From the NCBI GenBank assembly GCA_947385425.1, contig CANDKY010000024.1, forward strand, positions 1 to 42,722: 42,722 nucleotides of DNA. The letters are read 5' to 3'. Each line of letters opens with the position of its first letter. Position 1 is the stretch's first letter. This document shows, one piece after another, positions 1 to 42,722 of this stretch. Origin of the DNA: an uncultured Lachnospiraceae bacterium (GTDB lineage Bacteria > Bacillota > Clostridia > Lachnospirales > Lachnospiraceae). The notes under the pieces were generated by a model that was not told the DNA's origin, searched no databases, and worked only from the letters and a program-made list of their open reading frames with translations. Position numbers and translations under genes: made by a program.

Positions 1-78
1 TTTCTCATAGTAGAATTTTTCATGTGCATCGCTGATAAAAATAATCGCTTTCTCTGCTCCTAACGCTGTACTACTCAT
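1..78 (-). CDS. Start of a DUF6075-like protein (partial, runs off the left edge)
   Basis: The minus strand opens with an ATG at 78 preceded by GGAGG eight bases upstream, followed by 26 uninterrupted codons to the window edge. The visible peptide starts MSSTALGAEKAIIFISDAHE and continues KFYYEK. The pattern of a short hydrophobic strand, S-x-x-H-E, then F-Y-x-E-K resembles the N-terminus of DUF6075 proteins, which are of unknown function and, as I recall, common on mobile elements of Clostridia. That assignment is from memory of the family and rests on very little sequence. A terminator at 115-160 separates it from lysS, so it is probably its own unit. Confidence 0.5.
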   Translation of the reverse strand, partial: MSSTALGAEKAIIFISDAHEKFYYEK

Positions 79-114
79 ACTTTCTTCCTCCATTCTTTGA
101 TGATTGACCATAAC

Positions 115-160
115 AAAAAAGGACACTTCTCTAAAATTTTCTTTTAGAAAAATGTCCTTG
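115..160 (-). terminator. Rho-independent terminator after lysS
   Basis: On the minus strand AAGGACA pairs with TGTCCTT around a second near-complementary AT-rich stem (TCTAAAA with TTTTAGA) and is followed by a run of six T. It lies 140 bases downstream of the lysS stop and just upstream of the gene at the edge. The inner stem is also fairly symmetrical, so it may act weakly in the other direction. Confidence 0.75.
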
Positions 161-299
161 TTGGTACAAATATTAGAATGTATCCGCACAACGATAAACG
201 TACATGGAAGTATTATTCCGTATTATTCGTTTAAAATTTGTTGCACTTTTGTTGCAGTAGCGTGACCGTAGGTGCTTCAAACCCGCATAAACACTGGCT

Positions 300-1799
300 T
301 TATTTGTCGAGCGACTTCATCGTCGGGAACAACAAAACATCCCGAATAGCCGGTGCATCCGTCAGCAGCATCACCAGCCTGTCGATCCCATACCCAATCC
401 CCCCGGTAGGCGGCATTCCAATCTCGAGCGCGTTCAGGAAATCTTCGTCCGTATGGTTCGCCTCTTCATCCCCTGCCGCAAAAGCCTCCTCCTGTGCCGC
501 AAAACGCGCCCGCTGATCCATCGGATCATTCAATTCCGAATAGGCATTGCACATTTCCCGGCAGGTAATAAACAGTTCAAAACGCTCCACATACTCCGGA
601 TTATCCGGTTTGCGCTTCGTCAACGGTGAGATTTCCACCGGATGATCCATCACAAAAGTCGGCTGTACCAGATGCTCCTCCACGAACTCCTCGAAGAATA
701 AATTCAGAATATCCCCTTTGGAATGGCGCTCCTCGTAATGCACACCCTTTTCATCTGCAACCCTCTTCGCCTCTTCCGTATCCTTAATTTGCCCGAAATC
801 GACCCCTGCATACTCCTTTACCGCATCCACCATAGTAACCCTCTTAAACGGGCTTCCCAAATCAACCTCCACACCGCCGTAAGAGATAACCGTAGTGCCG
901 CACACCTCCTGCGCCACGTGGCGGAACAGATTCTCCGTCAAATCCATCATCCCATAATAATCTGTATATGCCTGGTACAGTTCCATCAACGTAAATTCCG
1001 GATTATGCCTTGTATCCAGCCCTTCATTGCGGAATACACGCCCGATTTCATAAACACGCTCCAAACCGCCCACAATCAGCCTTTTTAAATACAGCTCCAG
1101 GGAAATACGCAGTTTTACATCCTCATCCAATGCATTAAAATGCGTCTCAAACGGCCTTGCCGCCGCCCCTCCTGCATTTGGCACCAGCATCGGCGTCTCA
1201 ACCTCCAAAAAGCCCTGCCCGTCCAGGTAACGGCGGATAGAACTGATGATCCTTGAACGCTTTATAAACGTCTCCTTCACGTCCCCGTTCATGATAAGAT
1301 CCGTATATCTCTGACGGTATCTGATATCCGTATTTACAAGCCCGTGATACTTCTCCGGAAGGATCTGGAGACTCTTGGAAAGAAGCGTCACTTCCGATGC
1401 ATGGATAGAAATCTCACCGGTCTTCGTTTTAAACACTTCACCTTTGATTCCCACAATATCCCCTACATCATATTTCTTGAAATCCGCATAAGATTCCTCC
1501 CCGATACTGTCCCTCGCCACATAGGACTGGATATTGCCCTGTATGTCCTGCACATTGCAGAAAGATGCCTTCCCCATCACACGTTTTGACATCACACGCC
1601 CTGCCACCGATACCGACACGCCCTCTAAATCGTCAAACCCCTCTTTAATTTCAAGGCTGTGATGTGTCACATCATATTTCGTAATCCGGAAAGGATCCTT
1701 CCCTTTCTCCTGCAATGCTTCCAGCTTCTCTCTCCTGATTTTTAATAACTGATTGATATCCTGTTCCCGTGTATCCTGTGCGTTCTGTGCTTCTCCCAC
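300..1799 (-). CDS. lysS: Lysyl-tRNA synthetase, class II
   Basis: Charges tRNA-Lys with lysine in the cytoplasm. The N-terminal OB-fold anticodon-binding region is followed by the class II catalytic core. Motif 2 is visible as RVYEIGRVFRNEG followed by DTRHNPEFTLMELY, and motif 3 as GIGYGIDRLVMLL near the C-terminus. The open frame extends to a TTG at 1856, but the GTG at 1799 is preferred: AAAGGAG lies eight bases upstream of it, and the protein then starts (M)GEAQNAQD and has 499 residues, normal for bacterial LysS. It is the last gene of an unknown gene-greA-lysS run, 94 bases after greA, and a terminator follows at 115-160. Identification is certain; the GTG start is inferred from the ribosome site. 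Confidence 0.97.
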   Translation of the reverse strand: MGEAQNAQDTREQDINQLLKIRREKLEALQEKGKDPFRITKYDVTHHSLEIKEGFDDLEGVSVSVAGRVMSKRVMGKASFCNVQDIQGNIQSYVARDSIGEESYADFKKYDVGDIVGIKGEVFKTKTGEISIHASEVTLLSKSLQILPEKYHGLVNTDIRYRQRYTDLIMNGDVKETFIKRSRIISSIRRYLDGQGFLEVETPMLVPNAGGAAARPFETHFNALDEDVKLRISLELYLKRLIVGGLERVYEIGRVFRNEGLDTRHNPEFTLMELYQAYTDYYGMMDLTENLFRHVAQEVCGTTVISYGGVEVDLGSPFKRVTMVDAVKEYAGVDFGQIKDTEEAKRVADEKGVHYEERHSKGDILNLFFEEFVEEHLVQPTFVMDHPVEISPLTKRKPDNPEYVERFELFITCREMCNAYSELNDPMDQRARFAAQEEAFAAGDEEANHTDEDFLNALEIGMPPTGGIGYGIDRLVMLLTDAPAIRDVLLFPTMKSLDK

Positions 1800-1893
1800 C
1801 GTTGACACTCCTTTTCTCTTCTCCTTATTTCCCACAGACTCCAAAAACATCTCCAAAAAATCATCCCGCCGCCTTACAACCCGGCCTGTAATC

Positions 1894-2379
1894 TTAATTA
1901 CTTGACCGCTGAATCTGCAGCACCTTATACTGCAGCACCCCTACCTGTGTCTCCACATTTACGATATCCCCTATTTTTGCACCGATTAAAGCCTTGCCTA
2001 CCGGTGATTCATTGGAAATCTTGCCTTTCAGGCTGTTTGCCTCTGTGGAACCCACAATTTTATATTCCAGTTCCTCACTGTATTCCATGTCCAGAATCTT
2101 CACCATACAGCCGATATTGATTTTATCCAGGTCTACTTCATCCTCGACTACAACTTCCGCGTTTTTCAGGATCTTTTCCAGTTCCTCAATTCTGGCTTCA
2201 ATATCCCTCTGCTCATCCTTGGCCGCGTCATACTCCGCGTTCTCAGACAAATCGCCCTGTTCCCTTGCTTCCTTGATCTTCTGTGCTACTTCCTGCCTTT
2301 TTACCACTTTAAGCTCATGAAGCTCATCCTCATATTTTTTCAGCCCTTCATAAGTTAAAATATTCTTCTTCTCTTCCAT
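1894..2379 (-). CDS. greA: Transcription elongation factor GreA
   Basis: Rescues backtracked RNA polymerase by stimulating transcript cleavage in the secondary channel. The N-terminal coiled coil (about residues 1-75) contains the typical GDLSENAEYDAAKDEQ stretch, with acidic residues at the hairpin tip, and an FKBP-like C-terminal domain ends the protein with the SPVGKALIGAKIGD signature. The frame runs up to 2418, but the start MEEKKNILTYEG at 2379 gives 161 residues and matches the family. AAAGGAG lies 14 bases upstream, slightly far. It sits between an unknown gene and lysS, an arrangement common in Lachnospiraceae, and is probably cotranscribed with both. Confidence 0.96.
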   Translation of the reverse strand: MEEKKNILTYEGLKKYEDELHELKVVKRQEVAQKIKEAREQGDLSENAEYDAAKDEQRDIEARIEELEKILKNAEVVVEDEVDLDKINIGCMVKILDMEYSEELEYKIVGSTEANSLKGKISNESPVGKALIGAKIGDIVNVETQVGVLQYKVLQIQRSSN

Positions 2380-2433
2380 TTTAAATATTCCCGCTCCTTT
2401 CACTGAACTATATCTCAAATTTTTATCCTGTTT

Positions 2434-3237
2434 TTATCGAAAATGCCGGAAGGATTTCCTCTGCGCATTATGACATTCCACATTAACTCTAGTATTGTAC
2501 CCACTTTTCATAGCAGTGTCAAGAAATTTCACAACAGATAAATATTTCATATCCCGGCGGTGCTTAGCCAATAACTTCCGCTTTCCTTCCGCAGACCAGC
2601 AATCCACATACACTGTCCCTTCCGGAAATACAGGCCATGGGATACGGTAATCCTTTCTCCCGTCCAGAATCACAGTCCTGCCTTTCCTGCCTGAATCGCC
2701 ATCCAAACGGGACGAACCGGACAGCGGCGTCCCGTATTCCGCATAAATGTATTCCGCAAACCCTTCATATGCCTGCAGTCTGTCCGTTACCACATTTACA
2801 TGATTAATCCTTGGAAAATACGGCTCCAAAAGCCCCCGCAGCAGCTCCTGCTCTTCCTCCCATCCGATACAGCATAAGTACTCCATGCATGGAACTTGCC
2901 GCAAAAGATACGCAAGCAGGTACTCCGGCGGCATCCTTTCCTCCACTCCCACCATACCTGCCACCTCCGGCCGCAAATAATATTCCTCACAGGCCGCCCC
3001 ATGAATCACCCCGTTTAGACAGGCAGTCAGCTTTTCTTCCTCCCAGTTCCGGTTTTTTATATAAAATTCCGGCACCGGACAACAAAGAATCTTCTCCCCT
3101 TCTCCGGTTCCGATTTCCACCAGCGGAATCCGCACTCTGCTAAAAAAATTCGCTTTAGCGCATATACCCGTCCCCAACCCGAAATAAAGCAGTTTTACCC
3201 TGCCAGACCCCATGCCTTCCCGTCTTCCCGTTTCCAT
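2434..3237 (-). CDS. Unrecognised 267-residue protein upstream of greA
   Basis: I do not recognise a family. The ATG at 3237 has GGGAGG ten bases upstream. The protein is soluble-looking, with no signal peptide or convincing membrane segment. It is rich in aromatic residues and has several cysteines, including a CC pair in GEKILCCPVPEF and another in YLCCIGWEEEQE. Two stretches look like buried beta strands followed by loops (INHVNVVTDR and GRTVILDGRKDYRIPW). It ends in a basic tail. The gene ends 55 bases before the chosen greA start, so it is probably cotranscribed with greA and lysS. Codon use looks like that of its neighbours. That it is a real gene is supported by the start site, its length and operon position; no function can be assigned. 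Confidence 0.75.
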   Translation of the reverse strand: METGRREGMGSGRVKLLYFGLGTGICAKANFFSRVRIPLVEIGTGEGEKILCCPVPEFYIKNRNWEEEKLTACLNGVIHGAACEEYYLRPEVAGMVGVEERMPPEYLLAYLLRQVPCMEYLCCIGWEEEQELLRGLLEPYFPRINHVNVVTDRLQAYEGFAEYIYAEYGTPLSGSSRLDGDSGRKGRTVILDGRKDYRIPWPVFPEGTVYVDCWSAEGKRKLLAKHRRDMKYLSVVKFLDTAMKSGYNTRVNVECHNAQRKSFRHFR

Positions 3238-3363
3238 ATGCCTGCTCCCTCCCAGCCCGCTGTCTCCGGCATCATCGATACCTAAGGAACTGTCCCAAAA
3301 TAGCTTTCCATATTTCTTGTCCTTTTCTTCGCTATCACCTCTGTAAAAATCACAGCCGTACGG

Positions 3364-3528
3364 CTAGTACTCCATCCGGCCAGAAATTAGATTTCCGCTC
3401 CGCCTGTTCCGCACCATTGCCGCGTTAAAATTTCTAGTCGATGCACCACATCGCCGTCGAAATTTTGCCTTGCACTGGCACGAACCATGCAAAGCGGAAA
3501 TCTAATTTCTGGCCGGATGGAGCACTAG
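3364..3528. repeat. Long palindrome with 36-bp arms
   Basis: The left arm 3364-3399 (starting CTAGTACTCCATCCGGCCAG) is the reverse complement of the right arm 3493-3528 with a single mismatch. The 93-base interior also folds back on itself imperfectly, through AAAATTTC and GAAATTTT among others. The first 20 bases of the left arm recur with one mismatch on the minus strand in the glmS leader (22272-22291). It lies in the gene-free gap between dusB and the greA operon and carries no coding frame of note. The right arm touches the next element, sharing TAG. Upstream, 3238-3363 holds only a GGAACTGTCCC motif (3288-3298) that recurs near 14545 and 25968. Confidence 0.8.
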
Positions 3529-3812
3529 AGCGTGTTTGAAAAATCATTCCCACCGTCTGCACGCGGTATAACCGCTTCACCACTTTGCGCGATATTAAGA
3601 CGAATTCGTCTTGACTAATTCGTCTTGACCATTTAGTCTGTCAAATTCAGGTTACATAGCCCTTAAGGAATCCACCATCCTGATACCCCCTTAGGGCAAT
3701 GCCCACTATGGCCCTTCATTTGGCAAAGCATAATTGCTTTTAATCTCCCAAAAATGTCTTCCATACTTGTCCCTTTATTCCGAGCCGGAAAGCATTTTTC
3801 AAACACGCTCTA
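3526..3812. mobile_element. MITE-like element with perfect 19-bp terminal inverted repeats
   Basis: Bases 3526-3544 (TAGAGCGTGTTTGAAAAAT) are repeated exactly in reverse complement at 3794-3812. Both ends finish in TA, as expected for IS630/mariner-type insertion into TA. The 287-bp body has no transposase. It includes a small hairpin GCGGT-ATA-ACCGC (3563-3575) followed by TTCACCACTTTG, the 16-base palindrome AAGACGAATTCGTCTT (3597-3612), and a direct repeat of AATTCGTCTTGAC. The left 70 bases resemble sequence at 30866-30936. The repeats are seen directly; the mobile origin is inference. From 3813 to 3895 nothing else was seen. Confidence 0.65.
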
Positions 3813-3895
3813 AAACAACATATGAAAACATACCCGCAATTATTCAAAAAAGACAATATCACTGCATCGGCCAAATTGTGCAGGCCAACGCGCAT

Positions 3896-4909
3896 TCACT
3901 GCCCATGCAGTTCCCCAAGCACTTCCCTCAGCCCCTCCAGGCTTTCCAGCTCATTAATCCGCGCCCGAAGCCGTGCCGAATGCGGAAAACCTGCCGTATA
4001 CCACGAAACATGTTTGCGCATCTCCCGGATCCCTGTATATTCTCCCTTATACTCCAGCAAAAGGGCTGCGTGGCGCAGCACCATTTCTTTCACTTCCTCC
4101 ACCGCAGGACGCCCCGGCACTCTTCCGGTTTCCAGATACGATTTTACTTCCCGGAAGATCCACGGGTTTCCCCTGGCCGCACGCCCTATCATCACACCGT
4201 CGCATCCGGTTTCCTCCATTAACCGCCTGGCCGATTCCCCGTCCGTCACATCCCCATTGCCGATCACCGGAATTTTTACCGCCTGCTTCACCTGTGCGAT
4301 AATATCCCAATCCGCCTTCCCGGTGTAAAACTGCTCCCGTGTCCTGCCATGCACTGCCACTGCCGCAGCCCCTGCGCTCTCCGCCGCCTTCGCCACTTCC
4401 ACTGCATTCACATGCCCGTTGTCAAATCCCTTCCTGATTTTCACCGTAACAGGCTTTTGTACTGCCTTTACCGTCTTCCCGACAATCGCCTCCACCAACG
4501 CAGGATTTTTCATCAGCGCGGAACCCTCCCCATTGCCAACCACCTTGGGCACCGGGCAGCCCATATTGATATCCAATATGGAAAAGGGCCTCTCCTCAAT
4601 CCGCTTTGCCATCTCACTGACAATATCCGGATCGGAGCCGAAAAGCTGCAGCGATACCGGATACTCCGCCGGATGGATTTGAAGAAGCATCCCCGTGTTT
4701 TTATTATTGTACATGATTGCTTTCGCGCTCACCATCTCCATACACAATAGCCCTGCCCCCTGCTCCATGCACAAAAGGCGGAACGGCAGATCCGTCACCC
4801 CTGCCATTGGGGCAAGCACCACATTATTTTCAAGTGCCACCCCGCCTATTTTCAATGATTTTAAAAAATGCCCCCGCATACCCTCTGTCTCACTTCTGGT
4901 TTTTTTCAT
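3896..4909 (-). CDS. dusB: tRNA-dihydrouridine synthase, DusB type
   Basis: An FMN enzyme that reduces specific uridines in tRNA to dihydrouridine. The TIM-barrel start [16 protein letters not shown], the active-site loop [19 protein letters not shown] with its catalytic cysteine, the KIRKGFD strand, and the [15 protein letters not shown] and VIGNGDVTD segments are all present in order. The C-terminal helical domain that binds tRNA follows. Length is 337 residues, usual for the family. The ATG at 4909 overlaps the end of coaX by 20 bases and has a weak ribosome site; the ATG at 4879 (MRGHFLK) is an alternative start. It is the last gene of argF-birA-DUF6145-coaX-dusB, an order often kept in Lachnospiraceae. 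Confidence 0.95.
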
Positions 4910-5660
4910 ATATAATCCGCAGCCCGTCCAAAGTCAGCGTACTGTTGTAAATCTGTATACTTTCCGCCTCCTCCGAAATCAGCCGCCCCAGCCCTCCGGT
5001 AGCCACCACTTTCAGATCCTTATAACCGCTTTCCTTCTTCACCTGGCTGACAATATACTCCGTCTGCCCGATCTGCCCGTATACAAGCCCCGCCTGCATA
5101 CTGGAAACCGTCTCCTGCGCCAGTATCGTTTTCGGTTTCTTTATCTCCACCTCAGGCAGCCTTGCCGTTTCCCCCCAAAGCGCCTTTGCCGAAATGCGGA
5201 TCCCCGGCGCAGTAATCCCCGCCGCAAAACAGCCGTCTTCCGTCACGAGATCATAAGTCGTCGCCGTACCGAAATCCAGCACCAACACCGGCCCGCCATA
5301 CAATTCATACGCCGCCACGGCATCCACAATACGGTCTGACCCGATCTGCCGCGGATTCTCCGTCGTTATCTTCAGCCCGGTTTTCACCCCCGGCCCTACA
5401 ATAATCGGCGGCGTATCCAAATATCTGGTCACAGCCCCGGTCAATGCATGCATTACATTAGGCACCACACTGGCAATAATCGTACCCTCCATCTCTTCTC
5501 TCGCCACTCCGTTGATATGAAGCAATTCCATAATGCTGATCCCGTACTCATCCGAAGTCCTGGGCTGTTTTGTTGTCATCCGGAAAGTTGTCACCAGCTC
5601 CTTCCCCTGATACACCCCGAAAGTCATATTTGTATTCCCGACATCTATTACCAATATCAT
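4890..5660 (-). CDS. coaX: Type III pantothenate kinase
   Basis: Phosphorylates pantothenate in the first step of coenzyme A synthesis. As an ASKHA-fold kinase it opens with the phosphate loop [15 protein letters not shown] (residues 1-15). It carries the GPGVKTGL substrate segment, the [14 protein letters not shown] helix with the conserved aspartate, and [11 protein letters not shown]. The frame is open further upstream, but the ATG at 5660 has AGGTGG seven bases before it and gives 256 residues, the normal size. An ATG three bases earlier is also possible. Type III kinases are not feedback-inhibited by CoA (family knowledge). It starts 55 bases after the upstream small gene and overlaps dusB. 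Confidence 0.96.
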
Positions 5661-5715
5661 CATCAAACCACCTGCCTCTGTTTTTCTGTATTTTCCCTGT
5701 TTTTCTCTTTCTTCC

Positions 5716-6078
5716 CTATTCCTCCGTCTCCATCTGCATATGCAAAACGAACACCTGGTAATAAAGCTGCAGTGCTTCAAACAGCTCCTGCCTTTTCCTG
5801 CGCACTTCCCCCACCATCAGGCCGCTGCTGATATCATCGTAGAGAAAATCATCCGGCGCAAAAGATGTTTCCATTACAATGCTTCCGTCCCCTTCATACA
5901 CTATAGTAAAAATCCCCCCTACCTCTTCCGTAAAAAGTACGCAGATTATATGCAGTTCATCCTTCACAGACTGTGGGAGCCCGTCAAATTTTCTGTTAAA
6001 ATAATATTTTTTTTCATAAGCATTCGCTCCGCAGAGAACGGTACGCCCATTTTCGTCCTTCCCCTCAAACATATCCAT
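5716..6078 (-). CDS. DUF6145-like small protein, function unknown
   Basis: A 120-residue acidic protein containing [35 protein letters not shown] and a C-terminal helix ending [18 protein letters not shown] recall this pattern from the Lachnospiraceae family named DUF6145; the name is from memory and unverified. The gene overlaps the end of birA by 14 bases and precedes coaX, so it is translationally packed into the operon. There is no membrane segment, signal peptide or recognisable catalytic motif. The ATG at 6072 could also be the start. Its fixed place between biotin and CoA genes is suggestive but gives no function. Confidence 0.8.
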
Positions 6079-7051
6079 ACAGCCCCCTTACCGATACTTC
6101 TCCTGCATACACCATCACTGTTTCACCCGCCTGATTTTCTACCAGAAGCTCTCCGGATGCATTGATCCCCCTTGCAATGCCTTCCCACTCCCCCTTAGGA
6201 TCAAGAATGCGCACCTGGCTGTCCCGGTTGACCAGACAGGCATCATAATCCGCTACCATGGAACTCATGTCCAGATCCCGCGCGTATTTTTCATAATTCT
6301 GTTCAAATTTTTTCAGCACTGCCTGCAGCAGCGCCGCCCTCGCCGTCTTCTTCCCGCTTTCCAGGAAAAGAGAGGTGGCCGTTTCCCTTATCTCCTCCGG
6401 CATCACCTCCAGATTCACATTGATACCTACCCCGGTCACCACATGCTGGATATAATCCCTTTCCACTGACATCTCCGTCAGAATGCCGCATATCTTCTTT
6501 CCGTTCATTACCACATCATTCGGCCACTTAATCCCCGCCTCCAGGCTGCACTCCGCCCCTATTGCCTGTACAACGGAAAGCGCCATGGCCAGCGTCAGAC
6601 CGGCCGCCTTATCCGGCGGGAATTCCGGACGCAGCAGAATGGTAAAATAAATATCCTTTCCCGCAGGCGATTCCCATGTACGCCCCCGCCTTCCCCGGCC
6701 GGCATTCTGCTTATCCGCCACCACTACCGTGCCGTGTGGAGCGCCTGCTTCTCCCAGGGATTTCGCATCCGCATTGGTAGATCCCGTCTCCTCATAAAAA
6801 TATATTTCCTTCCCTGCCCAACGGTTGCGGATACGGCTTTTTAGTTCATTCAGGGAAAGCACATCCGGATTTTCCACCAGCATATACCCCCTGTTCCGCA
6901 CCGCCTCTATGACATATCCTTCCTCCTGCAGTTGCTTCATCACTTTCCAGACAGCCGTCCTGGACACATGAAAATGATCGCAAAGCTCCTGGCCGGAGAT
7001 ATAATCCCCGCTTTCCCGCAGAAAAGTCAGAATCTCAGATTTCATAGCCAT
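6065..7051 (-). CDS. birA: Bifunctional biotin protein ligase / biotin operon repressor
   Basis: Attaches biotin to carboxylase carrier domains through biotinyl-AMP. The N-terminal winged helix (about residues 8-55, with SGQELCDHFHVSRTAVWKVM) makes this a group II BirA able to bind DNA. The catalytic domain shows the TGSTN motif, the biotinyl-AMP loop GRGRRGRTWESP, the IKWPNDV motif and a C-terminal SH3-like domain (VRILDPKGEWEGIARGI). The frame reaches 7081, but the ATG at 7051 (MAMKSEIL) has GGGAG seven bases upstream and sits five bases after argF, giving 328 residues. No biotin synthesis gene is in view, so any repressor target lies elsewhere. Confidence 0.95.
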   Translation of the reverse strand: MAMKSEILTFLRESGDYISGQELCDHFHVSRTAVWKVMKQLQEEGYVIEAVRNRGYMLVENPDVLSLNELKSRIRNRWAGKEIYFYEETGSTNADAKSLGEAGAPHGTVVVADKQNAGRGRRGRTWESPAGKDIYFTILLRPEFPPDKAAGLTLAMALSVVQAIGAECSLEAGIKWPNDVVMNGKKICGILTEMSVERDYIQHVVTGVGINVNLEVMPEEIRETATSLFLESGKKTARAALLQAVLKKFEQNYEKYARDLDMSSMVADYDACLVNRDSQVRILDPKGEWEGIARGINASGELLVENQAGETVMVYAGEVSVRGLYGYV

Positions 7052-7055
7052 TCCC

Positions 7056-8060
7056 TTACTCCCGCTCCTTTGGCACCCCAAGAGTAGCCGCCATCACTGC
7101 CTTAATGGTATGCATACGGTTTTCCGCTTCCTCAAACACAATGGACGCCTCCGATTCAAATACCTCATCCGTAACCTCCATTTCCCCAATACCGAATTTT
7201 TCTTTTATCTCTTTCCCGATCTTCGTTTTCAGATCATGGAACGCGGGAAGACAATGCATAAATACCGCTTCCGGCTTCGCGTTTGCCATTGCCGCCGCAT
7301 TTACCTGATAAGGCGACAGTTCACGGATTCTTTCTTCCCATACTTCATCCGGTTCCCCCATGGAAACCCATACATCCGTATAAACCACGTCCGCATCCCT
7401 TGTCCCTTCTTCCACATCTTCTGTCAGCAAAATGGAAGCGCCTGTCTGCGCGGCTATTTTCCCGCATTCCTCTACCAGGGAGCTATCAGGAAAATATTTT
7501 TTGCTTGTGCACGCCGCGAAATGCATCCCCATCTTCGCACAGGCTACCATCAGCGAATTTCCCATATTGTAACGGGCATCGCCCATGTAAGTCAGCTTTA
7601 TCCCTTCCAGCCTGCCAAAATGTTCCCGGATTGTCAGCAAATCCGCCAGCATCTGCGTAGGATGGAATTCATTTGTCAGGCCGTTCCATACCGGGACAGG
7701 CGCATATCCTGCCAGCTCATCCACAATATCCTGCCCGAAACCGCGGTATTCAATCCCCTCGAACATCCCTCCCAGCACCCTTGCAGTGTCCGCAATGCTC
7801 TCCTTCTTCCCTATCTGCGAACCGGACGGATCCAGATAAGTGGTTCCCATTCCCAGATCATGCGCAGCCACTTCAAAAGCACACCTTGTCCTCGTGCTAG
7901 TCTTTTCGAAAATCAATGCCACATTCTTCCCCTTATGCCACTCGGTCAGAATCCCTTTCTTCTTCTTCTCCTTCAAATCCGCAGCCAGATCCAGCATATA
8001 TGTAATCTCCTCCGGTGTAAAATCCAACAGCTTTAAAAAATCTCTTCCTTTTAAATCCAT
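7056..8060 (-). CDS. argF: Ornithine carbamoyltransferase
   Basis: Makes citrulline from ornithine and carbamoyl phosphate in arginine synthesis; it could equally run in reverse in arginine breakdown. The carbamoyl-phosphate site STRTR is at residues 55-59, HPTQ follows WNGLTNEF, and the ornithine-binding MHCLPAFHD occurs near the C-terminus. The length of 334 residues is normal. It heads the run argF-birA-DUF6145-coaX-dusB. No arginine deiminase or carbamate kinase gene lies nearby, which favours the biosynthetic role. The 256 bases between argF and the SPFH gene hold two copies of a CTATTCCAACTCTT-like stretch and a terminator. Confidence 0.95.
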
Positions 8061-8247
8061 TTTAACCTCTTCTCCTCTATTCCAACTCTTCTATTCCAAC
8101 TCTTTTATATCCAATTCCGCATATTCCGGCTTTGCGCATTCCTGCTTTCCGCCTGCACAGGCTCCTGCTTCTTTCCAGTTCCGCCTGCGCCATGCCATAT
8201 CCGCAAAACAATCCCTGCCAATACCCACTTCAAAAGATATCGGAAAA

Positions 8248-8280
8248 CCGGCAGAAGGAATCCTTTATTCCAACTGCCGG
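8248..8280 (-). terminator. Terminator after the SPFH gene
   Basis: On the minus strand CCGGCAG pairs with CTGCCGG, with a second stem GGAAT/ATTCC inside, followed by TTTT. It begins 36 bases after the SPFH stop codon and closes the NfeD-SPFH unit ahead of argF. Confidence 0.8.
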
Positions 8281-8316
8281 AACCTGTATTTCACTGCTGT
8301 ACTGCCCTCTGCCCCA

Positions 8317-9231
8317 TTATCCCATAATTTCCTTTACGGATGCTGCCAGCCCGGCCACTCCCTGTATCTCGGAAGGGATAATAATCTTTGTCGCCTTACC
8401 GTCCGCTGCCTTCTCAAAAGCTTCCAGGCTCTTAATCGTAAGTACGGACTGATCGGCCCCCGCTTCACGGATCATACGGATACCATCCGCCTTCGCCTGC
8501 TGCACCTTTAGAATCGCTTCCGCCTCACCTTCCGCCTCACGGATCATCTTCTCCTTCTGGGCTTCCGCACGCAGAATCGCCGACTGCTTCTCTGCCTCGG
8601 CTTCCAGAATCGCGGATTCCTTCTTACCTTCCGCTACAAGAACCGTAGACTTCTTCTCGCCTTCCGCACGCAGGATCGCTTCACGCCTTTCGCGCTCCGC
8701 TTTCATCTGTTTTTCCATGGCATCCTGGATCGCCGCCGGCGGGATGATATTCTTCAGTTCCACGCGGTTTACCTTAATTCCCCATGGATCCGTTGCAATA
8801 TCCAGCGAAGCCCTCATCTTCGTATTGATAACCTCCCTGGAGGTAAGCGTCTGATCCAGTTCCATTTCACCGATAATATTCCTCAGCGTAGTCGCTGTCA
8901 GATTTTCAATTGCCATAATCGGGTTTTCCACACCGTACGCATACAGCTTCGGATCCGTAATCTGGAAAAATACCACCGTATCAATACGCATCGTTACATT
9001 ATCCTTCGTGATAACAGGCTGCGGTGCAAAATCCACCACCTGCTCCTTCAGATTTACCCGCTTTGCCACCTTATCCAAAAAAGGCGTCTTGACATGAAGC
9101 CCCACCGACCATGTTCCCTGATATGCACCGAGGCGTTCCACAACGTAGGCATATGCCTGCGGTACAATCTTGATACATGACGCCAGGACCATTACAAAAA
9201 TAACCAATATCGCTACTAATACCCATCCCAT
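8317..9231 (-). CDS. SPFH/stomatin-like membrane protein (QmcA/FloT-like)
   Basis: A 304-residue band-7 protein: one N-terminal membrane segment (WVLVAILVIFVMVLASCI), then the SPFH domain (about residues 25-190, with the conserved TPFLDKVAKRVNLKEQ and PQPVITKDNV stretches), then a charged Glu/Ala/Lys-rich coiled coil with a repeated A-E-x-E-K pattern, and a short hydrophobic tail. Such proteins form large oligomeric cages at the membrane and influence membrane order or protease activity (family knowledge). It starts two bases after the NfeD stop, with GGGAGAG upstream, so the two are a coupled pair, as is usual for NfeD and stomatin partners. Confidence 0.93.
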   Translation of the reverse strand: MGWVLVAILVIFVMVLASCIKIVPQAYAYVVERLGAYQGTWSVGLHVKTPFLDKVAKRVNLKEQVVDFAPQPVITKDNVTMRIDTVVFFQITDPKLYAYGVENPIMAIENLTATTLRNIIGEMELDQTLTSREVINTKMRASLDIATDPWGIKVNRVELKNIIPPAAIQDAMEKQMKAERERREAILRAEGEKKSTVLVAEGKKESAILEAEAEKQSAILRAEAQKEKMIREAEGEAEAILKVQQAKADGIRMIREAGADQSVLTIKSLEAFEKAADGKATKIIIPSEIQGVAGLAASVKEIMG

Positions 9232-9233
9232 AA

Positions 9234-9677
9234 CTACTCTCCCTCTTTTCTTTCCTCCACAATAAGTTTCACACCGTTAATTGCGACAATATCAACCACA
9301 CTGCCCGTCGGAAGCTGCACGCCGTCCTCTGTTGTCCGCGCCGACCATTCCATGCCCCCTACCGTCACCTGCCCCGTACCCTGCAGGTTATTGATCTCGT
9401 TAACCACGATCGCCTGCTTCCCCACCAGGCTTTCCGCGTTCGTCCGGATCCTGTCCTTATTAAAATATTTGACAGCCACCGGCCTGGTAAAATAAAGAAG
9501 CACTAAGGAAACAGCCAGAAACAAAGCGATCTGCACCGGAACCGGCGCTCCGAATCCTGCCGCTATCACGGCTACCAGGGAACCTCCCGCAAACCATATC
9601 GTCGTAAGCCCCATAGTCGCTATCTCAGCCACAATAAACACAACCAAAGCAACCAGCCAGAAAATCGTATCATCCAT
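9234..9677 (-). CDS. NfeD-family membrane protein
   Basis: A 147-residue partner of the adjacent SPFH protein. Two or three hydrophobic segments fill residues 5-70 (WLVALVVFIVAEIATMGLTT and IALFLAVSLVLLYF), followed by a soluble OB-fold domain (about residues 82-145) with the family pattern LVGKQAIVVNEINNLQGTGQ and VGGMEWSARTTEDG. This is the short NfeD form without the serine protease domain. NfeD-stomatin pairs are widespread and their exact role is unsettled. A promoter lies at 9720-9748. The ribosome site GGGGG is 11 bases from the ATG, a little far. Confidence 0.92.
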   Translation of the reverse strand: MDDTIFWLVALVVFIVAEIATMGLTTIWFAGGSLVAVIAAGFGAPVPVQIALFLAVSLVLLYFTRPVAVKYFNKDRIRTNAESLVGKQAIVVNEINNLQGTGQVTVGGMEWSARTTEDGVQLPTGSVVDIVAINGVKLIVEERKEGE

Positions 9678-9719
9678 ATTTATACATACCCCCTTCCGTG
9701 CTTTTCCTGCGTTTACTAT

Positions 9720-9748
9720 ATCTTACTATATTTTATCCCCATATTCAA
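9720..9748 (-). promoter_or_regulatory. Probable sigma-A promoter for NfeD-SPFH
   Basis: TTGAAT (minus strand, 9743-9748) and TAAGAT (9720-9725) are 17 bases apart, 43 bases upstream of the NfeD start. No operator-like dyad is seen. Confidence 0.6.
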
Positions 9749-9838
9749 TATGACATCCCGTATATTTTTCCATACATGCAAAAACCGCTATAGTTCACTC
9801 CCCCTTAGCGGCATATTTCCACTGCATGGGCTGTGCAT

Positions 9839-9875
9839 AAAAAAACCTGCAGCCCTTTCCGCCACAGGTTTTTAT
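9839..9875 (-). terminator. Terminator after the tandem small peptide genes
   Basis: On the minus strand AAAAACCTG and CAGGTTTTTTT flank a 15-base loop and end in a T run. It lies 49 bases after the second small gene and before the NfeD promoter, so the peptide genes form a closed unit. The flanking A and T tracts would let it work in both directions. Confidence 0.75.
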
Positions 9876-9923
9876 ACATATATCCCTTTTCCGTTTATCC
9901 TTCTTTTCCCTGCCATATCCACC

Positions 9924-10070
9924 TCAGAATACCCTCGGAGATACATTCAGCAGCGCAAAAGAATTTCTCTTCAGCATTTCCGCCGGCTCATCTTCATTAC
10001 CCACATGGTTTAAAACAACCAGATTCTTCACGAAATAGTTTTCTAACATATTCTTCACATAATTTTTCAT
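9924..10070 (-). CDS. Small 48-residue peptide, paralog 2 of a tandem pair
   Basis: Not recognised. The frame starts MKNYVKNMLENYFVKNLV and ends LKRNSFALLNVSPRVF; about 33 of 48 residues match the upstream paralog. GAGAGG lies nine bases before the ATG at 10070; an in-frame ATG at 10076 is closer to that site and less likely. The N-terminal half is an amphipathic helix with lysines and bulky hydrophobics, the middle is acidic (GNEDEPAE), and the C-terminus is a conserved SPR-x-F tail. There is no signal peptide or cysteine. It lies 92 bases after the paralog and before a terminator. That two copies keep an open frame and ribosome site while diverging supports a real gene. Confidence 0.72.
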   Translation of the reverse strand: MKNYVKNMLENYFVKNLVVLNHVGNEDEPAEMLKRNSFALLNVSPRVF

Positions 10071-10162
10071 ATCCATATACCTCTCTCTCTTTTTTTACCT
10101 TATCTGCTATCATTTTCATACTTATTCAATTTTTATTTCCGCACTTTTTTACCGCTTTTCCC

Positions 10163-10309
10163 TTAGAAGGCCCTCGGGGACACATTCAGCAGCGTATAGG
10201 AATTTCTTTTAAGCACCTCTGCAGAATTTTCTTCATTCCCGACATGCCCTAAGATAACCAGATTCCTTACAAAATAATTTTCTAACATATTCTTCATATA
10301 ATTTTTCAT
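10163..10309 (-). CDS. Small 48-residue peptide, paralog 1 of a tandem pair
   Basis: Not recognised. The frame starts MKNYMKNMLENYFVRNLV, continues through a GHVGNEENSAEV middle and ends LKRNSYTLLNVSPRAF. GAGGT is about eight bases before the ATG at 10309. Differences from the second copy are mostly conservative (K/R, V/I, D/E), as expected under protein-level selection. It follows the hydrolase gene and its terminator by about 170 bases, with an inverted repeat and possible promoter at 10436-10454. The Y-x-x-L-N-V core loosely recalls the repeated YLDTLNV motif at the N-terminus of the neighbouring hydrolase; that may be chance. Signalling, toxin-like or peptide-product roles are all open. 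Confidence 0.72.
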   Translation of the reverse strand: MKNYMKNMLENYFVRNLVILGHVGNEENSAEVLKRNSYTLLNVSPRAF

Positions 10310-10435
10310 AATCAGCACCTCTTTCTTCCTTTCGGATTATCGTTTATACTCTGGAAACCTTTCTTTTTGATTTCCCTGTGTTCTGTTTACATTATGGATA
10401 ATACTCCATTATCGACACCATAACCAGATACTTTG

Positions 10436-10454
10436 TTGACTTCTTTTAAGTCAA
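10436..10454. promoter_or_regulatory. Inverted repeat with promoter-like hexamer upstream of the small peptide genes
   Basis: TTGACTTCTTTTAAGTCAA is a perfect dyad of two 7-base arms around a 5-base centre, 127 bases upstream of the first peptide gene. On the minus strand the arm TTGACT could be a -35 box, with a weak -10 (ATCTGG or TATCTG) 17-18 bases on. The arrangement suggests a repressor site over a promoter. This is inference. Confidence 0.45.
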
Positions 10455-10481
10455 TATTGATATAAATTTAAATACAATAAT

Positions 10482-10505
10482 AAGCCGGCCACAAGTGGCC
10501 GGCTT
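10482..10505 (-). terminator. Terminator after the cell-wall hydrolase gene
   Basis: AAGCCGGCCAC and GTGGCCGGCTT form a perfect 11-bp stem, followed on the minus strand by an AT-rich, T-containing tract. It lies 42 bases after the hydrolase stop and separates that gene from the small peptide genes. Confidence 0.8.
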
Positions 10506-10546
10506 AAAACCGCAATTATCTCTTTCTTCTCATCCTTTACCGGAAA

Positions 10547-11785
10547 TTACCAGAAAACATGATCCCGGATAACAGTACCCTCATGTGTCCCTGTACGCCT
10601 GAAGTGTGTTGCTCCGCCAATATTCGTTACTCCATTCAATGCTTCCCTGGCCGCTGTAAAACAACTGTCAGGAATACTGTTTCCATATGCCCTTGCCAGC
10701 CTTCCGTTCAGCGCCGGCGTAAACTGCCCCGAAGCATAGATAACACCGGAAATGGAATTCGGATAAGCGCCGCTTCTGACACGGTTCATAACAGTCGCGC
10801 CTACGGCAAGCTGCCCTTCATATCCCTGATTGCCGGCTTCGCAGAAAATCAATGCCGCCAACAGACGCGTATCATCTGCACCCGCTATTACCGCACCCTG
10901 ATTTGCCGTCAGTTTCGCTTTTGCCCTTGCTTCCGCCTCCGCTTTCTCCCTTGCACGGATTACTTCCATTGTCTCACCGGTATCAATATGGAAATCCATA
11001 TTCACGAATTCTGCAGAAACATAACCGATTTCCTCCCCGTAATCTACGCTGATCCACTCATCATTGATCACTTCGACCACGTCCAGTTCATCGTCCTGCG
11101 CAATCAATGCGTATACATCGGATTCCTTGTTCGGCTCCGTACGCACCCGCAGGGCATCCGTTTCTATCGTAACAATAAGGTTCCCGACCTCACCGGCAAG
11201 GCTTTCCGCCTCTTCATCAAATAAAAGATAATCATCCTTCGCCCAGCCGATCAGATTGCCGGATCTGATTTTCGTCCAGCCGTCTTTTCTCTCCAGAATC
11301 CTTCCGCCGCAGTCTTTGTAAAGCAGCCCTACCTTCTCCGAATCCTCACTGGCTTCCGCACGTACATTCAGTGCGTCCTGCACGTCTGCCATAACAAGAT
11401 CCGATACCTTTTTCTCTTTATCCGCAGCAGCCTTCGTTCCGTTTCTTGTTCCGTTTTTCTCTGCCATGCCGCTCCCAAAGGAAGGATCCGGCATAAGTCC
11501 TCTCGCATATTCCTCATCGAATGTCGCTTCTACAACGTCAGATGTAAGAACCGTTGTCACTCCTACATTTAATGTATCGAGATACTCCTTGCTACTTGTG
11601 GTGTTATCATTTTCCGGCAAATCTACATTCCCCATTGCCGTCACTCCCACATTTAACGTATCAAGATACTCCTTGCTGCTCGTTGCATTATCCCTGGCTA
11701 CAGCGGTCATACTCATAGCCATCAACAACACCAACCCTGAAAACAGGGCAGACAGCCTATGAAACAAACTTCTGTTCCTTGACAT
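10547..11785 (-). CDS. Secreted cell-wall hydrolase with two SH3 domains and a SleB-like catalytic domain
   Basis: Predicted to cleave peptidoglycan outside the membrane. The start at 11785 (MSRNRSLF) has GGAGG eight bases upstream and gives 412 residues; the frame runs on to 11839. A signal peptide ends near AVA (residue 30). Next come two copies of an SSKEYLDTLNVGVT motif 28 residues apart, a linker, two bacterial SH3 domains (about 124-190 and 200-264), a short alanine/glutamate-rich helix, and a C-terminal hydrolase_2 domain (302-412). That domain has the catalytic-type glutamate in LIFCEAGNQGYEGQLAVGA, then VMNRVRSGAYP. SleB/CwlJ relatives act in spore germination, but SH3-bearing versions often serve growing cells. 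A strong promoter precedes it. Confidence 0.9.
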   Translation of the reverse strand: MSRNRSLFHRLSALFSGLVLLMAMSMTAVARDNATSSKEYLDTLNVGVTAMGNVDLPENDNTTSSKEYLDTLNVGVTTVLTSDVVEATFDEEYARGLMPDPSFGSGMAEKNGTRNGTKAAADKEKKVSDLVMADVQDALNVRAEASEDSEKVGLLYKDCGGRILERKDGWTKIRSGNLIGWAKDDYLLFDEEAESLAGEVGNLIVTIETDALRVRTEPNKESDVYALIAQDDELDVVEVINDEWISVDYGEEIGYVSAEFVNMDFHIDTGETMEVIRAREKAEAEARAKAKLTANQGAVIAGADDTRLLAALIFCEAGNQGYEGQLAVGATVMNRVRSGAYPNSISGVIYASGQFTPALNGRLARAYGNSIPDSCFTAAREALNGVTNIGGATHFRRTGTHEGTVIRDHVFW

Positions 11786-11877
11786 TTTCTTTACCTCCAA
11801 GTTCATATCCTGCTTTTTTACGGTTTTTCTCACCTGCACCCGCAGATAATACTTATTATATCCCCGTATTCTTCATT

Positions 11878-11904
11878 TGTTACAAAATTATTAATTTTGT
11901 TACA
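11878..11904. promoter_or_regulatory. 27-bp dyad at the transcription start of the hydrolase gene
   Basis: TGTTACAAAATTA and TAATTTTGTTACA form a near-perfect inverted repeat, one mismatched pair per arm, beginning about seven bases after the -10 box. It could be an operator for a dimeric repressor or a 5' hairpin on the mRNA. The position overlapping +1 favours an operator. Confidence 0.5.
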
Positions 11905-11909
11905 CGTTT

Positions 11910-11938
11910 ATAATACCAAATGAAATAGATATTGTCAA
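11910..11938 (-). promoter_or_regulatory. Strong sigma-A promoter of the hydrolase gene
   Basis: Consensus TTGACA (minus strand, 11933-11938) and TATTAT (11910-11915) are exactly 17 bases apart. The predicted start, near 11903, leaves a leader of about 118 bases. Confidence 0.8.
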
Positions 11939-11978
11939 GTTTTTACTTGGATGTTAAGAAATATGATTCAATAAAAGA

Positions 11979-12255
11979 TTACAGTTCACTCCCCGCCCTA
12001 TGCGCGGCCCTGGCACCCATCTGATTTTTTTGCAGCTTATTTGAATGGGGTTTTACTAAACAGAAGAGGCAAGTTATCGGCAGAGTCCGGGTCGGCTGTG
12101 AAGGGCATCCATGCCCGGCACAGCCTAAAATGGCCATCCATGGCCATTTTCCCCTGAGTTTGCGAATCTTCTGTTAAGTAAAACCATCATTCAAAACGAT
12201 GCTAAAAAATCAGATGGGTGCCAGGGCCGCGCATAGAGCGGGGAGTAAACTGTAA
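11979..12255. mobile_element. MITE-like inverted repeat with arms of about 89 bp
   Basis: The outer 55 bases (starting TTACAGTTCACTCCCCGCCC) return in reverse complement at the other end with about three mismatches, and pairing continues with more gaps through ACAGAAGA on both sides. The centre holds two further hairpins: GGCTGTG...CACAGCC enclosing GGGCAT-CC-ATGCCC (12094-12125), and a stem AAAATGGCCAT-CC-ATGGCCATTTT (12127-12150). CAATAAAA flanks both sides (11969-11976 and 12256-12263), offset by two bases on the left, so a target duplication is possible but not clean. No transposase frame is present. It lies between the hydrolase promoter and the end of proC and could also end proC transcripts. 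Confidence 0.7.
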
Positions 12256-12270
12256 CAATAAAACAGAATG

Positions 12271-13065
12271 TTACAACTTCCGGGACTTTTCCACGCAGGC
12301 CTCCAGGGCCTCCATTACTGCCGCCCTCATCCCACCTTTTTCCAGTGCCTTTACCCCTTCAATGGTCGTCCCGCCCGGCGAGCAGACCATATCCTTCAAT
12401 GCCCCGGGATGCATTCCCGTCTCCAATACCATTTTTGCGCTCCCCAATACAGCCTGCGCCGCAAATTCATATGCCTGCCTCCTCGGCATGCCTGCCTGTA
12501 CCGCCCCGTCTGCCATGGCCTCTATAAACAGGAATACAAATGCAGGCGAACTGCCGCCTACCGCCCCTGCCGCGTCCATCAGCCGTTCCGGGATAACAAT
12601 CGCTTTTCCAAAACTTTCCATCAGTTTCAGGCAAAAAGCCTCGTCCTCCTTCGGCACTCCGGAATTGCAGCATATCGCCGTACACCCTTCCCCCACCAGC
12701 GCAGGCGTATTCGGCATACAACGGATAAGCTTTATCTTCCGGCCAAATTCCTTTTCGATCCATTCCATCGTTTTGCCTGCCGCAATACTGATCACAAGCT
12801 TATCTTCGTCTGCCGTCTCTTTTATTTCACTGATAACCTCCCGGAGAAAAACAGGCTTTACCGCAAGCACCAGCACATCGGCCCACTCTGCCGCCTGCCG
12901 GTTGTCCGCCGCAATCCTGATTCCATATTCCTTTTCTATTTTCCTCCTGGTTTCCTCTGTTTTAGCCGAACCAATGATCTCTTCCGCAGACGCTATACCC
13001 TGCTTCAGCATTCCCCCTATCATCGCTTTCGCCATATTCCCAAGCCCTATAAACCCTATCCTCAT
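12271..13065 (-). CDS. proC: Pyrroline-5-carboxylate reductase
   Basis: Last step of proline synthesis: reduces pyrroline-5-carboxylate with NAD(P)H. It starts with the Rossmann fingerprint MRIGFIGLGNMAKAMIGG, continues with the VLAVKP strand, SIAAGKTMEWIEKEF and RCMPNTPALVGEG, and ends with the dimerisation domain containing GGSSPAFVFLFIEAMADGAV and SPGGTTIEGVKALE. The start at 13065 gives 264 residues; an AGGAAA/GGAGG ribosome site lies just upstream, and the longer frame to 13116 would overlap the previous gene. It is the final gene of the dnaE-pfkA-methyltransferase-PNPOx-proC run. Confidence 0.95.
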   Translation of the reverse strand: MRIGFIGLGNMAKAMIGGMLKQGIASAEEIIGSAKTEETRRKIEKEYGIRIAADNRQAAEWADVLVLAVKPVFLREVISEIKETADEDKLVISIAAGKTMEWIEKEFGRKIKLIRCMPNTPALVGEGCTAICCNSGVPKEDEAFCLKLMESFGKAIVIPERLMDAAGAVGGSSPAFVFLFIEAMADGAVQAGMPRRQAYEFAAQAVLGSAKMVLETGMHPGALKDMVCSPGGTTIEGVKALEKGGMRAAVMEALEACVEKSRKL

Positions 13066-13112
13066 TTTCCTGCTTCCTCCCTTTTCCCGCCATTTCTGCC
13101 GCCCCAAGTTAT

Positions 13113-13586
13113 TCATTTTAACTTTAAGCGCCTTTTCCCGGTGATCTGCTCCACCTTAAGGCAGAAAACATTCGTCCGCGGTATAACCGACTGATTAAAC
13201 GGAAAATCCTCCTGATGATAATGCCCCATCAATATACACAGTGCCCTGTGCTTGTCATTTTCCGCAACCATCTCTATCCTGCCATACCCCGACACGCTTT
13301 CATAGTTCATCGTACAATTCCCTGTGGACTCCTCCGTTACCAGTTCGTGGCAGCAATCCATTTCGAAACCGGCCCGGTTGTCTTTCGCCATCAGCTCGTA
13401 CTTCTTCCCCTCCAAAGCCCCATGGAAATACAGTAAGATCTGCCCTTCCTTTACCTCCATGCCGAAATTCAGCGGGATAATATACGGATAATCCCCGTCA
13501 TGAAAAGCCAGCCTGCATACATCACACTTCTTTATTACTTCTATTATATCGCTTACCTCTTTTATTTCCCTGTCCTTACGCCTCAT
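13113..13586 (-). CDS. PNPOx-fold flavin-binding protein, NimA-like
   Basis: A 157-residue split-barrel protein of the pyridoxamine 5'-phosphate oxidase-like family, close in pattern to nitroimidazole-resistance (Nim) proteins. The segments LAFHDGDYPYIIPLNFGM, ILLYFHGALEGKKYELM and VSGYGRIEMV are typical, as is the AMKDN-like loop before F-E-M-D. Such proteins bind FMN or heme; the physiological substrate is usually unknown. AGGAG sits six bases before the ATG at 13586. It starts 86 bases after the methyltransferase gene and precedes proC. Confidence 0.85.
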   Translation of the reverse strand: MRRKDREIKEVSDIIEVIKKCDVCRLAFHDGDYPYIIPLNFGMEVKEGQILLYFHGALEGKKYELMAKDNRAGFEMDCCHELVTEESTGNCTMNYESVSGYGRIEMVAENDKHRALCILMGHYHQEDFPFNQSVIPRTNVFCLKVEQITGKRRLKLK

Positions 13587-13672
13587 CTTATTCTCCTATT
13601 CCAGTTCCGTATTCGAGCATAAAATGCCCAAATACTGTTTCCAGTTCCGTTGCCGCGCATAAAGCGCTGCCG

Positions 13673-14473
13673 TTATCCCCTGCGCCGCTGTCCTGCTGCC
13701 TCGTAAACCAAAAGCGCCGTCGCCACCGCCGCGTTTAACGACTCCAGCTTTCCCGCCATGGGGATATGTATATAGTAATCCGCCATACCCGCCGTTTCCT
13801 CCGTCAGCCCGTTTCCTTCATTTCCTATCAGAAAAGCAGCCGGCTTCCGATAGTCGCATTCATCGTAGCATTTCTTCCCTTTTAAATGAGCCGCGTAAAT
13901 TCCTATCCCCTTCCCACGCAGCCATCCCACTGTCCCGGAGATATCCGGTGTGTACAAAAACGGTACGCGGTAAATGGAGCCCATCGTGGCCCGTATCGCC
14001 TTCGGGTTATAAATATCTGCCGTATTATTACTCATGATAACCCCATTCACTCCGGCTCCCTCCCCGGTTCTCATTATCGTCCCCAGATTGCCCGGATCCT
14101 GCAGGTTCTCCAAAATCAGGAAAAGCGGTGTCCCGGCCCTTTCCGTCATTTCCTCCAAACTATACTGCATCTGCCTGGCCACACACAAAATCCCCTGCGG
14201 GGACTGGGTATCGGACATCTTCGCAAACACTTCCCCGGACACCACCTCATAGCCGCAGCGGCCCAGCTTACCCTGTATTTCCGCCACGCCTGTTTCCCCA
14301 ATCTTTCCAAGGAAATCCTCCGATATATAAACTTCTTCCAAATCCCTTTCCGGCGCCTCGAGGAACATCTTTGTTCCTTCCACAATAAAAACCGACTCCT
14401 TCTTTCGCTGCGCCGGCTTTTTATTTAACTGCACCACCCTCTTTACCCTCTGGTTTGTCACACTGGTTATCAT
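13673..14473 (-). CDS. TrmH/SpoU-family RNA 2'-O-methyltransferase
   Basis: A SAM-dependent rRNA or tRNA ribose methyltransferase. The N-terminal substrate-binding domain (VTNQRVKRVVQLNKKPAQRK, then VFIVEGTKMFLEA) precedes the knotted SPOUT domain with LENLQDPGNLGTIMRTGEGAG, VIMSNNTADIYNPKAIRATM and LIGNEGNGL. The last two are the family motifs that form the SAM-binding trefoil knot. The ATG at 14473 with AGAGG nine bases upstream is preferred over the TTG at 14482, which would leave no spacing. That gives 266 residues. It resembles RlmB or YsgA, and sequence alone does not fix the target nucleotide. Confidence 0.9.
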   Translation of the reverse strand: MITSVTNQRVKRVVQLNKKPAQRKKESVFIVEGTKMFLEAPERDLEEVYISEDFLGKIGETGVAEIQGKLGRCGYEVVSGEVFAKMSDTQSPQGILCVARQMQYSLEEMTERAGTPLFLILENLQDPGNLGTIMRTGEGAGVNGVIMSNNTADIYNPKAIRATMGSIYRVPFLYTPDISGTVGWLRGKGIGIYAAHLKGKKCYDECDYRKPAAFLIGNEGNGLTEETAGMADYYIHIPMAGKLESLNAAVATALLVYEAAGQRRRG

Positions 14474-14504
14474 ATTCTGCAACCTCTGATTCCTTTCCGC
14501 ACGA

Positions 14505-14554
14505 TCAGGAACTGCCCGGAAAAACTTATGCCAGTTATTCCGGACAGTTCCTGA
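14505..14554 (-). terminator. Long hairpin after pfkA, terminator-like without a T run
   Basis: TCAGGAACTG-c-CCGGAA pairs with TTCCGG-a-CAGTTCCTGA. It lies between pfkA and the methyltransferase gene. The missing T tract means it may act as a processing or stability hairpin rather than a terminator. The GGAACTGTCC core recurs in other gaps (3288 and 25968). Confidence 0.5.
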
Positions 14555-14602
14555 CTGTCATCTCATATCTTTCCTGATTGCAAGGCTGTTTTCCATAATT
14601 CC

Positions 14603-15577
14603 CTACATGGATAAAGCTTTACTTATCTCATACTGGTATTCGGAGATACTCTTCTTCATTGCCAGAGCCTCTTCAATATCAAAGTCCTGGAACTCCCCAT
14701 GCTTGTAACCTACCACACGGTTCGTCTTGCCGCTGCAAAGCACATCCGCCGCATATGCGCCCATAATAGACGCATAGAACCGATCCTTACAGGTCGGATT
14801 GCCGCCGCGCTGCATGTACCCAAGGATCGTCGCCCTCGTCTCTATACCGGTTGCCGCCTCTATCCTTCTCGCCATGGATGTAGAATGCCCGATGCCTTCC
14901 GCATTGATAATAATATGATGCGTTTTGCCGCGTTTCCTGTTATTGATGATATTATTGATAATCGTCTGTTCATTAAAATCATATTTTTCCGGAAGGAGAA
15001 TATCCTCCGCGCCGTTGGCGACGCCGCACCAAAGCGCAATGTACCCCGCATTCCTTCCCATTACCTCAATAATACTGCATCTCTCATGGGAGGATGATGT
15101 ATCACGTACCTTATCAATCGCATCCATTGCCGTATTGATCGCCGTGTCAAACCCTATGGTATACTCCGTACAGGTAATATCCAGGTCAATCGTGCCCGGA
15201 ATCCCTACCGTGTTGATCCCTTTTCTCGAAAGCGCCTGCGCCCCGCGGTAAGAACCGTCCCCTCCAATCACGACCAGGCCGTCAATCCCATATTTCCTGC
15301 ATATTTCCGCGCCCTTCTCCTGGCCTTCCTCCGTCTTAAACTCCGTACACCGGGCCGTCCCCAATATCGTACCGCCCCTTTGGATGATGTCCGCAACGCT
15401 CCATCTCTCCAAATCGACAATTTCCTCATTCAAAAGCCCCTGATAGCCTTTCTTAATGCCCTTCACCTTCACGCCGTTGGCTATCGCTTTCCTCACTACC
15501 GCACGGATTGCGGCATTCATTCCCGGTGCATCCCCACCACTTGTCAATACACCTATTGTCCTCATCTCTTTTGCCAT
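14603..15577 (-). CDS. pfkA: ATP-dependent 6-phosphofructokinase
   Basis: Phosphorylates fructose 6-phosphate in glycolysis. The ATP loop TSGGDAPGMN, GGDGSYRGA (glycine after the aspartate, as in ATP- rather than PPi-dependent enzymes), the catalytic segment PGTIDLDI, the MGRNAGYIAL motif and ILGYMQRGG are all present. The usual TIDND motif reads TIDLD, keeping both aspartates but replacing the asparagine. The ATG at 15577 (MAKEMRTIG), with AGAGG seven bases upstream, is chosen over the GTG at 15583, giving 324 residues. It follows dnaE by about 100 bases, the classic Firmicute dnaE-pfkA order. Confidence 0.96.
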   Translation of the reverse strand: MAKEMRTIGVLTSGGDAPGMNAAIRAVVRKAIANGVKVKGIKKGYQGLLNEEIVDLERWSVADIIQRGGTILGTARCTEFKTEEGQEKGAEICRKYGIDGLVVIGGDGSYRGAQALSRKGINTVGIPGTIDLDITCTEYTIGFDTAINTAMDAIDKVRDTSSSHERCSIIEVMGRNAGYIALWCGVANGAEDILLPEKYDFNEQTIINNIINNRKRGKTHHIIINAEGIGHSTSMARRIEAATGIETRATILGYMQRGGNPTCKDRFYASIMGAYAADVLCSGKTNRVVGYKHGEFQDFDIEEALAMKKSISEYQYEISKALSM

Positions 15578-15683
15578 GACCACACCTCTTTATTCCCTAA
15601 TCAAATTCAAATACCCTGCCGAACAGCGGCGCATCAGTATATTTTTATTCTACCTTTTTTGCCTGTGGTTTTCAATATTTTTT

Positions 15684-18600
15684 TCACGTTACTTTCACAT
15701 TTCCTTCCCCATATAACGCTGCCAGCCTGTCCACCAATTCCCTGTCCGCTTTCACATTGCGGTTCGGCGGCAGATTTTTCAAAGCCCTTGGCTTTTCCAC
15801 ATAAATGCAAACGCTGTCCCTGCCGTCCGACTGCGCCAACTGTTCCAGGAGCGCGCTTTCCGCCGCCTCATAAGCCTCCTTGCTCGGGAACTTAATCCAG
15901 AGCTTCCTTCCGATATCCTCAAAATTCGTTATCTTTTCACATATCAGCTTCCCGTCTTTTTCCTCATCTACAGACACCCTCCCCTTGATAAATACTTTAT
16001 TGTCCTCCACAAGAAGCGCCGAATTTTTCTCATAATCCTTCGGGAAAACGATAACCTCCACACTTCCAAGCAAATCTTCCACCTGCAGGAATGCCATAAT
16101 TTTATCATTCTTCGTATACTTTATCTTTTTATCCGCGATAATGCCGCCAATGGTGGCGGACTGCCCGTCCCTTACAAGGGTTGCCCCGGTTTCCTCATCC
16201 AGCAGGAAATCCGCCGTCGTATTCGTCGTATTTTTCTTCCACAGATCCTCATACTCTTCCAGCGGGTGGCCGCTGATATATACGCCCAATACCTCTTTTT
16301 CAAAAGCAAGCAGCATTTCCTTGGAATATTCGCCGATATCCGGCATCTTTATCTCAAACTCTTCCTTCTGCTCTTCCGAAACCCAGTCAAAAAGGGAAAT
16401 CTGCCCGGCCAGGTTATTCTTCTTATCCTGCTGTATCCTGTCCATAATCTGCACATATACACTCATGAACTGCTTCCGCGTACCGCCCAGCCCGTCCAGC
16501 GCCCCGGCCTTGATGAAATTTTCCACCGCCCGCTTATTAACCTCCTTGTCGGCAACCCGGGTGATAAAATCCTTCAGATTCTTATAAGCGCCGTGCGCAT
16601 CCCTTTCCGTTACAATAGCATCAATAATCGGCCTCCCAATGCTCTTAATCGCCGTCAAAGCATAACGTATGCCTCCCTCCGTCACCGAGAAACCGGCCTC
16701 TCCTCCATTGATATCCGGCGGCAGGATGGCTATCCCCATACTGCGGCAGGTCATGATATACTCGGATACCTTGGCCGGGAAATCAATGACCGAGGTCAGC
16801 AGCGCCGCCATAAACTCCACCGGATAATAAAATTTTAGATAAGCAGTCTGGTAAGAAACGACGGCATAACACGCCGCATGGGACTTATTAAAAGCATATT
16901 TGGCAAAATCCATCATATCCGCATAAATCTGCCGCGCCGTATCCTCGCTAATCCCATTGGCAATACAGCCCGGAACCCCCTCCTCCGGATTCCCGTAAAC
17001 GAAATTATCCCGTTCCTTCTCCATCACCGCCTGCTTTTTCTTACTCATGGCACGCCGCACCAGGTCACTGCGCCCCAACGTATAACCGCCCAGTTCCCGC
17101 ACAATCTGCATTACCTGCTCCTGGTATACGATACAGCCGTAAGTGGGCGCCAGGATCGGTTCCAACTGCGGGCATGCATAGGTGATTTCCTCCCCGCTGT
17201 TCTTCCCCCTCACATACTTTGGGATAAAATCCATCGGCCCCGGGCGATACAGGGATATCCCCGCAATAATATCCTCCAGGCTCTGCGGCTTCAGCTCCTT
17301 CATGAAGTTTTTCATGCCGCCGCTTTCCAACTGGAACACCCCGTCCGTACGCCCCGTACCGATAGCTGCCAGGACCGCCCGGTCATTATAATCAATCCGT
17401 TCCATATCCAGACGGATTCCCTTATTCTTCTCCACAAAACGCACCGCATTCTGAATCACCGTAAGCGTACGCAGCCCAAGGAAATCCATTTTCAAAAGCC
17501 CCAGTTCCTCTATCGTCGTCATGGTAAACTGCGTGGTAATGGAACCGTCGCTCCCCCTGGACAGAGGGACAAATTCCTCCGCCGGCTTACTGCAGATTAC
17601 GACTCCCGCCGCATGCATGGAAGCATTGCGCGGAAGGCCCTCCAGCCTGCGGCTCATATCAATCAGGCTCTTCACCTGCTCGTCCTGCTCGTAAAGCTTA
17701 CGCAGCTCCGGGTTCACGGAAAGCGCCCGTTCAATGGTAATATTCAGCTCATTCGGCACCATCTTCGCAATGGAATCCACATAAGCATAAGGCAAATCCA
17801 TGACCCGTCCCACATCCCGGATGACACCCTTTGCCGCCATCGTAAGGAAAGTCACAATCTGCACGACCTTATCCGAACCGTACTTTTGCCCCACATAATC
17901 AATAACCTCCTGCCGCCTTTCGAAGCAGAAGTCAATATCAATATCCGGCATGGAAACACGCTCCGGGTTCAGGAAACGCTCAAACAGCAGATTGTACCGT
18001 ATCGGGTCAATATCCGTAATGCGCAGGCAATAAGAAACAATACTCCCTGCCGCGGAACCCCGCCCCGGCCCTACCATAATATCATTGCTTTTGGCAAAAT
18101 TTATAAAATCCCAAACAATCAGAAAATAATCCACATACCCCATCGTGCGGATGACATTCAGCTCATAGTCCAGCCGCTCCCGCAGCCCCTCTGCCGTCAT
18201 CCCCTCCGGAATCCTCTCCGTACCGGCTACCTGTGCGCCTGTCCCCGCTGCAGCTATAGCGCCGGCCTCTCCGTTTCCTGCACAGGCCATGCCTTCTGCC
18301 GTTATGCCTGCCACACCACTGCCTCCGGTACTGCCCGTACCGCCTGTCGGCATGCCTGACGCGGCACCATTTCCCACACTGCCTGCATTATCCGCCAACA
18401 GACCTGATGCAGCACTGTTCCCAACACTGCCTGCGCTGCCTTCCGGCAGGCCCGATGCGACGCTGCCCCCGATACTATCCGCTGGCAAGACCGACTCACC
18501 CCTGCTCCCGGTGCTGCCCGCACCTCCGGCAGCCATACCCGACATATCCACGCTGGCCATATCCTCCCCGGCCGATGCCGCAAACCGGACGCCATACCGC

Positions 18601-19523
18601 TCATACAGCCCGTCATAGCAAAGCTTATTCAAATATGTCCACGAATCATACCCCTCCGGCACTTCAAAATGAGGCAGCTTCGTCACGCCGAATTCGATCT
18701 CCACATGGCAGCGGTCGGCGATCCGCTGGGTATTCTCCACTGCCTCCCAGGCATAAGGGAACAGCCCCTTCATCTCCTCCTCGCTCTTCACATAATACTG
18801 CCCGCCCTCATAACGCATCCGGTCCTCATCCGCCAGCTTCTTTGCCGTCTGGATACAAAGCAGGATATCATGGGGCTTCTCATCCTCCGCATATGTATAA
18901 TGGACATCGTTCGTCGCCACCAACGGGATATCCAATTCCTTGCTCATCTGCAGCAAAGCCGCGTTCACCGTCCTCTGCTCCGGTATCCCATGATCCTGCA
19001 GCTCCAGGAAATAATTCCCCTTTCCGAAACAGGACTCATACTTTCGCGCCGTCTTCTTTGCCTCATCCACCAGCCCCTTCACAATATACCGCTGCACTTC
19101 CCCCGCCAGACAGGCCGAAAGCGCGATAATCCCCTCATGGAATTCCTTCAGCACCTCCATATCCACCCGTGGCCTGTAATAAAACCCTTCCGTAAACCCA
19201 CGGCTCACGATCTTCATCAGATTCGCATACCCCGTATTGTTCTCCGCCAGCAGCACCAGATGGTAATACCTGTCCTCCCCGCCATTTGGTTCCTTATCAA
19301 ACCGGGAATTCGGCGCCACATAAACCTCACAGCCCATAATCGGATTAATCCCCGCCGCCTTCGCTTCCTTATAAAAATCGATCACCCCATACATAACCCC
19401 ATGGTCCGTAATCGCCGCGCTGTCCATCCCCAGCTCCTTCACCCGCTTCACATATTCCTTTATCTTGTTAGCCCCATCCAATAAACTATACTCCGTATGC
19501 ACATGCAAATGGGCAAACGCCAT
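15684..19523 (-). CDS. dnaE: DNA polymerase III alpha subunit, DnaE type, with a glycine-rich insert
   Basis: A replicative polymerase of the DnaE class; Firmicutes usually also have PolC. The start at 19523 (MAFAHLHVHTEYSLLDG) has AGGAGG seven bases upstream and gives 1279 residues. Order: PHP domain (HLHVHTEYS at 5-13), then an insert at about residues 320-440, then the polymerase core. The core contains GYVDYFLIVWDFI, GPGRGSAAGSIVSY, and the catalytic PDIDIDF, followed by the NKSHAACYAVVSYQTAYLK region, helix-hairpin-helix and a C-terminal OB fold. The insert contains five 16-residue Gly/Ala/Ser repeats and is absent from usual DnaE. It lies between PHP and palm, where a linker could be tolerated. 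The reading frame is intact. Confidence 0.96.
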   Translation of the reverse strand: MAFAHLHVHTEYSLLDGANKIKEYVKRVKELGMDSAAITDHGVMYGVIDFYKEAKAAGINPIMGCEVYVAPNSRFDKEPNGGEDRYYHLVLLAENNTGYANLMKIVSRGFTEGFYYRPRVDMEVLKEFHEGIIALSACLAGEVQRYIVKGLVDEAKKTARKYESCFGKGNYFLELQDHGIPEQRTVNAALLQMSKELDIPLVATNDVHYTYAEDEKPHDILLCIQTAKKLADEDRMRYEGGQYYVKSEEEMKGLFPYAWEAVENTQRIADRCHVEIEFGVTKLPHFEVPEGYDSWTYLNKLCYDGLYERYGVRFAASAGEDMASVDMSGMAAGGAGSTGSRGESVLPADSIGGSVASGLPEGSAGSVGNSAASGLLADNAGSVGNGAASGMPTGGTGSTGGSGVAGITAEGMACAGNGEAGAIAAAGTGAQVAGTERIPEGMTAEGLRERLDYELNVIRTMGYVDYFLIVWDFINFAKSNDIMVGPGRGSAAGSIVSYCLRITDIDPIRYNLLFERFLNPERVSMPDIDIDFCFERRQEVIDYVGQKYGSDKVVQIVTFLTMAAKGVIRDVGRVMDLPYAYVDSIAKMVPNELNITIERALSVNPELRKLYEQDEQVKSLIDMSRRLEGLPRNASMHAAGVVICSKPAEEFVPLSRGSDGSITTQFTMTTIEELGLLKMDFLGLRTLTVIQNAVRFVEKNKGIRLDMERIDYNDRAVLAAIGTGRTDGVFQLESGGMKNFMKELKPQSLEDIIAGISLYRPGPMDFIPKYVRGKNSGEEITYACPQLEPILAPTYGCIVYQEQVMQIVRELGGYTLGRSDLVRRAMSKKKQAVMEKERDNFVYGNPEEGVPGCIANGISEDTARQIYADMMDFAKYAFNKSHAACYAVVSYQTAYLKFYYPVEFMAALLTSVIDFPAKVSEYIMTCRSMGIAILPPDINGGEAGFSVTEGGIRYALTAIKSIGRPIIDAIVTERDAHGAYKNLKDFITRVADKEVNKRAVENFIKAGALDGLGGTRKQFMSVYVQIMDRIQQDKKNNLAGQISLFDWVSEEQKEEFEIKMPDIGEYSKEMLLAFEKEVLGVYISGHPLEEYEDLWKKNTTNTTADFLLDEETGATLVRDGQSATIGGIIADKKIKYTKNDKIMAFLQVEDLLGSVEVIVFPKDYEKNSALLVEDNKVFIKGRVSVDEEKDGKLICEKITNFEDIGRKLWIKFPSKEAYEAAESALLEQLAQSDGRDSVCIYVEKPRALKNLPPNRNVKADRELVDRLAALYGEGNVKVT
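18237..18515 (-). repeat. 48-bp tandem repeat inside dnaE (coding minisatellite)
   Basis: Five 48-base units (18429-18476, 18381-18428, 18333-18380, 18285-18332, 18237-18284) and a shortened 39-base unit (18477-18515) encode residues 337-429. The units read SIGGSVASGLPEGSAG, SVGNSAASGLLADNAG, SVGNGAASGMPTGGTG, STGGSGVAGITAEGMA and CAGNGEAGAIAAAGTG. Divergence grows toward one end, as in an ageing tandem array. All units are multiples of three and stop-free. Confidence 0.85.
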
Positions 19524-19796
19524 ACCGCTACCTCCTATTCCGCTCCCATACCCAATGAAACAAACTACACCCCAACAGAACAAACAATCCGCCCACAATA
19601 CCAGCCGGCAATTCTTCCGGCAGCTCCTCCATCCGGCAGCACTAGCCCCTGCCCTGCCAAACCGTAACCCCAGTCCCTATCTAATTATACAAATTTCAGA
19701 TACACAAAACAACACCCATCCACAGCCAAGCCTCCCCCATCCATTCCATCTTCATGAAACTCCACACACACCGCTTCAGCAGTTCTTTTCACACTC

Positions 19797-21617
19797 CTAT
19801 TCGACCGTCACCACCTTCGCAAGGTTCCGCGGCTTATCCACATCCAGCCCCTTATCCAGCGAAACATAATAAGCCAATAACTGCAGCGCCGCAGAAACCG
19901 GCATTACCATAAACTCATCCCGCATTACGGGCAGCTTAAACACACTGTCCCACGACGCATCCTTATCCAGCCGGTAACTCTCCTTCATAAACAATATTAC
20001 TTCCGCCCCTCTGGACTGCACCTCCTTAACATTGGAAAATTCCTTGGACTGCACCTTATCCTGCGTAATCACCGCAATCACCGGCGTATCCTCCGTAATC
20101 AGCGCTATTGTCCCGTGCTTCAGTTCACCGGAAGCATATGCCTCCGAATGGATATAGGAGACCTCCTTTAACTTCAAAGACCCTTCCAACAAAATGGAAT
20201 AATCCATCCCGCGCCCAATCATAAACACATCCTTCGCATTCAAAATACCCCTGGCGATATAATGGATCTCTTCCCTTCTGTCCAAAACCGCCTGCATAAC
20301 CTCCGGAACCCGCATCAGCTCCGCCATAAAATCCCTGGCTTCCTCTTCCCCGAAAACGCCCCTCACATAGGCCATCCTCCCGGTCAGGAGATACAGCACC
20401 GCAAGCTGGGTCGTATAAGCCTTCGTACTGGCGACCGCAATTTCCGGCCCGGCATTGGTATAAATCACATAATCGCTTTCCCTCGCAATGGAAGCGCCCT
20501 TTACATTGACAATCGCCAGAGTCTTCGCACCGTTCCTCTTCGCATATTTTAACGCCTCCAGCGTATCTATCGTCTCACCGGACTGGGAAATGGCGATAAC
20601 CAGTGTTTTTTCATCCACAAGCGAATCCGTATACATAAATTCGCTGGCCAGTTCCACGTCCATATGCATCTTCACAAAAGACTGCATCAGCGATTTGCCC
20701 ACCAGCCCCGCATGCATTGCCGTCCCGCAGGCCACCACACAGATATGATCACATTCCGCCAGCAGGCTGTCCGGGATACCGTCCCCCTCCAAATCGGGCA
20801 GCCCATTCTTAATGCGCGGTTCTATCGTTTCCCGGATCACGTCCGGCTGCTCCATGATTTCTTTTTCCATATAAAAAGGATAACCGCCCTTGCTGCTGCG
20901 GTTCACGTCCCAGCTCACCGTCAGCCATTGGGGCTGCGCGGCCTCTCCCGACATGTCATACAGCTCTATGCCGTCTTTCCTCAAAGTCGCCACATGGAAC
21001 TCAGGCAAAACAAAATACTCCTTCGAATACTGCCCCAATACCGTCACATCGGAAGCCATCATACACCCTTCCTCCGCCCTGGCAATCACAATAGGGCTCA
21101 CATTCCTTACCGCAAAAATAACGTCCGGGATATCCCCAAACATAATCCCAAGGGCAAAAGTCCCTTTTAATTTCAGCACTGTCTTTCGGATCGCCGCATA
21201 AGGATCCCCATTGTAAAAATGGGCAAGCACTGCCGCCGCCACCTCACTGTCCGTCTGCGACTGCAGCTTATCCTCCAGCTTATACTGCCCGATCAGGCTT
21301 CTGTAATTTTCGATAATCCCATTGTGTATCACCGTGACATTCCCGAATTTATGCGGATGGGCGTTCGCATCGCTCACACCGCCATGGGTAGCCCACCTCG
21401 TATGCCCGATACCGCATGCGCCGTTAACCCCATCCCTATCACATAAGGAACGCAGATCCTTCACACGCCCCGCGCATTTGCGTATCCGCACACTGCCGTC
21501 CTCTCCGCACACTGCAATGCCTGCACTGTCATACCCCCTGTACTCCAGCACCTCCAGGGCATCCAGCATGATTTCCTCCGCTTCTTTCTTACCTGTATAT
21601 CCAATAATCCCGCACAT
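19797..21617 (-). CDS. glmS: Glutamine-fructose-6-phosphate aminotransferase
   Basis: Makes glucosamine 6-phosphate, the entry to amino-sugar and peptidoglycan synthesis. The N-terminal glutamine amidotransferase starts MCGIIGYTG with the catalytic Cys2 and continues through GIGHTRWATHG. Two SIS domains follow, with SQSGETIDTLEALKYAK, STKAYTTQL and EGSLKLKEVSYIHSEAYASG, and the invariant end KPRNLAKVVTVE. The length of 606 residues is normal. GAGG is seven bases before the ATG. A glmS ribozyme and promoter lie upstream (22010-22155 and 22306-22334), so product feedback is expected at the mRNA level. The 273 bases between glmS and dnaE hold no gene. Confidence 0.97.
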   Translation of the reverse strand: MCGIIGYTGKKEAEEIMLDALEVLEYRGYDSAGIAVCGEDGSVRIRKCAGRVKDLRSLCDRDGVNGACGIGHTRWATHGGVSDANAHPHKFGNVTVIHNGIIENYRSLIGQYKLEDKLQSQTDSEVAAAVLAHFYNGDPYAAIRKTVLKLKGTFALGIMFGDIPDVIFAVRNVSPIVIARAEEGCMMASDVTVLGQYSKEYFVLPEFHVATLRKDGIELYDMSGEAAQPQWLTVSWDVNRSSKGGYPFYMEKEIMEQPDVIRETIEPRIKNGLPDLEGDGIPDSLLAECDHICVVACGTAMHAGLVGKSLMQSFVKMHMDVELASEFMYTDSLVDEKTLVIAISQSGETIDTLEALKYAKRNGAKTLAIVNVKGASIARESDYVIYTNAGPEIAVASTKAYTTQLAVLYLLTGRMAYVRGVFGEEEARDFMAELMRVPEVMQAVLDRREEIHYIARGILNAKDVFMIGRGMDYSILLEGSLKLKEVSYIHSEAYASGELKHGTIALITEDTPVIAVITQDKVQSKEFSNVKEVQSRGAEVILFMKESYRLDKDASWDSVFKLPVMRDEFMVMPVSAALQLLAYYVSLDKGLDVDKPRNLAKVVTVE

Positions 21618-22009
21618 ACCGTTTCCTCATCTTTCTAAATTTTTTCTATACTTCTTCCTATTTTATTCTTATGTTGCATTTGCGCTTATGTTCTGCCTAT
21701 TCCTGTGTCTATACCTGTTCTTACATTTTGCTTCCGCCATAAATTCCAAACCCCTGCTAAACCGTATCCTGCAAAGTTTTATTGTCCCCCTATGGCCGCA
21801 TGCTGCTCTGCGAAATCCGTCTCTTCCTATATCCACATTTTCAGGCTTCTGCATTTTTCTGCCAATGCCGCATTTTCTGATCCTTTCTGATGTTTGGATA
21901 ACCCCTTTATTCTCATTTTGCTTTACCAGGCCTATTCAATACTAAGCCTATTCAGCGGCCTGCATCAAACTCTGAGAATATGGTGTTCTCAAAAGCAAAG
22001 AAAGAACCT
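21618..22009 (-). other. Long leader between the glmS ribozyme and glmS, no gene seen
   Basis: About 390 bases of pyrimidine-rich (plus strand) sequence separate the 3' end of the ribozyme from the glmS start. A 61-codon frame at 21669-21854 has a basic, low-quality composition and no ribosome site, so it is not called. A weak hairpin built on GTTCT and AGAAC at about 21985-22008 follows the ribozyme core. The ribozyme usually lies closer to the gene. Confidence 0.5.
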
Positions 22010-22155
22010 CATCTCCGTTATACCGTCTTTGTTTTGCAGTCACCCGCATATTTGCCGGCATATCACGCATCGGAGCGCTACGGGAAGGCACCCGCCGAAT
22101 TTTCGATAACCTTCCTCCTCGTCAACCTGCCACCCTCCGGCAGGTACATGGCGCT
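22010..22155 (-). ncRNA. glmS ribozyme (glucosamine-6-phosphate-activated self-cleaving RNA)
   Basis: The minus strand carries the family core in order: the cleavage site before GCGCC (A at 22155, G at 22154), the variable P2 stem ACCTGCC/GGCAGGT, then GTTGACGAGGAGGAAGG, TTATCGAAAATTCGGCGGG and TGCCTTCCC, and a P3/P4 region closed by CTCCG and CGGAG. These are the conserved pseudoknotted catalytic elements of the glmS ribozyme. Cleavage induced by glucosamine 6-phosphate would destabilise the downstream glmS mRNA. The 3' boundary is approximate. Confidence 0.93.
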
Positions 22156-22305
22156 AGATGGGAAATGGTGTAGGAAACTGTTGGCTACAGATAGATCCTG
22201 CTTCGTGCATCTGAAACCCATACAATTCTATTCTGTTTTCAATGTGCAGTTTCTCCCGGCAGCATGCAAAACTGGCCGGATGCAGTACTAGCGCTACCTT
22301 CGGGC

Positions 22306-22334
22306 ATTATAGCATACTATTGCAGGATTGGCAA
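22306..22334 (-). promoter_or_regulatory. Promoter of glmS
   Basis: TTGCCA (minus strand, 22329-22334) and TATAAT (22306-22311) are 17 bases apart, with TG one base before the -10 (extended -10). The start near 22299 leaves about 145 bases before the ribozyme cleavage site and a total leader near 680 bases. That early leader includes a 20-base match to the palindrome at 3364 (22272-22291) and a second TAGCGC close to it, echoing the cleavage-site sequence. Confidence 0.75.
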
Positions 22335-22559
22335 GGTATCCGCGAAACGGTTCACTCCCCCCAAAGAATCATACTTTCCCTTTCCAACGTATTAAGAAAC
22401 TATCCAAAAATAACTTGTGCAATTTACTTGTCTCTTTCTCCGACAGCATCAGTCAAAAATCAGGTACATAGTTAATATTCCCGCCCAATGGAAATATCAC
22501 TGTTCACAGAGCAGTCATACGTCCGTTCCGGCGCAGCACAAATTCAAAATAAAGATTTA

Positions 22560-22588
22560 TTGTTACAGACAGCTTATTATGCTATACT
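22560..22588 (+). promoter_or_regulatory. Promoter of the AAA-ATPase gene
   Basis: TTGTTA (22560-22565) and TATACT (22583-22588) are spaced by 17 bases, with TG one base before the -10. It drives the only plus-strand gene in this part. The gap 22335-22559 to its left holds nothing else recognised. Confidence 0.7.
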
Positions 22589-22666
22589 AATCCCAAACAG
22601 ATGAAAGGCCGATATTCCAAAACTTTAGCCATACAAACCGGAAACCGCACAAAAGGAGCCGCTGCC

Positions 22667-24370
22667 ATGCCAAGAACAATAGCCATCGGAAGACAGGATT
22701 TTGAAAAAATCCGGACAAACAACAACTTTTATATAGACAAAACCAATTTCATCAAAGAATGGTGGGAAGCAGACGACGACGTCACACTGATCACCCGCCC
22801 CAGGCGCTTCGGGAAAACCCTGAATATGAGCATGCTGGAACAATTTTTCTCCATAAAATATGCCGGGCGCGGCGATTTATTCGACGGCCTTTCCATCTGG
22901 CAGGAAGAGAAATACCGCAGCCTGCAGGGAACCTGGCCAGTCCTTTTTCTCAGCTTTGCAGACGTAAAAGAACGCACATTTGTGCAGGCAAGGAAAAAAA
23001 TGTGCCGCATCATCAAAGAACTCTATAAACAGTATGCTTTCCTTCCGGAAAGCAATCTGCTGAGTGAAGACGAAAAAAAGGACTTCGCCCGGATATCCGC
23101 CGATATGGAAGACAGCGAAGCATCCCTGTCCATAAAAACGCTCTGCAGCTGCCTGCTGCGATATTACGGGAAAAGGGCAATTATCCTCCTGGACGAATAC
23201 GATACCCCTATGCAGGAAGCCTTTGTAAACGGCTATTGGGAGGAAATGGTTTCCTTTACCAGAAGCCTGTTCAATTCCACCTTTAAAACAAATCCCTATC
23301 TGGAACGCGCCGTTATGACAGGAATCACAAGAGTAAGTAAGGAGTCCATTTTTTCGGATTTGAACAATTTAGAAGTTATCACAGCCACCGGAAAAAAATA
23401 CGCCGATTGTTTCGGCTTTACAGAGAACGAAGTATTTACATCCCTGGAGGAATACGGAATGTCTGACCGGAAGCAGCAGGTAAAAGACTGGTATGACGGC
23501 TTTTCTTTCGGTGAGAGAAAGGATATTTATAACCCCTGGTCTATTATAAATCTTCTTGATAAAAAAAAGTTTGGCGCTTACTGGGTAAATTCCAGCGCAA
23601 ACAGCCTTGTCGAAAAGCTGCTGCGGGAAGGATCCCCGAATATCAAAAAGTCTTTTGAAGATTTACTGAACGGCGGAACTCTCCGCATGGAAATTGACGA
23701 ACAAATAGTTTATAACCAGCTATCCACCAAAAAGAACGCTGTCTGGAGCCTTCTGCTCGCCACCGGGTACCTGAAAGTAACCGACAGTGCCTTTGACGAA
23801 AGAACAGGCCGCACATATTACAGCCTGACACTGACAAATAAAGAAGTCCATATCATGTTCGAAAATATGATCCAGGACTGGTTTTCGGGAAATGATGCCT
23901 ACAATGAATTTATCCGTGCCCTGCTGCTCGGTGATTTAAAGGCCATGAACACATACATGAATAAAATAACCTTGGAAATGTTCAGTTATTTCGACACCGG
24001 AAATAACCCCTCCTCCGGGGAACCGGAACGCTTTTACCACGGCTTTGTGCTGGGACTGATGGCGGAACTGGCGGACAGATACACCGTCACCTCTAACAGG
24101 GAAAGCGGATTCGGCCGGTATGATGTGATGCTTGAACCCATAGCGGCATCCTTTCCACAGCAAACGGATGCCGTAATACTGGAATTTAAAGTACAGGATG
24201 AAGATGAAAAAGAACTGTCAGATACCGTACAGGAAGCGCTGCGCCAGATCGAAGAAAAAAATTATCAGGCGAACCTGACGGCAAAAGGAATCCCGGAAAA
24301 CCGCATCCGCAAATACGGCTTTGCTTTCCGTGGGAAGAAAGTGCTGATTGGAAGCCCATCCGGGAAATAA
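22667..24370 (+). CDS. AAA-ATPase-like protein with C-terminal PD-(D/E)XK nuclease domain
   Basis: A 567-residue protein of the AAA-ATPase-like/DUF1703 type, abundant in gut Bacteroidetes and Clostridia and without a settled function. The start at 22667 (MPRTIAIGRQDFEKI) has AAAGGAG eight bases upstream, although the frame is open from 22601. The N-terminus shows NNFYIDKTNFIKEWW, the P-loop TRPRRFGKT (43-51) and a Walker B-like AIILLDEYDTPM (171-182). The C-terminus ends with GFGRYDVMLEP and ILEFKVQDEDE, matching a PD-(D/E)XK nuclease-like core with D, E and K in place. It is alone on the plus strand between two minus-strand units and is followed by a dispersed repeat and a very strong terminator, consistent with acquisition by transfer. 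A role in defence or genome maintenance is inference only. Confidence 0.9.
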   Translation: MPRTIAIGRQDFEKIRTNNNFYIDKTNFIKEWWEADDDVTLITRPRRFGKTLNMSMLEQFFSIKYAGRGDLFDGLSIWQEEKYRSLQGTWPVLFLSFADVKERTFVQARKKMCRIIKELYKQYAFLPESNLLSEDEKKDFARISADMEDSEASLSIKTLCSCLLRYYGKRAIILLDEYDTPMQEAFVNGYWEEMVSFTRSLFNSTFKTNPYLERAVMTGITRVSKESIFSDLNNLEVITATGKKYADCFGFTENEVFTSLEEYGMSDRKQQVKDWYDGFSFGERKDIYNPWSIINLLDKKKFGAYWVNSSANSLVEKLLREGSPNIKKSFEDLLNGGTLRMEIDEQIVYNQLSTKKNAVWSLLLATGYLKVTDSAFDERTGRTYYSLTLTNKEVHIMFENMIQDWFSGNDAYNEFIRALLLGDLKAMNTYMNKITLEMFSYFDTGNNPSSGEPERFYHGFVLGLMAELADRYTVTSNRESGFGRYDVMLEPIAASFPQQTDAVILEFKVQDEDEKELSDTVQEALRQIEEKNYQANLTAKGIPENRIRKYGFAFRGKKVLIGSPSGK

Positions 24371-24390
24371 AAAAGGCAGCATTCCGGCTT

Positions 24391-24505
24391 CTTAGAGCCT
24401 GTATAAAATATGCTTTTCGCCAGATGCGCGCCACAGTTTGTTAGAGATTTGCCCTGAATGAGTGGCAAAGATCTCGCAAAATGGTGAACGGTTACACCGT
24501 GTAGT
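24391..24505 (+). repeat. Dispersed repeat, copy A
   Basis: The stretch 24391-24470 (with GAGCCTGT, GCCAGATGCGCGCCACAGTT and GAATGAG) matches the reverse complement of 27417-27497 at about 80% identity. The following part, 24475-24505, contains CGGT-TAC-ACCG (24489-24499) next to CGCAAAATGGTGAA. That is the inverted form of the hairpin module in the element at 3526. So copy A joins two modules of one repeat family. It begins 20 bases after the AAA-ATPase stop. Confidence 0.75.
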
Positions 24506-24510
24506 ACTGC

Positions 24511-24547
24511 AAAACCGGGGACATAGCCCGCTATGCCCCCGGTTTTT
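24511..24547. terminator. Strong bidirectional terminator between the AAA-ATPase gene and ahcY
   Basis: AAAACCGGGG-a-CATAGC pairs with GCTATG-c-CCCCGGTTTTT around a two-base loop, and GTACTG/CAGTAC extends the stem outward. A runs on the left and T runs on the right let it serve ahcY on the minus strand as well as the plus-strand ATPase gene. Confidence 0.88.
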
Positions 24548-24593
24548 ACAGTACGCTCCCGAAAACTCATCCCGGCAAATTGTACCGGTTATC

Positions 24594-25841
24594 TTATACC
24601 GTATAGCTGTTCAAATACTTCTCCTGCTCCTCCGTCAGCACATCAATCTCCTTGCCTAAGAAGGAAAGCTTCCGCCTGGCCACGTCCATATCCACTTCCC
24701 TCGGCACGTCAATCAGTTTTTCCTTAAGCCCGCTGCCATGCTCCACCAGATACTTTGCGGAAAGCGCCTGGATTGCAAAACTCATATCCATAATCTCCGC
24801 CGGATGCCCGTCGCCCGCTGCCAGGTTCACCAGCCTGCCCTCTGCCAGCACAAAGATCCACTGCCCGCCAGGCAGCTTATACCCCATGATATTCTTCCTC
24901 TGCTCTCTGGTTTCCACCGCGATTTCACGCAGCCTTGCCATATCAATCTCACAGTCAAAATGGCCCGCATTACATAAAATAGCGCCGTCCTTCATAACTG
25001 CGAAGTCCTCTTCATCAATCACCTTATCGCAGCCGGTAACTGTCACAAAGAAATCCCCGACCTTAGCCGCCTCGTTCATCGGCATAACATCAAAGCCGTC
25101 CATCACAGCCTCAATTGCCTTGATCGGATCAATTTCCGTCACGATTACCCTTGCGCCAAGCCCTTTTGCACGCATCGCCGTCCCCTTGCCGCACCAGCCG
25201 TAACCAGCCACCACAACAATCTTCCCGGCCACTATCAGATTCGTCGTCCGGTTAATCCCATCCCATACGGACTGGCCTGTGCCATACCTGTTATCAAACA
25301 GATGCTTGCAGTCCGCATTGTTTACGCGCACCATAGGGAACTTCAATTCCCCCGCCCTGTTCATGGCCTCCAGGCGGATAATCCCCGTGGTTGTTTCTTC
25401 ACAGCCGCCGATAATCGCAGGAATCAGCTCAGGCATCTGCGTGTGCACCATATTTACCAAATCGCCGCCGTCATCAATAATAATATTAGGGCCTGCCTCC
25501 AGCACGTGTCGGATATGCATCTCATATTCCTCCGGCGTACAATCATACCAGGCATGTACCTCCAGCCCGTCCTTCACAAGAGCCGCCGCCACATCATCCT
25601 GCGTGGAAAGCGGATTGGAACCTGTCACATACATTTCCGCGCCGCCCGCCTTGAGCACCTTGCACAGATAAGCCGTTTTTGCCTCCAAATGTACGGAAAG
25701 CGCTACTTTCTTCCCCGCAAAGGGCTTCGTCTGCGAAAACTCCTGCTCCAGGGTACGGAGCAAATCGCAGTTCCTTTTTACCCATTCAATTTTGCGTTCG
25801 CCGGATTCGGCTAAATTAATGTCCCTGATTTCACTGCCCAT
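24594..25841 (-). CDS. ahcY: Adenosylhomocysteinase
   Basis: Splits S-adenosylhomocysteine into homocysteine and adenosine, relieving inhibition of methyltransferases. It carries the NAD fingerprint VVVAGYGWCGKG (residues 210-220), the substrate segments VHLEAKTAYLCKVL, GCEETTTG and NNADCKHLFDNRYGTGQS, and the C-terminal LSFLGKEIDVLTEEQEKYLNSYTV, which lacks the KPDHYRY tail of eukaryotic enzymes. The ATG at 25841 with GGAGG eight bases upstream gives 415 residues; the frame's TTG at 25856 is rejected. It lies 150 bases after mtaD, likely cotranscribed or with its own promoter at the dyad 25894-25921. With mtaD and metK it forms a SAM-cycle neighbourhood. Confidence 0.96.
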   Translation of the reverse strand: MGSEIRDINLAESGERKIEWVKRNCDLLRTLEQEFSQTKPFAGKKVALSVHLEAKTAYLCKVLKAGGAEMYVTGSNPLSTQDDVAAALVKDGLEVHAWYDCTPEEYEMHIRHVLEAGPNIIIDDGGDLVNMVHTQMPELIPAIIGGCEETTTGIIRLEAMNRAGELKFPMVRVNNADCKHLFDNRYGTGQSVWDGINRTTNLIVAGKIVVVAGYGWCGKGTAMRAKGLGARVIVTEIDPIKAIEAVMDGFDVMPMNEAAKVGDFFVTVTGCDKVIDEEDFAVMKDGAILCNAGHFDCEIDMARLREIAVETREQRKNIMGYKLPGGQWIFVLAEGRLVNLAAGDGHPAEIMDMSFAIQALSAKYLVEHGSGLKEKLIDVPREVDMDVARRKLSFLGKEIDVLTEEQEKYLNSYTV

Positions 25842-25888
25842 TTTTTCTTCCTCCAATAAAATTTTGAGATATATTCAGCCGAATTTTT

Positions 25889-25921
25889 ATTATAGTGATG
25901 GTCGTCTGTCCTATCATCACT
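25889..25921 (-). promoter_or_regulatory. Dyad overlapping a possible ahcY promoter
   Basis: AGTGATG (25894-25900) and CATCACT (25915-25921) form an inverted repeat directly next to a TATAAT box on the minus strand (25889-25894), about 48 bases upstream of ahcY. The -35 region is weak. A second inverted repeat, TTAGGGACA/TGTCCCTAA, covers the mtaD stop (about 25964-25996) and may attenuate read-through. Confidence 0.4.
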
Positions 25922-25991
25922 TTCGTTTTTCTTTCCTGTCGTCTGTATCTTTTGTCTGCCATTTAGGGACAGTTCCTTACTTCTTTTGTCC

Positions 25992-27293
25992 CTAATACTC
26001 CTTTTTATCAAGGCCCATGCGGGTAATGATCCCGTCAATCTTTTTATACACCAATTCCTCGTCCATCGTCAATACTTTTCGGTCTTCCATCACAATTTTT
26101 CCGTCGATAATCACTGTTTCCACTTCCGAGCCATTTGCAGAGTAGGATAGCCCTGCAACCAGGTTATTCCTGGGTGTCAAAGACGGAGTATTCAGATTGA
26201 GCACCGCCAAATCCGCCTTTTTCCCAACCTCAATAGAACCAATCTCCTGATCCAGCCCCAGCGCTTTCGCACCGTTGATCGTCGCAATCCGGAAACCTTC
26301 CCTCGCACTGACGCATTGAGGGGTCTTATTGACGCCTTTATGGATCAATGCCAGCAGGTTCAGTTCATGGAACATATTCAGGCTGTTATTGGATGCCGCC
26401 CCGTCTGTCCCGAGGCATACATTAATGCCCTTTTCCAGCATCTTGGCCACCGGCGCAAACCCATTGCCCAGCTTCATATTGCTGGCCGGGTTCGTCACCA
26501 CGCTCACCTGTTTTTCTTTCAGTATATCCATATCTGCCTCTGTCACCTGCACACAGTGGGCGGCAACGGCCGGCACATCAAAAAGGCCGTTCTTCGCAGC
26601 CATTTCAATCGGCGTACAGCCATACTTTTCCCGGATCTGCTCTATTTCGCTGACGCTTTCCGACAAATGCACATGGATCCGCATTCCGTTTTTCTTTGCT
26701 TCCTCCGACACCACCCTCATAAACCCATCGTCACAGGTATAAGGCGCATGGGGGCCAAGCATAAACGTAAGCCTGTCGCAGTCCTTTGCCGCATCCCGCT
26801 CCTCGTAAGCCTGCCTAAGCCTCATCTGCCCCGCTTCGTCATTCCCGCTGCCAACCAGCCCTCTGCTGATCACAGCCCTCATGCCGGACTCCTTCACGGC
26901 TCGGGTTGTCTGATGGATATTCATCTGCATATCGTTGAAACAGGTCGTCCCGCTCTTTACCATTTCCAGGATGGCAAGGCATGCCCCCCAATACGTATCC
27001 TCATCCGTCATCTGCTGCTCAATCGGGTCAACCGTCCCAAACAGCCAGTCCATAAACGGCAAATCATCCGCTACATTCCTCATAAACGCCATATAAGAAT
27101 GGGTATGGCAGTTTACCAGCCCCGGAATAACCAGCCGGTCCTTCCCCTCAATCACCTTATCCTCCCGGAACCCCTCCGGCCTGTCCCCTACCGCCGCTAT
27201 CCGGTTTCCTTCTATATAAATGCTGGTCGCTCTTACCTCATCCTTTTCCTTCCCCGGAAGGATCGCCAGTACATCCTTTAACACAATTCCCAT
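25992..27293 (-). CDS. mtaD: 5-methylthioadenosine/S-adenosylhomocysteine deaminase
   Basis: Deaminates S-adenosylhomocysteine and/or methylthioadenosine to the inosine forms. It is an amidohydrolase: the metal-binding NCHTHSYMAF near residue 65, then HVHLSES, VAAHCVQV and CLGTDGAASNN supply the expected histidines and aspartate, with GSIEVGKKADLAVLN at the end. The length of 433 residues is typical of the MtaD/TrzN group. It is immediately upstream of ahcY and near metK, which supports a role in by-product clearance of SAM-dependent reactions. The distinction from other aminohydrolases (for example guanine deaminase) rests on motif pattern and context. Confidence 0.9.
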   Translation of the reverse strand: MGIVLKDVLAILPGKEKDEVRATSIYIEGNRIAAVGDRPEGFREDKVIEGKDRLVIPGLVNCHTHSYMAFMRNVADDLPFMDWLFGTVDPIEQQMTDEDTYWGACLAILEMVKSGTTCFNDMQMNIHQTTRAVKESGMRAVISRGLVGSGNDEAGQMRLRQAYEERDAAKDCDRLTFMLGPHAPYTCDDGFMRVVSEEAKKNGMRIHVHLSESVSEIEQIREKYGCTPIEMAAKNGLFDVPAVAAHCVQVTEADMDILKEKQVSVVTNPASNMKLGNGFAPVAKMLEKGINVCLGTDGAASNNSLNMFHELNLLALIHKGVNKTPQCVSAREGFRIATINGAKALGLDQEIGSIEVGKKADLAVLNLNTPSLTPRNNLVAGLSYSANGSEVETVIIDGKIVMEDRKVLTMDEELVYKKIDGIITRMGLDKKEY

Positions 27294-27416
27294 CCCGTCA
27301 CCGTCCCTTTCCCTATTTCCTTACTGCCATATTTATACCTCAATCCAATCCCCAAATCCCGCTAAAGCCATATACGAAAGCTTTTGCCAAGCCGAAAGCG
27401 GAATTTCTAATGTCCT

Positions 27417-27497
27417 AAAGCCCCTCATTCGGGGCAAACCTCTCACAAACTGTGGCGCACATCTGGCAAAAAACAGACTTTAAACAGGCTCTCAGAA
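27417..27497 (-). repeat. Dispersed repeat, copy B
   Basis: Read on the minus strand this starts CTGAGAGCCTGTTTAAAG and includes GCCAGATGTGCGCCACAGTT, then GTGAGAGGTTTGCCCCGAATG. It matches copy A at 24391-24470 in opposite orientation. It lies between the metK terminator and mtaD. The rest of the 27294-27590 gap holds only the metK terminator. Confidence 0.75.
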
Positions 27498-27522
27498 AAT
27501 GGCAGCCACAAAGACTGCCATT
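27498..27522 (-). terminator. Terminator of metK
   Basis: AATGGCAG and CTGCCATT form an 8-bp stem with a 9-base loop, followed on the minus strand by TTTTC, 69 bases after the metK stop. The T run is short. Confidence 0.6.
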
Positions 27523-27590
27523 CCCAACCCCTTTATACCTGCCGTAAGACCCGCACCAGGAACCGCCGAATCCGGGTTCCCAAAAACATC

Positions 27591-28778
27591 CTACAGATAG
27601 CTCTTCAAAACATCCGTTTTATCCGTCTTCTCCCAGGGCAGATCCAAATCATTCCGTCCAAAATGCCCGTAAGCCGATGTCTGCTTATAAATCGGCCGAC
27701 GCAGATCCAGCATCTTGATAATCCCTGCCGGACGAAGGTCAAAATTCTCACGCACAATTTCCACCAGCTTCTCATCTTCCAGCCTACCTGTCCCAAAGGT
27801 ATCTACCATAATGGAAGTCGGCTGCGCTACGCCGATCGCATAAGACAACTGAATCTCGCACTTATCCGCCAGGCCCGCCGCTACGATATTCTTCGCTACA
27901 TACCTTGCCGCATAAGCTGCGGAACGATCTACCTTTGTGCAGTCCTTGCCGGAGAAAGCACCGCCGCCGTGACGTGCATATCCGCCGTAAGTATCCACAA
28001 TAATCTTCCGCCCGGTCAGCCCTGCGTCCCCGTGAGGCCCGCCAATCACGAAACGTCCGGTCGGATTGATATAAAACCTTGTCTCACCGTCAATCAACTC
28101 TTTCGGAAGCACCGGATCGAACACATACTTCTTAATATCCTCATGAATCTGCTCCTGTGACACATCCTCATCATGCTGTGTGGATAATACGACAGCTTCC
28201 AGACGCAGCGGCTTGCCGTCCGCATCATATTCCACCGACACCTGGCTCTTACCGTCCGGCCTTAAATATTTCAAAGTCCCGTCCTTACGTACCTTTGTAA
28301 GCTGAAGCGCCAGCTTATGTGCCAGAGAGATAGAATACGGCATATACTCTTCCGTTTCATTGGTCGCATAACCGAACATCATCCCCTGGTCGCCCGCGCC
28401 GATCGCTTCTATTTCTGCATCCGTCATTTTATTTTCTTTTGCTTCCAAAGCCTTGTCCACGCCCATTGCGATATCCGAAGACTGCTCGTCAATTGCCACC
28501 ATAACGGCACAGGTATTCCCGTCAAACCCGTACTCGGATTTCGTATACCCGATTTCCTTGATTGTTTCACGGGCAATTTTCGGAATATCCACGTATGCGC
28601 TCGTAGTAATCTCACCGGTTACAAGCACAAACCCCGTACAGGTCGCCACCTCACAGGCAACACGGCTCATAGGATCCTTTTCCATCAGTGCATCCAGCAC
28701 CGCATCGGATATCGCATCGCAGACCTTGTCCGGATGCCCTTCTGTTACTGATTCCGAAGTAAATAGAAATTTCTCCAT
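27591..28778 (-). CDS. metK: S-adenosylmethionine synthetase
   Basis: Makes SAM from methionine and ATP. The start [21 protein letters not shown] at 28778, with GAGGAGG eight bases upstream, gives 395 residues; the open frame continues to 28922 only because the hairpin leader lacks stops. Motifs [23 protein letters not shown] (the ATP-binding hexapeptide region) and [19 protein letters not shown] are intact, and DLPWEKTD lies near the end. A SAM-I riboswitch with its terminator lies about 260 bases upstream, and two tandem unknown hairpin units sit between riboswitch and gene. Expression should fall when SAM is plentiful. Confidence 0.97.
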
Positions 28779-28812
28779 TCTTTTTTCCTCCTCTGCTTTT
28801 ATTCTATAGTTT

Positions 28813-28990
28813 TGTGCAATCGAGTTGGGGATGCTTTTCCCCCTACTCGCCGCGCGGGGTGCGTGCAGCAAAGCTGCTAATTTCCTTACGCACCCCTGTG
28901 CAATCGAGTAGGGAAGAGCCATCTTCCCCTACTCGCGCGCCGGGCACCCGTCAGCTCTTGCTGACATTCTCCTTTGGGTGCCCGTGTGCA
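28813..28990 (-). repeat. Two tandem structured hairpin units in the metK leader
   Basis: Each unit begins TGCACA (28985-28990 and 28897-28902; a third TGCACA at 28813-28818). It then has a 9-bp outer stem, a one-sided 10-base bulge (AAAGGAGAAT, AAGGAAATTA), an inner stem with a short loop, and a direct return to the outer stem. A GCGCG linker follows, then a second hairpin CGAGTAGGG...CCTACTCG. Outer stems differ in sequence but pair perfectly (CGGGCACCC/GGGTGCCCG and GGGGTGCGT/ACGCACCCC); so do the inner stems (GTCAGC/GCTGAC and GCAGC/GCTGC). This is covariation. A third copy is at 37772-37822. I know no name for it. Confidence 0.75.
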
Positions 28991-28991
28991 T

Positions 28992-29022
28992 AAAAAAAGT
29001 CCGCTTAACTCATAAGCGGATC
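28992..29022 (-). terminator. Riboswitch expression-platform terminator upstream of metK
   Basis: On the minus strand TCCGCTTA, a TGAG loop region and TAAGCGGA are followed by CTTTTTTT. ATCCGCTTAT, its 5' arm, can instead pair with ATAAGAGGAT at the 3' side of the aptamer's P1 stem (nine of ten bases), forming an antiterminator. This is a classical OFF switch. Confidence 0.9.
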
Positions 29023-29035
29023 CGATAATCAAATC

Positions 29036-29138
29036 CTCTTATTGTTCGATTGCTTTACTCGCTCAGGTAGGCACCTTCCATATCAGGGGTTGCCGTGGCT
29101 TCATTGGTCCTATGTACCTCCACCACTCTGAATAAGAG
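29036..29138 (-). ncRNA. SAM-I (S-box) riboswitch aptamer
   Basis: The minus strand reads P1 CTCTTAT, then AGAGTGGTGGAGG, GGACCAATGAAGCC, CGGCAACCCC, GGAAGGTGCCTACCTG and GAGCGAGTAAAGC, and closes with ATAAGAG. These are the S-box conserved blocks: the kink-turn GGACCAATGA, the pseudoknot region GGCAACC, and the SAM-binding AAGGTGC core. It lies upstream of metK, the usual target. Binding SAM stabilises P1 and so allows the terminator at 28992-29022. Confidence 0.95.
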
Positions 29139-29174
29139 ATTCTATAACAATATTGAATTTTCATATCTGCAATT

Positions 29175-29203
29175 ACCATACACCATGAAATCAAATTTGT
29201 CAA
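29175..29203 (-). promoter_or_regulatory. Promoter of the metK leader
   Basis: TTGACA (minus strand, 29198-29203) and TATGGT (29175-29180) are spaced by 17 bases. Transcription would start about 30 bases before the riboswitch. Confidence 0.7.
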
Positions 29204-29248
29204 CAAGAAATATATTCTAGCCCGCACAAGAAATATATTCTAGCCCGC
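29203..29248. repeat. Perfect 23-bp tandem duplication between divergent promoters
   Basis: Bases 29203-29225 are repeated exactly at 29226-29248; the unit contains AAGAAATATATTCTAG. It lies just between the -35 boxes of the metK and HD-GYP promoters. It could be a duplicated regulator site or a recent slippage event. Confidence 0.85.
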
Positions 29249-29257
29249 TCTATTCAG

Positions 29258-29286
29258 TTGACAACACCCCCGAAAACTTCTATAAT
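29258..29286 (+). promoter_or_regulatory. Consensus promoter of the HD-GYP gene
   Basis: TTGACA (29258-29263) and TATAAT (29281-29286) have a spacer of exactly 17 bases. The leader to the start codon is about 80 bases. Confidence 0.85.
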
Positions 29287-29372
29287 TTGTTTTGGAATCT
29301 TATATAATATTAATTTTATGTAAAACCCAAATTCCCATGTCCACAACAGGCAATTTGGTTTTGGAGGATGTT

Positions 29373-30632
29373 ATGAAAAGAGTAAGCACATCTGCTCTGT
29401 TGCCAGGTATGGTTACTGCAGAAGAAGTTTTTAACTACAAAGGCCATCTGATTCTTCCCAAAGGCCATGTTTTAACCGAGGAATCTATTGAAAAACTGGA
29501 ATTTTACTCCGTCATCAATGTCAGGGTTGAAGAGAAGGAAAAAGGTGATGCGGAAGAACCTGAAGGAATCGCTGCACCGGAAATTGATTTTGACGAAATA
29601 GATGCCACCCTTCTTAGCCGTGACTGGAAAAACACGGAAAATGAAATGGAACCGGAATCCGGCGCAGAGCCGCCCGCGGAACCCGAAGACATACAGCCGG
29701 ACGCTGAACCTGCACTAGAAGTAACGCCAGTCCCCCAGCCTGCACCCATGGAAAAGGACTCCTATTCAGAGCGCCTGCGGCAGACGGAAGAATTTCTGGC
29801 TTTCGAAAAAGATTTCCGCCAGGCAACCGATTCCTTTAAAGAAACCATGAGCGAAGTGATCGAGAATGTAGAAAATCTGAATGTGGATGATCTTATTTCC
29901 AGCACTCTCTCCCTCTTAACCACAGACAATAAGCATGTCGGTGTGTTCGATATGCTCCACAGCATGCGCCAGATGGACGACAACACCTACGTGCACTGCA
30001 TGAATGTGAGCTTAATGTGCAACGTCCTTGCCCGTTGGCTGAAAATGGACGAAGAAAATATCAAAACAGCCACTGTAAGCGGCCTGCTGCACGACATCGG
30101 CAAACTCAAAATACCGGAAAAAATCATCAAAAAACCCGGACGTCTCACTGAATGGGAACTCAGTGTCGCCCGTACCCATCCCCGGGAAGGTTACAATATT
30201 CTTATGGCCGCCCCGGTCGACGATCATGTAAAAAATGCCGCCCTTATGCACCATGAACGCTGTGACGGCTCCGGTTATCCGCTCAAACTGACCTCGGCAC
30301 AGATAGATCCCTTTGCCAAAATCGTAGCCATCGCGGATGTATATGATGCCATGACATCCACCAGAGCATACCATGCACCCTGCTCGCCCTTTGCGGCGAT
30401 TGCCGCTTTTGAGAAAGAGGGTTTCCAGAAGTATGATCCGGAATTTATACTTACCTTTTTGAAAAATATCGTCAATACCTACATACTTCACCGCGTACGC
30501 CTTACCAACGGCGAAGAGGGCGACATCGTATATATTAACCCTGACAAACTTTCCAAACCCACTGTCCGGGTCGGAAACAAATATATTGACCTTTCCAAAG
30601 AACCGCATCTTTATATTGATGCCCTGATCTGA
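29373..30632 (+). CDS. HD-GYP domain protein, probable cyclic di-GMP phosphodiesterase
   Basis: Likely hydrolyses cyclic di-GMP or a related dinucleotide. The ATG at 29373 with GGAGG five bases upstream gives 419 residues; the frame start TTG at 29292 is rejected. The N-terminal 50 residues (MKRVSTSALLPGMVTAEEVF, then YKGHLILPKGHVLTEE) match the small beta domain often preceding HD-GYP. An acidic, proline-rich linker (about 55-127) follows, then the HD-GYP domain: H208, HDIGK at 240-244, H269, HHE at 293-295, DGSGYP at 298-303 and DVYDAMTSTRAY. The GYP motif and metal residues are intact. A short C-terminal beta region ends the protein. No signal peptide or membrane segment is seen. Confidence 0.93.
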   Translation: MKRVSTSALLPGMVTAEEVFNYKGHLILPKGHVLTEESIEKLEFYSVINVRVEEKEKGDAEEPEGIAAPEIDFDEIDATLLSRDWKNTENEMEPESGAEPPAEPEDIQPDAEPALEVTPVPQPAPMEKDSYSERLRQTEEFLAFEKDFRQATDSFKETMSEVIENVENLNVDDLISSTLSLLTTDNKHVGVFDMLHSMRQMDDNTYVHCMNVSLMCNVLARWLKMDEENIKTATVSGLLHDIGKLKIPEKIIKKPGRLTEWELSVARTHPREGYNILMAAPVDDHVKNAALMHHERCDGSGYPLKLTSAQIDPFAKIVAIADVYDAMTSTRAYHAPCSPFAAIAAFEKEGFQKYDPEFILTFLKNIVNTYILHRVRLTNGEEGDIVYINPDKLSKPTVRVGNKYIDLSKEPHLYIDALI

Positions 30633-30738
30633 CAGGATCTGCAACCGATACAGCCCCAGGATTCTCCTGTCTTCCCCCGGGCTGCACACGGTGCAACCGC
30701 TTCACCCTTTTTCAGGGGGATTATATTTCTACCGTTCC

Positions 30739-30771
30739 TTACGCCAGGATATGTGTTGCAGCCTGGCGTAA
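30739..30771. repeat. Inverted repeat downstream of the HD-GYP gene
   Basis: TTACGCCAGG and CCTGGCGTAA form a perfect 10-bp stem with a 13-base loop. No T run follows on either strand, so it is not called a terminator. To its left, CGGTGCAACCG (30689-30699) followed by TTCACCC is a further copy of the small hairpin module of the dispersed repeats. Confidence 0.7.
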
Positions 30772-30803
30772 AAATATCCTTACACGTCCCGGAAATCCGG
30801 TAT

Positions 30804-30858
30804 CAAAAAAGAACAGCCATAATTGTGAAACCCACACAACCCATTATAGCTGCTTTTT
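30804..30858. terminator. Bidirectional terminator between the HD-GYP gene and murA
   Basis: CAGCCATAAT (30814-30823) pairs with ATTATAGCTG (30843-30852). A-rich sequence on the left and CTTTTTG on the right give a T run for each direction. It lies between the convergent ends of the HD-GYP gene and murA. Confidence 0.78.
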
Positions 30859-30865
30859 GATGTTC

Positions 30866-30936
30866 TAGAGCATATCTAAAATCCATTCCCGCAATCTGCC
30901 GCGGTGCAACCGCTTCACTACTTTGCCCCGATACTT
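30866..30936 (+). repeat. Dispersed repeat, solo end related to the element at 3526
   Basis: It begins TAGAGCATATCTAAAATCC and continues ATTCCCGCAATCTGCCGCG, GTGCAACCGCTTCACTACTT, TGC. Position by position this follows 3526-3596 (TAGAGCGTGTTTGAAAAATC...). The small hairpin is GCGGT-GCA-ACCGC here and GCGGT-ATA-ACCGC there: same stem, different loop. The matching right end is not found before murA. Confidence 0.7.
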
Positions 30937-30962
30937 CGTGCCAACCCCTTACACGCCGGCTG

Positions 30963-32255
30963 TCACCCGACTTTCAGCTTGAACTTCTGCAATTCCCTCT
31001 CTGTATTGACTTTATCAATCTGCGCTCCCAGATTCTGCAGTTTCAGATGGAAATCCTCATAGCCGCGCTCGATAAACCGGATATCATCCACCACCGTAAT
31101 CCCCTCAGCGGAAAGCCCTGCAATCACAAGCGCCGCCCCTGCCCGCAAATCGGGCGCGGTAATGCCTGCCCCTGTATAACGCTGTACACCGTCAATAATG
31201 GCAGTATTGCCCTCCACTTTGATGCTCGCGCCCATCCTGGTCAGTTCATCCACATATTTAAACCGATTTTCAAATATACTCTCGGTGACAATACTCGTTC
31301 CCGACGACAGCCCAAGCGCCACCACAATCTGCGGCTGCATATCGGTCGGGAACCCCGGATAGGGCAATGTCTTTACGTGGGTATGGCCAAGCGGCTTAGC
31401 CGCCACCACACGGACCGCATCATCCGACTCCTCGATCTCGCATCCGATTTCCAGCAGTTTTGCACTGATCGACTCCAGATGCTTCGGGATCACGTTTTTC
31501 ACGGTCACATCCCCCTTTGTCACCGCCGCCGCAAACATAAACGTACCGGCCTCTATCTGATCCGGGATAATCGTGTATTCACTCCCATGAAGTTTTTGTA
31601 CACCTTTTATGCGGATTACATCCGTACCTGCCCCCTTGATATCCGCACCCATACTGTTCAGAAAATTCGCCAAATCTACCACATGCGGTTCCTTTGCCGC
31701 ATTTTCTATCGTAGTTTTCCCTGTCGCCATAGCCGCCGCCATCATGACGTTGATCGTGGCGCCTACCGAAACCACATCCAGGTAAATATGGTTCCCTTTC
31801 AGTTCTTCCGTTTCCGTTATGATTAACCCATGTTCAATCCTGACACTCGCCCCCAAAGCCCGGAACCCTTTGATATGCTGGTCAATAGGCCGCAGGCCAA
31901 TGTTGCAGCCGCCCGGCAGGGACACCTCCGCTTTCCTGTACTTCCCCAACAGAGCCCCCAGCAGATAATAAGAAGCCCTGATTTTCTTAATGTAATCGTC
32001 CTCTATCGTAAGATTGTGTATATGGGAGGCATTTATCTTCATCGTATGCCTGTCAATACGGTTTACAATAACTCCGATGCTCTCCATTGCCTGAATCAGT
32101 ACATTCGTGTCCCGGACATCCGGCACGTTTTCTATTAATACGGTTTCATCCGTCATCGTCGCGGCAGCAAGAACAGCAAGCGCTGCATTTTTTGCCCCGC
32201 CGATCTCCACTTCCCCCACCAACGGATTTCCACCTTTGATCGCATATTGTTCCAT
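30963..32255 (-). CDS. murA: UDP-N-acetylglucosamine 1-carboxyvinyltransferase
   Basis: First committed step of peptidoglycan synthesis, transferring enolpyruvate to UDP-GlcNAc. The active-site loop LPGGCNIGLRP has the cysteine at residue 117, alkylated by fosfomycin in sensitive enzymes, and the adjacent arginine. KNAALAVLAA near residue 22, PTDMQPQIVVALG and DLRAGAALVIAGL are the other family marks. The start at 32255 (MEQYAIKGGNPLVGEV), with GAGGG six bases upstream, gives 430 residues; the longer frame to 32300 is not needed. Firmicutes often have two MurA paralogs and this could be either. A promoter lies at 32367-32394. Confidence 0.96.
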   Translation of the reverse strand: MEQYAIKGGNPLVGEVEIGGAKNAALAVLAAATMTDETVLIENVPDVRDTNVLIQAMESIGVIVNRIDRHTMKINASHIHNLTIEDDYIKKIRASYYLLGALLGKYRKAEVSLPGGCNIGLRPIDQHIKGFRALGASVRIEHGLIITETEELKGNHIYLDVVSVGATINVMMAAAMATGKTTIENAAKEPHVVDLANFLNSMGADIKGAGTDVIRIKGVQKLHGSEYTIIPDQIEAGTFMFAAAVTKGDVTVKNVIPKHLESISAKLLEIGCEIEESDDAVRVVAAKPLGHTHVKTLPYPGFPTDMQPQIVVALGLSSGTSIVTESIFENRFKYVDELTRMGASIKVEGNTAIIDGVQRYTGAGITAPDLRAGAALVIAGLSAEGITVVDDIRFIERGYEDFHLKLQNLGAQIDKVNTERELQKFKLKVG

Positions 32256-32366
32256 GGTGTACCCTCGATTTATTTTCCAATATGGCATCCTCATACTCAC
32301 CGGATACCAATTCTATTTAAATTCAGCCCTTGCAGGGCCAAAGCATATAATCAACCCATCTTTTTG

Positions 32367-32394
32367 ATTATACCATAAAATTCCTGTTTGTAAA
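32367..32394 (-). promoter_or_regulatory. Promoter of murA
   Basis: TTTACA (minus strand, 32389-32394) and TATAAT (32367-32372) are 16 bases apart, about 112 bases upstream of the start. It lies after the M23 peptidase gene, so murA can be transcribed on its own. Confidence 0.7.
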
Positions 32395-32459
32395 TGACAC
32401 ATTTTCAAAGCATATTAGAAAATGTCCCCTGCATTGCCGCCCGTAAAATTCAGATGCGG

Positions 32460-34040
32460 CTAATTTAAATATTTTAACGGGTTTACCTGCGAACCGTTAA
32501 TCAATATTTCAAAATGGATATGCGGCCCCGTGCTGACTCCCGTGTTGCCGCTGAGCGCTATCTTCTGCCCCTGCGACACTGTCTGCCCCTGCGATACAAG
32601 TACCTTGCTCAGATGTCCGTATCTGGTCTGCCTGCCGTCCGCATGGTTGATATATACCACATAACCATAACCGCTGCCCCAGCCTGCTTTAGACACGGTC
32701 CCGGCCGAAGACGCCATGACTGCCGTCCCTACCGGCGTCGCCCAGTCTATCCCTTTGTGGTAGGTGCTGGCCCCTCTTGTCGGCCTGCTCCTTCTTCCGA
32801 AATTTGAGGTCAGCCTCCCCCCTGAAATCGGCTTGATATAGGTAGGCGGGATCTTCGTCCCCCGCTCCACAATCTTCGGAACCGCTTCATAGGTAACTTC
32901 CTCCTTCAATATTTCCCTTCCGGTCTCCGCGCGGTCACGGTAAGAAACTTCCGCCACTACCTTTCTGTGCCCCGCCGAAGGCTCCTGCAGCGTTTTTGTT
33001 TCCGTTGTGTACCAGTTATCATTGTCCACATAGATTATTTCCGCCTCATAATCCTCTTCGTAGTACAGAGTTTCCTTACGCTCCACAGACAATTCGGGTT
33101 CCGGTACTGTCACAATGATCTCATCGCCGACACGGATCATGGAATTCTCATTTTCAATCCCCTCGTTCATCGCTACCAGTTTTTCTACCGTCAGCCCGTT
33201 TTCCAAAGCTATCTTGGACAGGCTGTCCCCGGCCACCACCTCATAAATCTGGTTTTTCTCCTGATCCTTTGTCACTTCCTGAATGGCATCTTCCAGGGAA
33301 GTCAGCTCCTCTTCCGCCAGATAAGATTCCACCACTTCTATCTCATCCCCGAACTCCAGCGAAACCAGTCCAAGTTCATAGTCGGAAAACTCCTTTTCCT
33401 TCGCCGGCTCTACGGCATCGAACATTTCATCCAGTGTGGCATATATCCCCACCGGCGCAAAAACATCATACTCCCCCTCCTCTGCTTCCTTCTCCTTCCT
33501 GGACAAAATATTGGTGGTAAGCACATTCAGCTCCCTGGTATGATCCATCACCAACTCTACATCATATGCATCCTCCTCGTCATATTTGTCTATGGAAGAG
33601 TGGAGAAGTTCCAGAACCTCATCTTTGCTGGACAGATTTACCGTGTACTCATTGATCTTTACCGTATACGAACGGTGGAGCGTATGTTTCACGTTCTCCT
33701 GCAGCACCCTCACCATACGTCCCGTCACATCCTCTTCGTCATCGATATGTCCCCAGAGTACTTCCCTGCCCTCCAGTTCCATATCACTGTCAATAAGCAC
33801 CAGTTCCTCTCCGTCGCCAGCCATAATCCTGCGTGCCTGCTTAAGGCATTCCTCCGCGGTTTCCCGCTTCCCGACTTCGCCTACGGCCTCTCCATTCAAT
33901 ATCACCGTAAACATATTATTCCCGGTACTTTCTATTTTAATATAACCCGGCATAAACAATATGCTGGTAATTACTGCTAAAACTGCAACTTTAATCCTTT
34001 TTATCCTTGCCCTCTTATAATATCTGGTTAATCTTATCAT
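32460..34040 (-). CDS. M23 family endopeptidase with LysM and G5 domains
   Basis: A predicted envelope peptidase cutting peptidoglycan cross-bridges or stem peptides. A basic N-terminus and one membrane segment (VAVLAVITSILFMPGYI, about 18-34) act as anchor or signal. A long acidic region (40-260) has repeated beta-rich stretches. LysM spans 265-311 (YEVVAGDSLSKIALENGLTV), G5 about 316-393, and lysostaphin-type M23 408-522. Its zinc ligands are His428 and Asp432 in YHKGIDWA, and His509 in GPHIHFE, with His475 in RYGHLS. All catalytic residues are present. It is upstream of murA in the same orientation, consistent with wall growth. Confidence 0.94.
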   Translation of the reverse strand: MIRLTRYYKRARIKRIKVAVLAVITSILFMPGYIKIESTGNNMFTVILNGEAVGEVGKRETAEECLKQARRIMAGDGEELVLIDSDMELEGREVLWGHIDDEEDVTGRMVRVLQENVKHTLHRSYTVKINEYTVNLSSKDEVLELLHSSIDKYDEEDAYDVELVMDHTRELNVLTTNILSRKEKEAEEGEYDVFAPVGIYATLDEMFDAVEPAKEKEFSDYELGLVSLEFGDEIEVVESYLAEEELTSLEDAIQEVTKDQEKNQIYEVVAGDSLSKIALENGLTVEKLVAMNEGIENENSMIRVGDEIIVTVPEPELSVERKETLYYEEDYEAEIIYVDNDNWYTTETKTLQEPSAGHRKVVAEVSYRDRAETGREILKEEVTYEAVPKIVERGTKIPPTYIKPISGGRLTSNFGRRSRPTRGASTYHKGIDWATPVGTAVMASSAGTVSKAGWGSGYGYVVYINHADGRQTRYGHLSKVLVSQGQTVSQGQKIALSGNTGVSTGPHIHFEILINGSQVNPLKYLN

Positions 34041-34153
34041 ATCCTTATCTCAATCCATTTTCCTGTTTCCATTATTCCATTTTTCCGCTTGTCCCAAAAA
34101 CCGGCAGACAACTGCCCGTCTTCCGCTTCCTGTGAGAAAATCATAATATAGCT

Positions 34154-34182
34154 ATTCTAGCAGTATTTATTTTACTTGTAAA
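34154..34182 (-). promoter_or_regulatory. Promoter of the M23 peptidase gene
   Basis: TTTACA (minus strand, 34177-34182) and TAGAAT (34154-34159) are spaced 17 bases, with TG one base before the -10. Its -35 box overlaps that of the divergent polymerase promoter. Confidence 0.65.
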
Positions 34183-34205
34183 GAAAATGTTAAAAGTGGT
34201 AAAAT
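34176..34205 (+). promoter_or_regulatory. Promoter of the Y-family polymerase gene
   Basis: TTGTAA (34176-34181) and TAAAAT (34200-34205) have an 18-base spacer. The -35 lies in the near-palindrome TTTACTTGTAAA shared with the opposite promoter, so the two cannot easily be occupied at once. No LexA-like GAAC-N4-GTTC site was found. Confidence 0.55.
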
Positions 34206-34305
34206 GTTCCGTAATTGAACCAATGTCATTAACTTAAGCTTCCCATGGCGCTACAGACCATATATTTCATCTGGACGCGCATAAAAGTTACAGAAAGGAG
34301 TCAAA

Positions 34306-35553
34306 ATGCATCCAGGCCAAATTATTTTCCACATTGATGTAAACTCCGCCTTTTTAAGTTGGAGCGCCCTGAAAAACCTGCAAAACGGTTCCGAAACAGA
34401 TCTGCGTGAAATCCCTTCCATAATCGGCGGAGATATGGAAAAAAGACACGGGGTCGTATTGGCGAAATCGATTCCGGCAAAAAAATACCATATAGCCACC
34501 GGTGAACCGATTGTCCAGGCATTACGGAAATGTCCGCATCTTGTCATGGAATCGCCGGATCATGCACTTTACCACCGTCGTTCCAGGGAATTAATGGGCT
34601 TTCTGTCTGATTTCTGCCCGGATATCGAGCAGGTCAGTGTCGATGAATGCTATATGGATTACACTTCCGTCGCCGCCGGATATGGCGATCCTGCAGCAGC
34701 CGCGGCCAAATTAAAGGACAGTGTCTTCGAAAAATTCGGCTATACGGTAAATATCGGGATTTCAGACAGGAAAGTATTAGCCAAAATGGCCTCCGATTTT
34801 AAGAAGCCCAACCTTGTCCACACGCTTTTCCACGATGAAATACAGGAAAAAATGTGGCCCTTGCCCGTTTCTTCCCTGTATATGTGCGGCCGTTCCAGTG
34901 TAGATGCGCTGCGGAAGCTGGAAATCCTTACCATAGGCGATCTGGCCCGTTCCCGGAAGGATATCCTGGCCTCCCATCTGAAATCCCACGGAATTACACT
35001 GTGGGAATACGCCAACGGCATAGATGCTTCCAGAGTGATCACGGAACCCTCCGATGCCAAAGGGATCGGCAATTCCGTCACACTGTCCGAAGACGCCTGT
35101 ACGAGAGAGGATGCCTGCCGGACACTTCTCAGACTGGCTGAAAGTGTAGCCGCCAGGCTGCGTGGTTCCGGGCAGTCGGCCGGGCTGGTCAGCACGGAAA
35201 TCAAATACAACACTTTCCGTTGTGTATCCCATCAGGCCACACTTCCGACACCGGCATGCACCACAAATACCATATACGAAACGGCATGCCGGTTATTCGA
35301 TGAACTATGGGACGGTACTCCGATAAGGCTTCTGGGCATCCGCACCTCAAAGCTGATCTCAAAAGAAGAACCCGTACAGCTAAGCCTTTTTGACCTGAAT
35401 ACCCATCATGATCCGGAAACATCTGCAAAAAAAATCCAGCCTTCCGCCGAAAAACAGCAGAAGCTGGACTATGCCCTTGACTCCATACGGAAAAAATACG
35501 GCGCGGATTCCATCGTCCGCGGCAGCCTTCTTGGGGCAAAGGAAGACAAATAA
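34306..35553 (+). CDS. dinB: Y-family translesion DNA polymerase (DinB/Pol IV type)
   Basis: Copies across damaged bases with low fidelity. FHIDVNSAFLSW carries the first catalytic aspartate, QVSVDECYMDYT the second and the glutamate, and NIGISDRKVLAKMASDFKKP the fingers/palm boundary. A helix-hairpin-helix region (LRKLEILTIGDLA) and the little-finger domain follow. QLSLFD near residue 375 is a good beta-clamp binding motif. AGGAG five bases before the ATG fixes the start; the length of 415 residues fits DinB with a short tail. It converges on the flavin reductase gene, with only four bases between stop codons. Some UmuC-like Firmicute polymerases look similar, so the exact subfamily is less certain. 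Confidence 0.92.
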   Translation: MHPGQIIFHIDVNSAFLSWSALKNLQNGSETDLREIPSIIGGDMEKRHGVVLAKSIPAKKYHIATGEPIVQALRKCPHLVMESPDHALYHRRSRELMGFLSDFCPDIEQVSVDECYMDYTSVAAGYGDPAAAAAKLKDSVFEKFGYTVNIGISDRKVLAKMASDFKKPNLVHTLFHDEIQEKMWPLPVSSLYMCGRSSVDALRKLEILTIGDLARSRKDILASHLKSHGITLWEYANGIDASRVITEPSDAKGIGNSVTLSEDACTREDACRTLLRLAESVAARLRGSGQSAGLVSTEIKYNTFRCVSHQATLPTPACTTNTIYETACRLFDELWDGTPIRLLGIRTSKLISKEEPVQLSLFDLNTHHDPETSAKKIQPSAEKQQKLDYALDSIRKKYGADSIVRGSLLGAKEDK

Positions 35554-35557
35554 CCTT

Positions 35558-36121
35558 TCACTTCTTCCTGACACTATATCCGAAAGTCCCCAGTTCCCTG
35601 CCCAGTGCCATATAAGAACCATGGGAATAAACAATCGGTTTTGCCTGTTCCAGATGGAACCTTTTTTTCCCATCCATGTACTTCCCGTCCGCATGGACTG
35701 CCGCCACTTTTGCTATAAACATATCGTGTGTCCCCAGAGCCTTCACATCCTCCACCACACACTCAATATTCACAGGGCTTTCCTTTACCATCGGCGCTTT
35801 CACCACTTTAGCCCGTATCGGGGTAAGCCCTGTTTCCTCAAATTTATCCACATCCCTGCCGCTGACCACACCGCAGTAATCCGTGGCAAATGCCAATTCC
35901 TCCGTCGTCAGGTTAATGACAAATTCCCCTGTTTCCTTTATCATCCCGTAAGAATAACGCTCCGGCCTGACAGATATGGACACCATGGGCGGATCGCTGC
36001 ATACCGTGCCCGCCCATGCCACTGTAAATATATTTTGTCTGCCGGCCGGATCCGCCACGCTCACTAACACCGCCGGCAGTGGATACAGCATATTCCCTGG
36101 TTTCCAGTCCAACTTTCCCAT
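35558..36121 (-). CDS. Flavin reductase-like (FMN-binding split barrel) protein
   Basis: A 187-residue member of the flavin reductase-like family (DIM6/NTAB). YPLPAVLVSVADPAGRQNIFTVAW, PPMVSISVRPERYSY and GEFVINL match the FMN-binding N-terminal half, and GLTPIRAKVVKAP followed by NIECVVE the second half. Family members reduce flavin or act as flavoprotein oxidoreductases; the substrate cannot be told here. AAGGATGG lies upstream of the ATG at 36121. It is 22 bases after the repeat-protein gene on the same strand and is probably cotranscribed with it. Confidence 0.88.
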   Translation of the reverse strand: MGKLDWKPGNMLYPLPAVLVSVADPAGRQNIFTVAWAGTVCSDPPMVSISVRPERYSYGMIKETGEFVINLTTEELAFATDYCGVVSGRDVDKFEETGLTPIRAKVVKAPMVKESPVNIECVVEDVKALGTHDMFIAKVAAVHADGKYMDGKKRFHLEQAKPIVYSHGSYMALGRELGTFGYSVRKK

Positions 36122-36143
36122 ATACCGTTAACCATCCTTTTCC

Positions 36144-37247
36144 TCAGACCAACTGAATAATCATCAATATCAGGTTTCCTACCGCCGCCGCCAGCGTAGC
36201 CGCCCCAAGTATCACCATCTTCTTATTTCTGGCGTCCGCCTGCCGTTTCCCTTCCGCCAGAGCCTGTGCCTGCTTTTCCGACTCTTCCACTACAACGGCC
36301 TGCACATTCCGGTATACTTTTACATTTTCCTTATGCACAAAATCATCGGCCTGCCGGAAAAGCTCTTCCGTCTTCTGCTGATCCCCTGCCATTATCTCTT
36401 TCAGTTCCTCCAGAAGGATACGCATGTCCTCTTCCTGTTCTTTCAACTGCCTCCTGACTTCCCCGCCATTGTCCTTCATTTCCTGCACTAATTCCTGCAC
36501 CGTCCTGCTGCTGCCTCCCATCTCCTGCAGCAATTCCTGTACCTTACTGTCATTCTCCTTCATCTCCTGCAGCAATTCATGGATCTCCCTGTTATTGCCC
36601 ATTTCCTGCAGAAGCTCCTGCACTTCCCGGCTGTTCCCGCGCACCTCCTGCAGCAGCTCCTGCATTTCGCTGCCGCTTCCCTTTACGCCATTCATCAATT
36701 CCTGAAGCCCGCCGCGCTCCTCCTTCCATTCCTGCAGCATTTCCTGTATTCCGCCGCTGGTCCCTTTTACTTCCTGCAGAAGCCCGTGTATTTCACTGCC
36801 ATTCCTCTTCTGGATCTCCAACAGCTCCTGTACATCCCCTTCTTTCTCCCTGAGCTCGTCCAGCAGCTCCTGCATCTCTGCGCCGTTTACCGCCGCACCA
36901 TGCGGATCCTCTTTCGCCGTCTCCTGCATTTTGCGTATTTTCAGGATACCTTCCTCCGTAAGGCTCTGTATATACAGAGTACTCTTTTCCAAAAGCTTCC
37001 CTAATTGCGTAGCGCTTTTCTCCAGCGAACCCTTGATCTGCCTGTTACTGTCCTCCAGAAGTTCCTTCAATTTCTGCTCGTTTTCCGCATTCTTTAAGTT
37101 CAGCTTCCGCATCTCTTTCATACAGGCGTCATATTCTGCCACCTGCGACTCCAGCCTTTCCAACTGCGCCGCATCTGCCGCCGCATTCGCCCGGATTGCC
37201 TCCTGCGCACCTAATTTCTGCGCGATTTTATCCATAAAATTATCCAT
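36144..37247 (-). CDS. Membrane-anchored coiled-coil protein with tandem 14-residue repeats
   Basis: No enzyme family is recognised. The start MDNFMDKIAQKLGAQEAIRA at 37247 has GGAGG seven bases upstream and gives 367 residues; the ATG at 37253 is too close to that site. Residues 1-115 form a heptad-like coiled coil. Residues 124-273 hold about eleven copies of a 14-residue unit, consensus EVQELLQEMKxNSx, one copy being 13 long. A charged helix follows, and a hydrophobic segment (MVILGAATLAAAVGNLILMI) at the very C-terminus looks like a tail anchor. Related MDNF-starting proteins occur in Lachnospiraceae (from memory). A structural or scaffolding role at the membrane is inference. Confidence 0.85.
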   Translation of the reverse strand: MDNFMDKIAQKLGAQEAIRANAAADAAQLERLESQVAEYDACMKEMRKLNLKNAENEQKLKELLEDSNRQIKGSLEKSATQLGKLLEKSTLYIQSLTEEGILKIRKMQETAKEDPHGAAVNGAEMQELLDELREKEGDVQELLEIQKRNGSEIHGLLQEVKGTSGGIQEMLQEWKEERGGLQELMNGVKGSGSEMQELLQEVRGNSREVQELLQEMGNNREIHELLQEMKENDSKVQELLQEMGGSSRTVQELVQEMKDNGGEVRRQLKEQEEDMRILLEELKEIMAGDQQKTEELFRQADDFVHKENVKVYRNVQAVVVEESEKQAQALAEGKRQADARNKKMVILGAATLAAAVGNLILMIIQLV

Positions 37248-37391
37248 TTCCATTCCTCCAAATAAATTTTTGCCATCCCGGATACCTCTTGCCTCTTTAT
37301 ATACCGCTGCTTAACGCCTCCGGATGGGTTTCTTCCCTTTACTTTATTTCCTGTCTTATTTCTTTATCCGGCTTCTTTATCCTATTGCTTT

Positions 37392-37420
37392 ATCTTATCA
37401 TTTTTTTCCCCTGTTTACAA
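37392..37420 (-). promoter_or_regulatory. Possible promoter of the repeat-protein gene
   Basis: TTGTAA (minus strand, 37415-37420) and TAAGAT (37392-37397) are 17 bases apart. The leader has three copies of GATAAAG. From 37421 to 37740 no gene is seen. Confidence 0.45.
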
Positions 37421-37771
37421 CAACTTTACCGCCGATTATCATTCAGTGCCGATGTCATCAACGTTACGGTCTAAAACCTGTGGAACCAATGTATTTAACG
37501 CCCCATTGTGCATTTTGCCTTATTTTTCCTGTACACACGCTTCCCTTTTATATATATTAACGATATTTTTACATGGTGTTCATTCTTTATTCACAAATGC
37601 TTGCTATACTAAAACCATGGAAATTGAAAGACAGTTGATTGTTTTTCATTACACATTAGATAAATTTTTTCATAATAGCCCGGGCGCCGAAAGGTGTCTG
37701 GGCACTCCTCGTTTTATCGTTTTCTTTTTACAAAAATAAAGCAGGAAAAAGCCTTTCGCCTGTTCTCGCGA

Positions 37772-37822
37772 CGGGCACCCGCCAGTTCCCTCTGGCATAT
37801 TCCTTCCGCATGCCCGTGTGCA
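37772..37822 (-). repeat. Third copy of the structured hairpin unit, after relQ
   Basis: Read on the minus strand: TGCACA, stem CGGGCATGC, bulge GGAAGGAATAT, inner stem GCCAG with a 6-base loop and CTGGC, return stem GGGTGCCCG, then TCGCGAG. This is the same architecture as the two units at 28813-28990, with changed stem sequences that mostly still pair. It directly follows the relQ terminator, as the metK copies directly follow the riboswitch terminator. Confidence 0.7.
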
Positions 37823-37825
37823 TTT

Positions 37826-37863
37826 AAAAGCGCGGCCTGCCAATTCCGCAGACCGCGCTTTTA
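37826..37863 (-). terminator. Terminator of relQ
   Basis: AAAAGCGCGG-c-CTGC pairs with GCAG-a-CCGCGCTTTT, with a short loop, ending in TTTT on the minus strand, 42 bases after the relQ stop. The symmetrical A/T tracts allow both directions. Confidence 0.85.
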
Positions 37864-37905
37864 AATCCTTTTCTCCATAAACAGGCTGTCCCATGCCCTC
37901 TTTCC

Positions 37906-38553
37906 TTACTGCCTGCACTGTATCTGATGGACAAGCTGCACCTGTTCATTCAGAGACAACATCCTGTCATCAAGCTCCGAAACTATTTTGGCACATTCTA
38001 CGAGTTCATCCCTGATATGATCCGGCGCATTACCCTCAAACTTATAATGGATCTTATGCTCCAGGCTTGCCCAGAAATCCATCGCAACCGTTCTGATCTG
38101 TATCTCTACCTTCGTATCCACAATCCGGTCAGACAGGTATACCGGGACTGTCACTAACATATGATAACTCTTATATCCGCTCGCTTTCGGTTTTACAATA
38201 TAATCCTTTACCGAAATCACCCGGATATCCTTCTGATTACTTATCATATCGGCAATCTCATAAATATCTGAAGTAAAAGAACAAATAACCCGGATGCCCG
38301 CGATATCATTAACATATTTTATCATATTCTCAATTGTAGACTCATAGCCATGCCGTTTTAATTTCTTTACAATACTTTCCGCTGTTTTAATCCTTGATTT
38401 AATATGCTCGATGGGATTGTACCTATGTACATGCTGGAACTCATCATTTAAAATTTCCAATTTCGTCGATATCTGTTTCAACGCTGAGTTATAAATCAGT
38501 ATGACTTCTTTCCAATTATCCACATCGCTGTCACGTTCCATTCTCAGTTCCAT
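37906..38553 (-). CDS. relQ: Small alarmone synthetase, RelQ/YjbM type
   Basis: Makes (p)ppGpp from ATP and GDP/GTP. It has only the synthetase domain, with no HD hydrolase, TGS or ACT regions. HIKSRIKTAESIVKKLKRHG, DIAGIRVICSF, DYIVKPKASGYKSYHMLV and VEIQIRTVAMDFWASLEHKIHYK give the substrate-binding and catalytic residues. The length of 215 residues is typical of RelQ. The start is ATG at 38553, or possibly 38541 (MERDSD). An extended -10 promoter lies about 150 bases upstream. RelQ forms tetramers and is induced by cell-wall stress in Bacillus (family knowledge), which fits the envelope genes nearby, though that is only suggestive. The hydrolysing Rel enzyme must lie elsewhere. Confidence 0.93.
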   Translation of the reverse strand: MELRMERDSDVDNWKEVILIYNSALKQISTKLEILNDEFQHVHRYNPIEHIKSRIKTAESIVKKLKRHGYESTIENMIKYVNDIAGIRVICSFTSDIYEIADMISNQKDIRVISVKDYIVKPKASGYKSYHMLVTVPVYLSDRIVDTKVEIQIRTVAMDFWASLEHKIHYKFEGNAPDHIRDELVECAKIVSELDDRMLSLNEQVQLVHQIQCRQ

Positions 38554-39014
38554 TCTCTCCGCCTCGCTGACGCCTCATACTTTCCCGTACCGCTTCGCAG
38601 TACAACACGCTGCCCGTGCCAAACATTGAATCCTCTGAAAATATTCAATATTATGTTAACCGGGAAATAACCAATACATTGATAGTCCTAATACGTTTAT
38701 TATATCATATTTTTTTACAAATGTGCATATTTCACAATTTTTTTATTATTTTTTAATTATCCTTGTATATTTATCAATACAAATAATCATTTTTGCCGTT
38801 TTTTTCCTGTCGTTAAAATATCCCCCTGCATTCTCCCTGCCCTTTTGGGTTTTATATTTCAAAATTGCATAAATATACACGCAAAACTGTTGAAAAAAAG
38901 AATGCGGCAGCACACCTTATATATATATGCGCCTTCGCAGAAAATATGATATAATATTGCAGCGGAAAGTCATTTTCCTGTAAACGGCAGTCTGATTAAA
39001 GAAAGGAAAATATT
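38554..39014. promoter_or_regulatory. AT-rich divergent promoter region of relQ and the 88-residue gene
   Basis: The minus strand has TG-A-TATAAT (-10 at 38699-38704) for relQ, and the plus strand has TG-A-TATAAT (-10 at 38950-38955) for the small gene. Both are extended -10 types with poor -35 boxes. Between them are about 240 bases that are very rich in A and T with no coding frame. ATTGAAT/ATATTCAAT forms a loose dyad near 38625-38650. Confidence 0.6.
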
Positions 39015-39281
39015 ATGTTTCGTTTATGGGCCAAAATATTCACAAACAATCATTTAGTAAAAGACACTGTGATCTGTGATAACAGCGAAGACACCAGAAC
39101 CCACAAAATCTTCCGGGCTTTGGATGAAATCATATACCAATTCGATCTCGGAAAACCGATCTGGCTGGACTCAACCATCGCTGAATTTAAAAAACATGAC
39201 AAAGCCAGATTTACTCAGGACAACTTTATAGAAAGTATAGATTTTGATTACCTGGAAATCCATGTAATTGAAGAGGATTGA
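39015..39281 (+). CDS. Conserved 88-residue protein of unknown function
   Basis: Starts MFRLWAKIFTNNHLVKDTVI and includes DTRTHKIFRALDEI, PIWLDSTIAEFKKHDKARFT and FDYLEIHVIEED. I recall near-identical small proteins across Lachnospiraceae, always uncharacterised; that is memory, not a search. It is acidic, with no signal peptide or membrane segment; the pattern suggests a compact alpha/beta fold. AAGGA is seven bases before the ATG. It has its own promoter (38947-38955) and is followed, after about 150 bases, by the hemolysin III gene, which also has its own promoter. Confidence 0.85.
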   Translation: MFRLWAKIFTNNHLVKDTVICDNSEDTRTHKIFRALDEIIYQFDLGKPIWLDSTIAEFKKHDKARFTQDNFIESIDFDYLEIHVIEED

Positions 39282-39328
39282 ATGGTATCCCTGCAGAAAA
39301 GGTATTTTTCGATATCTGTATATTTTGA

Positions 39329-39357
39329 TTGACATCTCTCATAATAAATGGTAGTAT
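39329..39357 (+). promoter_or_regulatory. Promoter of the hemolysin III gene
   Basis: TTGACA (39329-39334) and TAGTAT (39352-39357) are exactly 17 bases apart, about 76 bases upstream of the start codon. Confidence 0.75.
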
Positions 39358-39433
39358 CAGAATATATCAAACATAGTTTTTAATACTACATGTCAGAGTT
39401 TTAGACTTTATGTCAAATTGGGAGGTATCAATT

Positions 39434-40084
39434 ATGCAAATAACAATCCGTGAACCGGGAAGCGCGCTTACTCATTTTATAGGCATGATGATGGCTGTAT
39501 TTGCCGCCGTGCCGCTGTTAATTAAGTCCGCCTCTGCACCGGATACCCATTGCCTTGCCGCCATGGCCGTGTTTATGATAAGTATGGTACTGCTCTATGC
39601 AGCCAGCGCCACCTACCATTCCTTATCTGTATCCGAAAAAATAATAAAAGTTTTCCGCAAAATTGACCATATGATGATTTTCGTCCTGATTGCCGGTTCC
39701 TATACCCCTGTATGCCTGATCGTGCTGGGCGGTAAATTGGGCTATACGCTGCTTGCCGTCGTATGGGGCATCGCCATCCTTGGGATAGGTATTAAGACCC
39801 TTTGGATTACCTGCCCGAAATGGTTTTCTTCCGTCCTGTATATCGCCATGGGATGGGTATGCATCGGCGTCTTCGGGCCCTTGTGGAGCATTCTTCCGCA
39901 TGCCGCTTTTCTCTGGCTTCTGGCAGGCGGGATTATTTATACTATCGGGGGAATCATCTATGCCCTGAAGCTCCCTCTTTTTAACTCAAAACATGAATAT
40001 TTCGGTTCCCATGAAATATTCCACCTCTTTGTTATGGGCGGCAGCATATGCCATTTCATCTTCATGTATCTGTATGTGGCCTGA
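39434..40084 (+). CDS. Hemolysin III / PAQR family membrane protein
   Basis: A seven-helix integral membrane protein of 216 residues. Conserved marks of the family are present: SALTHFIGMMMAVFAAVPLL in helix 1, YAASATYHSLS in helix 2, RKIDHMMIFVLIAGSYTP in helix 3, and HEIFHLFVMGGSICHF in the last helix, with the histidines and aspartate that bind zinc in PAQR receptors. The start at 39434 (MQITIREPGS), with GGGAGG eight bases upstream, is preferred over 39410. Despite the name, a hemolytic role is unproven for most members, and related receptors are linked to membrane lipid homeostasis or hydrolase activity. It ends 14 bases before a long shared terminator. Confidence 0.93.
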   Translation: MQITIREPGSALTHFIGMMMAVFAAVPLLIKSASAPDTHCLAAMAVFMISMVLLYAASATYHSLSVSEKIIKVFRKIDHMMIFVLIAGSYTPVCLIVLGGKLGYTLLAVVWGIAILGIGIKTLWITCPKWFSSVLYIAMGWVCIGVFGPLWSILPHAAFLWLLAGGIIYTIGGIIYALKLPLFNSKHEYFGSHEIFHLFVMGGSICHFIFMYLYVA

Positions 40085-40098
40085 TTATTCATTTATGC

Positions 40099-40158
40099 AA
40101 AAAATACTCCTGTTATTATTGCCTTTCCCCGACGCAATAAATAACAGGAGTATTTTTT
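40099..40158. terminator. Bidirectional terminator between hemolysin III and galE
   Basis: AAAAAATACTCCTGTTAT (40099-40116) and its exact reverse complement (40141-40158) make an 18-bp stem, with further pairing of ATTGC/GCAAT-like bases in the loop. T runs lie on both strands, and both flanking genes end here. Confidence 0.9.
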
Positions 40159-40170
40159 ACCTTTCAGCTC

Positions 40171-41187
40171 TTAATCCTCATACCCATTCGGATTATTGCT
40201 CTGCCATCTCCAGGAATCCTCGCACATCTCCCTGATTCCATATTGGGCTTCCCAACCCAGTTCTTCCTTTGCCTTCTTCGCATCCGAATAGCAGGTGGCA
40301 ATATCACCCGGCCGTCTGTCTTTGATAACATAAGGAATTTTAACCCCGGTAGCCGCCTCAAAGTTCTTCACAATATCGAGGACACTGTATCCGGTTCCCG
40401 TACCAAGATTGTAAATGCACAAACCTGCCTTTTCCTCAATCTTCTTAAGCGCCTTCACATGGCCAACCGCCAAATCCACCACATGGATATAATCCCTTAC
40501 CCCGGTTCCGTCCGGCGTATCATAATCATTGCCGAACACGCCCAGTTCCTTCAGCTTCCCTACTGCGACCTGTGTAATATAGGGCATCAAATTATTCGGT
40601 ATTCCGTTTGGATTTTCACCGATTGTACCGCTCTTATGCGCCCCGATCGGGTTAAAGTAACGAAGCAGGATAACATTCCACTCCGGATCCGCCTTCTGCA
40701 TATCCATCAAAATCTGTTCCAGCATAGATTTTGTCCAGCCGTAGGGATTCGTACACTGTCCTTTCGGGCACTCCTCCGTAATCGGAATAACCGCCGGATC
40801 CCCGTATACTGTCGCCGAGGAAGAAAAGATAATATTCTTTACCCCATGCTTTCTCATCACATCAACGAGGGTAAGAGTACCCGCGATGTTATTTTCATAG
40901 TATTCCCACGGCTTTGCCACCGATTCGCCCACGGCTTTCAGCCCTGCAAAATGGATACAACTGTCAATCTTCTCTTTCTCAAAAATCTCCTCCATTGCAG
41001 CTCTGTCCAAAATATCCGCCTTATAAAAAGGCACCTTTTTCCCTGTAATCGCCTCTACCCGTTGTAATGATTTCTCGCTGGAATTGCTCAGATTATCCGC
41101 CACCACTACGTCATATCCGGCGTTCTGTAATTCCACCACCGTATGGCTGCCAATATATCCGGCTCCGCCTGTGACTAAAATTGCCAT
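40171..41187 (-). CDS. galE: UDP-glucose 4-epimerase
   Basis: Interconverts UDP-glucose and UDP-galactose. [16 protein letters not shown] gives the NAD fingerprint, FSSSATVYG (121-129) the catalytic serine, and NPYGWTK (147-153) the tyrosine-lysine pair with Y149 and K153. [13 protein letters not shown] and [14 protein letters not shown] are also typical. The start at 41187 has AAGGAGG seven bases upstream, giving 338 residues. It lies 231 bases after the pyrophosphorylase gene, with a possible promoter of its own (41372-41400). Together they supply UDP-sugars for surface polysaccharides and galactose use. Confidence 0.96.
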
Positions 41188-41371
41188 TTCCCTTCCTCCT
41201 TCCCAGTTTCCCACTCACCCCTCCAGTACCGGAAAATACCTGTTTCCATCGCATGGCCGGTTATTTTCCTTCCCACTGTACCGGGTAAATGCCGTTTCGG
41301 TTTCCCATTTACTATGATATCAGATTTTTCTCTTCTGTAATTCTAAGTTTACTCCCAGACCGGATTATTTC

Positions 41372-41400
41372 AATATGATAATGTTGCTAATGGCTGTCAA
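41372..41400 (-). promoter_or_regulatory. Possible promoter of galE
   Basis: TTGACA (minus strand, 41395-41400) and CATATT (41372-41377) are 17 bases apart, starting 18 bases after the pyrophosphorylase stop. The -10 is imperfect; read-through from the upstream gene may also serve galE. Confidence 0.5.
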
Positions 41401-41418
41401 AATGTTAAACGCTCCTGC

Positions 41419-42642
41419 CTACAGTTCAATCCCGTTCAGCCGGCACAGTTCCCTGGCAGATTCCACGGAATCTACACCCGTCGGATTCTTAATCGGGGCA
41501 AACTCCCGGCTGCGCTCCACCTCATAAGGCAGACAATTATCCACCTGATGGATCATATCCAGCACCAGCGTTTCGTATTTGTATCCGTTCGGCTTATCCG
41601 GCTCAACGTAGTTTCCGTCTTCATCCAAATACGGAATCTGCTTCTCCACAATATGCAGCGGCAACTGCCCGTCCACAATTTTCTCCAAAACGCTCTCCTT
41701 AAACAAATAATTGAGGATAACGCCGAAATTATATGCCGGTTCCCCGTCTTCGTTTTTCGCTTCCTTCATCTCATCCGTCAGCTCATAATATTCCACAATG
41801 GACGGCCTGCCGTCTTCCAGGCAAAGCGCGCCCACTCCCTCATCCGGGGAAGCCTTCTTCACTACCTTCGCCCCTGCCACACAGCCATTCTCAATCGTCG
41901 CCCCGACAAAGCAGGGATCCGCGATGCGCTGCAGCACATTGTCCACGGCAAAGACATTGAGCCACTCGATCCCCGCTTTTCTGATCATCCCCAAAAGCCC
42001 TTTCTTGTTCATAGTAGAAAACCACCCGCCATTTCCGTTCGGTGATGTGGCTATCTTCCCTTTCTCTTCCATATAAACCTTCCCGTCATAATCGGAAGCC
42101 GGAACCATATCCTGAATAAAGAAATGGACATATTCCTTCTTATAACCGAAATAATCCATTTCCTCAAAAAAGGACACTGTCATCTCATTATTCTTGTCAC
42201 TGGTCATAACGAACAAATGAATCCATGCATCCGCCTGGTGCACCACCTCCATCATATTTTCTATCAGCCGCTGAAAAATATACACTTCTTTCGTTATGCC
42301 GATATCGTACATCCCTTTCGGTTCGTCAGAGCCAAGCCTTGTTCCCATCCCCCCCGCCAGGAGGACTGCCGCTACTTTTCCCTGTTTAATCGCTTCCAGT
42401 CCGATTTCCGTGTACTGGATCCTGTTTTTTTCTATCTGATCAAGCTGCATAGCCGCTAAAGGCGTAATTTTCCCCTTTTTGTTTGTGGTATTGTCCCTGC
42501 AATATTTCAGGTTCCCGAAATCCGTATCCTCTATCTGATCCAAAAGAGCCTGCTGCTGTCCCTCCGTTAACTCCCCATAATATTTCAGCACATGTAGCTG
42601 CCCATACTTCTCCAATTTCTCATATGCCCTTTTATAATCCAT
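41419..42642 (-). CDS. UDP-N-acetylhexosamine/UDP-glucose pyrophosphorylase, eukaryotic-like UDPGP family
   Basis: Joins a sugar 1-phosphate to UTP. The nucleotide loop VLLAGGMGTRLGSDEPKGMYDIG (about 93-115) defines the UDPGP type 1 family. VYIFQRLIENM, MTSDKNNEMTVSFF, NGNGGWFSTM and FAVDNVLQRIADPCFVGATI follow in the order seen in UDP-N-acetylglucosamine pyrophosphorylases (AGX/UAP). It is 407 residues long with AGGAGG five bases before the ATG. This is not the usual bacterial GalU or GlmU fold. The exact sugar (GlcNAc, GalNAc, glucose or galactose) cannot be fixed, and neighbouring galE is compatible with any of them. Confidence 0.9.
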   Translation of the reverse strand: MDYKRAYEKLEKYGQLHVLKYYGELTEGQQQALLDQIEDTDFGNLKYCRDNTTNKKGKITPLAAMQLDQIEKNRIQYTEIGLEAIKQGKVAAVLLAGGMGTRLGSDEPKGMYDIGITKEVYIFQRLIENMMEVVHQADAWIHLFVMTSDKNNEMTVSFFEEMDYFGYKKEYVHFFIQDMVPASDYDGKVYMEEKGKIATSPNGNGGWFSTMNKKGLLGMIRKAGIEWLNVFAVDNVLQRIADPCFVGATIENGCVAGAKVVKKASPDEGVGALCLEDGRPSIVEYYELTDEMKEAKNEDGEPAYNFGVILNYLFKESVLEKIVDGQLPLHIVEKQIPYLDEDGNYVEPDKPNGYKYETLVLDMIHQVDNCLPYEVERSREFAPIKNPTGVDSVESARELCRLNGIEL

Positions 42643-42722
42643 TTTTTCCTCCTATTCCAGTACCGCATCCCCCTTCCAGCACCCACTTCCGGCAGGAGAA
42701 TATCTGTCCTTAATGCATGGCC

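Follow-up and report, generated by a model that had tools for sequence, protein, structure and literature searches.

Many small bacterial proteins are orphans that offer no functional handle. One that has a described role is SgrT, a small protein brake of sugar uptake. On the regulatory side, AraC/XylS activators of glycosidase operons are of a kind known in Bacillota. The closest known system to the one described here is ANR/Aar of enteroaggregative Escherichia coli. As far as the cited parts of two reports describe them (PMC4038620, PMC5570504), these are helical proteins of 39–80 residues that are activated by the AraC regulators to which they bind; their genes are sometimes divergent from an AraC gene, and some genomes have two copies.

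Here we describe a tandem pair of genes for 48-residue peptides, P2 and P1, in the window, the 42,722-nt stretch of DNA from an uncultured Lachnospiraceae bacterium that was analyzed, together with the peptide family and the operator to which they belong. The peptides resemble ANR proteins in their small size, at 48 residues, and in their helices, predicted at low to moderate confidence at residues 2–22 and 26–43. The ANR sequence model NF033650, however, gave no hit above cut-off in the window genome, with 14 control genomes likewise giving none, and neither P2 nor P1 had an NCBIfam match at thresholds as loose as E=10; the family is therefore not a member of ANR, even if by analogy it may work like one. 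It also differs in occurring in Bacillota rather than in Gram-negatives, and in that several peptide groups with no detectable homology are found under one operator, whose significant matches in five genomes lie at micropeptide genes only.

The likeness to SgrT, drawn by description only, lies in a short, predicted cytoplasmic protein, a carbon-related regulator, and carbohydrate or importer genes as neighbors at eight loci (type-A loci, see below); the differences are the AraC-type operator and the lack of a demonstrated small RNA partner or target. The linked regulator has the AraC_binding and HTH_18 domains found in activators of glycosidase operons, but its recognized targets are micropeptides instead of enzymes, and two glycosidase-linked relatives fall outside its group in the regulator tree. 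With this system, the concept of small proteins tied to AraC regulators would reach beyond Gram-negative pathogens into commensal Bacillota of the gut.

The gene pair and its surroundings

P2 and P1 are transcribed in that order from the minus strand (Table 1). As an initial annotation of the sequence had recognized, the two frames are of equal length and each is preceded by a ribosome site; the start position of P2 was fixed by comparison, as all 35 copies of the family start with ATG. The close relationship between the two products was also seen correctly, but their identity is 77% and not about 70%. The 29 nucleotide differences between the genes are distributed 7/4/18 over the first, second, and third codon positions, which corresponds to a nonsynonymous divergence of 0.120 and a synonymous divergence of 0.514 per site (dN/dS 0.15; Fisher p=1.6e-5). 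P2 and P1 are protein-coding genes under purifying selection, and we read them as a single transcription unit. A search with Rfam returned no match in the window, the P2 leader included. Two flanking terminators had been proposed; a terminator scan recovered the upstream one, and the downstream one was recognized by eye only.

Table 1. Features of the P2–P1 cassette in window coordinates
Feature	Position	Strand	Remarks
P2, first gene of the pair	10163..10309	-	ATG at 10309, stop at 10163 included; 48 aa; MKNYMKNMLENYFVRNLVILGHVGNEENSAEVLKRNSYTLLNVSPRAF
P1, second gene of the pair	9924..10070	-	ATG at 10070, stop at 9924 included; 48 aa; MKNYVKNMLENYFVKNLVVLNHVGNEDEPAEMLKRNSFALLNVSPRVF
5' untranslated leader of P2	10310..10391	-	about 80 nt; small predicted hairpin; P2 ribosome site GGAAGAAAGAGGTG
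P2–P1 spacer	10071..10162	-	92 nt; contains the P1 ribosome site; without an operator of its own
AraC-type operator and promoter of the pair	10377..10466	-	nearly gapless alignment to 14 further peptide operons
Terminator of the upstream cell-wall hydrolase gene; upstream cassette edge	10481..10506	-	terminator scan
Terminator-like stem and T run 3' of P1; downstream cassette edge	9838..9874	-	by eye; absent from scan output

Neither peptide contains cysteine, both carry the C-terminal motif LLNVSPRxF, and by eye neither has a signal peptide or a membrane segment; the first two points and the missing signal peptide agree with the initial annotation. It placed an amphipathic helix at the N-terminus, but the strongest 18-residue hydrophobic moment begins at residue 31. 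The maximal moment of the window peptides is 0.44–0.47, and their mean hydrophobicity does not exceed 0.33 over 17 residues. The helices given above come from an AlphaFold prediction with a mean pLDDT of 65, a weak model; a Foldseek search with it found no structural match.

The neighboring cell-wall hydrolase had been considered as a companion of the pair. In the genus, NfeD was detected in 14 of 16 genomes, and all 13 sister species having NfeD also have the hydrolase and SPFH genes in place. The interval between the hydrolase and NfeD genes measures roughly 110–377 nt in the sister species (lengths from 10 of the 13) versus 874 nt in the window genome, and none of the 13 has a strong peptide match. 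We rejected the hydrolase as a partner because all 13 comparable species keep the interval without the pair. The pair is a cassette between two conserved transcription units, present in this species only among the genomes examined.

A family of 48-residue peptides

Five family copies are found in the window genome: the window pair, a second tandem pair on contig C22, and a single gene on contig C1. Among 98 genomes (its own, 15 congeners, and 82 further relatives), it alone gave a strong peptide match, the others reaching E=0.07 or worse. A peptide profile searched across 397 genomes of the bacterial family found strong matches in three, relatives of which contributed two more, and a scan of named genomes with a 12-sequence alignment yielded 12 loci; with a single sequence, a scan of named genomes gave no match. 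In total, the family comprises 35 copies in 10 genomes, a count that leaves out five loci repeating others (L068, L069, L071, L072, and L074). The carriers apparently include Parablautia intestinalis and P. muri; the window genome apart, the others are uncultured isolates or MAGs, mostly of Lachnospiraceae.

All 35 copies keep the ATG start and an open frame. Thirty-two encode 48 residues, one 46 and two 41, which rules out a fixed length of 48 for every copy. The 41-residue variants (L066:6163-6285 and 6369-6491) show a gap in the first helix and stand in tandem behind a 48-residue copy. Synonymous change exceeds nonsynonymous change in all 496 pairs formed by the 32 copies of exactly 48 residues. 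Residues M1, K2, N16, E31, N36, N42, V43, P45, R46, and F48 are invariant; conservation is highest at the C-terminus, and there is neither a conserved cysteine nor a variable core. The proposal of a duplicated peptide family under selection was thus borne out: missing homologs, frameshifts in relatives, or a dN/dS near 1 had been named as signs against it, and none of these spoke against the family, which has 35 copies, all with an open frame, and the low ratio given above.

The expectation that the peptides belong to no known family was likewise confirmed in Pfam, NCBIfam, and PHROGs, where no match was meaningful (the best, in Pfam, had E=0.13); a PDB sequence search gave chance-level matches only. 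A phage or plasmid origin was discarded, as P1 had no match in phage and plasmid records and the family alignment had none in viral contigs. Titles and abstract beginnings among the matches listed by a full-text literature search contain no description of the family, subscription journals and preprints lying outside that search. As far as these searches go, the 48-residue family is new to science.

A shared AraC-type operator

A common layout among AraC activators is a pair of direct half-sites that are spaced by two turns of the helix and adjoin the -35 region. A 90-bp operator-promoter is common to all 15 peptide operons that are not led by a distant AraC (see below), four of which have no adjacent AraC. 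Its pattern is RTCAATATYGMC-N9-RTCAA, with TCAA direct repeats 21 bp apart, followed by a -10 box and, near the expected transcription start, by the conserved sequence TGTAA. In the window, the half-sites lie at 10460-10457 and 10439-10436, 21 bp apart; the -10 box TATTAT (10403-10398) and the TGTAA at 10391-10387, the probable transcription start, were both assigned by eye. The inverted-repeat promoter noted initially is indeed conserved, but it is part of this operator, which emerged from the comparison of upstream regions across loci that the initial annotation had suggested; neither the shared operator nor the AraC regulator, encoded on other contigs of the window genome, had been noticed. 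The operator, the start region, and the beginning of the leader are highly conserved, and many copies have a predicted hairpin in the leader. Family copies without an operator of their own trail another copy by 69–295 nt on the same strand and, from this arrangement, are read as belonging to tandem operons.

When five genomes were searched with an operator model (R1), 12 sites scored E<1e-3. The training set accounts for nine of them, all known peptide operons and the window pair among them (E=6.8e-21); each of the three new ones is followed by the gene of another micropeptide (47, 57, and 61 residues). The single weaker match that was inspected (E=0.04) falls within a long gene. In the window genome (G000), C89:16133-16215 and C31:681-746 (L144, L145) mark orphan micropeptide genes of 47 and 61 residues with other sequences and the same operator.

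Linkage to a cupin-AraC regulator

At eight loci in eight genomes, the type-A loci, the peptides divergently adjoin a regulator of the AraC family with a cupin-type N-terminus. The domain assignment was tested on the regulator of contig C1, which matched PF12833 (E=1.6e-23), PF00165 (E=7e-18), and PF02311 (E=5.1e-6), all above cut-off, and which accordingly has both the HTH_18/HTH_AraC DNA-binding domain and the AraC_binding N-terminus that characterize the AraC/XylS family. In a search of the 397 genomes that scored at most six candidates per genome, this AraC subtype (69–100% identity) occurred in exactly the three genomes with strong matches to the 48-residue peptide, the next relative having 51% identity. 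The window pair is an orphan copy, in trans to the regulator. Within the stretches examined, no such AraC was found at four loci: the window, C22, L065, and L076. A distant AraC, scoring 59–75 bits versus 477–647, adjoins the peptide at three loci (L073, L075, and L092), which lack the shared operator. By eye, L073 and L092 seem to have a different common sequence upstream of the peptide, and the regulator may have been swapped there.

Carbohydrate-type or importer genes neighbor all eight type-A loci. They include family 31 glycosidases (L031, L064, L067, and L090), family 13 glycosidases (L031 and L090), a family 38 alpha-mannosidase (L066 and L070), and an Opp-type ABC importer (L031, L063, and L091); identities were tested at L031, L063, L066, and L070 and recognized by eye at the remaining loci. 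The 1,038-residue neighbor in L066, which has a relative in L070, was at first a candidate beta-galactosidase, an assignment that Pfam replaced by GH38 alpha-mannosidase. The gene names TetR, RecG, Mfd, and, at the weak sites described below, glycoside hydrolase family 3 were assigned by eye.

A tree of 30 selected AraC rows, rooted by midpoint only, places those whose genome or locus has the operator in a single group of 23 with support of 89/99, the first value being below the usual 95. Two rows linked to glycosidases lie outside this group, as do three whose genomes gave no operator match and two of the three distant AraCs. The AraCs that adjoin the 48-residue peptide form a subgroup of eight with support of 100/100. 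The second AraC of the window genome, on contig C33, belongs to the group of 23 and has no adjacent peptide; the genome has two orphan operator-led micropeptides. In four genomes (G189, G245, G374, and G376), the operator is located on another contig than the grouped AraC; in G376, where the contig ends, the operator was seen without a peptide. Where the AraC and a micropeptide operator were found together, they are mostly divergent, with two co-directional cases (G284:C9 and G405).

Sixteen of the 18 genomes with an operator site at E<=1e-5 also have an AraC match at E<=1e-47, against 19 of all 397. When the nine genomes behind the training sites, some of which had been found via their AraC, are left out, an AraC match accompanies the operator in 7 of 9 genomes, compared with 10 among all 388 (p=1.7e-11). 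G426 has an operator site and no AraC match at E<=1e-30. In G043 (L153, L194), the AraC frame breaks off at about residue 130, and its neighboring peptide lacks the start region in comparison with the relative G399, while the operator is intact; judged from these sequences, AraC and micropeptide have decayed in parallel.

Other micropeptides under the same operator

In a first look at AraCs of 36–51% identity in genomes without the 48-residue peptide, six of 10 loci showed a small gene with a ribosome site nearby and the same operator. A general operator model built from 23 sites (R2) was searched in the 397 genomes under strict filters and gave 41 sites in 33 genomes at E<=1e-3. At E<=1e-5 there were 26, of which 23 precede a small ORF: seven precede 48-residue peptides, 15 other small ORFs of 28–78 residues led by a ribosome site, and one a 70-residue ORF with a weak ribosome site (G251). 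The rest comprise one decayed gene (G043), one cut by the contig end (G376), and one without a clear small ORF (G189:C59). This last site (G189:C59:17028-17110, L190) is strong and lies just upstream of an opposite-strand, regulator-like frame of 839 codons.

Fourteen of the 26 sites had served to train R2, six of them having been found beside AraC matches, and one more had served to train R1, which leaves 11 new ones. Six of the 10 testable new sites satisfied a strict distance-plus-ribosome-site rule, compared to 3.0% of intergenic positions (p ~1.5e-7), with the rule (a 95–140 nt window and ribosome-site patterns) having been set after the sites had been seen. At G262, and wherever several small frames fitted, we chose the frame resembling the others. 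The p-values are optimistic because of training overlap, thresholds set post hoc, and the kinship of the genomes. Searching 15 locus stretches with R2 returned, near glycosidase or importer genes, only the peptide operators and two weak matches. The latter, at E 0.0016 and 0.016, are on the minus strand of L066 and overlap its two operators, one each. In a class-wide sample, sites at E<=1e-4 occurred in two of 361 genomes, both in the window's family.

A second group of micropeptides, of which four sequences were tested, is also under purifying selection. For its 57-residue member from P. muri, AlphaFold predicted helices at residues 20–42 and 48–56, again in a weak model (mean pLDDT 65). A Y...N motif seen by eye had raised the idea that the 48-residue family is homologous to the other micropeptides, which was dropped at an hhalign probability of 1.4%. 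As the groups are not detectably homologous, a common function rests on the shared operator only.

Proposed mechanism and alternatives

We propose an AraC-commanded micropeptide regulon in which the pair is one operon and the peptides are intracellular and bind a partner protein, a reading that we hold with a little less than even confidence. A cupin-AraC encoded elsewhere in the genome would bind the two TCAA direct repeats, 21 bp apart, beside the -35 region and would sense a ligand, perhaps a glycoside, via its N-terminal cupin domain. The bound regulator would switch on micropeptide operons near and far, with genes single or in tandem; their short helical products would stay in the cytoplasm and act by binding a protein, and several copies at several places would raise the peptide dose. 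Sequence comparison establishes selection on the genes, their common operator, the AraC linkage, and one joint decay; activation rather than repression, the cytoplasmic location, and protein binding we infer. As to the partner, our guess is that the peptides serve as small brake or adaptor proteins, perhaps in the uptake or breakdown of carbohydrates. Whether the arrangement amounts to a new class of signaling circuit, with a cupin-AraC sensor group, an output of micropeptides only, unrelated families swapped under one operator, and scattered cassettes, we regard as possible, if somewhat short of probable. Its operator is a searchable signature: within one family of gut bacteria it picks out unrelated micropeptide genes and connects them with a single kind of sensor, and their function therefore becomes testable.

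An ANR-like feedback, in which the AraC activates each micropeptide and this binds the AraC and shuts its own regulon, as Aar does with AggR, is a possibility that we consider rather doubtful. The layout is that of ANR in the cited parts of the reports, with small, helical products under activation by an AraC, from whose gene theirs sometimes diverge (PMC4038620, PMC5570504); peptide family and AraC subtype track together in the eight-row subgroup, and in G043 both decay jointly. Yet the significant operator matches in five genomes lie before micropeptides only, and, barring missed targets, an activator that controls nothing but its own inhibitor would serve no purpose, which counts against feedback. 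Moreover, the 48-residue peptide also adjoins distant AraCs, and unrelated micropeptides occur under one operator in one genome, even though a second member of the AraC group is encoded there. Between the peptides as output arm of the regulator and a pure AraC feedback, the former appears somewhat more likely. It is favored by strong sites mostly preceding micropeptides; the latter is favored by the correspondence of AraC subtype with peptide type.

Other kinds of product fit the family less well. Phenol-soluble modulins are tandem, multicopy, short helical peptides without a signal sequence, and the resemblance of this layout speaks for a secreted or membrane-active peptide (a signal, or modulin-like or bacteriocin-like); the low hydrophobicity and modest moment of the window peptides, the lack of an exporter common to the loci by eye, and the concentration of conservation at the C-terminus make it improbable. 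The short, tandem genes with their conserved C-terminal motif are also reminiscent of a RiPP precursor or an AgrD-like cyclic-peptide signal. In the ORF lists of the loci, read by eye, no maturase, protease, AgrB-like gene, or common exporter was recognized, and with neither a conserved cysteine nor a variable core, and with no match in Pfam or NCBIfam, this reading has very little probability. A secreted, membrane-active, or modified peptide, the last two of which had been suggested initially, is not supported on these grounds, and there is also no leader sequence. Equally remote is the notion that RNA is the functional product, of a dispersed promoter-leader cassette with an incidental frame: it could draw on the conserved operator, start region, and leader beginning and on the predicted hairpins, but it is at odds with the 496 pairwise comparisons, the start codon and frame kept in every copy, and the Rfam result.

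Weaker operator sites

Between E=1e-5 and 1e-3, R2 gave 15 sites, 12 of which were inspected. Among these, one stands before a micropeptide (G374), and at five the gene that follows is large and glycosidase-like. Relatives of this AraC therefore also seem to control enzymes, and large glycosidase-like genes are possibly the ancestral target type of the operator. The five operator-like sites before large genes, by eye family 3 glycosidases, are at L162, L164, L165, L166, and L171, and in G413 and G099 an AraC relative adjoins the weak glycosidase-linked site.
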